From NCBI GenBank assembly GCA_015501605.1, contig JADNRZ010000023.1, positions 558,001-622,000 on the forward strand: 64,000 nucleotides of DNA, read 5' to 3'. Shown here one piece after another: positions 1-64,000 of this stretch (position 1 is the first letter of the stretch; each line of letters starts with the position of its first letter). The position numbers and the translations under genes were made by a program. The notes under the pieces were generated by a model. The model searched no databases. It had not been told where the DNA came from and was given only the letters and a program-made list of their open reading frames with translations. Origin of the DNA: Panaeolus papilionaceus. Lineage: Eukaryota > Basidiomycota > Agaricomycetes > Agaricales.

Positions 1-721
1 ATACTTCATCTTTTAGCTGCTCAAAATTTCTCTCTGCACGCTTCGATGCCTGCTCCCCCCCACTGTCCCACATGGTGGTTACTATAGTCACCATGCTTGC
101 TCCATCTTTTCCAGTTAGCGCCTTAAAAGTGTTCAGCACCCTTCTTTGACTGCCAGGCAGGCGTACGTTGTTAACTGGCATCAAATACACTATTTGATTG
201 AAGTAACGCTTACTTCAAAGGACCAGAGTCAGCAGTGATCATAACAAGTCTGGCAAAACGATCGAATTTTAAATAAATTGGTCACAACTTACAGGTTATC
301 TATCCACCACTGTCGTATCGATGACACTATATCTAACTCGGCGATTTTGGGGTCTGCGAAGCCTGGTGTGTCGAGAATATATAACGACCTTCCGTCGGTT
401 TTCAGGAGAATTCCTGTGACCCGATATGTCGTAACTTGCTGTGTGTACCCCGCCAGCCCGCTGCTCGATATCTTCTTTAGAGTGTGATTGGGTCCCGCCA
501 GCGCTTCGATGAACTGAAATAGCAGTTGTATAGGAGTTAGTATGACCATAGTAATTACTTGAGTGAATGCGATTTGAGTAAACGCGTACGCTACTCTTTC
601 CTGCACCTGTAGGACCCAAGAGCCTGCACGTCGAGATAAAACAGTATACAATAAAGATATGGAAATTACGGAAGTTTATCATTAACATTGACAATAAGGC
701 GATCTCCAGGGCGTACATACA
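1..721 (-). CDS. P-loop GTPase, copy A (3' end beyond window)
   Basis: Fungal G-domain protein related to the AIG1/GIMAP-like P-loop NTPases; function unknown. Readable exons on the minus strand are about ..721 (start not resolved), 623-590, 513-293 and 212-<1. The 34-bp exon encodes the Walker A motif GPTGAGKS. The next exon continues FIEALAG and later the G3-type DTPGF. The last exon holds the G4-type TMWD, which all three copies share. The exon ending at 721 would put a short hydrophobic strand (TVILLLG) in front of the P-loop, but its ATG is not evident upstream. Introns sit at the same places and phases as in the copies at 2422-4057 and 21457-22910, which supports the model. The C-terminal half lies left of the window. 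No stop or frameshift is seen in the visible part, so it may be functional. The exact start is unsure. Confidence 0.75.
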
Positions 722-1457
722 GAATTACCGTGGTGATAGGGCTGGGCTCCAGCTTGGTAGAATTTACGGATTACGGTTAGAACAATGAACACAGAAGAAC
801 GACTGGAGGAAAACGCACGTGTCCATCTGTGGGAACAACGTCAGTACGAAATACCGGACTGATGACGTTCAGAGAAACAGAAAAGAACAATTAACTCACC
901 TACCAATGGGTGCGGGCGCTACTCCCCTGTCAATAACCTCACAAAGCCGAGCCCTCCCTGTCGAAAGAACAGGGGAAACCATTTACCATAACGGGGTGTC
1001 GAGCGCTAGAGGAAACCTCATGTGATAACCGTAGCACCGGGAAACGGACTTACCGAAGAAGTAGTCAGCTGAGTACCAAGCGTTCAAGAGCCAGGTCGAG
1101 ACCAGTCGAAATGAAGCGGAAATACCGGATTAAGATAAACACAAGCCAGCCAAGGGAATGAACTAGGAGGAATAGGGGCGAAATAAAGGATAGAAAATAG
1201 TATAAATAGATAGAAAAAGCAACATGTAAAGTAGAGAACCCCCCGTAGAAATCTACAGGTTGAATCTAAAGCTATTGAGGATTTGTCAGCCCAAAGCAGA
1301 GCTTAAGTCAAGCAGCGTCGAGTGAACAGTTAGCCAAGAAGAAAAGGAATTCATTTAGAAGTCAGATCACCATTATTGGTTTTTAGCCGCTTCCGCGTCG
1401 GAGGACAACGAACAAAGAACATTCTATTTCGGTTACGGATTACAGGGACGGATTAGT
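722..1457. other. gene-poor spacer with an 11-bp direct repeat
   Basis: No supported coding sequence. TTACGGATTAC occurs at 764-774 and again at 1433-1443, so the two copies bracket about 660 bp. This could be a small insertion or chance. No matching terminal inverted repeats and no LTR boundaries with a target duplication could be placed. Confidence 0.3.
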
Positions 1458-1688
1458 CTACGCGTAACTACGGAGTTTCCCCATTGCCCCCAACGAACTA
1501 GAACTCGACCTCGGCATTAACCCCAGATATCCCCCGCTCTCGACAGCCAGTCTCGAGCGTGTGTTGGTGTCCGTAACGAGCTCGTCAGTGGCTGTATCTT
1601 CGAATTCGATCCTCTGTTTGCACTCTTGGACTGAAAAAGTGCCTGTGATATCGAGATTTTCAAGCTTCAGATCCGCTAAGGACAACAT
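1458..1688 (-). pseudogene. N-terminal relic of the GTPase family
   Basis: The first 18 or so residues from the ATG at 1688 (MLSLADLKLENLDITG) align with the first exon of the complete copies (MISLEDLELEKLRITG at 4057 and MASEQDLQLNNLEVTG at 21457). After that the similarity fades and no donor in the right phase leads to a P-loop exon. It is best read as a left-over first exon. It could alternatively be a distant first exon of copy A, but that would need an intron of about 900 bp, unlike its relatives. Confidence 0.55.
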
Positions 1689-1859
1689 AGACCGCAATAT
1701 GTATGATGCTGGTGAGATATTGTGGAGGATTGGTTGTTAGTTACAGTAGTTCTATTCGGTGTGAATGCGGAAAGCCTCGTGGACACCATGTGACATCGAA
1801 TACACTTCTTTGTGTACATTTGTCTGGATCTACAAATAATTCTGCCGTCAGCCGACAGT

Positions 1860-1936
1860 CTTCGATGCCCATCGCGCTGCAAAAGCTTCTCAATCCGACT
1901 CTTGACAGAACCACTGACATGTTCGAGCTTCACTTG
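1860..1936 (-). pseudogene. C-terminal relic of the GTPase family
   Basis: The minus strand encodes a basic tail (GSVKSRIEKLLQRDGH) that matches the last residues of the complete copies (GAIKQRVKRLLGRDGH and GSIKSRVKRFLGRNGY). The upstream coiled-coil and G-domain are absent. Together with the N-terminal relic just downstream it shows that at least one more tandem copy once lay here. Confidence 0.6.
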
Positions 1937-1985
1937 GATGCTGTACCTGACCAAGATCTGCATATACAAATTTGGTCGCACCTCC

Positions 1986-2421
1986 GCAGGAAGGGAACCA
2001 AATGCTCCAGCTGCGATCGGAACCTTGCAACGAGCCTCCTAGTAACTTAAGCTCGGCGTCCAAAAGTGATTTGGGTTTTCTATTCTTTTCCCTGTCAGTC
2101 GTCGGCTCCGCAAGCTGACTCGCTGTGTCATCTCTCCGCGTACACAGGCCCTATATGCGAGATACCACGCCATCACGAGGTGTCGTCGCTGCTGCGTATC
2201 CATACATCTCTAAGTAATTAGTGTGTGTGTGTCACTTAAACGTACAGCATTCGATTTGAATCCTATGAAATTACCCTTTCAATCTCTCCAACATCAAGGT
2301 CTAATTCTACTTCGACGTGAGGTGAGCCGATGTAGTATTAAGTCCATGCATAGTTAATGTTCACCTACTATGTACTACATGGCAGCGCACTTTCGAGCGC
2401 TTTTCAACGAGCACCGATGCT
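1986..2421. other. intergenic, nothing recognised
   Basis: No coding signal. It contains a short GT-rich run near 2220-2230 and the 3' flank of the GTPase gene at 2422. Confidence 0.4.
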
Positions 2422-4057
2422 TCAATGACCATCGCGCCCTAAAAGACGCTTAACCCTCTGCTTGATAGCGCCAACAGCACGTGCGGGCCTTCCTGATGGC
2501 TGCCGTCCCGGAGGGCTTGCTGTAGCAGATGGCAGAGATGTCCCAGAACTAGGAGTCAGTTTATCAGATGACAATGGCGTAGAAATAGAATAGGTGGGAG
2601 AGGATGAGGCAGTGGCCCCTCTGGTGAGTGGCGTGAAAGGGTGTAGTGATGACGATTCAGCTTGAATATTTGCGGGATGAGCTATGGGCGACAGGGAGCC
2701 AGATGACGCAGCGAGTGCTAAAGGGTGGTCCCGACTAGCAGAGTCGACCTCAGTTACATCATCTAGTGGCGTGGAAGATGGGCGTGAACTCGGAGGCGAT
2801 GCCAGTGGAATGTGGTCTGCAAGAGAATTTGTTTCGGCTTCAGACATCAAAGGAATATCCTTCAGCTGTGAATGAAATTTCGTAATGAGCCTTGCTGTCT
2901 CTTCGAGTTGGGCTTCTAAAATGTCTTTTAACCGTTTGTTTTTAACGCCTGACACTAGTTCTGTCTCTAGAATGTCCTTTTGCATTTGGAGCGAGTGCAC
3001 GCGAGACCTCAAATCGTCGCGAAGTTCATCGGTGTAGGGGAGGTTGTGGATCGGTCTGGAGAAGTACTCGAGGTTTGTAAATTTGCTCGGCATCTGGCAG
3101 ACTTGATCCAGGATTTGAAGGGCCGATTTTTGTGTGTTGAAGAACTTAGCAATTTTACTCCCATTCGCTATGAAATCCTTTGAGAACACTTGTCAATGGG
3201 TTACCTTGCCTTATCCAGGAATTGTAGGCTGACCTTCCACACTTCTTTCTCCAGCTGCTCAAAATTCCTCTCCGCACGCTTCGAAGCCTGTGGTCCCCAT
3301 ACACCATCCCACATGGTGGTTACTATAGTCAACATCCCTGCTCCACCTTCTCCCATAAGCTTCATGAAGGTTTTGAGCAGCGCCCTTTGACTACCAGGCA
3401 GGCGCACGCTGTTCACCGGCGTCACGTAGATGATTTGATCAAAGTATTGTTCCCTAACAACCAGTGCTCATGTATCAGATACTGGCGTTTGCGTGAAGGG
3501 CAGACGTGAGGATTTATGATACTCACTCGTTATCCCCCCACCACTTTCTGATCAACGAAACGATGTCAAATTCGGAGACTTTTGGGTCCGCAAAGCCTGG
3601 GGTGTCGATCAAGGAGACCCACGACTCGCCTGAATACAATATTTCCACTCCTGTAAGCTGATACTGAATAACGCTCTGTGTGCAGCCTTCGAGTCGACCG
3701 CTTGATATTTTCCCAAGAGCATGACGGGGTCCTGCGAGGGCTTCAATGAACTAGAGGGAATGACGTCAACTTCAAGCTGCCGGTGTGTTATCCGTGCAGA
3801 AGAAACTTGAAAGACGAACGCTACTCTTTCCTGCTCCTGTGGGACCCATAAGTCTGTAATGTTGATATCATAAAACAGGTACGTGCACAAAGTATGAGCA
3901 ATCTCGATAAAGTGAGAGGGAAAATGGTTGTTTTGACATACAATACCTTGAACGGACTCTGCGACAAATTGGTTGTGACACCTTGCTGATAGAGTCGGAC
4001 AGATACCTCTCCCGTTATCCTAAGCTTCTCTAGTTCCAGATCTTCCAACGATATCAT
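2422..4057 (-). CDS. P-loop GTPase with coiled coil and basic tail, copy B
   Basis: Predicted 449-residue protein from exons 4057-3942, 3853-3820, 3750-3527, 3453-3234 and 3177-2422; all phases close. Domains in order: a short conserved start; Walker A GPTGAGKSS at about residue 42, made by its own 34-bp exon; DTPGF (G3); TTMWD (G4-like) at about 155-165; a charged helical stretch rich in Leu, Glu and Lys, likely a coiled coil (about 225-295); a Ser/Thr/Pro-rich linker; and a basic amphipathic end (GAIKQRVKRLLGRDGH). There is no signal peptide or transmembrane segment, so it is probably cytosolic; the tail could touch a membrane or nucleic acid (inference). Family resemblance is to AIG1/GIMAP-like fungal P-loop proteins of unknown role. 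It is flanked by relics of the same family on its right-hand (downstream) side. Confidence 0.85.
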
Positions 4058-4422
4058 GTTGAGTATAGTGTAGGTGATTCAGTATGGTCAGAATCTATCC
4101 AATGTTTAGCACCTTCTCATCCTGTAGGTACGTACGGCCTGAGAGATGTCACGTGGTTGTACCGTAATAGGTAATCAACTCAATGTCATACCATTTTAAT
4201 ATTTTATGTGCAGTAGTTATTTTTAAATCAGTCCAATACTTTTGCGCGAGAAAAGTCATCGCTTCAACACGATAGCGAACCAACGATTTGCCCAATCAAA
4301 GAGCGCTTTTCTGCATTAATGACGCAAATTTCAAAGTCAAAGTTACAAACTATGTCTACAGCGCCATCATCGCGCTCCACAGGGACCAAACCAGCTTCTA
4401 CTTGCCACACTGCTGATTAGTA

Positions 4423-4600
4423 CTTCAAGGAAACCTCATCCACCTCTCCGACGACATCTTCGGGAGTGAAGGTGTTCCCAAACCCATAACAGGACCATCC
4501 CGGCACACCACCAGAAGCCACAGGGCGACCCACATCCTTTGTTCGAGCTGCTCCATCCACATGATGTCCACGAGGCTGTATGGATAACAGGGCGGTAATT
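4423..4600 (-). pseudogene. C-terminal relic of a sedolisin (S53 peptidase)
   Basis: The DNA aligns with the last exon of the intact sedolisin (10020-10184): the segment for the family's end motif, GWDPVTGLGTP in the intact gene, survives as GPVMGLGTPSLPKM in one frame. The preceding residues are in a shifted frame and no other sedolisin exon lies upstream. It is a decayed end fragment, not a gene. Flanks 4058-4422 hold nothing recognised. Confidence 0.6.
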
Positions 4601-5508
4601 TGACCAACGTGCTAAATATTGGGTAGACTCAGACCATCATCGCCAAGGTGGTACAAACCGTCGTGCTAAAGACATCAGTCTTGCATCAGTCTATTGAAGC
4701 TCAAGCCAGCCTCCATTCACTAGACACGATGCAACCCCTTAGTTCGTATTCTTCGCCGCGCTCGTGCATCCCCCCCCTTCTGGTGTTTTCGTCCCCCATT
4801 ATCAATGAAGCTTTGGCAGGTACGCCCATCATTGGACCCTACGAGTCTTACTAGTTATTCATGCGACCACCTACAGAGGACGTTATTAGCAGTCAGTTCC
4901 TTGTTCGTTTTCGAATATATCTGTCCCCTCCACTGCTAACTTAACTAATTCATTCTGAGGCATCATAAATAGTTTTAAAACGGTCTGCGACCCCACACTT
5001 AACTGATTGATGACCAGTAACCGAACTCGATGCGATGGTTGATGTTCGGTGAAAGGCCCGAGAGAGCTGGTAGATGCACTACATACACTAATAGTGATAA
5101 TCCTTGTATGCAGTCTCTGAAAAGGTTTCCACTCAATAGGTCTCAAAACTCTGTCGGTACTTGACTTTCGTGTGAGCTTGAGGCTTGGACAGTATAAGTA
5201 TATCGTGCTCATCATCAGCGACTCAAGGCGTGAGTGATCTGGCGTTTCCTAAGTACCGCCTGAGTGGTTAATTAAGTACAAGTATATTTTAAGCCAGCGC
5301 TCAGAATGCTCATGGGGGTCTTGACTTACCCACCTTTTATAACGATACGCTACGACTCAGGAGTTTCGGTTCTGCTAATTATAATTAGTTGTTCGTTACG
5401 AATCGCCATGGTGAAGGTGCCTCGCTTGGTCGCTCCAACAAGCGACACTGTCTGTCTTTAGTACCCTCTACTCCAAGCACATACATTACAGTCAGCAGTT
5501 TCGCAGAA
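4601..5508. other. intergenic, nothing recognised
   Basis: No supported gene between the sedolisin relic and the 3' end of the lectin gene. Open frames here are short and show no family motif. Confidence 0.4.
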
Positions 5509-7089
5509 TCATGCATAAAGGTTAACCAAGAATCTAACACTCCGTTCCACACTCCAGCCTTGGTTAACTGACAAGTCATTAATCAACTGCACAGCGACGG
5601 GATCAAAATTCCCCTTTCCGTCATTATAAACGACCCAAACGGCGCCTTCGTGAAACCCAATTAAATCAGCTGTTCCATCACCCGTCAGGTCAACAGCGAA
5701 CCTTGGGTGCTTCTCAGCCGTCCATCCCCAAGGCTTATATCCAAAACGATCCTCAACGACCTTTTTGGCGGGTTGAAACGTACCATCACCATTGTTGATC
5801 CCAACCCACACCCCGGTCTCACCAAATCCGACGATATCAGGAAGACCATCCCCGTCGACATCTGCCAACAGGCGAACGTGCTTCTCTACGCGCCATCCGG
5901 TATTGTAACCAAAGTCACTCCCAACAAACTTTGGATCGTCAAACGTGCCATCACCCCGGTTGAGAGCAACAGCAACACCAGAAGCCCCAAACCCAATGAG
6001 GTCGCATCGCTTGCTCCCAGTAAGATCCGCTACAAATCGAGGATGCTGATCCACACGCCATCCACCAGCTGAATAGCATAGCTCCTTGACAACAGCTTTC
6101 GGGGCCAGAAATCGCCCATTTCCACCATTGAGTGCTACAAACACATTGGTCTCTCCGAATCCTACAATGTCGAGAAGACCGTTCCCGGTCACATCTGCCA
6201 GGAAGCGCAGATGGCGGTCGAGACGCCAGCCTTGGTTATATCCGAAGTCTTTGAGACGGAGGGCTGGGCTGGAGAATTGGAGGTTTCCCTTATTTTCGGC
6301 GATGACGACGCCGTCTTGACCAAATCCGACGATATCACTTCGCCCAGTGTTGCGTATGTCGGCCATGAAGCGAATGTGTTTGTGTGTGTACCATCCACCT
6401 GCACCGATGGCGAAATCGCGCAAGACGAGCTGGCCGGGTGAGAAGTTGTTATTGCCCTGGTTGAGTGCGATTATGACGCCGTCTTCACCAAATCCGACGA
6501 TATCTAGGGACTTGTCTCCTGTGGTGTCTGCGAGCAGCCGTACGTGGCTCTCATTTCGCCAGCCACCAGCGTTAAAACCAAAGTCGGACAGGACGTGGCG
6601 GACTTTGGGGAATAATGAATTGCGAAGGATGAATACGCCGTTAGGACCAAATCCGACGATGTCTGCAATCCCAGGAGCCCTGGTTGGGACTGTGATAATT
6701 GATCATGAGAAATGTTGTAGAATTGAGGGGATAGGCAAGTCGTGTACCTGGGTCACTCTGGCTGATTACAACTTGTCCACGCCCTTCGGCGGAGAACGAG
6801 GGGAGATTATATTTGAAAAGACGATCCAATATTGAACAGGAGGACAGGAGGCTTACTGGGGCGGATGTCAGGGAACACCTATCACACATGTTGTCCGTTT
6901 CCTCAGAGTTTGGAGTTTCTGAATAATGGACCATTTTGTAGAGCCGATAATGGATGAGCCTTGGCAACTTGAACGACGAGGCTCTGAGAAGAACTCTGTG
7001 TGCCACATTAATCTGCTGATCATGATAGGACTGGGCACTGACTTCTTGCTCAAAGACTGACCTTGGCTAATAATAAAGGGATGAAACAC
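5509..7089 (-). CDS. Seven-bladed beta-propeller lectin (PVL-like), copy 1
   Basis: The main exon 6689-5509 is open for 393 codons and encodes seven repeats of about 55-60 residues with the pattern D-x-x-G-x-x-DIVGFG-x-x-GV and a GWR-x-x-KH-x-R strand. This is the FG-GAP/VCBS-type fold of the Psathyrella velutina lectin, which binds GlcNAc and sialic acid. The exon's first residues (VPTRAPGIAD) and its end (SVRFLVNLYA) also match that lectin family, so the product is essentially full length, cytosolic and without signal peptide. In blade 7 the usual GFG is GFH. The 5' end is unresolved. One candidate exon ends VVISQSDP at 6748. Another (FHPFIISQ, 7086-7062) matches a copy-2 exon that starts with ATG, but here the codon at 7089-7087 is GTG. 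The pairing with 16602-18187 shows a duplication. Confidence 0.85.
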
Positions 7090-7964
7090 ACCAAGCGTTG
7101 AGCTGATGTTGGGAAAATTCTACAGAAGGACTTGCTTAGTATGCTACGGGACTTCAGGTAGGCAAATGAGTTCTCGTAGGCTTGTCAATCGTATGCGGTT
7201 CCTATCTAACTATTCCACGCAGCGCGATCATGGCTGGTCATATGATTTTGGAATAGTCCATTCTCTTTCAAGACTAAACCGTATAAGTACAAATCGCCGG
7301 GCATGGGTATAATGCCCTGCAGAGCAGGGATCTGCCGTGGGAGACTTGGACAACGGCCCCGACTGCCTTGGTGATGCCAGTGTCGAAATCCCCCTTGATA
7401 ATAGCCTACCATATCTTTACGGGGTGACACCTCCAATGATTCGGTTATCCTTCGAATTTGAATGCTGTCTCACGACGCACGCACCTACTCCTCGGCATCA
7501 ACATTCAGGGAAGCCGAGTCTATCCTCTTCCTAGTCAATCCTTGTATCCAGTACTGCCCTTCTATGTCTCTTTGCTTTGTCTCATATGTTTGCCTCTGTT
7601 TTTGCACATTGTTTCCTATAGGCTCCTTTTCTATCTACTTCACGGCATTTTACCTCGCCTCCTTTACTTGTAATTGGCCCATTATCAGCTGTATGTACGC
7701 AAGCTCACTGTTTGAATTTACACCATGCGCCTGTTCCCGAGACTCCACGGTGTCTACGGTCAGTATGTTTTCTCTTTTTTTTACAAGGCGCAGTGCTCAT
7801 ACCAATCGAACCTTGTAAAAATGTAGTAGGACTCAATACGGTGCAGTTCAGGGACTCACCAACAGGTAGTTATAATTAGACCTCTCTCTCATGCAATGTT
7901 GGGTGGAAAGCCCATCAACTTATCTATCTCAACAGTATTGAAACTTACTCTCACCACCGTAATC
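7090..7964. promoter_or_regulatory. divergent intergenic region between lectin and C2H2 gene
   Basis: The left part (about 7090-7300) is closely similar, in reverse orientation, to 16400-16600 upstream of lectin copy 2, so it is the lectin promoter and 5' leader. The right part just before 7965 resembles the leaders of the C2H2 genes at 19847 and 52351 (a shared stretch ending in atcATGG). No gene is seen in 7310-7900. Confidence 0.45.
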
Positions 7965-8983
7965 ATGGATCGTCGCTCGCTATATGAAAAAATCAAATAC
8001 CGGTACGTGCAGGAGCCAGACGGAAGCGTACGTATAAACCTTTAGTGGTCTCATGCAAGTCGTAATACCCGGGTTGCTCATACTCAATGTTTTCTCTTTT
8101 ACTTTTCTTAGCACAGCCATGTCGGAATATGTCCAGGATGCGATGCGATTTACGCAGCTGGGACTATTGAGGAACATATTCGGAGAACTCATGAGGAGCG
8201 GTGCATGCTTTCTCCACCTTTATCATGTAATATAAATGCAGTATTCATTGACACCGTCTACTTGTATCATTCAGGGAAATATTTTGCAAATTCGAGGACT
8301 GCACGTTCAGCTGCCTTATCAAGAACCGCATGGACGACCATATTAGGAAAGTACACGGCAACGGGGTCTTGAAGTGCAACTACGAAGGTTGCACCTATGC
8401 TGCGGCGAACAAATGTTCGCTTTCAAAGCATAGGGAGTTCTATCATAATCACATTCCGAGGAAGCAGATGAAGGCATATCACCGTATGGGTCCGGTCGAT
8501 TTAGAAGAGGAGAGAATCGTTCCCCTCGACACGCAATACCGTCCCATTCCAGCTACTCGAACCCCATCCCCTATTCGACAGGCATCTATGTCAAAGCCGC
8601 GCAGCCGTGTCAGCAACACTACCAATAGAGTCGAGCCTGGGAATGACATAGGATCTAGTCACGGCCGTGGCGCGAGCTCTACCACTTCAGCACCTAGATA
8701 TATTTCAGCGCCACTCAGCTTTGCCAGGGCTGGTGAGATATCGATTACCACTGACAGACCCACTGGCAGACCCAGAGCCAGCGACGACTGGTTCTTTGGT
8801 TCGGGAAACGCGACTGCGTCGAGCTCCAGATCTGTTTCTGAACGCCGTAGTTCACCAACAAGGCGAGGTCGCGGTCGCGGTCGCGCTTCCATGGCTGCTT
8901 CCACTCCTCATATTCTTCCTGAGCTCTCAACGCCAGCAAACTACCAGGCCACCTTCGGTTTGGCTCGTAAACCCCGGGATTGA
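7965..8983 (+). CDS. Three-finger C2H2 zinc-finger protein, copy 1
   Basis: Exons 7965-8027, 8112-8200 and 8275-8983 give 286 residues with closed phases. The first exon (MDRRSLYEKIKYRYVQEPDGS) is followed by three C2H2 fingers: CPGC...H-x4-H, CKFEDC...HIRKVH and CNYEGC...HREFYH (C-x4-C-x12-H-x4-H for the last two). Then comes a low-complexity Ser/Arg/Pro-rich half and a conserved end, LSTPANYQATFGLARKPRD. It is probably a nucleic-acid-binding protein; target unknown. A paralogue with the same intron positions lies at 18855-19847 and a finger-less derivative at 52351-52878. It is transcribed away from lectin copy 1. Confidence 0.88.
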
Positions 8984-10019
8984 ACTTGATGCTCATCTTA
9001 CTTCATCTGTATCTCATCTGCTTATTCGACTTACACTCCCATTTACTACCTACAGTCAGTCTTGTGATATAATTCTTGTATCATACTCATGTTCCAACCC
9101 TCTACCCGAACCATACTCCTTTCTTCGTACCCACACTCCTTCAAGTTTTTTATGTTTATTTCATCGATTTAAGTCTTCCTTCAAAATCCTCATACACCCA
9201 ACTCTCATAATCCATTGAACTCTTCGAGTTTCAAGCTCCATTTTCAGGCCAAAGCGGAGGATCCAATTCAACACAGGGTGTGCCCATGGTTTAATGCCGG
9301 TATAGGTTCCGCAGTAAGTCCTTGATTCTCTGTCCCACTTACACCCATTCTTAATGCATCATGAAGGTAGTATGCTCATTTCCATTTTCCTGACTTGGTA
9401 CGTCATGATCTTATATTTTATGTGTAAACTACAGTAAGTACATATATATATCCTGGATGGTCATACCGGCCACTTTCCGTGGTGATAAATATATCCAATT
9501 CTTATTCTTATTGATGTGTGATGCAAGGATGGATCCCCTCCCCCGCCCAACGAAGCCAAAATTATCCATGGGTTCGGAAATGTATGCGGTCGGAAATTCT
9601 GCTCTTGCGGGTTGCTCATGGGTCTGTGATTGTTCAATTTGTGGTCGGATTTCCTGATTTTTTGTATACATGGGGGCGTGAATACCTGGCTTGGCTGAAA
9701 TAGTGTAATTTACGACACCTGGGCACATGTTTTCTGAATCCTCCGCCTCTTCAACCATTACTAGCCATAAATACACTCCTTCAAAGTGGGTTTTCTGGCA
9801 CCTAGGGTCTCACAGTGATTCGAGTCGTTGCGGTCATGATGTTTGCCATATCCACGACGAGCGCCTCTATTGTATTGACAGTTACGAGACCATACCAACA
9901 ACTCGCTGTAGCCTATACCGATGATATCGTTATAACGGAGCCAAATAATGCCCCATCCCAATACCAAACCACCCCAGTGCCCCCCACTCCCCGACCACCC
10001 CTGTACTCTGAACCCAACT
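8984..10019. other. intergenic, nothing recognised
   Basis: AT-rich 3' flank of the C2H2 gene, then the 3' flank of the sedolisin gene. No family motif in any frame. Confidence 0.4.
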
Positions 10020-12941
10020 TCAAGGCAACCTCAACCACCTCTCCAGCATCCTCGGGAACGAAGGCGTCCCCAATCCCGTAACGGGGTCCCACCCTGGAAC
10101 AGCACTGAAACCAGGCGTCCCACATCCTTCGTTCGACCCTGATGTGATGTCGTTGAGTGCGTCGGTAAAGAGGTCGGAGTATAACTAGATAGGTGGGTGG
10201 GTTGGGTAGGAATGGACTTGATAAGTAAGGACCAGGGGTAAAAAAGGGAGCAGGAATGAAAACGCACCACGGGATTGACGAACCCAACCGGCTTTTTGCC
10301 AATCTCGAGACGCGCGTCGTTGATGAGCGCGAAGATGGATGCGACGACGGGTGCGGCGGCGGATGTGCCGAATACCTTGTGGTAGATACCGTTGACCTGA
10401 TAGGTATTAGATTAGATATGGAGGGTGGGGTAGGGGTTTTGATATGATGTGAGAGGAAGGGTGGGGGACGTACGGCGACCATGTAATTCGCACTAGAGGG
10501 GCGACAAATTATAATCAGCACCCACCACGCATCAAAACCCGCGTCCTTAGAATTCACATACCCATTCGCCGAAATATCAGGATACCCCCGACTCTGAATA
10601 CAAAAGATTTATCCATCATCCCCAGAAGGATCACGAGAACCTCGACTCACCTTTCCACTCGCATTCCACACCCCCTCATACCCCCCCTCCCCATACCCAC
10701 CCGCATACTCCCCCATCCACCTCCCCACCCTCTCCCTCTGGTAAGGTGGCATCTCAAAATAATTACTAAACCCGCCCCCGCTCCTAATCACCTGCCCACA
10801 GGCGCTCTCCGGGTCCGTCACCTTCGAGCCTGGGTTGATCTGCGTTGCGCCGATGGAGGTGATGTACGGGCATGTGGAGGGGAAGCCTGGGTTGAAGATC
10901 CGGCCTTCTTCTGATTGCGAACCTGCATACATAGTGGGGGTTATGAGTCTTTCAGCCAACTGAATAATAGTGAGATTCGGTGCGAACCGTCGGGATTCAA
11001 GCAGAAATCTCCATTTCCTATACTCTCATAAGCCCTCTTCCGAAATAAAACAAACGAGGGGTACGCACCAGCAACACCACTATCCCCCGACGAATAAATA
11101 ACCGTAACGCCCATCAAGCCGAGCTTCGCATACCTACATTATTGTACCTCCAATTCAGCCCCAGTTCTCGAAGCGACGAAAAACAGCCAGCTTACTCCAT
11201 ACACTGCCTCGTCGCATAAAACAAACTCAAATCAGCCTCATTATACCCATACGACGTCGAGATCACATTCGCAGGCTTCACAATCCCGCAATCCGTCGCA
11301 TCTAGAATAATAATCACCGTCAGCGCCATTCTCCCATACGTATATCACTCAGGATACTCCCGGAAGAGGGAAAGAAAGAAAGGGAAGAAAAAACCAAGAC
11401 GCACTCCTATACCCCCCCGGATACTCATCCGGATACCACCCATCCTGAGTCGGATCATCCCCGCCCAAAAACGAACAATAACTCCCGTCGAGCGCATCGA
11501 GGAGGTTGTTGAATGTTGCCCCCTGTGGGAGGTCCCCGACTTGGTATAGGGTGACGTCGTTGTAGCTGTTGCCGTAGCTGAAGTGCGGGGAGTTGGCAGA
11601 TGAGGGCGAGGGTGAGGGTGAGGGTGGGTGATCTGGGGCGTTGATCAGGTGCATTGCGTATTGGAGGTCGAGATTCGATTCGCCGTTGTAGCTGAATTCC
11701 TGCTGTATGGTCTGAACTACACCTGTTTTCCGTTTATCAACAAGCGAACCCCCTCTTAACAGCCCCTCAAGGCGTACGCACCTCCATCAATCGACACCAA
11801 CCTCGGCTCTCGCCCCTGCATCCCCATCGAAAAATTCAGCGCAAACATGTCGAGGTCGGATTGGAGGTATGCTTGCGGGGTGTATTCCACTTTATCGGAC
11901 ATTCAGTACTTCTCGCAATGTATAAGATACACATGACTCACCAATCGCCAACCCGTCCCTCTTCTCTCGCTCTTGCCGGCCCCTTCCTCCACCTCCTCTA
12001 CCCCCCGCGTCTCTCTTCTGCTCATCTCTCCCATGTCCGTTTAAACCTCGACTATGGTCATACTCAATCCCATACAGCGCCCTCAAACAAGGCGGCGTCA
12101 TCATCTCGTCGCACTTCTCCAGGTCCTTGGTCCATATGTGCGATGCGTGCATCGTTCCGCGGGATTTGGGTGCGTGGGGGTGGTTGGGGCGGCCTAGGTT
12201 ATTGGAGTGAGGAGAGGGGGCCGAAGACCGTTTTCGCAGAACAGCATCAAAATGTATCGACGGCAATATCAACTCCACATGAGGCGCTACATGGTCCGGT
12301 AGATGATACTCCATACACGCTACCACCACCCCTCACAGTCAACACAACACAACACATCATTATCGAAGAGAGGCACACCCGCACTCACCCACATGTTCAT
12401 CCCCCGTCTCCCCATGCCTCCACACCCAATACTCAGTCTTGAGTAACGCCTCCATCTGCTCCACGCTCACATCGACTCTTAACCACCCACCCGAAGGGGT
12501 CACCCTTACATTCCCTCCGTCGCCGATAACATCCCTCACCCACCCCCCCACCACCCGCACACTCTCCTCCCCCGCCTTAAACATATCCCTCACATCCCCC
12601 GCACTCCACCACTTGCCATACTCTTTAGAGTTCGGATCAGAGAGGGAGTGGAGCAGCGAGGGCAGAGATGAGAGGTTGGGTTGTTTGAGGCCGATTTTAA
12701 GTGGGATCAGGGTATTTTGATTCGGGGAGGTTGAGTTGGAGGTGGGAGGAGAAGGACGATAGCGCCGGACGCGCGTCCACAGGGGAGGCGGAGCGGAGCG
12801 CGATTCGTGGATGATATAGGTGTAGTTGTTGGGTTTTGTGGGGGTCGGAGCTGGGGTTGCGAAAGTGGCAGTTGTAAAAAACAAGGAGAGTGAGATGAAC
12901 GAGAGAACGAGGAGGGATGAGAAGGGGTGCGTGAGGTGCAT
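10020..12941 (-). CDS. Secreted sedolisin / tripeptidyl peptidase (MEROPS S53)
   Basis: Eleven exons on the minus strand: 12941-12389, 12331-11942, 11889-11782, 11722-11405, 11301-11196, 11133-11069, 10922-10651, 10593-10562, 10492-10474, 10396-10268 and 10184-10020. All phases close (about 718 residues). A hydrophobic signal peptide (SSLLVLSFISLSLFFTTATFA) precedes a pro-kumamolisin prodomain. The catalytic Glu and Asp lie in NGESNLDLQYA, the oxyanion Asp in YSSGDSGVAG and the Ser in FGTSAAAP; the protein ends at GWDPVTGLGTPSFPRMLERW. It is therefore an acid serine peptidase made as a zymogen and exported. It is longer than usual because exon 2 runs through a Gly/Arg-rich stretch between YGIE and GLAIVEY; a 66-bp in-frame intron (12063-11998) could remove part of it. 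One exon is only 19 bp. Confidence 0.93.
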
Positions 12942-14401
12942 TTTGGGTGTTCTGTTTTTTTTTGTTCTTGTGGATGGCGCGTCGAGGTAAGGCGAATATG
13001 AGTTCAACGCGAACGAACAATCGAAAGACGAACGAACGGACAAGAGAGAGAGGAAGGGAGCGAAAATCATTATTTATAAACACCCCAAGAAGGACGGAAT
13101 CGTCGAACCACAACGCTATGGATTTTCGCGAATCCGCAAAGATTTTGTGGAAGGAAGGAAGGAAGAAGAAGGATTCGAGTCGGACCAAAGAAGGAGTCGA
13201 CTCTTGAGAAGTGGACGAAGGAGGGATTAAAAGATTAGCAAAAGGAAGAACGCAAAAAAGTACAAAGCAAAGCGCACCGATGAGTTCCACTCCGCCCTCC
13301 GCCCTTTGTCCTTCGCAGGGATCACTCGAAGCGTCGATTCGATTCAGAACTCGAACTCGAGTCTCGCTTTGTTTTTTGTCCTCCCGTTTCCCCCCTTTAC
13401 CTTTCTTTCCTTCTTGATTGATCCACGGTCTAAAGTCGGGCGGGGGCGGGTATGTGTCCGTGAGCTTAACGAGGTGAGCTAGTTAGGGTAGAGGAGGACA
13501 GAATGTTAAACGATGACGTAGCGTCGAAATTCAACATGGAGTGAAGAGCAAGGTAGGGCCAACGATTAGCCTGACACGACGTGCGCTGAACTTGAACCTG
13601 CGACTCCCTTCCTAGCTTGCAATCGACTCCAACGATTGCCCCCTCAACAAGCGCATCAGTCGTCTTCGGAGTTGCCTTGTATAGCTAATGAAAGCGTAGC
13701 GCATGGCGTACTAAAGGTAAGGTAAGATGAATTATAAAAGTGGGTTAAGTGCTAAGGTTAGATACCTATAGCAAGTATGAGTTCACTTACCATGAATTTT
13801 CAGTGACTGGCTTCAAGTTGCTTGATTGAGTGCGTCGATTGCCGACCCTCCTTAGACCTTTCTTCTCTTTCTAAATCCGTTGCGTTCTGAATCGACATGG
13901 CTCTTCAAAAATCTCGACCCTCCGGTTCTGATAGTAATTAATTTTTTATCTTTTATTTTATAATTATGAGAAGGGAAGAAAATGAAAATCGGCAAGAGAG
14001 AAAAAGAGGAAGAGCCTGTCTGCATGCAGCAGAATTGAAATTATTGGCTCCGGTTTCAAACGATGTCATCGCCACATGACTCGGCTAACCGCCAAAATTA
14101 TTTTGGATTCCCGCATTCCGCGTTGTTTGTGTTCTCCATCCTCATTCAGACCGTGCTCACTGTCCTCATTCTCGGCTTTGGTTTGGGTGACACATATACT
14201 CATAAAAGTACGTTGAATACAATACATGTACCGGACGAGAAATAATAAGCTGACGGTTTCATTACACTACATTACCTGAACTTCACAGTTCACAGTCTAG
14301 TCTCTCCGATCTAGACTCCTCCGACTCCATACCCGCGCTCTACTCTATCTTATTCAACCATTTTCATCTCACTGGCCATATATATAAATATAAACCCGGA
14401 C
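12942..14401. other. intergenic region between divergent sedolisin and YAH1
   Basis: Sedolisin promoter side (12942-13450) has long purine/pyrimidine runs. The rest is AT-rich. A short open frame at 14063-14245 lacks family resemblance. The YAH1 side has a TATA-like tatatataaata stretch just before 14402. Confidence 0.4.
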
Positions 14402-15540
14402 ATGTTCGCATCCCACACACGTACACTCACCCGAACCACACACACCGCGCTGGGATGTCTAAAGCACCACCAGCACCAACAACGCGCTGCATTTTCATCG
14501 CTTTCTTCCCTTTCTAGATATACCTACGCCGCGCAGCAGCAATCACAGCGGACTAAAGTGCAGCAGCGGCCACTAAGCACCAGCACCATCACAAGCAGGA
14601 TGGGATTGGATAGGGAGAGAGGGAGGAGAAGAGCCGGGTGGATGAGAGGGATGCATGCAAGCTCAGGTGCGTGATTGTTTGGTTTTGGGTTGAGAGTATG
14701 ATGGAGTTGAATTGGGTGTTGGTGATTTTAGTGAGGATGCATTCGGGGATTGATAGACCTGCGCCTGGGACGGGGTGAGTTGCCTTCTTTTTTTTAGTTG
14801 GGGGGTAGAGGGGTGTGGAGGGTGGATTCTGGACTGTTTAATGGTGGATGAGTCTATACGTTCATTTCTTGCTAGACTGTTGGCCTTGCACCTTTCATTC
14901 ATCTCATGCATTGATTAATTGCACGCACGACGCGCCGATACATTGCCTCTATCCATCATTACCCCACCTCCGTCTCGTCTTTATCATTTCTAACTTAACC
15001 CTCGTACTTACCCACCCATCGCAGCCTCAAAGTCCACTTCAAAGACTCGAACGACAAGCTGATCAAAACAGTAGAAGCCAACGAGGGAGATGATATTTTG
15101 GCGATTGCGCACGAGTATGATATCGATCTAGAAGGTATGCGTCTCTCTCCTCTCTCCTTTCCTCCCAATCCCTTTCCTAGTCTCTCCCCACCCCCTCCTC
15201 ACAACCCAACTAACCCCCCTCCCCACAGGCGCCTGCGAAGGCTCCGTCGCATGTTCCACCTGCCACATCATCCTCCCCGAATCCTACTACGACCTCCTAC
15301 CCGAGCCCGAAGACGACGAAAACGACATGCTCGACATGGCGTTCGGCCTCACCGACACGAGCCGCCTGGGGTGTCAGGTGGTGATGAGCAAGGAATTGGA
15401 TGGGATCGAGTGCAGGCTGCCGAGTGCGACGAGGAATATGTTTGTGGATGGTGAGTGTTTGGTTTTTTTGGCCCTTTTTGGGGGGTTGGAGAGAAGAGAG
15501 GAGAGCTGATGGGTTTATAGGGAAGAAAGCGAGTCATTAG
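14402..15540 (+). CDS. YAH1: Mitochondrial [2Fe-2S] ferredoxin (adrenodoxin/Yah1 type)
   Basis: Exons 14402-14666, 14732-14774, 15025-15134, 15229-15450 and 15521-15540 give 219 residues with closed phases. A long Arg/Ser-rich, acid-poor N-terminus looks like a mitochondrial presequence. The ferredoxin core has the cluster motif C-x5-C-x2-C ([11 protein letters not shown]) with the fourth Cys in RLGCQV, and the acidic partner-binding helix [14 protein letters not shown]. In the family this protein passes electrons from ferredoxin reductase to Fe-S cluster assembly and to heme A and ubiquinone synthesis in the matrix. The last exon is only 20 bp (…KKASH). Expected to be essential and single copy. 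The Cys motif, helix and presequence leave little doubt. Confidence 0.96.
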
Positions 15541-15604
15541 TGCTTTGAAGGAGGTGGTTAATTGCAGGGAGAGGAGGGGAAGTATTTTAGTTGATGTAAT
15601 TATT

Positions 15605-15672
15605 TTTTGATCATGACCGCCATTCATGCTATAACCTTTAACATTCAATCGTTCGATATGCGATGTTGGGCG
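15605..15672 (+). repeat. dispersed 65-bp repeat, copy 1
   Basis: This stretch (tgaccgccattcatgctata and following) matches 18329-18396 with about three quarters identity by eye. It lies in the 3' flank of YAH1, the other copy in the 3' flank of lectin copy 2. The rest of 15541-16400 holds no recognised gene. Confidence 0.6.
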
Positions 15673-16601
15673 TTGGTGGGGGTGTGTTGGATGAGTGCGG
15701 CTGGTGGAGGGGTGGAATGAGGAGGAGGAGGAATACGAGGAGGAGGTGTCTTGGTTGATTCGAGTCTATTTATGGCACTATGGTACGGAGGGCAGAGACA
15801 GGCGTGTGTGTGGTGCAAAGTCGGCGAGATGAAAGCTATTGGCCGATGGCGATACGGATGGGTGAGATGAAGTAGCACAAATTTGGGGCAACAGAAAACG
15901 CTGTGCAGCGCTGCCGTGAACCCACTACCGTTCACCACCCACGGTACGCACAAGGTATGACACGGTTGATTGCTACTCAGTAGAAGGGTCTGTTCGATCA
16001 AAAGCAGAGAATCCTAGCTCAAGCCATCCAGGAAGTCAGGAATTGTGCATCGAAAATCCAAATGTCACGTATTACGCGTTGGGATCCAGTAATGTCGATG
16101 TCAATTGAATATACTTATCCGGATCCTCGATACTTGAATCATTCGAGGTGTCTCCCTGTGAAGAAATGGCGGCATATTATCAATGGGGTCTCAACTCTGG
16201 GCATAACCAGGACCGTCTTTTGGGACCTCCATCCAGGTCTGCTGGATAGCTTGAACTTTGGTGATTCTCGCGATGAGTCGAAGAAGTCAAAGAGGGTGCT
16301 CCCTGTAATATTTCTTGCAAAGTTGTTGACATACACCTAAGGCGATATGTACTGCTCACTCACGGTCGCGCACGGCCTTTGCACGGCGTTTCACCTAGGT
16401 CCGGGGACTTGTATATAGTTTATTCATGAAAGAGAATGGACTACTCCAAAATCATATGACCAGCCATGAGGCCAAACGTTAACTCTTGCTGCCTGCGATG
16501 GTTAGATAGGAATCGCATCCGATTGACAAGACTACGAGAACTCAGTTGCGTACCTGAAAGTCGCCCTGTAAACCTTTCCCAACATCAGCTCAACGCTTGG
16601 T

Positions 16602-18187
16602 ATGTTTCATCCCTTTATTATTAGCCAAGGTCAGTCTTTGAGCAAGAAGTCAGTGCCCAGTCCGCCCTATCATGATCAGCAGATTAATGTGGCACACAGA
16701 GTTCTTCTCAGAGCCTCGTCGTTCAAGTTGCCAAGGCTCATCCATTGATTATCGACTTCACAAATGGTCCATCATTCAGAAACTCCAAAACCTGAGGAAA
16801 CGGACAACATATGTGATAAATGTTCCCTAAAATCCACCCCAGTGAGCCTCCTGTTCTCCTGTTCAATATTGGATCGTCTTTTCAAATATAACCCCACCTA
16901 GGTCTCCGCCGAAGGGCGTGGACAAGTTGTAATTAGCCAGAGTGACCCAGGTACACGACTTGCCTATCCCCTTAATTCTACAACATTTCTCATGATCAAT
17001 TATCACAGTCCCAACCAGGGCTCCTGGGATCGCAGACATCGTCGGATTTGGTCCTAACGGCGTATTCATCCTTCGCAATTCCTTATTCCCCAAAGTCCGT
17101 CACGTCCTGAGCGAATTTGGTTTTTAACACCGGCGGCTGGCGAAATGAGAGCCATGTACGGCTGCTCGCAGACACCATAGGAGACAAGTCCCTAGATATC
17201 GTCAGGTTTGGTGAAGACGGCGTCGTAATCGCACTCAACCAGGGCAATAACAACTTCTCGCCCGGCCAGCTCGTCTTGCGCGATTTCGCCATCGGTGCAG
17301 GTGGATGGCACACACACAAACACATTCGCTTCATGGCCGACATACGCAACACCGGGCGAAGTGATATCGTCGGATTTGGTCAAGACGGCGTCGTCATCGC
17401 CGAAAATAAGGGAAACCTTCAATTCTCTAGCCCAGCCCTCCGTCTCAAAGATTTCGGATATAACCAAGGCTGGCGTCTCGACCGCCATCTGCGCTTCCTT
17501 GCAGATGTTACTGGGAACGGTCTTCTCGACATTGTAGGATTCGGAGAGACCAATGTGTTTGTAGCGCTCAATGCTGGAAATGGGCGATTTCTGGCCCCGA
17601 AAGCTGTTGCCAACGACCTATGCTATACAGCCGGTGGATGGCGTGTCGATCAGCACCCTCGATTTGTAGCGGATCTTACTGGGAGCAAGCGATGCAACCT
17701 CATTGGGTTTGGGCATTCTGGCGTGATGGTCGCTCTCAATAGGGGTGATGGCACGTTTGACGATCCAAAGTTAGTTGGGAGTGACTTTGGTTACAATACC
17801 GGATGGCGCGTAGAGAAGCACGTTCGCCTGTTGGCAGATGTCGACGGGGATGGTCTTCCTGATATCGTCGGATTTGGTGAGACCGGGGTGTGGGTTGGGA
17901 TCAACAATGGTGATGGTACGTTTCAACCCGCCAAAAGGGTCCTCGAAGATTTTTCAGATAGGCCTTTTGGATGGACCGCTGAGAGACACTTGAGGTTCGC
18001 TGTTGACCTGACGGGTGATGGAACAGCAGATTTGATTGGGTTTGGGGAAGGCGCTGTTTATGTCGCATATAATGATGGAAAGGGGAATTTCGATCACCTC
18101 GGTGTGAAGTTGACTGATGATTTTACAATTGACGCAGGCTGGAGTGTGGAACGAAGTGTTAGATTCTTGGCAAATATTTACGCATGA
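16602..18187 (+). pseudogene. PVL-like lectin, copy 2 (frameshifted)
   Basis: Same seven-blade propeller as 5509-7089 and highly similar to it. A short exon from the ATG at 16602 reads MFHPFIISQ and ends in a good donor (…caag/gtcagt). A second exon ending VVISQSDP stops at 16950, and the main exon starts at 17009. In that exon the T-run at 17121-17125 has five T where copy 1 has four. This puts a stop (TAA, 17125-17127) right after FGF in blade 1-2 and leaves the remaining 350 codons (17126-18187) in another frame, otherwise open. It is thus a one-base pseudogene, or a base-calling error in a homopolymer. Blade 7 keeps the canonical GFGEG that copy 1 has lost. The 5' region 16400-16600 is shared with copy 1. 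Confidence 0.82.
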
Positions 18188-18328
18188 TTATCTACCGACT
18201 GTAATGTATTTACTTGGAGTAGAGGGATACTAAAATAATAACCGTCTATCTGCGACCTTTTCAAGAGGTATAGCGACAGTTTTTGAATTCCAATTCTAGT
18301 GAGATGTCGATGTGGTGAGCTCTGTTCA

Positions 18329-18396
18329 TAATCGTGACCGCTATTCGTTCTATAACCTTTGATATTCAGCCGTTCGACGTTCGGCATTTGGGGTTG
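18329..18396 (+). repeat. dispersed 65-bp repeat, copy 2
   Basis: Matches 15605-15672 (shared core ctataacctt). With its partner it brackets the region carrying lectin copy 2, which suggests this flank took part in the duplication. The remainder of 18188-18854 shows no gene. Confidence 0.6.
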
Positions 18397-18854
18397 ATGT
18401 GATGGGTGAGCAGATGAGTAGATAAGTTGGGCTGTTGTGAGCGAGCCAGAGGGGTGGGCATGAAGGCCAGTGATGGTCGGGGGGTACGAGGCGTTTCCGC
18501 GGATCCGTTATGGGCGCTACTTACGGTGTAGATTTTAGCTTATTTGCATTATTTCGGAGCGCGCGCTTGGACTCAAATACCCCAAGCTGTGTTCTCTTTT
18601 TTACAGTCATCGTTTTGTGCAACATCGATAAAATAAACAATAAAAAACCTGAAGGAGTTTGTGTGTAAAGAAAATATTAAGGAGTGTGGTTCGAGTGGAG
18701 ATTTAGGACGTGAGATACAAGAATTATCACAAGACTGACTGTAGGTAGTTAATGAGAGTGTAAATCAAACAGCAAGATGAGAAATAGATGATGTAGTAAG
18801 ATGAGAGACCCGAAATCAGACGAGAACAATATACAGCATAGGCAAGCATGAAGC

Positions 18855-19847
18855 TCAATCCCTGGGTTTACGAATCAAACCAAAGGTAGCCTGGTACTCC
18901 TTTGGAGTGACAAGTTGTGGGATCTCATGAGGAGCAGAATCAGCCATAGAAGCCCTTCCACCGCCGCGAGCGCGCCTTGTTGGTGAGCTACTCCGTGAGG
19001 AGCTAGACGCAGTGGCACTCTCCGAAGACAAGAACCAATCGTCGTTAGATCTGGATGTGGGAGTGGTACTGGGAATCTCACCAGGCCCGGCGAAGCTGGG
19101 TACTGACACAAGCGCTGTAACTGGGGCCGTCACAGTAGAGCTAGCGCCCGTCGTGTCACGGCCACGACTACCTATGTCAGTCCCAGGGTTGCCCCGGTTG
19201 GAAATACGTCCAACGCGGCTGCGAGGTCTCGAAGTCGAAGTCGAGGCTTGTCGAGTCGGGGAGGGCGTCCTCGTTGCTGGAATTGGGCGGTACCGCTTAT
19301 CGAGAGGGACCATTCTCCGTTCCTCCACGTCAACTGGACCTATGCGGTGGTACGGCAGCATCTGCTGCCTAGGCACATGATTGTGAAAATCATCCTTGTG
19401 CTTTGCGAGCGACGGTTTGTCGTTCGCGGCATATGTGCAACCCTCGTAGTTACATTTCCAGCGTCCGTCTCCGTGTACCTGCTTTACATGCTCGTTCATG
19501 TGGTTCCTCACGAGGGAGGTAAAAGCGCAGCCCACGACGTTGCACTCGATTTCTCTAAATGATATACGTAGAAGATATCAATGAATATAGCATTGCATGA
19601 TAGACGTGAGAACGAACGTACCGTTGCTCATGCATTCTCCGGATGTGCTCATCTATGGAAACAGCCGCGAAAATCTTATAACAGTCGGGGCACACTGCCA
19701 TATGTTTTTGCTAAGGAAAGTAAGAAAAAAACACTGAGTACGAGCTGCGGTGTCACAATGAGATGACTAGAATTATATACGTACCGTCCCGTCGGACTGT
19801 TGAACGTATCGATATTCAATGTAATCATATAACAAGCTGGGATCCAT
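18855..19847 (-). CDS. Three-finger C2H2 zinc-finger protein, copy 2
   Basis: Exons 19847-19785, 19710-19622 and 19554-18855 give 283 residues with the same intron positions and phases as 7965-8983. The start MDPSLLYDYIEYRYVQQSDGT is followed by three fingers (CPDC…HIRRMH, CNVVGC…HVKQVH, CNYEGC…HKDDFH), a Ser/Thr/Arg-rich middle and the conserved end VTPKEYQATFGLIRKPRD. It converges with lectin copy 2, whereas copy 1 diverges from lectin copy 1. The promoter region 19850-20110 is homologous to that of 52351-52878, including a tatataag box near 19930. Confidence 0.88.
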
Positions 19848-20512
19848 GATTACGGCGGTGAGAGCAAGTGTCGAAGCTGTTGAGAGGGGTAAGTTGGTGG
19901 GGTTATCGCCGAGTGCTTGTTGGTCCTTCTTATATAAGGGATCCCTCCAAACATTGCGCTCCCGAGTCTCCACGGGCGAGCGTAACGCTTCGTCATCGTC
20001 TTAATCCTGCCTGCGGGTCGTACAAGCGCCCGCACTACCATCGGCGGCTGAGAGTGCTTCTGTGACCCCGACCCGTTCCCTTTGCGAGATCAATTTCACG
20101 ATAATTGACCCGATGGACTGGTTGGCCTCGCATTGTAGCATTAAATGTACTCGACTCGATCGAGGCAACTCAGATTTTTCTTGGCAACCCTATTTCGACG
20201 AAGCCCAGTTACGAATTACAATCGACAACAAAACAAGCTCACCTTCCTTACTGAACCTGTTATCGTTACGACTGATCATGATTTGATGGTTAAATAAATA
20301 TGTGAATAGTTGACTCGAATGGATAAACTACAAAAGACGGATTCGGATCACAATGTTCAAATATCTACTAGTAGGAATGATACAAGGGGGTGGGTCTGGA
20401 GTCTAAGCGGGGGACGTAGTTGGTATATTTCCTTGATCTGCCTTAGAACAAAATGCTTGAACTTAAACAAGGTGCGTCCAGGGTGTGACGTACGCTGGGT
20501 CGATTGAGGTGT

Positions 20513-20728
20513 CTACTCAACCTTTGGAGGTTCCGCTGGGGTTCGGTGTCGTGTTTGATAATGATGCCCAAACGCGTCTGCGACGAGACACTCAAAGCTG
20601 CATCCGACCTCTGAGAATTTAATCATGGTAATGTCGTGCAATGATTTTATGTGTTTATTCACGCGTTTCTGGGTTCTAGCTTTGAAGGTGCAACCTGTGG
20701 ACCTGCACGGAGCAAGGCCCGCGCCCAC
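20513..20728 (-). pseudogene. 5'-truncated two-finger C2H2 gene
   Basis: The minus strand reads CRSTGCTFKARTQKRVNKHIKSLH and then CSFECLVADAFGHHYQTRH, clearly paralogous to the two fingers of 51175-51808. The first exon with the ATG is missing: the conserved upstream stretch (ggcccctgtgggcgcggg) is joined almost directly to the finger. The frame stops after PPKVE, where the 51-kb copy goes on for about 115 residues. Non-functional as it stands. Confidence 0.75.
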
Positions 20729-20835
20729 AGGGGCCGAATTTCCTGATTGGGTATGCGCGACGATTTGTGCACTGGGAAACGCGATGGGGGATGGAAGGCC
20801 AAGGCATTGTTAAAAATGATAGAGACAGCTGTCCT
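20715..20835 (+). repeat. duplicated flank, inverted copy of about 50850-50965
   Basis: From the 18-bp gcgcccacaggggccgaa to the tract ending agacagctgtcc, this plus strand matches the minus strand of about 50850-50965. It is the upstream edge of a duplicated block that also carries the two C2H2 genes. Confidence 0.65.
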
Positions 20836-21456
20836 TCTCTGTCATGTGGGTATTGTGCAGGTGATGAGATGATGATCAGAGTCTATTCAACAGTCACTGC
20901 ACATTGGTCAAATTACCATCTCGTTAGTAAGTGTCATGGATGGAAAGTAACTCCATCCGTTCATAGTTATTTAAGCTGGTCAAGACCCGCTAACGAGGTA
21001 ATTCTTCGCGTTTGCCATAGTCTTCCAGAACAGGTTACCTTAATTACTAGTAGGATACCCGTCTAATTATGTAACATTACATGAAAAGACAAACTCAACG
21101 GATATGTCGATCGTACAATATATAGGCTCAGCCCCTTGAAGCGTTGCATCTCTAGGATGTGAAAAAAAGCACCTCGGGTGTGGTGGGCCTGTGATACCTT
21201 GTTATGCGTTCGGTTTAAGAGCACGAGACGGTGCTCAACGTCTGCGTTCAGGCAATATTATGGCTGGGATCTCGTCCAAATATCTTAGTCTAGGTTAAAA
21301 GCAACTTCGACTGTACAATAAAAATAAAATAAAATAATTACGGCGCCATCACATGTTCAACCACGAGGCTGTGAGTAAGACAGCAGGATATTCCGACCAA
21401 ACACTAGATGGACTCTAACTATCATCACCTATAATTGCATGACCGGTTGGCCCAGT
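20836..21456. other. intergenic, nothing recognised
   Basis: Upstream of GTPase copy C; contains an A/T microsatellite-like run (aaaataaaataaaataatta) near 21320-21340. Confidence 0.35.
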
Positions 21457-22910
21457 ATGGCCTCAGAACAGGATTTGCAGCTTAACAATCTTGAGGTAAC
21501 GGGCGAGATATTAGTCTTTCCTTGGGAAACACCACGAGGAAGTCCGGAGAACTTGAGTACCTGTAAGGTGTTGTACGTACACTTTCCACCCACCCAAGTT
21601 CTAGATTCCATTGAGATTGCTAATTATTTATGCTCGTATCTGCCTTCCTGGTCGCTCTACGTAACATCATAGAGTTATGGGCCCCACAGGAGCAGGAAAG
21701 AGTACCGTTCGTCGTCGAATATCAATTTGAGCGGCCATCACATTTTGGAGTTAATATCATTTCCTCTAGTTCATTGAAGCACTCGCAGGACCCCATCACT
21801 CTCTTGGCAGAATATCAAGTAGTCGCCTCGAAGGCTGCACACAGTGTGTTACGACGTATCAGCTTACGGGAGTGGAGTTCAAGTTTTTGGGTGGGTCCAT
21901 CTCCCTCATCGACACGCCGGGCTTTGCAGACCCCAAGGTCTCGGAATTTAACATAGTTTCCTTGATTCGAAAGTGGGGAATCGACAAGTGAGTACCATAA
22001 CTCCTTATCTCTTTTTTTTTACGCAAATGCTTACTTAGTGCTGATATCTAATATGCGAACACTCGCTGTCACTATCAGCTGGCCTTATTGCTTCGACCGA
22101 ATTATTTACCTGACACCAGTGAACATCGTGCGCTTGCCCGGTAGTCAAAAAGCGCTGCTTAAAACTTTTATGAAGCTCATGGGGAAAGGCGGTGCTGGAA
22201 TGCTGACTATAGTAACCTCCATGTGGGATGGGGTGTGGGGAGCGCAGGCTTCGAGCCGTGCAGAGAGAAACTTCGAGCAGCTGGAGAAAGAAGTCTGGAA
22301 GGTCAGTTTAACTTTGCTGAAGGAATAAAGGCGACTCGTTGACAATTACTCGAAGGACTTCATCACAGATGGGGCAAAATTAGCGAGGTTCTTCAACACA
22401 CGAGAATCAGCTCTTCAAATCTTGGATCAAGTATCCCAGATGTCGACCCGATTTAGCAACCTTGAATGTTTCTCTAACAGGATTACCGAACTTGCTTACG
22501 CAGACAATCTCCGTGACGATTTGAAAACTCGCATACACGCACTTCAGATGCAACAAGACGTCATAGAGCAGGAGCTAGTCGACGTGTCTGCGACAAAACA
22601 CAAAGAATTAAAGGACACTCTCGATGCCCAACTCGGAGAGACGGCAAGACTTATCACGAAGTTTCAAGCACAGCTCCAGGATCTCGACTCACCTCTGCCC
22701 AATCCAGCTGAAACTGAAACTCCTTCAGAACCCCCACCGAGTTCACCCTCTGTGATTCTACGTGATCCAACACCATCTGCTGATCACACAACAGGGGTCA
22801 ATTCTTCAGACCAACACCCAGGCCAGGAACAAACAGGAAAACGGCCCGCGCGTGTTGTTGGCTCTATCAAGAGTCGGGTTAAAAGGTTTTTGGGGCGCAA
22901 TGGTTATTGA
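21457..22910 (+). CDS. P-loop GTPase with coiled coil and basic tail, copy C
   Basis: Exons 21457-21572, 21673-21706, 21770-21987, 22079-22301 and 22356-22910 give 381 residues. First and P-loop exons are 116 and 34 bp, exactly as in copy B. Motifs: GPTGAGKST, DTPGF, TSMWD, a charged helical stretch (LRDDLKTRIHALQMQQDVIEQ), a Pro/Ser linker shorter than in copy B, and the basic end GSIKSRVKRFLGRNGY. I chose the ATG at 21457 rather than 21439 because it aligns with copy B. Same family and uncertainty of function as copy B; opposite strand. Confidence 0.85.
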
Positions 22911-25178
22911 AGCTTTGCCTGTTTGCTGACTCTGGATATATGTACTAGTATTTCGCTCACCTGTACCCTTGGCTCGCTTCCTGTCGAGGTACATATATAG
23001 AACCTGTCACTTCATTGTCGTTCGCTTGATTTGGAACGCCTTTAGGTATGATTAAAATGACGCATGTGCATGGAATTATAACATACAACGTGAACATTCA
23101 TATCATAAACTTCTTGGACGAATCACAATGGAAGTCTCACCGATGAAAATGTCATGACTAGGCTTCCATTGGCAGCTCCTTTCTATATGCTGCGTTGAAG
23201 AGACAAGGTGACAGGAAGTAAAGAAAGGATTAGGAGAATATTGGTGCAGAAAAGATACGACAATGGTGGACTTTGCAGCGCTTCTTTGGCCTCCAGCACA
23301 GGCAGTGCTTCCAAGTCGAGCGGCAAGCGCCGAGCGGCGTATCAAATCCAAATATTGTCAACTGCCAAATGTCAGTGTCAGAAACATTCTTTCCTTCTTC
23401 CACCATCTACAACAACGTTGACCCTACCAGCTGTCTTTACTGTCTTGCCCAGAGGTGGATTGTGGAGCGCAAAGAATACTGTTGAGACATGCATATCAAG
23501 TCTTATGATGCCACGACGGTGGATAGGATGTGTTGAGAAGAACGATGTGTCGACGTGGCTTTTATTAAAGTTCTCCTCCTAGGTCTTGGCTGGTATTAGG
23601 TTAGTCAATGACGAAGCAGCCTACAGATCAACACAAGCGCATCGGATCGCAGGTACTCAGGCTCAGAATCTTATATCTCTCTCGACCTGGAACAAACGAA
23701 CACCAGAGGCGTTTCAAGCGACTTCCTATGCAAAATTTTCGGTACATCGTTTACTTTTATCCTTGCCTGCCACGCTGTAGAAGGATAAAGAGAAGCCTCT
23801 CACTCAGTCTCGGTCTTACATTTTAACCCTGGAGTTAAACTGACGGACTACTATTCGGCAGAGTAACGCATGCTTATTCTCCTTATTCGCAGTCTCAGTT
23901 GACGTTTTTCTCTAGCTGCGTATGTTCGCTTGGCTACGTGTTCGTAAGCCTCGAGAAGGATATATACAAGCAGTCGGGAGCACATGCGACTGGTATCATT
24001 CATCTTATGCTTCTTGAACAGGGCATACGTGGAGTATGTATATACAACACTCTGTGCCAAGATCGCGACCTTTTGAGATGCTTCCATTGGGATACCGATG
24101 TCGCATGTCTGCATACCTATTCGTCTGACTGTATTCCTCCTGTCCTCCTGTCTATCCTATCTAGGTGACAAAGCGTGGGCGTGAATATCTTTGGGTCTAA
24201 CGTGTTTGATAGGCCGATGTCTCCATCCGAGATGTTCATTGGACCTGTCAATGCCCTCACATCTGATTACTCAGTTTGCCGCCATCGACCCAATACCTTT
24301 TTCACAACAAGTTAATTGCGTTGCCTTCATATCTACTTCATTTCACTGTACCATCACCCGTCACCCTGTCAATCTACTTACACCAGTCCTACCTCCCACT
24401 AACGAGGCACATATTGACTCCCGGCCAAAGTCAAGACCCAACATCGTTAGTTCCAACTTCCCGAATGGGAAGCAAATTGGGTGGATCAATCACTTTGTCG
24501 TCCATAGTCCACGCCGACAATTAAAAGTAAGCTTTAAAGCCATCCATCCATTGTCATACCCTGCCTTTATTACCTCTGTTGATTTATTTGTTTCCGAATG
24601 ATCGATTAGCGGGCGGGCTGACGGTAAAATAAAAGCTTCGAGGGTGCTCGTGTTGACTGCGTTTCTTGTTGGTTCTCCGCTTCCCTCCCCCGTTCCTTTC
24701 CTTTCCTTATCCCCTTCCCTCTCTTGAGTCATTCTTTATACCCTCCCTTCTTTTCTCTCTGTGCCCACTTCCTTCTCTCGTCCTAATTGATAGCCCTTGT
24801 TGCTTCACCTTCGCACAGCCTCCGACCCGTTCTCCAACCAGAACTGAGAGCTTCTGTTCCTTATATTCATTTACAGTCGCCCTTCCTTTCCTTCTTCAAC
24901 TCTATACCACCCATTCAGCATATACATCGCAAACTCGGTTGTCCTTGCGCGTTTTCATAAGCAGCTCGTGAAGGCTGATAATATGGTATGTGTCGTCTCC
25001 TTTCTATCATTCGCAGCACCGCGTACTTCAACGCTTAGCATATCTATCATCGTTGAATATTCATATGCCATAGTTAAATTACCATTCTTCACTTCGTTAT
25101 ATCCATTTATCTGCGTCTCGTCATTCTTCACATTCATCAACGTCGTTGCTGACATTCTTGCGCGCGTGTGGTGCATAG
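22911..25178. other. intergenic / 5' leader of the next gene
   Basis: No supported gene in 22911-24600. From about 24660 long CT-rich tracts suggest the core promoter and leader of the gene at 25179. A possible non-coding or one-codon exon ends with ATG/gtatgt at 24982-24989, spliced to the ATG at 25179. Confidence 0.4.
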
Positions 25179-28100
25179 ATGCCTCCTGCCTCCGCAAATG
25201 CTGTACCAAATTCAGGCTCACAATCAAGCTCAGATGGTCAGCATGCACGCTCAACGGCATCAATAACCGTTGGTGGACTGTCTACGAAAGGTAAGCAGAC
25301 CTGCCAAAAAATTCATTTCGAGTTTGGGGTTTCAGTTTAGCTTCAATCCAAGCTTCATCTTACCCTACATACGTTCTTCATCAATATCTATTTGATTACC
25401 GCTCCATGTTCATATGCATGCTCATGCTTTGTACCCTACCCTACGCCATCCCTTACTGCCAAACTTCCCTGCTCAACCCGTCGCCTCGCCTTCTTTCCTC
25501 CTCTCATTCCCTTGGTTAGCTTCTTTCATCTGTCTCTTTTTTCCTTCGTCCGGACTTTATCATTCAGCGCTGTTTTGCTTTTCGCCATTTCATTTTATGT
25601 GGACTACACAAAAGCTAACACGCCATGTGTACTTGTATTCCCTCTTATTATGAACACCTGTGTCATCTAGCGGTTCCCCCTAAATGTGCCTTCGTCCCAG
25701 GCCTAATCCCATCGTCAACACGTTCGCCACGCGTAAAATATCATCACCCTTCCTTATACCCTCCCACCACCCCAACACGTACTTCCAGCCAATTTTTTAA
25801 TACTCAGACTCTGGCTGGATTGATGACAGCTGGAAAACCGCTCTGCTCGTCGCCTCTTGCTGGACCGCCTGCCTCATTCGATACAGGGTCTGACTCGGAC
25901 TCGGACTCGGATGAGAATCCATCAAGTCCGGTGTCACCAGTCAACTCAGATCAGCCTTCGCTATCTTGGAACATATCTCCTGCCTTGTCCCCTATCAACC
26001 CGTATTCCAGCTTCGAGCTCAAATCCCCAGCTTCAGTTATCCCGTCCATTTCAGCTTCAATGGCATCCCGTGGCCCGCGCGTCCGTGTGCGTGTACCTTG
26101 CCCACCCCCTAAATGTCACCTCCATCCACGTAACACTGTGATCAACAATGCGGATAATGACCCATTTATGATCCACGACCTGACGCGCTCCGAACCGGAT
26201 ACCCTATTGGCCCGGTACAAATGCACCTGCAAACAAAACGACTCGAATGCGAAGAAGAGCGTGTTGAGGAAGAAACGGTCCTCGTCGACATCGCCGACCT
26301 CCAATCCCAGTACACCCAAGTCGTCGACGCCCCCCTCGAGTCTTGCGCATTCAAGGGATCAGAAGAAGTCAACGAGGATGGGGACGGGGACGGAGATGAA
26401 CGAGATCGATAGGGACACGGCGAGGTCGGGACCACGCCCGGGTATGAGAAGCATCGAGGACATCGCATCGGAAAGGGAAATGAAGAAAAGCTTGTTCGAA
26501 GGAAGAGAACTCGAAGCGGGGCTTGAGGGGTGCAGGCGCGGCACGATCAACATGGCTGATGGTGGGTTGAGAGATTGTGTTGATGCTGGTGATGGTGTGG
26601 GGAGTGGCGTCGAGGTTCCCGTTTTTCGCCTTGTTGTTGATAATGAGGATGATGGGGCGGATGGGAGGCAGCATGTGAAGGAGTGCGCGGGTGAGCTAAG
26701 GAGGGGTATCAGACCGGGTGAGCTACGGTATGGCGGAGTGGGTCCAGGAACGCTAGAAGGAGCGAGAAGATCGGAAGGTCGAGTTTGGGGTGGTGGAAGT
26801 CCTGTTTCGCTTCATGTGGTCGCCGAGGGCGAGAGTTGGAGGCGGAGGGATGAGTGGGAGATGGATTTGGCGTCCAGTTCAAGTTCGTTGCGGCGGCGTG
26901 AAGACAATAGGAGGATGACAATGAAGGAACTTGGAATGGGTAGCGTTGGAGGCAGTAATAGGAAGAGGAACGTGGCTGAGGGACCGAGGACAATGTCGAC
27001 CTTGAATGAGTGGGAGGAGTTTGGGGTGTTGAAACCCCCTAGCCGGCACCTTCTTTCAGCATTGCCTGCTGTGTCAGGAGCCTGGAAGGAACCGAGCCTT
27101 GATACGATGAGAAGAAAGAGTATGGCACATTCGTTCACCACCAGAAGGACGACGAGGGTGGACTTGCTCAGTTCATCCACATCCTCTGTTCCTTCAAATT
27201 TGTTCAACCTGCCCACGACACCCCCTTCCAAGCGTTTCTCCGCGTCAACTTCGTCACCCCTCTCCACCCCATCTCACTCCCCTGAGTCTTTATTCTTCTC
27301 CGTTTCCAGCACCACCTCCCGTTCGCCCTCATCCCCAACGCCCAGACCGAAACGCACGACCCCATCCAACAACTCATGGTACACTGCCAACACATGGGGT
27401 GAAATACCAAAGTTCACCAGGTTGGGCTTATCAGCTCCAGGCGTCGTGCTGCCTATCTCTGCCAAGGAGCATATGAGGCTGAAGCGGGTCCACGCAACGT
27501 CACCTACAGATAGGAGGTGGTCCAACTTCCCGTCCTCTAATTCGTCTTCGTGTTCCTCTCTCGCCCACACCTCAGTCTCTGCTTCCCAAGAAAAAAATTA
27601 CAAAGGAGCCGAAACCGATCTGGAAGGCAAAACGCTGTCGAGGAGTAGCAGCGCTAGCGCAACGACGAGTGCGAGCAGCAGCAGTGCATGTTGGTCGGCT
27701 TGTACCACATCCACAACGACGAGTCCCAGTCCAACTTCAGAGGAGAACGACTCGATGGAGAGGGTGTTGTCGATGGAGTCGGCGGAGAGCGTTTATGATG
27801 TGGCTCCGAAGGCGGACACTATGGCTTTTGATACTGTGAAGCAGAAATACCATGCCAACAAGCCGCATAGGAGTGTAGGGTTTATAAAAGGTCTGAGGGG
27901 AAACCTTGGGGCTGGTCATCCTTGTAGCGCGGGTGCAATTCACTCACACGCCTCGTCCGAGCTCACTTTGGCGATGGGGAATGTAGGAAATGCTGGTGCA
28001 GAGGTAGCTTCGTCATCGCAGAGCTTGGTATCGTCCAAACTCAATTCAGCGATCGGTGTTGATCATACGTTATCGACACCGTCTCTTGGGCAATATCCCA

Positions 28101-28213
28101 GTTCGTATTCGATTTCATCTGCTGGGCAGATTGGTGTGGGTGAAGGAGGGAAGCTGAGGGGAGAATCATCGGTGAAGAGGTGGTGGAAGTCACTCGTCGG
28201 TGGAGCGCGATAG
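25179..28213 (+). CDS. Large disordered protein of unknown function
   Basis: An exon 25179-25290 (MPPASANAVPNSGSQSSSDG…) joins in phase to 25671-28213, giving about 885 residues. I do not recognise the family. Visible features: an SDSDSDSDE acidic run; a Cys/His-containing patch (PCPPPKCHLHP … YKCTCKQ) at about residues 195-250 that could bind metal; very high Ser/Thr/Pro/Arg content; an EWEEFGVLKPPSRHLLSALP motif; and a C-terminal block with GFIKGLRG and VKRWWKSLVGGAR. No signal peptide or membrane helix. Probably an intrinsically disordered regulatory or cell-wall/cytoskeleton-associated factor (inference only). The 2.5-kb exon without introns is unusual among its neighbours. Confidence 0.75.
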
Positions 28214-29103
28214 AAGTGAGTGTGCCAAGAAACCAAATCGGGGGACGGGAACCCTCAATATCGCCAGCGCTCGACCAAACCACGGAAGGAGACGTCGACG
28301 CGCTTTATTTATCTTGAAGGAGTATTGGATAAGATGGATGTGTATTCTCTCGTTTCTTAAATTTCCTAACTCAACCTACCATGTCAAACCTCGCCACTCT
28401 CACTTTCCAGTCGATTATATTTGATTTTTACCCACATTCCTTGTTTTTCGAGTTGTTATCCTTAAATTTACCTTATTTCGTCAAATGTATTTATAGCTCA
28501 TCGTTTGTAAAGATATTTTCGTACATGCAATTTACCTTTTCAAGTTGGACTTGTGTTCGAAATGATATTCAGCGGACGCGGTGGTCGCTGTCTATTTTTC
28601 TGAATTAGGGGCACTCTGTGCGGATCTGATCCCACTTTCACAAGCTATTTTTCAGCTTTTTTGCTATTCATGTCGATTCGGGGTTCTTGTTGGATGTGAA
28701 AGGCCTACCATACGCCCTCGGATTTCCGTAATGTCTGCACGACGTTCTACGTCGGTCCCACTCGTCGCTGAGCTTTCATAAGCCACGTTCATCCCATTCA
28801 TCTGCCTCCTTGGTCCGCGTCTATTTCTCAACCTCCGGGAAGCATACTACGCGTCGTTCAACAAGGAGATGGAGCGGAATATGGGTACATTACCCCTAGA
28901 TTTGCGGGTGGTCGTGGTAGAAGCGAGAGCTCAATGTCGCACAGCGTTGTTTTGCGAGGCGATTCCAAGTCAATACCGTCCATCCGATAACATTCCCCTC
29001 TGGTACTTTTTTTTCAGATACGCCGATTACAGCCAGTATTTTAATGAGCGCAACCATAGATAATCAGTTTTCGCCCTCACAACACTCGCGAAAGCGAAAA
29101 CCT
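28214..29103. other. intergenic, nothing recognised
   Basis: 3' flank of the disordered-protein gene; no family motif in any frame. Confidence 0.35.
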
Positions 29104-29300
29104 ACACTGTAAAACGCAGTCTACCCACCAACACGCAATATCATCTGGGTGATGCTATTAATACTATGAGCCACTAAGTGCCCGTAATTTGCCCGAATTG
29201 CCAAGTTCGAAGCATTTCGAAGCATTGGGACCTCGAGAATGTGAGGTCGCATCGCTATTGCTGTCTGCAGGGGCCAAGTAAAGGTGCTGCGGTCTGCCAG
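29104..29300 (-). pseudogene. Relic of a GH79 glycoside hydrolase exon
   Basis: About 90 bp starting at 29104 align closely with 31863-31960 in the intact GH79 gene (the part coding for DYGFLMAHNNF…HVGGQNAFYN). Similarity continues more weakly to about 29300. There is no reading frame and no other exon. Confidence 0.55.
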
Positions 29301-29771
29301 CCCGATGATTCACATCACTTTCGGAATCAAAGTGTTTGAATAGTAAACTCCTTGGCGACGTATAGGGGCCCGCATGTTCAGTTCCATCACCCACAAAGTG
29401 GGGCATAATGAATGACGGTAGCACAATCTACGAGACGGTCGACATGAAACCAGTCCAAAAAAGGCGATCCATCCTGGACTTTTTATGAGCGCTCAAACTT
29501 CGGTCAAAGTGCGGGTGCAATATCTTGATGCCTCGACAACAAGCCGAACTCACCTGATTCCCTCTCGCACGAGTGAGCTTCTCGGACGCCTCGTAGATAT
29601 TCATTACACCTAGGAATTATGCTTTTCAGTCCGCCATGCACAGCGGAATCATTGTTTATCAGGGTTTACATATAAGTAGGCATCACGGTCGCGGTGCTCG
29701 AGGAATTTTTTGGGTCAGTTAAGTGGCCATCATAGCTATGTAAACAATTAGATCGTGATATATATACCGCG

Positions 29772-29779
29772 TATAAAAG
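29772..29779 (+). promoter_or_regulatory. TATA box of the GH11 gene
   Basis: TATAAAAG lies 57 bp before the chosen ATG of the xylanase at 29836, a normal distance for a strongly expressed fungal secreted enzyme. Confidence 0.6.
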
Positions 29780-29835
29780 TCCAAGCCATAACGACTCAGA
29801 AAGCCCAGGAATCTACATTCTTATCTTGCTTCTCC

Positions 29836-30848
29836 ATGGTTTCCTTCAGGACGCTTTTTGTCGCTATATCAGGCGCATTGACTGCAGTCGCCATCCCGTC
29901 ACCAACGATCCAGAATATCACAGAGCGTGCCGGTACACCTAGCTCTGAAGGGTTTGATAATGGCTACTACTACAAGTGGTGGTCCGACGGCAATGCCGAG
30001 TCTTCCTATAACAACGGTCCTGGTGGTTATTTCAGGTATGGTGCGGCTCTTGGTTGTATACTGTACGCTCATTATTTTATGTAGCATCACATGGGGCTCT
30101 AGTGGATATCTCTTCGGTGGTAAGGGGTGGAACCCTGGCACGAAGGATCGGTGTGTTATCTTCCTTTACTCAAAAAATCTCGAGCTGCTGACAAAATCCT
30201 GTAGAGTATTAACCTATACCGGTCAATATAAATACAGCGGAAACTCTATCATAGGGGTTTATGGCTGGGCTCGCAACCCCTTGACCGAATACTACATCGT
30301 CGACAATTTCGGAAGCTATAACCCGGCTGCTGGTGGAGTCAGTAAGGGTAGTTTCACGGTGGACGGTTCCTTATACGACATGTACGCAGCAACCCGCGTC
30401 AATCACATCGACGGGACTGCTACTTACCAGCAATTCTGGTCGGTTCGCCGCAACAAGCGTACCGGGGGAACCATCGATGTTGGTGCCCATTTCAATGCTT
30501 GGGCCAAAGCGGGGATGAATATCGGCAGCGAATTGGACTATCAGATCCTGCATTGCGAGGGGTATTTCTCGATGGGATTATGCGCGATTACCGTCAATGA
30601 AGGTCGTGCCACCCCAACGACGCCGCCCCAGCCAACCCCGACATGGAGTTTTTGTCGAACCGAGTGGAACCAATGCGGTGGAGATGCGTACTGGGGCCCT
30701 ACTTGCTGTGTATCTGGAACCACCTGCACCTGGGTTCCTAATACTGTTGTCCCTAGGTGAGCTTAAAGTCGAATCAAGTCCTCGTCTTGGAGTCCCTAAC
30801 ATTGTCCATATCTTTAGCTTAAGCCAGTGGCAATGTATGGCCTCCTGA
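29836..30848 (+). CDS. GH11 endo-1,4-beta-xylanase with C-terminal CBM1
   Basis: Exons 29836-30035, 30085-30150, 30205-30756 and 30818-30848. A signal peptide (MVSFRTLFVAISGALTAVA) and short propeptide lead into the GH11 jelly roll. The nucleophile Glu is in TEYYIVDNFG and the acid/base Glu in LHCEGYFSMG (families usually show ATEGYQSSG, so the surroundings of the second Glu are unusual). After a Pro/Thr linker comes a fungal cellulose-binding module, WNQCGGDAYWGPTCC…TCTWVPN, completed across the last intron by SQWQC. It hydrolyses xylan outside the cell. Its 3' end faces the GH79 gene 197 bp away, and the pair may act on glucuronoxylan (inference). Confidence 0.95.
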
Positions 30849-31045
30849 GGCACCCAGGCGATCATGTTCCGCTTGAATATTGTATAACAGAACATTTATC
30901 ATTTCATGCCGTAGTCTTTCTCCGAGCAAATGAATCAGCTCAAACATCATGATGTATGTGTCGCACTCGTTGTGTGAATCCAAGATTATTCAAAATATTA
31001 CGGGTATAATATACATATCCCAAGCACTATCCTATACCTAAATTT

Positions 31046-33448
31046 TCAACCCCTCGCCGTCCACACCCACATCGCCGCAGCCACCACCGACACAAACGTC
31101 AACACCGCCGCCTGCGCTGCCAACCTCACTCCCTCATTCGCATTCTTCATGCCACCCGGGCTCGTATTCCCCAACGCCGTCCAGTTCCTATCCTTCCCTG
31201 AATGCCCATTGCTCAACGCAATACTCGTAGGGTCAAGCTGCAGCGTGTTATGATGCCTTGTGAACGCGCTTGTGCTGAACGTCTGCGTAGCCTGCCCGAG
31301 ATCGATATCTTTATTCGAGGTGTCGAAGAACACTAATGCGAATCCGGGAGCGGGAACAGTGACGGTGCAGGTGCTCGCGGTTGTATCACATGGAACGGTT
31401 TGCACATCCAGGTTACCTGAGAATCGACCGTCGACCTTTAGTTGTGGGCCGAGGGTTTGACCTGCCCAGGTGATATTCTTCGAGTTGACGGAGGGAGCTA
31501 GGAGGTATTTGACTTTGACGCCGCCTGCGGGTACGTTGCCTGGGACGTTGATCGTGACCCTGATTGTGTTGGTCCCGGTTTGGAGGTCGTCGATGTAGTT
31601 AAATAGCGCGACTTTGTTGAGGATGTCATTTTCGTAGATGGCGTAGGCGGGTGTGTATTCGCTGTCTGCATTTGATCGTAAATCGACGACGCGTGCGGTG
31701 TTGGTCTTGCCCAGTGCTTCAGCTAGGATGATGGTGCTGTAGTATACTGCGCCGACGGTCCATTGGTTGAACTGAGATTGATTGGTGGGAGGAGCAGTGA
31801 AAGGCTATTGGAATAATGATCATATTAGTTTGACCCGGAATCTATAAATTTCGAAAAACCCACATTATAAAACGCATTCTGTCCACCAACGTGCAACATC
31901 CCATGCGTGAAGTTATTATGAGCCATCAAGAACCCATAATCCGCCGTCCAAAGCGACGCAGCAAAACTATCACTAATACCAGGGAACCCACCACACGAGG
32001 CCGTATTCGTCTCAAACATGATCAACGGCTTCCCAGCCCCCACAGCGAGCTGTGAAGTGTGCTGATACTTCCCAACATGGTCCAATAAATTATGGTGGTT
32101 CAGATAATACGGGAACAGCGCCTGAGGGTCCTGGATCTGTCCACCTGTGTTAAACTGAGCAGCGCAATTGTCGTATGGGTAGTTTTCGACTGAGAAGCAA
32201 TAGAAGTTGTCCTTGAAGTGGTCGATGAACCCCGTAGCCCAGACGTCTTCGGTATCGAACCCTACTTCTTTGCTGGCGACGGAAGGGCCGATGAAGATGT
32301 TCTTTCGGGTGATCTTGTCGTTGGTTTGCACTGTTGCAATGAGGTTGTCGACTTCGGCGGAGTACTCTACGGGCCCGTAGGGTGCCACACGATGTTTGAA
32401 CCTAAAATATTAATTTTGTCAATGACCTCGAAACTTGGAAAGAGGGATGGACGCATGAGCTACCTGACGTATAAATCGGGTTCGTTTCCAGCTTGCAATC
32501 CTAGCAAATTGTCTCCTAGAATTTGTTGTCCATATTCTGCAATCTCCAATCTCCACGGGCTCGTTTGGTTGAAAGGGATGCCTAGAATTACGATCAGAAG
32601 CGAGCATATGAGAATAATAAAAGTACTCACCGAGGAACCATTTCACATTCAACAGCGAGGAAATGTTGGCCGCAATGTAGAACATATCAATCGTATAAAG
32701 CACTGATGGCGTTTCGGTCTACACAAAATATCAGGGTCGCCCCCTAACAATGCCCCAAACGGTCACTTACGGTTGCCTGCGACGCCGACATCGTTTTTCC
32801 AAACGTATGATATGGCAACAGCAGCTCAGAGTCTTCGGGGACCATAACCGCAAACTCCTGCGTGTTTCCTCCAATACGAATATTCACCCCTCCCGCGCGC
32901 TCTTGAAGGTTGGCTAGCAAGTTAAGAAAGGGTACACCCAAGTTGGACCTAAGACAGGCCAAGAATGCCATGGCTGAGCCAAGAATCAAAGATAGACGCT
33001 GATAATGACGTACGAATTCTTTCCTACTGTGTAAGAAAGCATTCAAAAATAGATTAAGAATTATATTTAACTTGTGTATTCGAGAGAAAAAGCGCTCACA
33101 AACTTGGGTCAAAATCGACATTTCGAGCGAGAACCCCCAGAAGGACGGGCCATTGTGTGGAATGGACAGGAAGGGTACGTTCGCAGCGTCGTGCTGAAGG
33201 TTAATAGTGAATGCTGTAGCTGTAGCTGGGTTTGGTAGAGGTGGAGGAATAAGCTGAGTATTGTTATAGGCTGCAAGCGTAACTCGCGGGGGAGGTGCTC
33301 CCGCTCCTGTTGCTGTTGGCGTCGCAGTCGGGTCCAATGGAACCTGGCCTAAAGGGGTCAAACCATACACGGTCACCGACGCAAGAGTCTGATGAACACA
33401 AAAGCTGCTCAAGACTAATAAAAGAGCGGAATGGATGGGCAACATCAT
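31046..33448 (-). CDS. Secreted GH79 glycoside hydrolase (beta-glucuronidase-like)
   Basis: Seven exons: 33448-33100, 33026-33014, 32948-32771, 32718-32631, 32581-32464, 32401-31864 and 31804-31046. All phases close (680 residues). A signal peptide precedes the N-terminal domain (FWGFSLEMSILTQV, LGKNSS, RIGGNTQE). The acid/base Glu is in QAGNEPDLY and the nucleophile Glu in MFETNTASCGG. The C-terminal beta domain follows, and the protein ends in a hydrophobic stretch (VLTFVSVVAAAMWVW) preceded by small residues, consistent with a GPI anchor or membrane tether. GH79 enzymes remove glucuronic or 4-O-methyl-glucuronic acid from glycans. The second exon is a 13-bp microexon. A relic of this family lies at 29104-29300. 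Confidence 0.92.
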
Positions 33449-34660
33449 TGTTGCGCCCTATGTTAAAGAGAAAATCAAAGCAAAGAGTGTGTAGTGAAGG
33501 GAAGGGAAAAGGGACAACAATGACAAGAGCAAAACAAAGTTGGGGTCGCAATGCCCTGAGCAATCCTTCAAGCCAGCACGACATGCCAAGAATGCCAAGC
33601 ACTATCTTTTGTGTCCGAACAAGTAACGGCAACATACACATCACCAGCTCCCATCATTCTAGGCCGATGCTTGAGGAGAACCCAGCCCAGATTCATCATT
33701 TTTGCAACAAAGAACCTTCAAGAATCCAGCGAAAGGTATGTTTATCGGGTCTTTCAATAGAAATTCATCGCATAGATAAAAGGAATATCAGACCTTCAAC
33801 CGGTGTTTCCCCACTTTTAATTGACAGAATAATGCCAGTGGTGACCTGGGTCTGCCGGGTATCCCACGTTACACCCCGTTGCAGACTGGAAGGAGACCGT
33901 CAACAACTCTGACAACAAAGAGTTGCTGACAGACACACGAGAATGCCGGAGAATGGATATCATGACCGACAATTCACCTGTGGGTGTTCGTTTTCTGCGG
34001 TGAGCATCAGGTATTCTGGAAAATTTTCTTGTTACACCGGTACACATCTGGACAAAATAAAAATAGAACAATGAGAAAAAGATTACACCCCTACCCCCTA
34101 TGTTCAGTATATCTGATACCATGACCCTACCTTAGAAGACATCGCGTTCTGCATCACATCTTGATGACTAGTGATTACCAGCGCTAAGTGATGCTCAAGA
34201 ATATTTAGGGCGCTCTAATCCGCCAAGATTTCTGCGACCATTTATCTTGAAAACGAGCAAGAAAAACTTAAGAGAAACCAAGAGATTCGCATTTCTTGGA
34301 CTTTACATTCCACTTCGACAGCCCTGAATGCGGCCTGTCAGCTCACCCTAGCAACCATGACGAGAGCTCACTGTCTCACCAACGCAGGCTAACATGCAAC
34401 CAAGCTGAGCAGGATATCCATAGGGCCAGAATTCAACGACAAGGCCAACAATCTCGAGGATTCTTAGATTCAAAACACCTTTCAAAGCTGACATCTTGCA
34501 CATCACATATCCTCGACAAAATTTCATCAGTAACACATACATTGCTGGGCATGAACATAGTACATATGAGTGCAAATGCTTTTAAACCGGGTCGATCATG
34601 CAAACGCTGGCAGTTTGAGGTCAGAATAGATGGATTGCGACTAGAGCGGGACGATACAAT
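33449..34660. other. intergenic, nothing recognised
   Basis: GH79 promoter side and the 3' flank of the uS8 gene. No motif-bearing frame. Confidence 0.35.
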
Positions 34661-35436
34661 CTAGTAAACGTAGCCCAAAAGCTTGCCTCCAACGTTCTTG
34701 CGACGAGCCTCCTCGTGGTCGAGGATGCCAGAAGAGGTGGTCTATAAAACAAAGTTACATTTAATAAAGTTGATGAGGGACGAGAGGCTACAAAGAGACG
34801 TGACGCACAAGGATGATGATTCCAAAACCACGAGCGGGGAGCAACAAGTTGACCCAGGACTCAATCTGGGAGTGTTGGATGTTGAAGCGGGGGGAGATGA
34901 CACCAGTCTTGTTAAGGCGTCCATTAAGCTGGACGACGATCTTGCCGGAACGGTGGTCGTCGACAATCTCGAATTCACCAATATAGCCTGGTTCGGGTAT
35001 GTATTAGTTTCAATGAAACCGCAAACTTGGATAATGCAATCAAAACAATCAGAAATGTAGTCTCATCCGTGAACGCATATCCATGATAAAGAGGATACAC
35101 GCTGTATGGTTATCAAAGACTGAATTTGATTTTTCGGAGCATTAAAACGAAGGCCGCGTAGAGGTTTTAAAGCCGCGTCAAACGTAGTTATAACTCCGAG
35201 ATCGCAAGATACCAATAGCAAGAAAAGATCTGCAAAACTCACCATGTCGCTGCATGACGCTCAAGAACTTGACAACGACCTTGGAAGAAGGACGGACGAG
35301 GACCTGGCGCTTGCCACGGCGCTCGGCATTGACAATGTTGTTGAGGCAGTCGTTCTTTCGATTTCATCATAAGATCTTCATGGCTTCAACGCAGACGAAG
35401 TGATATGGCACTCACGAGGACGGAGACGCGGACCAT
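34661..35436 (-). CDS. RPS22: 40S ribosomal protein uS8 (S22/S15A)
   Basis: Exons 35436-35416 (MVRVSVL), 35354-35243, 34987-34809 and 34741-34661 give exactly 130 residues, the normal length. The sequence follows the eukaryotic uS8 pattern throughout ([66 protein letters not shown]). Structural component of the small subunit, binding 18S rRNA. Head-to-head with eS17. Confidence 0.97.
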
Positions 35437-35854
35437 TTTTGATTTTTAGAGAGGGTAAGACTGAATAAATCTGATGAGCAAAACGATGCCAGAGCCCAGA
35501 ATGAGTGTCGTGCTACGGAAAGCGCGAGTCAAACAGGCTTTTTGAAGAATTGATTGACTGTTGTTCCCGTCGTCAGCGACGATAGCGACGTGAAAATAAT
35601 TACCTTGAGAGTGAGATGTCTTGAGGGAGGTCTTGACGACGGCGACGACGGTGGTGAGATTGACAACGAGCGAGCTGAGGAAATTGTGCTGATTCCCGAT
35701 AAGGAAATAAAGTGTGGCTCTTTGGACTGTATAGTTTACCCCAGCCACTTCGGAGCTTGCCGGTTCAGCGTTGGCCATTCAGGTTGTACTCTACGAGCAG
35801 CCGCCGTCAAGACCACCTCCGCCAACGTCCACGACATCCGCCGCATAATTCAAC
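35437..35854. promoter_or_regulatory. Bidirectional ribosomal-protein promoter
   Basis: Only 418 bp separate the start codons of uS8 (minus) and eS17 (plus), so the two genes must share regulatory DNA. The coding start exons are tiny (21 bp and 3 bp), so first introns sit close to the promoter on both sides. No TATA box is obvious. Confidence 0.6.
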
Positions 35855-36558
35855 ATGGTGAGCTCGCCGTCGACCGCGATTTGCAAGCCGTCATGCTGAA
35901 CTTTTTTCAAAGGGTCGCGTTCGCACTAAAACCACCAAGAGGGCTTCCCGCGTCCTCATCGAAAAATAGTATGTGTAGATGAACCACTACCCCAACACAA
36001 TTTTCCGCGCAGTTGGATTGACCCGTTGGATATAGCTACCCCCGCCTCACCCTCGATTTTCACACAAACAAGAGGATTATCGATGAAGTTGTGCGTGTCT
36101 TGTATTTTGATTGAGATTTCAGCAGGAAAAGGGCTAAATTGAACTTTTGTGTCGATGAAATAGGCTGTTGTCCCTTCAAAGCGTCTGCGCAACAAAATCT
36201 CTGGATTCACCACTCACTTGATGAAGCGTATCCAGCGTGGCCCCGTTCGCGGCATTTCCTTCAAGCTCCAGGAGGAGGAGCGTGAGCGCAAGGACAACTA
36301 CGTCCCCGAGGTCTCTGCTCTTGACACCTCAAGCGCACCTCTTGAGGTTGACCCCGATACCAAGGTATGTGTTTTTATCCTATCGTATTATCATAATCGT
36401 AATATTGTCGCTAAATTCACACTTTCTTACATCAGGCTCTCCTTGAATCGCTCAACTTCGACTCTATCCCCGTCACTGTCATCGTCCCAGCCATCGCCGC
36501 CCCCGAGCGTGCTCCCCGCCGCGAGCGCAGGAACGTTCCTGGAGCTGGCCGTTCATAA
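35855..36558 (+). CDS. RPS17: 40S ribosomal protein eS17
   Basis: Exons 35855-35857 (just the ATG), 35913-35968, 36036-36090, 36164-36364 and 36436-36558 give 145 residues. The sequence matches eS17 across its length ([70 protein letters not shown]). Small-subunit component near the beak. The first coding exon holds only the start codon, a common arrangement in fungal ribosomal protein genes. Confidence 0.97.
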
Positions 36559-36920
36559 GCTCATTGCACACTTATGTCCTCATGTTTTCCATGGTCCCTC
36601 TCTTCACATATGCATAATACACCCACTTTATGCCGAGCAATGAAAATGTGCGTCAGAAAATGACCCTGTACAACTATTAGAAGCATGCATATGCATATTT
36701 TATTTTCTCTGCGGAGGGACGAGGACAGACCCTTCTATTTTATCACGACGCCGCATTGCAGCCAGATATGCAGCCACCTGACTGCTATAAATATTTGGAT
36801 TTTTAAATTTCGTGCAGGGGTTAGTCAATAAATGATCTGTCCAGGGTTCATGGACGATCTTGTATCACCATCTCTCATCATCATCTCATCTTTGCATCAT
36901 CATCAACGAACGAAAGTGCC

Positions 36921-37418
36921 ATGTCAGAGAATTCGAACGCAGCAGCCCTACGTCAACCGGTTGATGATTCCTTTCAACTGTACGATCTACGAGTGGAAGT
37001 CATCTGTCCGCCTAATGAAAAAATCATGTGTGGCGCAAAGCCAGGCGATCACTTTGTGCTGCAAGGAGAGATGTTGCATCTTCCTCCCAACCAAGGGTTT
37101 TCTATATACTCTTTGGGTGAGAACCGTGTTGTTCTTGACTCCTCATTGAGCTTTGACTAAAAATGGGCATTGCATGTTTTTGAATACGTTTGTAATCTGG
37201 ATGTAATTGTGGATGTAGGTGCGGTGTTACCCTTACTCGCAGCTAAACAGCGAGTGACGCACGAGAACGACTGGATGAGCACGGATGCGGAGATTGCGTG
37301 TCCAGATCCGTGTTGTAAGTCGAGGATGAGGATTGAGAGGGTGGGATTGAGGACGTTTCGGCATGGGGAGGTGACGTTGGTGAAATTATCACCGAAGAGG
37401 GTGGAGGAGAGTGGGTGA
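36921..37418 (+). CDS. Small TIGR04076-family protein
   Basis: Exons 36921-37116 and 37219-37418 give 131 residues. The pattern YDLRVEVI…CGAKPGDHFVLQGEMLHLPPNQGFSIYSLGAVLPLLAAKQR…WMSTDAEIACPDPCCKSRMRI matches the TIGR04076 family found in bacteria and fungi. Cys residues (MCGAK, CPDPCC) could bind metal. Biochemical role unknown. No signal peptide. Confidence 0.8.
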
Positions 37419-39291
37419 CTCGGTGAGAACGACAGAGTCCTAGATTATCGGCAGGAGGAAGGAAGATGGGTTAATTACTGCACAAGATCGTAAATCGACA
37501 AATGGAGGATTGGGTGGTGCGATATCTGGTTCTGAATCGATGTCGATGTGGATACAGAGCTACAGTTTTTGGAGTATATACCTAGGAAAGTACTATATGG
37601 AGAGACCGAAGATCTTCTTCTATTTTATTTCATTTGTTTACTTGGGAGCTTGGATTCGATTCGCGTAGGTTGCGAAGTAGCATCTAAGCGATAAAGAAAC
37701 GGAGTAAGTATTAAGCAAGGCACTGGGAAGGCTGATAGTTGGAATATGGATAAATGGTTATTTCCTCCGAACGATTGAGAGTTGGAAGTCACTCTCGGTC
37801 TGTGTGTGAATGAATTCCAGTGAAAAAGTGAATGGATGCAAAATGGATGAATTGTCTATGTCCAAAACGATAAGATAATACATAGAAAGGTATATACATA
37901 CATATGATGCGCTGCAAAAAACGATAATGATGCTAAATTCTATCCGAGGTCAAGTCGACCCTGAGAGTGTGCTCGAAGGAGGGGCATATAGATAAAAGGT
38001 CTAGACGAGTCATAGTACTTTACTTTACTTTACTTATTTATTGACGATGTATCGAGAAGTCTCGATCTGGTATTTCTATGATATGTAACGAACCAAAACC
38101 AAATTTTCAATTGAGAAGAGGGAGAAAGGGGAGAAAGAGCTGACATTCCAATTCATTTCGTTTCGATTCGATGGTATGCGGGAGCAAGGGTGATGAACGA
38201 GGAGACACCGTAAGTGCAAGTGCAGATGGAGGGGCTGCCGGCTACCACACCAAGGAGACGTGCGATGAGCCGCACAGCAGGTCCAGGGCACAGGGGAGCA
38301 GCCGCTCCTAAAGACAGGGGCTTTGCGAGAGGCGAGAGGCGAGAGACGAACGAGGAACGTTCATCGCCTGCTCTTCCCCGCTTCTGAATCCAGCTCTCAT
38401 TGACGCTAAGCTCCCGGTTGGCTGCTTGGCTGTTTGTCCACCAGCCGCCGTCTTGCCACACCTGTAACAATACAGGTACCGCCCACCTCCAAGACAATTT
38501 AATTCAAACATGCAACGCAAGCGGCGCGTTGAGGCGGGCCATGCGAGGCGAACTCGGTTGGGAGCGCGAGGAGAGACGACGGCATCCTACGCGTTAGGCG
38601 CATTATTACATTACATTAGAATGCATTGGATTGCGTGCGTGAACGCCAACACGGAGGCTAGCCGTCCCGTTTCGGTACCTACGCGCTCCCGTCGGATTTC
38701 GACAAGTACGAGCCCCACTGGACCAGCCGATGTGTTGAATCGAATAGATAGGTGAGACAGGATGAGGGTGGGTAGGAGGAGGAGACTGAGGGAAAATAGA
38801 GAAGAAAGAGAGAACATGAAGGTATGAATGTCATAAATATACAATGCGATTTCGATCAATGCGAGTTGTGATATGTTGAGGTTTTGATTCCGAGTGAGGA
38901 TGTGGATAGGGTTTTCGATCAGGGGCAGGGGAAGTGGAGAAGGAGAAGCAATGATCCAATAGATAATTCGAAGCGCAGTGAGAACTTGGCGATACGAGCG
39001 CGTATGGGTATGGACGGGTATAGGTGAGGGAGGAGGTGGGCTAGGCACTACACGCCCACACGCGCAGTGTACACCAGTGAGAAGTCTATCAGGTTCCGAA
39101 CGTCATTGACGCGTCGATTAAGGATGGATGGTCAATAATGCATGGGAAAACGGGGGGATGATGGGCTTGAGAATGAGCGGGGGAGGGATCCAGGTGCACG
39201 ACCATGAGAAGTCGAAAGACTTGATGTGAACGAGAGTCGAGAAAAAAACCCGAGTATTTTTCCAGACTGAACTGTGAAATCAGATTCCAGA
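37419..39291. other. long intergenic region, nothing recognised
   Basis: Convergent 3' flanks of two genes. It contains a (TACTT)n-like run at 38015-38035 and purine-rich stretches. No coding family seen. Confidence 0.35.
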
Positions 39292-40791
39292 TTATAGTTT
39301 CGACAGTGCCGGCTGCATTTTGTTCAACACGGATGATGCGACTATTCGTCCTGTATCTTTATCGAGGAGCTGTTGATCAGGAAGAAGACGAAGAAGAGAA
39401 GAACAAGGGGCGATAGTGATTAGTTTAGGTCGTTCACACACACGATGAGAGATAAAATAGAATGAATGACTCGGAATAAATAGATATAACCGGGTCGTTT
39501 ACCCCAATCGCACTGGCATCCCCGGAGGACGAGAACCCAAGTGTACGTAGTGCACCTCGAAGATATAAAAAGTAAAACGAACGACTAACCTCGCATCGGG
39601 CAGACATGACACGACCACCGAGGGAGACACTTGTGCTGACTATCTGGAGACATGTGCCTCTGCGGAACCAAGCGCAGTAAAAAATAAAAATAAAAAGCAA
39701 ACGGGTTAGAGACGATCCATGAATTAGACTTTTAGAGGATTAAAATCTCACAGAGGGGCTGGTGAATGGAAGAGGACATTCATGGATTGCGTCACTCCTA
39801 CGCCATTCACGCTCTGGATCAGGCCAAGGACGACAAGAGGGGTGCTGCATAGGCTGCAAATAAAAAAATTGAGATCAGAACATTGCTCTAGCTTCTATTT
39901 TCTGCGTGTCGTCTGTCTTTCCGACACGACGGAGTTTGAGACGTGATGCGATCGATGCACGACGTCGCCCAATAATGTGGGGCATGTCAAGTCCATCTGC
40001 ACAAGCAGCTTGTCATCCTCGTATTGAGTTTTGACTGGCTGGCAAAACATCCACCACACTACACGGAGAAATGTAATGGATGGTGGGAGGGACAAGACAT
40101 CGATCAAGCTCCATTGATTATAATTCGAAACACTTACTTGTCTATCAGATAAGCGACACATCCTCCATGTAACATCCCAGCGCCATTGAGCATATCTATA
40201 TCAGAAGAAAAAGAAGACCCCAAGGAAGGAGCACAAGAATCGCTCGTCAGCATCTACTAATCATCATGCGGAACGGATGGATGAGATTCTCATAGATTCA
40301 AACAAGGAAAAAGCCCAAGCTTCCACCGCACCAATAAGCATCGGGCGTTGGAGGAAATGCGCACTTTATAATATGAATATCAAACGCAATGAAACACCCA
40401 ACGCCAACGCAAAAAGGACCCGAGGTGAATGAAATAAGAGGGCGTACTCACGCTTTGTCACCTGAATCTCAGCAATAGTCGTCGCTTCGAGCCGTCCCCG
40501 CCGCTCATGCTTGCGGTTAATGTTGACCTCGACAAACTTGACCGCTTTCCCAACCTTGTATCCGAAGCAGTCGTCCTCGCCAACGCCGTACGACATGAAG
40601 GTGTTGTAGTTGAGCTGCTTGACGTAGTCCGGCGCGTTGCCGCCGATAGGGGAGTGGTGGTTGTAATGGGGCAAAGAGGCCGGATCAACCCATGCCGAAC
40701 TGGTGCCCAGTCGTGGGGTCGCTGGACGTGGGCTGTCGTGGACGTGACTCGATGTGCTCGCTGTGGAAGCTTGGAATCGTGTTGAGGACAT
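39292..40791 (-). CDS. Hotdog-fold acyl-CoA thioesterase-like protein
   Basis: Exons 40791-40452, 40195-40138, 39853-39752, 39659-39590 and 39369-39292 give 215 residues with closed phases. The 4HBT/PaaI-type signature is complete: NGAGMLHGGCVAYLIDNLCSTPLV, then QSMNVLFHSPAPLGTCLQIVSTSVSLGGRVMSARCE. The N-terminal 60 or so residues are Ser/Thr/Pro-rich and lack homology. Similar to ACOT13-like thioesterases that hydrolyse acyl-CoA; substrate not predictable. A short extra exon inside the last 220-bp intron cannot be excluded. Next upstream neighbour on the same strand is the desaturase. Confidence 0.88.
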
Positions 40792-43103
40792 GATGATGGA
40801 AATGTACTAGGCGGTGAGGGTATGTATTGACGATGGTAGTGATGGTGGGGAAGGGGTAGGGAAGGGGATATAGAACCAGAACGAGTGGTCAGATTGGTTA
40901 CCTTTAAGTATAGTAGCAAGGCACGATCCTAAACCAAATGAAATAGCGTGTGGGATTCAGCTCCATCCATATACTCGATTGCATTTTCTTACATGGAAAA
41001 GGGGGAAAAATATAGAAAAAGAAAACGAAAACTAAATTGTGGGAGTTCATTGACAACTAGCACCTTACCACGTGTCCAGATAGGTTTCGGGATCCCCAAC
41101 CCCCCTTTTCTGAGAGAAAAAAATATGAAAAGGGAAATGTCCTGTGCGTTCTCGTTTAAAGATACCGTAGGAAAGGGGAAAGACCCAATCGTATACGGTG
41201 GATTTTCTGCGGATCGCAAGCGGGGTTGGTTGATGGGAGGTGCGCGTGTTGCCATCCGGTTACAATTTGAATCTTAACGGATTCAAAAGAAGTCCACCAA
41301 AGACTTTCTACGTACACAACGCTATTCAAGTTTCGATTTTGAATGTACATTGGACCCTAACACCCAGTCTAAATTAGGCGTACTATAACCTAGTCTCGTC
41401 GTAGTACCCTTTCGTTTCGTCTTGTTTGGGAGGTGACTTGACGTTCAATGGGGCAGTCTATATTTTCACTACAGCTTTTTACTTACAACTAAGTAAGTAC
41501 CGCGCGATCACATTCTTTAAGTCAACACCATGTCATGATCACGAATGACCATCGTGAACAGGACTGTATTTTCCCACTCAACTGCTGCGACTCTATGTAG
41601 CAAGCCAACTGATCAATCAATCCGGAAACATCCATGCTAGCTGACCATGCTGCATTTGATTTCACGACGTGTTGCTTACTTACTCACTATGTAGAAAAGA
41701 CTCTGGAGAACAACCCAGATTTGCCATTAATAAACACAATATACGGATCCCAACCCGCGAATCCGAGTCAATGATAACCCAGCCACACTCGAGAGTCGGC
41801 GAGAATCCGTTCCAGAGGGAAAACTCATCTCACTTTCACTAGCTCTTGGTACGATGTAACTGTTCGGGGAAACCAACCAAGGAAGAGAACAGAACACGCA
41901 TGGGTATCTTCTCGAAGCACACATTCTATTCTAATTTCCTGCAGACTTCCTCCCTCCCTTCTTTCGTTCTTTTAATTTCCTAACATTATAATAGAAGCAC
42001 CTGTCTAGACAAGACAACAACATCACACATAAAACTTAAACGTATGGGTGCATATGACTCTTGGCAGCGGCAGTCCGTGCTTCCCAATCTTTGCAATTCA
42101 AATTTCTTCGATACAATTCAGTCCAGCCGCGACGCGATTAAATAACAAACAATGTGTGGATATCAGAAAATCGTGACAGTAGCGTGTTTTTCATTCAGGT
42201 GGAAAGCAGAGCTAATTATAACAACTCTCCTACTTGTCGTGAGAGCTCCAACTGCAACAGATAAAGCAAAAGCGCTGGAGTCGAAAGAAGATATCAAAGC
42301 GTAGTCAGTATGTGAAGCAAACACTCTTTCTTTGCTTCGACCAGGTCCTAGGCCAAGGGATGCCACCGGCAATCCTATTTTTAGCCCCTGAATCCACTCG
42401 TTGCAAGGTCGTAAGTATCCCTCGAAGCACCGGCATAACCGGCTAGTAAAGTGGGTCAGGGAAGCGTCCATGTTTCCATCATGCCATGACCAGACGGGAG
42501 AAAAAAAAACACTAAACTTTAAGTATTGCCGGTGCACAAGCTTGAGCGTCTGACATGCACCCTGACAACTTGACCCACCTGCAGGGTTTTCTACAGATTA
42601 GATTGGAATCATCATTGGAGTGACCCACACCCTTTCCCTGAGACTTTTCGCGACCCTTCCAACAGAACAAACCTGTCTGTCTGTCTGTTTAAATAATCTA
42701 AAAAAACACGCCATGTCCTGACCTGACCATAGTACATTGACACACTGTTAATATGTCAATTTATTCCAGTAGCCTGCCAGTGCTAGAAATAAATCTCTTT
42801 CCGCATTTCTCCAGCGCAGCTCTTTCATTTACGTCATGCCACTCCTGCCTACCCTGCTTTACCCTGATAATGACCCAAAAATAAGCAGCAATGTTATAGA
42901 TCCCACTCGACTCGAGCAGTCGAACGGGCTACAGGGCGTATTATGTATTATTAATTTCACTTGACTTGATGTACATTCATTCCCTGAAACGACTGCTACT
43001 TGCGATAACCATATGTACGAACAAAAGAACAAACGGGAGCGATGAAGAGATCAAGAACGAAAGAAGAAACGACCAAGCGAAAAAGAAAGTTCTAATTCAT
43101 CTT
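40792..43103. other. long intergenic region, nothing recognised
   Basis: Thioesterase promoter side and desaturase 3' flank; carries a CTGT tetranucleotide run at about 42673-42688. No gene found on either strand. Confidence 0.35.
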
Positions 43104-45776
43104 TCAATTCTCCTTCAACCCCACCTGAGAATCACCGTCATCCTCAAACACCGATTCTCCATATTGGTTCCTAAAGTACACCACATCCCCGTCATCCTCC
43201 ACAAACACGCATTGTGTGAACGATCGCCAAAGCGCTTTCAATACAGGCTGTTTCAAGTTAAGTATTCGCCAGTTGACCCAGCGGCAGTGTGCAAATTCGA
43301 TCAATAATCAGAAGGCAATATACCCAAAAACCGTCAATTTCTCCCTCGATACAAACGTGATAACAAAAAACAAAACACGCACCGTCGAATCATAGGCGTA
43401 GTGTTCTCCCAAAACTGGCTTGATGCATTCCGTAATTTTAGGCAAGTAGTCTGGATAAAATGGGAAACGAAGACGCCGGGGTGCGGGTCGAGAAATAGCG
43501 CATGGCATGAGCGCGCATGCAATTCCATGCCATGCCATGCATTTTTTAAGGGGGTCGGGGAAGCAAAAACAGAACAAAAGGAACGGTGAACGAACGATCC
43601 ATCAATCAGTGTTGAGCAAGACAGACAAGGAAACAAACTCTCACAAAATGGGGCACCTGGGAACAAGTGGTGCGCGACGTGATCAGTGCTGATCTATATC
43701 TGGAAACGTTAGTTTATTTCTGGGAGAGTATTTAGGGCAGATGATAAGAAAATAAGAGAAGATGGAGAAGAAAGAAGAAGATCTAGAGCAAGTAAGGAGA
43801 AGGAGAATAGAAACAGTGGAAGCGACTCGAATTCCATTCAAGGGGCGATGGTTGAAAAAGTGCTTGAATCATCACCGGTAGTAGTACAGGTAGGTGAACG
43901 TGGAACGAGGGTACTGACGTTGTGTAAGAGCACCCGGCCTACCCACCCAAAAAGGGGCCGATCTACAGTCGCGAGCGCGCCTCTTGCGAACGTCCACTGC
44001 CTCTGTATCGAACAGAAATAAATTGACTCTAGAGCCCAAAATATCAGATTCAAACGGGCAACTCACGGCTCGGTAATACGGTATTGTTGGATCACTGTGC
44101 TGTAAATACGTGAACATGACCATCCTGTAAATAACGTAGCAATTCAATTTCAATTCAGTCAAAATTCGGCATTAAAATATCTCGGAGAGTTGTCGGGATG
44201 GGGCTTTCAACTTTGACAATGACATACCAATTGTGCGCAAACTGGGGTTTGTGTGGGTACAGTGAGGTCACAGGATGGATGGACGAGAGCCGTTAGAAGT
44301 GGGTTAAGGAACGGCAAGGGCGCGGCATCGAAGAAAATGGTGCACGGCGTCAGAAACAGCGAAGAGAAGGAGTTAGGGAGAGGGGAACTCGCCAACCAAG
44401 GCAAAACGTAATGCGCTATCACCTCCCAGCACCCCTTCGCGCGGGCGAACAGGAACAGAAGACAGAGCACGACAAGAATAGAGACGTTCGAAAGTATAAT
44501 CGCCTTCCCTGTAGGTAAGTAAAGGAAAGGGGTGAGACTCGATTCGTCCATTTCAAATCCAGGGGGGTAATAACGACTGATAAGAAGCTGAGAATAGAAT
44601 GAATACTTACGATGTTTGGGTTGGAAAAGCTTCGAGGATGGGAGGTAGTGCTGGATTGCAAAGTTTATTAACATTGGAATCCTGATGAGATTCGAGGGAT
44701 TGGAGACGGCAAGTACGTACGCTTGTCCAGATTGGATACCTGGGATTCCCTTTACGATTGTGTCTGAGCGCAAGAGTATAAGTAATGACGTCCTTTGCAA
44801 GATATCAAAGAGAGCATACAGAAGATAAAGCTGGAACCCACTAAAGCAGACCGCAACGCGTTAGCGCTGGTTATCCACCCCCCTTACGGGATAAAAGAAA
44901 AGGGAAGATCAACACATACAGAAACTGTCGAATAAACATCTTGAAAAGCGTAAACGCAGGCGTTTCCTCGATCAGCTCAACGTAATCCATCTTAACCGCC
45001 ACCTTTCCATCGGGGAGCCTAAGATCATTACGCGTCGGCGGTATGTATGTCTCATCTCGGTCGAGGTTGTTAGTCGATTTCTGGAATGGAGTTCAGCACC
45101 AATGTACGATGAACAGGCTAATGCAGCACAGAAATGGAGCAGAATCCAATGGAAAGAGTGCGTATGAACTAATAACACTTACGTGGTGTGTGGCGTGTGT
45201 TACGCGCCAGGAATAGTATGGAGTTAGAACGACGCTGTGGAGGACCAGTCCGATCACGTCGTTTACCCATCGTTTTGAAGAAAGAGCGCCGTGACCTGCC
45301 TAAGATGAAAGCTGCGAGTTAAGTATGGGTCCAGGCCTTCATAGCTGGTAAATTCAAGCGCACTTCGTGACCTGAGCACAACCATCTAAGTATCAAGTAT
45401 GATGGAAGTCAGAAATTATAATCCTACCCAGACACCATATCCCAGCGAAAGCGAAACCCTGCCATCCCCAGTACAAGAGCCATAAAATTGGGCGTACCAG
45501 GCCAGTCAATAACGCAGAAACAAGAGGGAAAGTAGCAGTAGAGTTGACTATGCAGTCGACGTAGACATCGATACGAGTCCCAAGATAGAAAAAGATGGAG
45601 GTTATTGCCAAGTGGCGAGCGATGTAACAAAAACTGGTGATGGTCGATCGCTCGAGGAGATGTCTAGGGACGGCGTCGTGAACATCTTTAAGTGAGATAT
45701 TGGGCGGCTCAATCTCCCCACGTCGTTTGCGCTCTTCGTATTCAGGGCCGTCGTAGAAAATTTGGTACCAGTGCAT
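43104..45776 (-). CDS. FAD2: Delta-12 (omega-6) fatty acid desaturase
   Basis: Thirteen exons: 45776-45428, 45371-45364, 45299-45183, 45080-44920, 44840-44717, 44650-44611, 44508-44393, 44241-44228, 44124-44067, 44002-43919, 43693-43645, 43450-43383 and 43247-43104. Phases all close to 443 residues, the usual length. The three di-iron histidine boxes are present: HEAGH, HATHH and HVAHH. Other family blocks: IFYDGPEYEERK start, SLKDVHDAVPRHLLERS, PSSKLFQPKHRKAI, TYLQHSDPTIPYYR, GALATVDRPLFGWVGR, PKITECIKPVLGEHYAYDST, ALWRSFTQCVFVEDDGDVVYFRN. It converts oleate to linoleate in ER phospholipids. Box 1 is encoded partly by an 8-bp microexon (GHE), and the intron after PWL seems to use a GC donor (gcgagt). 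N-terminal start at 45776 gives a slightly longer head than usual. Confidence 0.94.
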
Positions 45777-47687
45777 GGTGTGCTAAGCAGGACTTTAGTT
45801 CAGGAACGAGCCCAAGGGCGGGCGTATCGGTTTATATGTATAAACCTCCATGGTGCAGTTCAAATGCGGTAAACTTGAAGTAGGGAGGAATCGAGAGAGG
45901 TTAACGAAGTATCAATGCATTGCGAAGCTGTTGCCACGCCTCCAAGCAGGGTCGGAAGGAGCATTGATGAAACAGATACGGAATGGTGAGCGCGAAAATC
46001 GAAGACCCGGCTATCGCTGTACCTTATTGGAAGGCGGGGAGTGGAAACATTTAGGACATATAATACATTATATTTGAGTCTTGTATTGAGATATGGGTGA
46101 CGATGGTGGCGTATTCAATTGAATAGGGATTTGCAGGAAGCTCGTTTGGATACGATCCACCTGTGGCGCGATATCGAGAAAAAGATAGTTCCAAGTGGGA
46201 GAGGTATTGAATTTCACTTTACAATTTAGGCAACGTCCATGAAGAATATCAAACGATACGGTGCTTTAGCACGCAGCTGATCGAGGGTTAAGTTATTACC
46301 TTGCTCGTCGGAGCTGGAAGAAAAGATTTAGCACGGGAACGTATTTTCAGCGTCCAACCTGCGTATTACTCGTATAGATGGGGTTGAAAGAATTGTGAAT
46401 TGGCGCTAAGCCCATTATCCGTGGAATTTTCGAAGTCTGAAGCGGCGGAAATGATTCTCAAATGGGATACAATCACATACCTCATTCTGAGATCGCTGGG
46501 GAGATAATTATCGGAGCTTTGCACCACGAGGAAAAGTGTGGAGTGTAAATCGATGTCACCCCCCTCACAATACATTCTCGGGCGCGAAGATAGATGATAA
46601 ACGATTATTTGACCTGAGAACGAAATATGTGTTAGCGGTGATTTAGCAACACATTCGCAACAAAGGTTATTCCTTCGCAGCCAAGGAAATTGCATTTGTC
46701 GCGTCACCTCTTCACTGACAACGGGGACGAGTAATGCGACCACAAGTCAGCATCCCCACATATAAATGAGACGACTCCACTCGTCCGCCGATAAGGAGAG
46801 GAGCTACTGACGCGTAAAATAGGGGCCAATAGCATCAAATCCATAAGAATCCAGAATTAAAGAAGTCGAGGCAATGTTGTAGCAATTGAAGCAACAGACA
46901 GATAAGAGAACAAGCTGCTCACCAATCCATTTGATAGACCTATTACTGTCTCACATGATGCTCCGCCTCTCGCATGTGTCTGGACACTACAAACGCGTGC
47001 ACTGCCTCCTCTAAGCAGAATGCCTTCGCGAGTTAGCTGTTAACGCCGCCGTCGCTTCGATCTTCGAACGGCATGTCGGTATTCAATAGGCCATTTCCGG
47101 ACCGACAGACGTCATGAGATAGTCCCGTTATATGGACACTAAGAATGCAAACGGAGAACAACACACTGACATTTGGTGAAGAAGTGAGTGGTCGACAGAT
47201 GTTAGATGTTATGCAGCTCACAAACTGAGATGTTTCACGATCAACTTCACATGGACTAAAAGATCTTTTGGGGTGAGTCTTGAGTCCTGGGAGGGAAGTT
47301 TACCATCAAAAATCGCCTATATATCTGTTATAACCCAGTGCGCACCTTGAGCATCTGGCTCGAGTGTTCCCCCTCCAAATCGCACCCGAAGACTCAGTGA
47401 GATGCTACGTATACATGTCCCAGTGGTCTTTCTTATTTTCCTGACAGACAATTCGCTTTAGGTAGACAGTAATTACCACCTTCAAGGTCAGTTTACTAGC
47501 GTAGTGAACACTGGAAGCAATCGTGGTCGAGGTTGAGAGCAAGGGGCGGTCTTGTCTGAGTCTTCGACTGATGGATGCCGAGCGGGCCTGGTATCGGAGT
47601 TCCAAATCCTAAACAGGCAGGAGCAACGGGAATCGCATAGCACTCAACCAAGACCTCCTCCTCCGCCATAATATTGTCATCGCACCT
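45777..47687. other. intergenic region between divergent FAD2 and AP1M
   Basis: Holds the promoters of the desaturase (minus) and the adaptor subunit (plus). Several short frames occur, none with a family motif. Confidence 0.35.
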
Positions 47688-49439
47688 ATGGCCAGTCTCA
47701 TAGCCATCCTAGATCTCAAAGGGAAACCCCTGATTCAAAGGTCATACAGGGACGATGTGCCGCCTTCATACGTGGAACGATTTCTGCCTCAAATTCTTGA
47801 GATCGAGGAGGAAGGACAACAGGTTACACCTTGTTTCTCCAGCCAAGGAATTAATTATATGCATATCCGACACTCAAATCTGTATTGTGAGTTTATCTTC
47901 TACAAGTGAACTTATGATGGTAAGATGTTGATATCATGCACAAAAGTACTCGCATTATCAAAACGCAACAGCAACGCATCCGAGATCATTATCTTCCTAC
48001 ACCGACTCGTTCAAGTCCTTGTTGAATATTTCAAAGAACTCGAGGAAGAGAGTATCAGAGACAACTTTGTTATCATCTACGAGCTTATGGATGAAATGAT
48101 GGACTTTGGATATCCGCAGACGACAGAGAGCAAGATCTTGCAGGAATACATCACGCAGGAATCACACAAGCTGGAGATCCAGGTTAGACCGCCCATGGCG
48201 GTCACGAACGCCGTGTCCTGGAGAACGGAAGGGATTAGATATAGGAAGAATGAGGTGTTCTTGGATGTTATTGAGAGTGTTAATATGCTGGTACGTCTAT
48301 TTACCCTTCATATCCTGAATGCTGCGATTGATGACGACGTGTTAATCCCTAGGTAAACGCCAATGGAAATGTTGTAAGATCAGAGATTTTGGGCGCAGTC
48401 AAGATGAAGTGTTATCTGTCCGGAATGCCAGAACTGCGGTTAGGATTGAACGATAAAGTTATGTTTGAAAGTACAGGCCGAAGTATGTTCTCCTCTTGCT
48501 TCTTCCTCTGCATACCCTCTAATGACGACTCAAAAGCTGCACGTGGAAAGGCTATTGAAATGGAAGACGTTAAATTCCACCAATGTGTTCGACTATCACG
48601 ATTTGAAAATGACAGAACCATCTCTTTCATCCCTCCTGACGGCGAGTTCGAGCTGATGTCATACCGCCTCTCAACGCCAGTTAAACCCCTCATCTGGGTA
48701 GAAGCAGCCGTGGAGAGTCACAGAGGAAGCAGAGTGGAGTATATGGTCAAGGTCAAGGGCCAGTTTAAGAGGAGGAGTACGGCGAATAATGTAGAGATTT
48801 ATGTCCCTGTTCCTGATGATGCGGATAGTCCCAAGTTCAGAGTGAGTTCAGCCATTTAAAAAAATCTAAATATGCCTTATCTCATATCTTTTGCGTAGGC
48901 TTCAACAGGAAGCGTCCAATACGCCCCAGATAAATCCGCCTTCGTCTGGAAAATTAAACAGCTAGGAGGAAGTCGCGAATTCCTGATGCGCGCACACTTT
49001 GGCTTGCCTAGTGTGAAGAGTGGTAAGTGCACTATTTCCTTTCATACCTGATGGTGTCGTTCTCCTCGCAATTTGACTGACATATTGCCCACAGAACAAG
49101 ACTTTGAAAAACGCGCACCCATAACCGTCAAATTCGAGATTCCATACTTCACAGTATCAGGAATTCAAGTCAGATACCTCAAAATTGTAGAGAAGAGTGG
49201 ATATCAGGCGTTGCCTTGGGTGAGGTACATTACGCAGAACGGTGATGACTATAGGTTCGTATTTTTCCCTCATTTACCTCCCCTTCCTGTCCAAGCTTCT
49301 GTCCGCTTTTTACTCGTCCTTTTTCTGTTACCCACATCCTCTTTCCCTCATAACTTCTACCTTCATGCTGACTAAACCTCATCCCAACAGCTTAAGAACA
49401 GCACTAGAGAAGGGCAGCGCTCCCATCATGCCTATGTAG
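47688..49439 (+). CDS. APM1: AP-1 clathrin adaptor complex, mu subunit
   Basis: Exons 47688-47886, 47947-48290, 48353-48482, 48537-48841, 48899-49022, 49095-49254 and 49391-49439 give 436 residues. The N-terminal longin-like domain (MASLIAILDLKGKPLIQRSYRDDV, HSNLYLLALSKRNSNASEIIIFLHRLVQVLVEYFKELEEESIRDNFVIIYELMDEMMDFGYPQ) is followed by the mu homology domain (GIRYRKNEVFLDVIESVN, PPDGEFELMSYRL, TVSGIQVRYLKIVEKSGYQALPWVRYIT). Sorts Tyr-based cargo at the trans-Golgi and endosomes. Conserved along its full length. Confidence 0.97.
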
Positions 49440-49840
49440 ATTGCCAGCTTGCGATGCGTGGTGTATTTGTTTCCGTTTTTCTCCTTGTACGTATGAACGC
49501 CCATACCTATATCATCTACCTTGTTGCACTTTTGGGGACCACGGTTGGCGATCTAAGAGTAACAGTGTTGAGTGCAACGCGATCTTGCGCTTTGTTTTCG
49601 ACTCTTTCGTGCTCAGCTGACCTTTTAGACCTGTGTAGTGTTGGCGTTGGCAATTGGTAGGTGTACTTCAGCCTTTATACCCCAGCTCCCTTTTTGCTTA
49701 ACAGTCGTTTACAGATGGTGAACGTGTATTTAAAAGGCCTATGCTCTTCAAAGGTGGAGACCTTGTCTTGTCGCCAAGGAGGAGAATTCACGAGGATAGA
49801 ATGGGAGCCTGAACAAAACCTCATCTCCTTGTACAGGATG

Positions 49841-49848
49841 TATAAAAG
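49841..49848 (+). promoter_or_regulatory. TATA box with CT-rich leader
   Basis: TATAAAAG is followed by a CT-rich leader and an ATG at 50000, the layout of a strong fungal promoter. Confidence 0.45.
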
Positions 49849-49999
49849 CTGGCTGCTACTACATCATCCACATCACCAAACCCTTGAACCTTCTACTGTC
49901 TCTTTTTTTCTCGACTTCCGAAGAACTGATAAATCTCTCCAACTCTCCTTAATTCTTGAAATCCAGCCTCGACTAAAGACAGTACTGTTTGACATAGTT

Positions 50000-50182
50000 A
50001 TGCCCAAGGATGCATCTGGCGAGAGGTCTAAGACTAGGCCCCTGGGCTCCCTAAATGAGCGGAGGACCCCGAAGGGTATCCGCGCTTCACTTTTGAACGC
50101 CCCTTCGCTTCAGCAAGCACAGGAGGCAATGCCGCGCCATTCACTGCGTTTTGACCCAATCCGGGGCGAGAGACGCAAATGA
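50000..50182 (+). CDS. Short basic protein, possibly a truncated gene
   Basis: An open frame of 60 residues (MPKDASGERSKTRPLGSLNE…) starts about 150 bp after a good TATA box, with the start codon in a plausible context. It is basic and lacks known motifs. The MPKD/basic start resembles the heads of small fungal nuclear proteins, but nothing further supports that. It may be the remnant of a gene whose body was lost. Region 49440-49840 holds no gene. Confidence 0.3.
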   Translation: MPKDASGERSKTRPLGSLNERRTPKGIRASLLNAPSLQQAQEAMPRHSLRFDPIRGERRK

Positions 50183-50849
50183 CACAATACGGAGGACGAC
50201 GTCTAATCCCAGCCCTGACTCTCATCTTCGAGATTGAGCCCGATGTTTTCTGGTTTGGTCTTGAAATCATGGCTTCCACCTCAAACTTGGGGTAGGATGT
50301 TGATTTTGATTGGGTCTCTTCCATGATTCATGTTTAAAATTTGTGCTGGACACTGATTATTTTCTCAAATTTGTTTTATCGCCGCTCCTTCTCAGACCCT
50401 ATATAACTCATACATCCTTTCAACTACGTCCTCTCTCTTTTTCTATAGCCAATTTCAACTGAACCTATCGTCTTAAATAAAACACGATCACCGTCACTCT
50501 TTCAATTCTTCATGTACTTATCAGTCCAACTGTTAGTCAGTCTTTACTTTCCTCTCCTTTCGCTGCTTTAAATTTCGTTCCTATGCTCGACATTCCTCGT
50601 CATTGCGTCGAACGATTTCCGTATTCCTCCTTCAACATACATTGTATTAGCCCGATGTCAATTGCAATAGCTTGTTGAATGTAGAAGATACCCTGCTGAA
50701 TTAAATTACGTGCAATGTTAGAGTCCTCCCAAATTTGACAGTTCCGGATCCAGCTTCGAAACAACCTCGAAAAAAAAAATGTACTCTCGCTATTTGCGCA
50801 GACATAATAATAGAGGGACGAGAGCAGTAAACCAAAGCAAGGCATAGAG

Positions 50850-50965
50850 TGGGACAGCTCTCTCTATTATTTTTTGGACAATGCTTTGGCCTTTCATCCC
50901 GCCTCGCGTTTCCTAGTGAACGAATTGTCGCATATACCCAATTAGGCAATTTGGCCCCTGTGGGC
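50850..50965 (-). repeat. duplicated flank, inverted copy of about 20715-20835
   Basis: The minus strand here matches the plus strand near 20715-20835, marking the edge of the duplicated C2H2 block. The rest of 50183-51174 has no gene. Confidence 0.65.
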
Positions 50966-51174
50966 GCGGGTGATGAAAGGGGCCTTGCTCTTTCTGGGAC
51001 AACGCGAAGGATGGGCAGTACAATTAGCCCCTCTAAGGGATACAAAAAGGTTTGCATTGATAAAAGAACGCGTCGATGGGTCCTCTTCTTTACCTTTAAC
51101 TATCACCACTGCTATCACTATCCTAACCCCCAACGTCTGTGACGTCTCCATCTCATATCACAACTACTATACCA

Positions 51175-51808
51175 ATGCCTAGAGATACCACTAAACCTGT
51201 TACTGAGAAGCCAAAGAGAAAGAGGGTTGTGCGTCCACTAATAATCGTCATTTTCGTGTCCTTGCCTGACCGATGTTTTAATGTAGACCCCCGCGTGCAA
51301 GTTCGCAGGATGCACCTTCACAGCGAGAACGCGGAAACTCGTGGACCAACACGAGCAATCAGTGCACAACCCCTCGATAATCCCATGCCCAGCAGTCGGA
51401 TGCAGTTTTAAATGTCTCGCTCCAGACGTGTTTGCGCTTCATTATAAAACACATCACCCCACCCCAGCCCAATCTCCACAAGTTGAGCAGCCCGAGATCA
51501 AGACTCTACCAGAGACCAGACCACAGTCGTTACAGCCTTCCTCACAATCTGCACGCACTGTTTCCAAATCCATGTCCGTTTGTTCTAAGCCGTATCAAGA
51601 AAATCTGCCAACCACCCCCCTCTACTCCACGCCCAGCCCGAGCACTTCGACCTGGAGTCATTCTTGGGGCCCTATCAAGACCAACTTGAAGAAGGGTCAA
51701 CAAATTTCGAGCTCGAGCTCAATTTCAAGCCTCTCGAAGGTGCCATACCCTCTTCCAATCTTTGCGGGCATCCGGGATTGGGACTGCATGACGATCTATA
51801 AGGCTTGA
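51175..51808 (+). CDS. Two-finger C2H2 zinc-finger protein
   Basis: Exon 51175-51228 (MPRDTTKPVTEKPKRKRVV, with a KPKRKR nuclear-localisation-like run) joins in phase to 51287-51808, giving 191 residues. Two C2H2 fingers follow: CKFAGCTF…HEQSVH and CPAVGCSF…HYKTHH. The remainder is a Ser/Thr/Pro-rich tail ending GIRDWDCMTIYKA. Probable DNA- or RNA-binding protein of unknown target. The paralogue at 20513-20728 is truncated. It lies 0.5 kb upstream of the finger-less C2H2 derivative on the same strand. Confidence 0.78.
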
Positions 51809-51915
51809 AAATCCGGAACCTTGAAGACATATATCCTCCATCTATTTTACCACCCGGTTCTGCCTCAGGAGTATTCCTAGAAATTTGAACCTTAAATTCG
51901 TCATTTGTAGCTTTA

Positions 51916-51941
51916 TAAATTAAATTAAATTAAATTAAATT
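51916..51941. repeat. (TAAAT)n microsatellite
   Basis: Five tandem TAAAT units in the 3' flank of the C2H2 gene. The remaining part of 51809-52350 is the promoter block shared with 19850-20110, including a tataag-type box near 52312. Confidence 0.7.
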
Positions 51942-52350
51942 ATACATCTATTTAGCCATTAAACCAGTCGCTCATTCAAAATTACGATAAGTTATAATGG
52001 GTTCAGATCGCCGAGCTGGTTTGCCACATGTCTGAGTTCGATGTGATTGCCAAAACCCTGTTTCATTGACCGAATCGAGTAATTTTAGTGCTACAATGCG
52101 AGGCCAGTCGCTCAATAACTTACCCCATAATGGCGAAATCAATCTCGGAAAAGCAACAAGTCTGGGGGAGGGCTGATCCCCAAAACCGCTCGCAACCCCT
52201 TTCTCAGTGGCTGGTGGTAGTGCGGGCGCTTGGACAAAACGGTCAGGAGTACAATGATAGCAAAGCGCTCGCAACTTGCAGAAGGAACGCATTGTTGGGG
52301 AGAGTCCCACATATAAGAAGGGGCAAAGAGAGCTCACTCTTACCACAATC

Positions 52351-52878
52351 ATGGATCGCAGTTCCAGCAACGAAATCAATCATTACACCCAGGAGACCGA
52401 CGCAACCGTACGTGTGACCGACAAATCGCCACCGTCCCAGCACAAGGGCAGCTCTCGTTGCCATACTCAGAGGAGGTTGACGAAACCGTATTCTCGGAAG
52501 GGTTCCGTTGCATCAAAGGACGAGACAACCAGTCCTCTCGACATGCAGTCCTGTGCACTTCCAGCGTCTAAAACTCCTTCCTCTCGACAATCCTCTGTTT
52601 CAAAGGCTCGCAGCCGCGTCGGCAAAAAGGCCAATCGAATCAACGCCAGTACTGGCACTGGCACGGCACCTACCGTAACAGCATCAGCCCCAGCGCCTAT
52701 CTCCGTGCCTGGCTTTAAATTGGCCAAGGCTCGTGAGATCGCTGCTGATCAACTTAAACCCCTTAAGAGCGACTTCCTTTGGTTCACCTCAGGAAACCCA
52801 CCTCATTTCCTTCCGGAGCTCGCGACGCCAGAGGAATACCAAGAAAAATTTGGTTTGGCTCGTAAATACAGGGATTGA
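52351..52878 (+). CDS. Finger-less derivative of the three-finger C2H2 family
   Basis: An open frame of 175 residues in a single exon. It starts like the family (MDRSSSNEINHYTQETDATV, compare MDRRSLYEKIKYRYVQEPDGS) and shares their promoter. It then jumps straight to the Ser/Lys-rich region (CALPASKTPSSRQSSVSKARSRVG) and the conserved end (LATPEEYQEKFGLARKYRD). All three zinc fingers and both introns are gone, yet the frame is open from start to stop. It is either a decayed copy that happens to be open or a shortened protein able to compete with full-length relatives through its C-terminus (inference). Confidence 0.6.
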   Translation: MDRSSSNEINHYTQETDATVRVTDKSPPSQHKGSSRCHTQRRLTKPYSRKGSVASKDETTSPLDMQSCALPASKTPSSRQSSVSKARSRVGKKANRINASTGTGTAPTVTASAPAPISVPGFKLAKAREIAADQLKPLKSDFLWFTSGNPPHFLPELATPEEYQEKFGLARKYRD

Positions 52879-53436
52879 ACTTGATGAAATTCATGTTCGC
52901 CTATCCTGGATATTATTCCCACCTGATATGTACTAATAGTCCCATCATAGTCGCTCTTATCCTACTTCAATTGTTCTCGCATCTTGTTTTGCTTGTGCTC
53001 TCATCTTGCTTCACTTCTCTCTCATCTTCCTATTTGACTTACACTCGCCTTTACTACCTACAGTCATTCATGTGATATATTTCTTGTATGTTATGGTCAA
53101 CTCTCTTATGATTTATTATATTTTACGCTCAAAAGAATTCAACCGATTCGAGACACTCATAAACAGTTAACATAAAAGCGCGCGCTTCGAAAAATTGCAA
53201 GGAGGCATTTGTGATGTTATTTCTCCACATTGAAAAATAACACCGACATGTTACCTACTTTACAACAGTCACAAAAACTACATATTTTCTGGAATACAAA
53301 TCGATGCGCTACTACCCCAATGACCAAACCCTAAACAGCATCCATAACCCAAACGTGCCTCCAGCCTGACATCCAAACCAAAGAATCAAAAGAAGCCAAA
53401 GAAAATGAAAAAATAGAGAGACCAAAAAGATTCCCC

Positions 53437-54123
53437 TCAAAGATAAAACATCGTATCCTTCAACTTCTCACTGACCCCCCCGCCCCAAAGCCCCTCCCCC
53501 TCCTTCATAACCGCCTCATACTGCTCCTCCCCGCCACTCGTAACCGATCCACCACTCGAACTAATACCCTGGAGCAATGGATGCAAATAGCATCGACCAC
53601 GCTCACATGCAAGGTCAGCGTAATATGCGGGAGAGACCAAGCTGACGGCCTTGGTGGCGCGGGCGAACAGGTAGCTGACGTCGTTAGTCAGTCCTTGGAG
53701 TGCATCTTGCGTGAACCCGTAATCGTCGTGAACGACGTAGTAATGCGTCGGCTTGGTAGAGCCTTGGAGTCCAGCGTGCGCTAAGTGAATGAAATACGTG
53801 AGCAAACGATAAAGAAGACAGCGATGAAATCGAACCTTGAAGGAAAAAATCGAAGTGATAAATAGACGTGACACCCCGGTCGACAACAGTACCGGGCAAG
53901 GGGTTCTTCGTCCTATCCGCATCCTCATCTCTCGTTGGATAAAATCGTGTATGATGTCGTTTCCCCTAATAAACAGACGTCAGAAGAACCACAAGGCGAG
54001 TCCAATACAGCCCTTACACAAATCACAATCGTCAACTTGGGAGTGTAAGTTCCCTTTGCCGTATCAAACTTCCTAAAAGACTTCTTGATCTTGACTAATT
54101 CATCCGCGACGACAATGCTGAAC
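53437..54123 (-). pseudogene. AGO: Argonaute, 3' part (separated by transposon insertion)
   Basis: Exons 54115-54018 (rest of the split exon), 53965-53836 and 53780-53437. They encode the C-terminal half of the PIWI domain: FSIVVADELVKIKKSF, GKRHHTRFYPT, NPLPGTVVDRGVTSIYHFDFFLQ, THYYVVHDDYGFTQDALQGLTNDVSYLFAR and SLVSPAYYADLACERGR, ending FYL. The Asp of YYAD stands at the fourth catalytic position (His in many Argonautes). With the 5' part and one copy of the 8-bp duplication, all phases close to 953 residues, so no other damage is visible. As placed, it has no promoter or start and cannot be made together with the 5' part unless the element is removed. Region 52879-53436 shows no gene. Confidence 0.93.
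54116..54123. repeat. Target-site duplication, left copy
   Basis: TGCTGAAC, identical to 58965-58972. An 8-bp duplication is the hallmark of hAT transposition. Confidence 0.95.
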
Positions 54124-54135
54124 TAGTGTTGCCGC
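54124..54135 (+). repeat. hAT terminal inverted repeat, left
   Basis: TAGTGTTGCCGC, the exact reverse complement of 58953-58964. Matches the T/CAGTGTTG-type ends common in hAT elements. Confidence 0.93.
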
Positions 54136-54260
54136 AGCTCAGCTCAGCTCAGCTCCAGCTCGCTCGCACCGGCTCAGGGATCTGACAGCTCGGAGCCAGC
54201 TCCGGAGCCACCAACAGGGCTCTGGTTTCCAATCAGCTCAGACCTGAGCTGGTTTAGCTG
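54136..54260. repeat. Subterminal AGCTC-type repeats, left end
   Basis: Several tandem and scattered copies of AGCTC/GAGCT and GGCTC within about 125 bp of the left end. In hAT elements such short subterminal repeats bind the transposase. Confidence 0.7.
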
Positions 54261-54327
54261 ACAGCTCATGACAAATCGTCCATATCAGGCAATTTTAGTA
54301 ACTAAGATAATCTAATTTACATCAAGT

Positions 54328-57300
54328 CTACTCATTGTCCTCTCCGTGGCGCTCTGCTGCAACTACGAGATCACTTATGAAAGATTCAACATCATGTGCA
54401 CGAAAAGAGTCGGCTTCCTTCCCTGCAGCTGCCTCTAAGTATTCCAATATATCTTGCGAAGAGCTACCAACTGAGAAATCCAATCCTCGGCCCTGGCGGA
54501 AGGAGAACTTCAAAACTTGTAGTATTTCCATCAAACGTGTGTCGATATTATTGCGCCGATTTGTCATGGTCTCCTTAGCTGATGAGAAAACCCGTTCACA
54601 AGGGACAGCAGAGCCTTGGATGGGGAGGTAGTCCAGGGCAGCACGAAATAGGGTAGGGTAACGCAGTTGATTGTCCTGAAAGGTTGTCGTTAATCTCACA
54701 ACTATAGCCATCATCGAATGAAGAGTGTACAAACCTGCCAGAACCTGAGAGCCGACTGAGAGGTGCTAAAGGATGTGTCGAGGAGGTAAGCGTTGAGTTC
54801 CTGATCAAGAGGTTGTGTTGTCTGCTGTTGCGCCCCACGTGATTGTGATATGCTTGGCGCTCTTGAGCCAAACACAGCCGCAAGACGTGCTGTGGTGGCA
54901 AATGGATGGGGTGCGACTCCTGGATGTTCGCGTGAGCGAGATGGTGTGTACCGATGTGCAGTGGGAGCAGAGTAATTAGAATGTAAATCAGAATTGCGTG
55001 CCTTGGCTTGCTGGATATGTTGATTGTAGTATGGTGACAGCTAGTTCATCGAAACGGAGAGAGTTTGTAATGTCAATTTCAGCATAAAAAGATCACGAGA
55101 AATGTTTACGAACCAATTCCAGGACTAGTTGCTTCGTTGGAGCGACTTTATGTGGCGCACACTTCTCAAAATATGTGAGCTTTAGTTCTGGGTTTAATAC
55201 TGACACATGAATGATTAGATCCGATATAAGATGCACAACAAAAAAGAATTCAACGTACCCATTGCCATCACATAAGCAGGGACATCGTCGATGCGGTTAT
55301 AGTAGTCTTGAAGCTTATCGATGCCATCTTGAATGACAGTAGCCTCAGAGGCATTTGGATCCTCTTTGCGGTACTTTGTCTGTAGTTCACGCCAGCGGCT
55401 AAACATGTCATTGAAGAATTTGATGGCATATCCTAATGTTGGGGTCTTCTCTGTCGAAAGTGCCTGCTGAAAGTCAAATGGAACCTGTTGGGAAACGTGC
55501 AAATCACTGAGATCACTAATAAGAATATCAGTCAAACTAAAATACATACAAAGAGTATCTCCAGCGCCGTCGTCAGTGCCTGCCAATCATTCTCTGTGAG
55601 ATTATGGCGAAGCAGTTCTGATGAATCAGTCCCATTTAACATGTACTTTATGACCTACAAAGATGGTGACGGTAAGTGCATGCTACTTGACTTTCAGAAA
55701 AAGAAATTTCGCATACCTTTTCAAGCTGTAATGCACGCAAAATCATGTAGAAGGTGGAGGACCAACGTGTGTCGACATCACGAAGAAGTTGGAGATTGAT
55801 GTTTTTGGCTTTGGCCGCTTCTTTAAAGGCTAAGCGACGTAATGATGATGCACGAAACTAAAGGGTTTAGATATTAGTGATACTCGTTGCACATTGATAG
55901 ATAAAATATACTGACAATACGGATCAAGCACCGAAGTTTGGCAATTGGGTCTCCGCTGACGTCATCGAGAGGTGTAGCGTTGAGCCCATTGAATTGTTCT
56001 GCAGCATAATCAATATTGGTGATAGCTGCGAGAACAGCCTTGCATGCAAGGTTCACGATGTGCGGGAAGCACCTGCCATGAATGAAGATGTCAGTGAAAT
56101 GATTAGAATATGTAAAATATAACATACCGAATCCTACGCTTTACGCTATCGAACGGAATGTCTCGGCTCAGCATCTCCTCTTCCAGATGCACCATGAAAG
56201 TATCATTATTGCTTGCATTATCTAATGTTACCCAGCCAAGCTAAGACAAAAACAATGTCAATAATCATTGTCGACAGCTAAGATAATTAAATATACCTTT
56301 TCTGAAATGCCAATGCGATCAAGAACAAATATGAAGGCATGCATCAGGTGTTCGCCTGTGTGCGTTCCAGGAACGTGATGGAAACCAATCAAATCAGAGC
56401 GCAGTTGTAAGTCGTACTGTATGCCATTGTGAGTGTTGACCGTTTTCGCCTCAATCCAATGTGCTGTCACCGCCATGAAAGGCATCAAGTTTGGGTCGCT
56501 CCACAGATCCATTGTTGTCGAGATCTTTCCAAGAGCATTCTGGTAGTATAATAATTTCCAACCTTAGCTGAGATAATCCGATGATAGAACAAGGGCGTAC
56601 CTTCATATCTTTCTCCAATTCCTCAAGGTGTGACGACCAGACCTCTGATAAGTGGTCACGGACCTTGGTGCGATGAGGGATGTCAGCATCAGATAAATCC
56701 TCACGCAGCATCATAAAGATGCGGCGCAGATATGGACTATCAATGACTTTGAGCGACTGACAAAGAGAAATGAGAATACTGTTTAACTCTGGACAGATAA
56801 GCTCACCTGGTCATCAGCGACAATGAATTCGGTGATGGCATCTAGAAAGGCCTCGGGCGAGAATGAGGTTTGATGGCTAGGAGGCTGCCCACTGTGAGCA
56901 TCAGTGGTCGCACGCCCTTTCTTTTGGCGATGTGCATTGACGACCTCTTGCAGAGATGAAATGGTGATTGGAATCTTGAACTTGTCACAAGCGTCCACCC
57001 ATTCTCCAAGATGTTCCTTGGCAAGGTGCTTGCGTAGCGGCGACGTACCTGTCCCGAGTGCAAAAAACTTTACAGGTAATGCATCATCGGAATCATTGTC
57101 AACGGGTGAGGCGTTGCGCTTGACCCTATAGAATAATTGAGCATGAAACATAGATATTGAGATGATGAAATCATGTACTGGCAAAATATGCATTCACGTG
57201 TCAATCCAACCTTCTTGTAAAATGTCCAGACGTCTCTCGCTCCTGTTGACTTAGGTGCAGCCTGAGCTCGGCGAGGTGAGGACGAGGATGCATGATGTGT

Positions 57301-57933
57301 GCTGTGACGCCCAATCCTTGGTGAGCCTGGAGAGCGATGGGAGCGAAGAGGTGAAGAGGAGGTAGCAGCAGGGGTCATCTGTTGGATCTGATTACCCTGT
57401 GCGTTGCGAGTTGGGGGGATTGCTGTATTGGCTGAGCTGCTGACAGGGTCTGTGGTGGCAAAGGTGACACGGTTTGGGTGGTTTGGACGTGACTGTGCAT
57501 CGTTTCCGGTCTGGAATATATTGCCTGGGCTGTTCATGGTTGAGCTATCACCTAAAACTGCTCGTGAATGTGCTATCATGAGGAGATCATACAACAAACA
57601 TACCACTGGCATCTTGACCTCCTCGGTGAGGCGTCGTTGGCATTGGAGGTAGAGTGATGTGAGCAGAAACGTTTGCGATTCCGACATCGGATGGTTGCAG
57701 ATGAGATTGGGAGGGAGCACAGTGAGTCTGGCTTTGAGGTTGTTGAGGTGTCGGTGCATTAGTGGGTGCTACAAAAGCCAGTTAAGTGCCTCGTATAGAT
57801 TACAGATGAGAAATATTCCTGTACCTTGCACCTGAAATGTAATTTGTGCTGCACCATTTGGTAGAGCTGTTGTGGTTGCTGGGCGTGTCCGAGTTGCTCG
57901 TCCTTGTCGTGATGTGCTGGTGCCGCGAGGCAT
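54328..57933 (-). CDS. hAT-family transposase with BED-type finger
   Basis: About a dozen exons; the first is 57933-57825 (MPRGTSTSRQG…), later borders are approximate, and the stop is at 54328. Order of parts: a Ser/Pro/Gln-rich head; a BED-like zinc finger (VWTFYKK…ECIFC, then SPLRKHLAKEH); the RNase H-like core with the first catalytic Asp in TTMDLWSD and the second in TLDNASNN; an insertion with RIRCFPHIVNLACKAVL; and the hAT dimerisation block LDYLPIQGSAVPCERVFSSAKETMTNRRNNI near the end. I saw no stop or frameshift within the exons, so the element may be autonomous. It cuts and pastes DNA and needs the terminal repeats flanking it. Confidence 0.9.
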
Positions 57934-58849
57934 GATGAAGAGGGGATAAACGTTAGTTCCTTACCAGACTGCATATTGATGTTTTATATGTCGTTGTCAT
58001 TGGCCGAAACAGGGTTGGTAGCCAATGCCCTCAAAGAGAAGGCCATTGCTGCTGTCGGTAATCTAACAATTCGACCACACAACAAGAAAGGATATGAAAA
58101 TATGGATTTTTCTGAGGAGCGGGGAGCCGGAACTTGAAAAGAATTAGTGAAACATCTAAAATATGGAGTTGGACGTATAACTCACCTGCGGCGTTGTGTA
58201 TCTCTATTACACCACAAAACGTTGCACCTTACCCTGCAATGAGAGTCAGAGCAATCAACCAATCACAACAGGCTCAGTGAGCACACTCCCAGATCTCAAG
58301 AACAGTCGGTATCATAACAATAAGTCCATATCAGTCCACAAACGATCATAAGGCTGTCGTTGCTGGTCAGGAGAGGCCATGATAAAGGCGGAACCAGGAT
58401 TAAAATTACGCATGCATTATTGTTGAATAAAATTCAATGTGAGTCATTGTGCCTCATGTATTATATTATATAGATGGTGGTGAGACTGGAGAGGATTTCA
58501 GACTGGTATTCCAGCTGAGGACGGTGCACGATGATGATAGCTTGTGGTAGTCAAGAGAGAGCAGAGAAAGGGAAGTTCGATCACAACTCATCATTTCCAC
58601 GGTCAGTATCATACGAAGCAGTGACTATTCATTCAATATCTACCTGAAAATCAACTGGAATTTTAATTCGACAGTAGAATACTCTAGGTATGCCTATCAG
58701 CGTTGTGAAACAAAATAATTTATTTGTAGGACAGCACACAGAAACTCAGAATCCAGCAGCCAATGACGAGACCATGATGTGGTCTGACCCAACTTCCAAA
58801 ACCGGACATGAGCCATGAGCTCAACCCGCTCAAGCGTTAGATAAGCGGG

Positions 58850-58952
58850 TTCGCACATGAGCTGAACCCTTTGGAGCTGAGAACCAGGAACACCAGCTCA
58901 GCTCAGCTCCAGGTGGCTCCGCTCCGGCTTGGAGCCCGCTCTGAGCGAGCCA
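58850..58952. repeat. Subterminal AGCTC-type repeats, right end
   Basis: Repeated GAGCT/AGCTC and GGAGC/GCTCC units up to the right terminal repeat, mirroring the left end. Confidence 0.7.
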
Positions 58953-58964
58953 GCGGCAACACTA
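58953..58964 (-). repeat. hAT terminal inverted repeat, right
   Basis: On the minus strand TAGTGTTGCCGC, identical to the left end over 12 bp; beyond that the ends differ. Confidence 0.93.
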
Positions 58965-58972
58965 TGCTGAAC
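58965..58972. repeat. Target-site duplication, right copy
   Basis: TGCTGAAC, identical to 54116-54123. Confidence 0.95.
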
Positions 58973-61683
58973 TGTCCTTCTGAAACACCATCACGATAGA
59001 CAATGATACGAGTCGGAAGAATCTTGTTACACGACCTGAACAGCGTTAGACGTTCCACCATCATCTCAGCGAGGTCGGTGACCATCTACACGACGACAAC
59101 CCGTTATTTTACTGAGAACAGAAAACGCAATTGGGGCTTACCTCTGCAGTGCTCTGCTGAATCCTAAGGCTCGCAGGGAACTGAGCCAGATCACGATCAA
59201 TGCTTGCAACGACAGCAGCAATAGACGGTGTTCCTTTGACGCTTCCAGGTCCAGGGTGAGTAACATCAATGCCGACCATCATCGTCGGCTCCGACCTGAT
59301 GACCTTCATTCGACTATCTTCTAGGACGTGACTGAAGGTGGGGCGTATATAGTCAGCAAGGCGAACATGAGTGGAGACTTGTAAGCGTACTTGACACCCC
59401 CAAGCTTCATGTTGAACTTCAGCGCCACATTGGCGAAGTACGAAGCTAAATAACAGTTAGAACAGGAGTATATGCGCCAATACAAGGTCATACGTACGTT
59501 GCTGCTTGCGTATTTTACCCGATTGGACACAGACGGACGCTCAAAGCAATGTATCAGCCACAAAACCGAGGTCAAGTGGAAGTAATACTCACGTATACCA
59601 TGTCTCATGTCAAAAAGCGCCTTGACCTGAGCATAGACATGCTTATCACCGTTGGAAAGGATAACAAGAAAGATACCAGGAGGACTCTTAAGATTCTTCC
59701 TGATGCATTCATCGAGAGTAGAAATGACCTGGCTCCGAATCACATCTCTCTGACTCTTGGAAGGAAGTTTGACCTCCACTACAGGAGGATCAACCCTCTG
59801 AGCAGCCATACCACTTTCCGTACACATCTTGATAAAGCTTCGTACTGTCTCAATAAGCTCTGGGTCTGTCGCAGACGAAAACTCGTCCCTGTTGTTATCC
59901 TTGATGAGGACAACAGCCATGTTATTGATCGTGGCTCCCTTTTTGAATTTGACGTTCTGGAGGTTCCAGCTCGCTCTTCCGTCCACAGAAGTGATACTTG
60001 TTCTATATTGCACCTTCGGCGTGTCCAGAATCCGAGCGGGGACGACGGTCATCTCGTTCTTGATAGCGATACCGAACGCTTGAAGCTGTGCTGATGCACC
60101 AGGTCGGAATCCCAAGCAATCCAGGCCCTTTGTTTCGATGCTAGAGGCGTTGACGTTGGGAGATTTGGCCGCCGCACGGATCATTTGCGCTGTATGCTCA
60201 TCGGTGAGCTTGCCTCTGAAGGGCTGGTTGGGCAAGATCGTGCATGTCTCGGCAGGGATTAGGGTCGGTTTCTTGGCACCGACATCCACCAGCTGCATCT
60301 CTGGGTACATGAGCTTGATGTTGTACTCTTCGAAGCTAATATCAATAACGGTATCCAGAGGGATTGTAATGCAACGCACTCTTTCGGAAGTAATCCTCCA
60401 CAGAGATCTCAGAGCGCAACTCGTCGCAATAAAATTTGTGTTGTTGAGCATTGAGGTTGGCAGTCGTTTTGACCGTCTTCTTGTGACCAAGGTGGGTTTT
60501 GATGCGAAGACCTTTGACGAAGGCGGTCATACGAGCACCGAAGCTCGCCTTACGGAATGCCATCATCGCTGCAGCTAGGTTCCCCTCTTGGTAGAAGGCG
60601 GTCGTGCAGACTATTGAAATGCTTGAGTGTACGGTCATAAGGAAGCTGAGATTACCCACCGTTGACATTTACCATAAGCTGGTTATGAGCCGGGCGAACT
60701 GAAGAGTAAAAACCCTTCCATGCCTCAAGCCCTCCTCCCAAGTCGAAAGGGGTCACTGCAGATTTGAAAAAGAACCGGTTGCGACCTATCACGACGCCTC
60801 CACCAGCCGAGCGATTGGCATGAGCTGCGAGAATAATCTGTAACGCAGCCAACCTTGATGAAATGTCCAGATTGCGAAATCGCAGGTCTCCAGAGACATG
60901 GCTACATCATTATGAGTAAAAAGTAAGGAAGATTAAATAGGAGAACATACATACCTTTTCAAACCTTCGAGATCAATTTCCTGAACATAAGTGATGGACA
61001 GGGTATACTCCTTGGACTTCGTGGTCGGTCCAGGCTCATCCTCGTCGTAAAGAAGGACACGAATACTGAGGGGCAGAGGAAGTGGTTTTGCCGAGACAAG
61101 CTTCGCAGAATGATCATGCGCGACATTACCCTTCAGACCATAGCTCTTCCACTGATGACTTTCTTCCGCGAGCTGGAAAATGCGTCGCTTGACGCGTCGT
61201 ATAGCAGTCGCAGGGGAGATTTCTACGGCGTACTCCAGAACGACACCCTTTCCAACCCTGACTGCGAAGTAGTTTGATCTTACTTTAATCTCTCTCCCGG
61301 CAGTACCAAATCCAGGTTTGGAAGGCAGATCTTGCGGTGCAATGGCAAGACGGCCCATAGCAGCCACAAGTTGATCTTGAGACGCGTCTTGTAAGCGAGC
61401 ATCCATGTTGACTGGACCAGGGCGGTAAATTCTGAGCAAAATAATGTCAGTTAGAGTAAAAAAAATAGCATATATGCGCGTAATACCCCTGTTGGTTGTG
61501 TCCGCCTTGACTTCCACCACCATAGCTATCGCGATTTGGGTAGTCGCCACGTCCACGATCACCTCCTCGGGACTGGTACCCACCGCCTCCACCACGCGAC
61601 GGACTTCCTTGGTAGCCACCATGCCCACTGGGTGGGCCTCCTCGACTCTGACCTCGATAATCACTGCCACCGCGCTGGGACAT
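58965..61683 (-). pseudogene. AGO: Argonaute, 5' part (RNA-silencing effector, disrupted)
   Basis: Exons 61683-61487, 61431-60955, 60901-60660, 60610-60380, 60327-59593, 59539-59498, 59445-59391, 59331-59142 and 59085-58965 (interrupted). Order of parts: an RGG/Gly/Gln-rich head (MSQRGGSDYRGQ…), the N domain, the linker and PAZ region (QEGNLAAAMMAF … FYCDELRSEISVEDYFRKKYNIKL), the PAETCTILPNQPFRGKLT segment, MID, and the start of PIWI. Two catalytic Asp are present (MMVGIDVTHPGPGS and IIVYRDGVSEGQFS). In the family Argonaute loads small RNAs and silences transcripts or transposons. The insertion follows GQFS; reading on into the element adds about 20 foreign residues before a stop at 58903-58905. 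The truncated product would lack the C-terminal third of PIWI, including the last catalytic residue. Confidence 0.94.
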
Positions 61684-62665
61684 TGGAGCGCACAACGGCA
61701 AAGAGATGCAGTACGCGTTGATAAAGATAGACTAAGAGGACTGTTATTCAGACAAAATTTGTGCCCTTGGAGAACGGGTTCAAGGATATGAGCGATGTCC
61801 TCAAAGGGTACAAGTCAAAGCAGAATAACAGATGAGAAAGAGTCAGGTTTTCAACGACGCGGTTTAAATGCAAACAGGACCGGCCAAACAGGACCACATT
61901 ATTAATATCGGCGAAACGCGAGACATTCCTAGTTCCTCGTGTGTCGTCGTCTCCCGTCCCGTGAGTAGGTATGTACCACTGGCGCCAGCTTCAAGCAGAC
62001 GAGTTTCTTGGGCAGCTCTTGATTATGGATAAAATCGATAAACTGCCAGATACCGCGATAATTATTAAACAGTTCCAAGACCAACATTCAGCGCTCAGCT
62101 TCCAAACCAGTTCTCTGCAAGTCCATCACAGCCCATCAGCCAGAATATGAACCCGTCTATATCCTCCGGAAGAACCATTGCAAACAAGGATATCCCAAGA
62201 GAAACTATGGCGAAAAACGTAGCCTAATTGAACAGAGGAAAAGCAAGTCTCGGGAGTAGAAAGATCGGCTATAGGACTAAAACTAAAGCAGAGTCGACAG
62301 TTTCAGGAAATACATTGAAAATGTATGAGGTTTCAGAAAATATGTTTGAACATAATGGTAGCCAGGCAAGACGTGGGCAACACACGGTGCCTGCCAAACA
62401 CACAACCGGCATTTGCCGAAATCCGGGTCCAACCTTTTACAAGTCGAAAAACGGTGCATGGTAAAAGTAGGGATTTTGTATTATTCATAAGTTATATTTG
62501 AATGGGATACATTATGCGAGAAAACTATGATATATATGGCCCAAGAGACTGACAGAAAAAGAATTCACAAAATTATTGTGTCGCTGGTCGGAGCCGGAGT
62601 GATAATAGAGAGGATATGGTGCAATTTCGACGCATACTAGTCGGAGCCTCGATACATAATATCCT
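61684..62665. other. intergenic, nothing recognised
   Basis: Argonaute promoter side and 3' flank of the transporter; one unmotivated open frame at 62228-62464. Confidence 0.35.
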
Positions 62666-64000
62666 CTAAATCTTTTGTGTCTTGCGCTCTTGGACTAGGA
62701 GCGTCCTTGTGGCACCAAAAAAAAAGACCGATGCAATCACCAATGTCTGTATTTGATATATCACAATGTCGAGTTCAGCGAATATTCGACCCGGAATAAC
62801 CAGACCAAATGACTCACCCCAGAGAAGATGATAGGGCGCTTCCAGTCAAAATGGTCTCCCAACAGCGCTCCCTGAACAGGGGCTGAGCCAAGAGACCCAA
62901 AGCTACTCAGTGCTAGCGCCAGTCCCGTTCTTGCTCTGAAAGATTGAATGACAGTGTTAATCTGGAAACCGTCTAATGTAATAGTGGAGGCATACCCCGT
63001 TTCACCAGGATGACGCGAAAGTGATGCAAGCGAAGCAACGGCCAAGGAGAGCCCTGAGATCAGATGGTCGTGAACACACGCTCAAGGGCTAAGGAGGCGA
63101 TGGAGACGTACATGCACCGGAGAACAACCCATAGATAATACTGACGGCCACCAGCGAACCTTTATCTTGTCTAATACAAGAGATTAAAAATCACTAACAC
63201 TTGGATCTACATAACTTACACTCCAAAAACGGCGAAGATAGAGGCGCCAGTGATGAGCGTACAGGGTACGAACACGTTTATTGGTCCGTAAACGTCTGCC
63301 AGATGATTCGCCCCGACGCGCCCAATCGAGCTCAAAGCGTTCAGGATGGCGATCTGTACAAAGGGGAGATTTAGGTCAATGCTAACAGAGGTCTGAAACG
63401 ATTGTACTGACGGAATAAAAAGACAGGTTGGGGTCAATTTGATGCTGAATGGCATACAGCTGAAGGTAGATCACTAAGTCACCAAAGTTAGTCGACTCCC
63501 GGGATAGTTCAAGATTTAAACGAGAACATACAGGGGAAGTATAGTCCAAATGTAGAAACGAGTGCACTGTTGTGTCGATGAGTACTTTATTCACGCACGG
63601 GTGACCGTTCACTCACCCGAAGATGGCCAACAAGTACTGGGGATCAGAGAAGAAGCCCTTGATTTCCGCCGCTGGCCCCTTTGTCTGAACGTTCTTGTAC
63701 GCTGACCTAACCAACGTGTTTCCAATGACAAGGAATCCAAGAACAAGATAGCCACTGGCCCTGACCGTATCACCGAACCCATGAGTTTTGATAAGATTAC
63801 TAATTCAGCGAGATCATAATAAACCAAATTAGCGGCAGTTGTGTAGGATCCTTGATGAGATAGGTACCACGCACTTTATCACTAAGTTAAAGAAGGTTGA
63901 GCTCAGATCGAAAAAAGGAAAGACTGGAGGGGTTACATACTAATTGGAAAAATGACCGCTCCAAGGGAGCTTCCACTCATGACAATACCCGTTGCGAGCG
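62666..64000 (-). CDS. MFS transporter, monocarboxylate (MCT/MCH) type, 5' end beyond window
   Basis: Exons readable on the minus strand: >64000-63941, 63881-63875, 63799-63617, 63566-63532, 63473-63412, 63353-63220, 63170-63118, 63053-62996, 62935-62818 and 62746-62666; phases close throughout. Motifs: GIVMSGSSLGAVIFPIMINNLI (TM4 region of MCT-like proteins), a hydrophobic helix ASGYLVLGFLVIGNTLVRSAYK, a cytosolic loop, then ALSSIGRVGANHLADVYGP (MFS loop motif) and late helices ending FSGTLVIASVFFFGATRTLLVQERKTQKI. Probably a plasma-membrane carrier of a small organic acid; substrate unknown. One exon is only 7 bp. Confidence 0.9.

Follow-up and report, generated by a model that had tools for sequence, protein, structure and literature searches.

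A probable recent insertion of a hAT transposon interrupts an Argonaute gene of Panaeolus papilionaceus

One of about eight Argonaute genes of the dung mushroom Panaeolus papilionaceus carries a hAT transposon within its coding sequence. We are highly confident that this element, which has an open transposase gene, inserted recently in exon 9 and presumably disabled a single paralogue whose loss would be buffered; this reading is drawn from one assembly. The insertion would have proceeded by ordinary cut-and-paste transposition, duplicating 8 bp of the exon. The window analyzed here is a 64-kb stretch of DNA (C16:558001-622000) from the 71-contig, 50.85-Mb assembly of this species. A published genome of the species, probably the one to which the window belongs, is from strain CIRM-BRFM 715 (accession JADNRZ000000000; PMC8480192), and the words monokaryon, dikaryon, and haploid are absent from the accessible main text describing it (PMC8480192).

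RESULTS AND DISCUSSION

Structure and copies of the hAT element

The element occupies 4,841 bp (54124..58964), and its transposase is encoded on the minus strand, in the same direction as the Argonaute gene. hAT elements have short terminal inverted repeats that start with TAGNG or CAGNG. The left repeat, TAGTGTTGCCGC (54124..54135, plus strand), begins in this manner and is matched exactly, at 12 of 12 positions, by the inverted right repeat (58953..58964, minus strand). Both ends lie flush with a copy of the target-site duplication TGCTGAAC (left, 54116..54123; right, 58965..58972), which has the 8-bp length of hAT duplications. Elsewhere in the 64 kb this octamer occurs at two plus-strand and two minus-strand sites, a scarcity indicating that its presence immediately at both termini of a 4.8-kb unit is no coincidence. 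An AGCTC/GCTCA-rich stretch adjoins the left repeat, and within the 300 bp at either end AGCTC is found nine and four times, compared with two occurrences in the other 4,241 bp. No Rfam family matches the window at the gathering threshold.

A second full-length copy is located at C33:52965-57805, where the same 4,841 bases are present end to end (99% identity). Because the terminal bases are shared by both copies, the borders of the element are genuine, which makes an assembly join improbable. The existence of a 99% identical copy on C33 does, however, suggest a source from which an unlinked hAT sequence might have been joined artificially into the Argonaute gene. We consider such an artifact extremely improbable, since a false join does not produce an 8-bp duplication flush with both ends, and the 36 differences between the copies demonstrate that the window copy is not the C33 copy misplaced. 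Furthermore, there is no third full-length copy among the genome matches listed, which number at least 13 and include two that are full-length (the window copy counted). Partial copies include at least one 1.4-kb piece (96%) and six short pieces that include an element end, as well as at least four internal pieces, three of them on C27. The initial annotation was therefore correct in recognizing a complete hAT element within a PIWI exon.

The transposase gene (54328..57933, minus strand) is modeled with 14 exons that encode 948 amino acids, and it is open throughout in this model. Residues 812-886 match the dimerization family Dimer_Tnp_hAT (PF05699) with an E-value of 4.6e-13 and a score of 49.2 bits, well over the cutoff of 21.4, whereas the match to PF14372 (15.0) falls below its cutoff of 27. 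Several homologues have PF27041/PF27039 alongside PF05699. hAT transposases have an RNase-H-like catalytic core with DDE, and the modeled protein contains TMDLWSD, CFPHIVNL, RWSSTF, and ERVFS as putative motifs. When residues 195-948 were used as the query, at least 39 relatives were found at E <= 1e-20, and the best homologue among the matches listed is 51% identical over 98% of this region. P. papilionaceus itself is absent from the 38 named relatives among the matches listed, which suggests that the transposase may be unannotated in this species.

The interrupted Argonaute gene

The Argonaute gene extends from 61683 to 53437 (minus strand) and is modeled with 11 exons and with host introns of 49-59 nt. 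Without the element and one of the two duplicated octamers, the exons form 953 codons and a stop, with no frameshift or internal stop codon. The protein predicted from the joined flanks matches five Pfam families over their cutoffs, namely ArgoN, ArgoL1, PAZ, ArgoL2, and Piwi (601-905); no separate Pfam family was reported for MID in this protein.

Exons 1-8 and the start of exon 9 (58973..61683, minus strand) encode ArgoN, L1, PAZ, L2, and PIWI to about its middle, and the duplicated 8 bp (58965-58972) come next. The remainder of exon 9 and exons 10 and 11 (53437..54115, minus strand) encode the C-terminus, which ends in LKDTMFYL, and are severed from the upstream frame. The element interrupts codon 764 after its first base, roughly midway through the PIWI match and nine residues after the aspartate of the sequence YRDGVSEGQF. 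Eukaryotic Argonautes have a DEDX catalytic tetrad, for which D682, E723, D755, and D895 are the putative residues, judging by eye from motifs. The first three of these putative residues precede the insertion and D895 lies beyond it.

The joined flanks translate as GVSEGQFS-IVVADELV, with the host frame resuming, and they align without gaps through the junction to a paralogue on C2. Likewise, the Panaeolus cyanescens proteins P0002 and P0003 are continuous through the insertion position. These data bear out the initial annotation in two respects: host coding phase resumes beyond the element to give 953 codons, and the gene is otherwise intact.

With the element in place, the Argonaute frame enters the element for 20 residues and stops after residue 783. 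The product consists of 763 host codons and 20 element residues, the first of which shares one host base. The top match in the protein search, the deposited P. papilionaceus protein BJ165DRAFT_1409108 (P0001, 783 aa; window 58904-61683), is identical to this predicted product. This entry represents a gene model truncated by the transposon and should not be mistaken for a natural short Argonaute. In a comparison with solved structures, argonaute-2 chains were matched over residues 102-766 of P0001. The truncated protein would keep the N domain, PAZ, the linkers, and approximately the first half of the PIWI domain, and would lack the fourth putative catalytic residue together with the C-terminal lobe. 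Such a protein is expected to be unable to act as a normal Argonaute, which would make the allele null or nearly so.

A nearly normal Argonaute would still be made if the element were spliced out as an intron, and spliceosomal removal of Ds from mRNA is known in maize. The scan for splice donors covered the 40 nt preceding the element and its first 65 nt, and that for acceptors covered its final 150 nt and the 25 host nt that follow. Five donor/acceptor pairs in these stretches keep the frame, and an in-frame GT-AG combination exists at the element ends (donor 58962, acceptor ending 54123) whose use would retain 9 extra nt without a stop. However, the end donor GTGTTG scores only 0.72, whereas the 23 modeled donors, from which the scoring matrix was also built, score at least 2.14 and have a median of 6.09. 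The best of the five frame-keeping pairs scores 2.48, yet its use costs 30 nt of exon. The 23 modeled introns are 49-73 nt in length, and therefore an intron of 4.8 kb would be extreme. Moreover, the deposited annotation continues into the element instead of splicing around it. Removal of the element from the transcript thus seems very unlikely, and we favor truncation of the protein.

Other Argonaute loci and the likely effect of the insertion

There are 24 PIWI matches in the genome (22 over the cutoff), and these were grouped by position into eight loci, including the broken gene. Among the seven others, the C2 locus was modeled exon by exon. It is the nearest paralogue of the broken gene, and in this model from DNA it is an open gene of 951 amino acids; there is no P. 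papilionaceus protein for it among the 120 matches listed in the protein search. The genome also yields 28 exon-level matches for RNA-dependent RNA polymerase (RdRP), seven for RNase III, and five for C5-methylase, which suggests that the silencing machinery as a whole is retained. Two of the RdRP-matching stretches, C12:2052473-2054437 (plus) and C12:2065034-2067008 (minus), are inverted relative to each other and lie ∼11 kb apart.

The likeliest effect of the insertion would be the loss of one paralogue that is buffered by other Argonautes, above all C2. The proposal that a silencing gene has been broken by a transposon is accurate insofar as the frame is cut at residue 783. A role of this gene in restraining transposons would be putative, and the proposal does not extend to a loss of silencing, given the seven other PIWI loci that include an apparently intact C2 gene. 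Similarly, the broader interpretation stands as a recent hAT insertion in an Argonaute gene, and not as the finding of one allele of a dikaryon, as the assembly holds a single allele. The insertion may be fixed, allele-specific, or derived in culture. No second allele was found in the assembly, where the only matches to 58965-61700 are this sequence, the paralogue on C2 (69%), and a short stretch on C9.

To place the two genes, a tree was constructed from 20 proteins, comprising the two models and 18 sequences chosen among the protein matches listed. The broken gene groups with P. cyanescens CVT24_003887 (98/94) and C2 groups with CVT24_000256 (98/92). In raw identity, the broken gene is 77% identical to CVT24_000256 and 71% identical to CVT24_003887. 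Topologies that unite the broken gene with C2 alone (p-AU 0.009) or with CVT24_000256 alone (p-AU 0.007) are rejected, whereas one that places CVT24_003887 outside the other three is not (p-AU 0.085). Judging from these phylogenetic relationships, the 952-aa P. cyanescens relative is most likely the orthologue of the broken gene. The topology tests also make it unlikely that the two paralogues arose by a recent duplication within this species.

The host gene could have been decaying, or a dispensable duplicate, before the element arrived. The branches leading to the broken gene and to CVT24_003887 (0.20 and 0.27) are longer than those of the C2 pair (0.10 and 0.08), and a close paralogue, intact as modeled, is present on C2. 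In contrast, the 953 codons are free of frameshifts and stops, the putative catalytic residues are retained, dN/dS is low on either side of the insertion, and the probable orthologue persists in P. cyanescens. We therefore regard prior decay or dispensability as unlikely.

Age of the insertion and CpG decay

Beyond the insertion, the host protein shares 166 of 188 residues with C2, and dN/dS is 0.040. For upstream residues 110-763, the corresponding values are 494 of 654 and 0.053, and dN/dS for residues 600-763 is 0.083. Constraint is not relaxed in the host gene, and it persists in the portion that follows the element. However, dS to the paralogue is near saturation, and this comparison would therefore miss the effect of an insertion only a short while ago.

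Between the window copy and the C33 copy there are differences at 36 of 4,841 positions and no indels; 35 of the changes are transitions and one is a transversion. As many as 33 of these differences are CpG transitions. Changes affect 33 of 398 CpG sites and three of 4,443 other sites (Fisher p 2.5e-33). On the assumption that CpG was the original state, 24 sites have been lost in the C33 copy and nine in the window copy. There is no clear preference for the base before the changed CpG (T in a raw count of eight of 33). Repeat-induced point mutation (RIP) of the ascomycete type, which changes C to T mainly at CpA, does not fit a pattern in which 33 of 36 differences fall at CpG.

The observed/expected CpG ratio is 0.74 for the element, compared with 0.94 for the Argonaute coding sequence, 0.88 for that of C2, and 0.92 for the whole window. 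The host pieces adjoining the element have ratios of 1.00 (536 bp) and 1.14 (687 bp), and the rest of the gene (59500-61683) has a ratio of 0.90; the host gene is therefore not depleted of CpG. Among the 20 individual kilobases examined from 44001 to 64000, the ratio ranges from 0.64 to 1.11, and a low value is not unique to the element, since the kilobase 49001-50000 outside it has a ratio of 0.67. The CpG transitions suggest that the element, or its source, was formerly under cytosine methylation.

The nine CpG losses in the window copy imply that this copy or its source is not brand new, and they could already have been present in the source. The insertion itself, as initially proposed, is probably recent; the differences between the copies, the CpG ratios, and the constraint kept beyond the insertion all fit this, although the evidence gives no date.

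Relation to known systems

The Panaeolus element resembles Ac/Ds of maize, which are hAT elements that create 8-bp duplications and insert into genes, and for which both excision and splicing of inserts are known. hAT excision usually leaves footprints, and precise excision would restore the Argonaute frame. One could speculate that the broken Argonaute gene helps to silence the element lodged in it, which is the sole full-length copy with a complete transposase among the matches listed, such that the break aids escape of the element and excision in a monokaryon reactivates the gene. We consider a reversible, transposon-controlled switch of this kind highly improbable.

Among the Agaricales, MarorhAT-10 and its non-autonomous relatives in Marasmius oreades offer a close likeness, as reported in the accessible text of PMC9674265: a hAT family with a dimerization region, an autonomous member with short derivatives, and CpG methylation of repeats. 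The hAT elements of that species are active, and methylation is low at active source copies (PMC9674265). New insertions were observed directly in M. oreades monokaryons, whereas the Panaeolus case is one static assembly; the word argonaute is absent from the searched main text of that report (PMC9674265). Cryptococcus deuterogattii is likewise a basidiomycete without working Argonaute-pathway genes, as far as described in the accessible text (PMC4778953). It lacks Argonaute, Dicer, and RdRP components (PMC4778953), whereas in Panaeolus one of eight PIWI loci is affected and RdRP and RNase III matches remain. CpG-type C-to-T decay of transposons has been described, in the text available to us, for basidiomycetes with Masc2-like Dnmt1 (PMC4352252). 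Panaeolus shares this transition bias in transposon copies, but it is seen in one copy pair, compared with genome-wide in Microbotryum and two rusts (PMC4352252).

The Panaeolus case is a well-supported example that combines known hAT activity, CpG decay, and RNAi-gene loss, and it involves no new mechanism. Possibly, it is an instance of a defense broken by its own target. No paper on Argonaute in Panaeolus was found, and no earlier report of a transposon insertion in an Argonaute gene was found in a search of titles and abstracts, mostly of open-access papers. The allele provides a sequence-defined, naturally occurring knock-out candidate for one Argonaute paralogue, and the element responsible belongs to a class that such Argonautes may control. 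With a likely orthologue intact in the sister species and C2 modeling as intact, the roles of duplicated mushroom Argonautes become testable, as does the possibility that losing one Argonaute frees hAT elements. In addition, CpG differences of this kind are a possible marker of past methylation and could be scored in transposons throughout the genome.

The second full-length copy

The transposase of the C33 copy differs from that of the window copy at 13 amino acids, and one of these differences is a stop at residue 896. Because this stop lies beyond the dimerization domain (812-886), the C33 copy may still work. At its locus (C33:52889-57878), the copy is without an 8-bp duplication of its own and lies flush between 76- and 73-bp inverted repeats of another element family, at the center of the palindrome that they form; these repeats are flanked in turn by the 9-bp direct duplication GCTCCACTT. 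A palindromic, insert-free relative, ∼100 bp in length, is present at C16:544351-544451.
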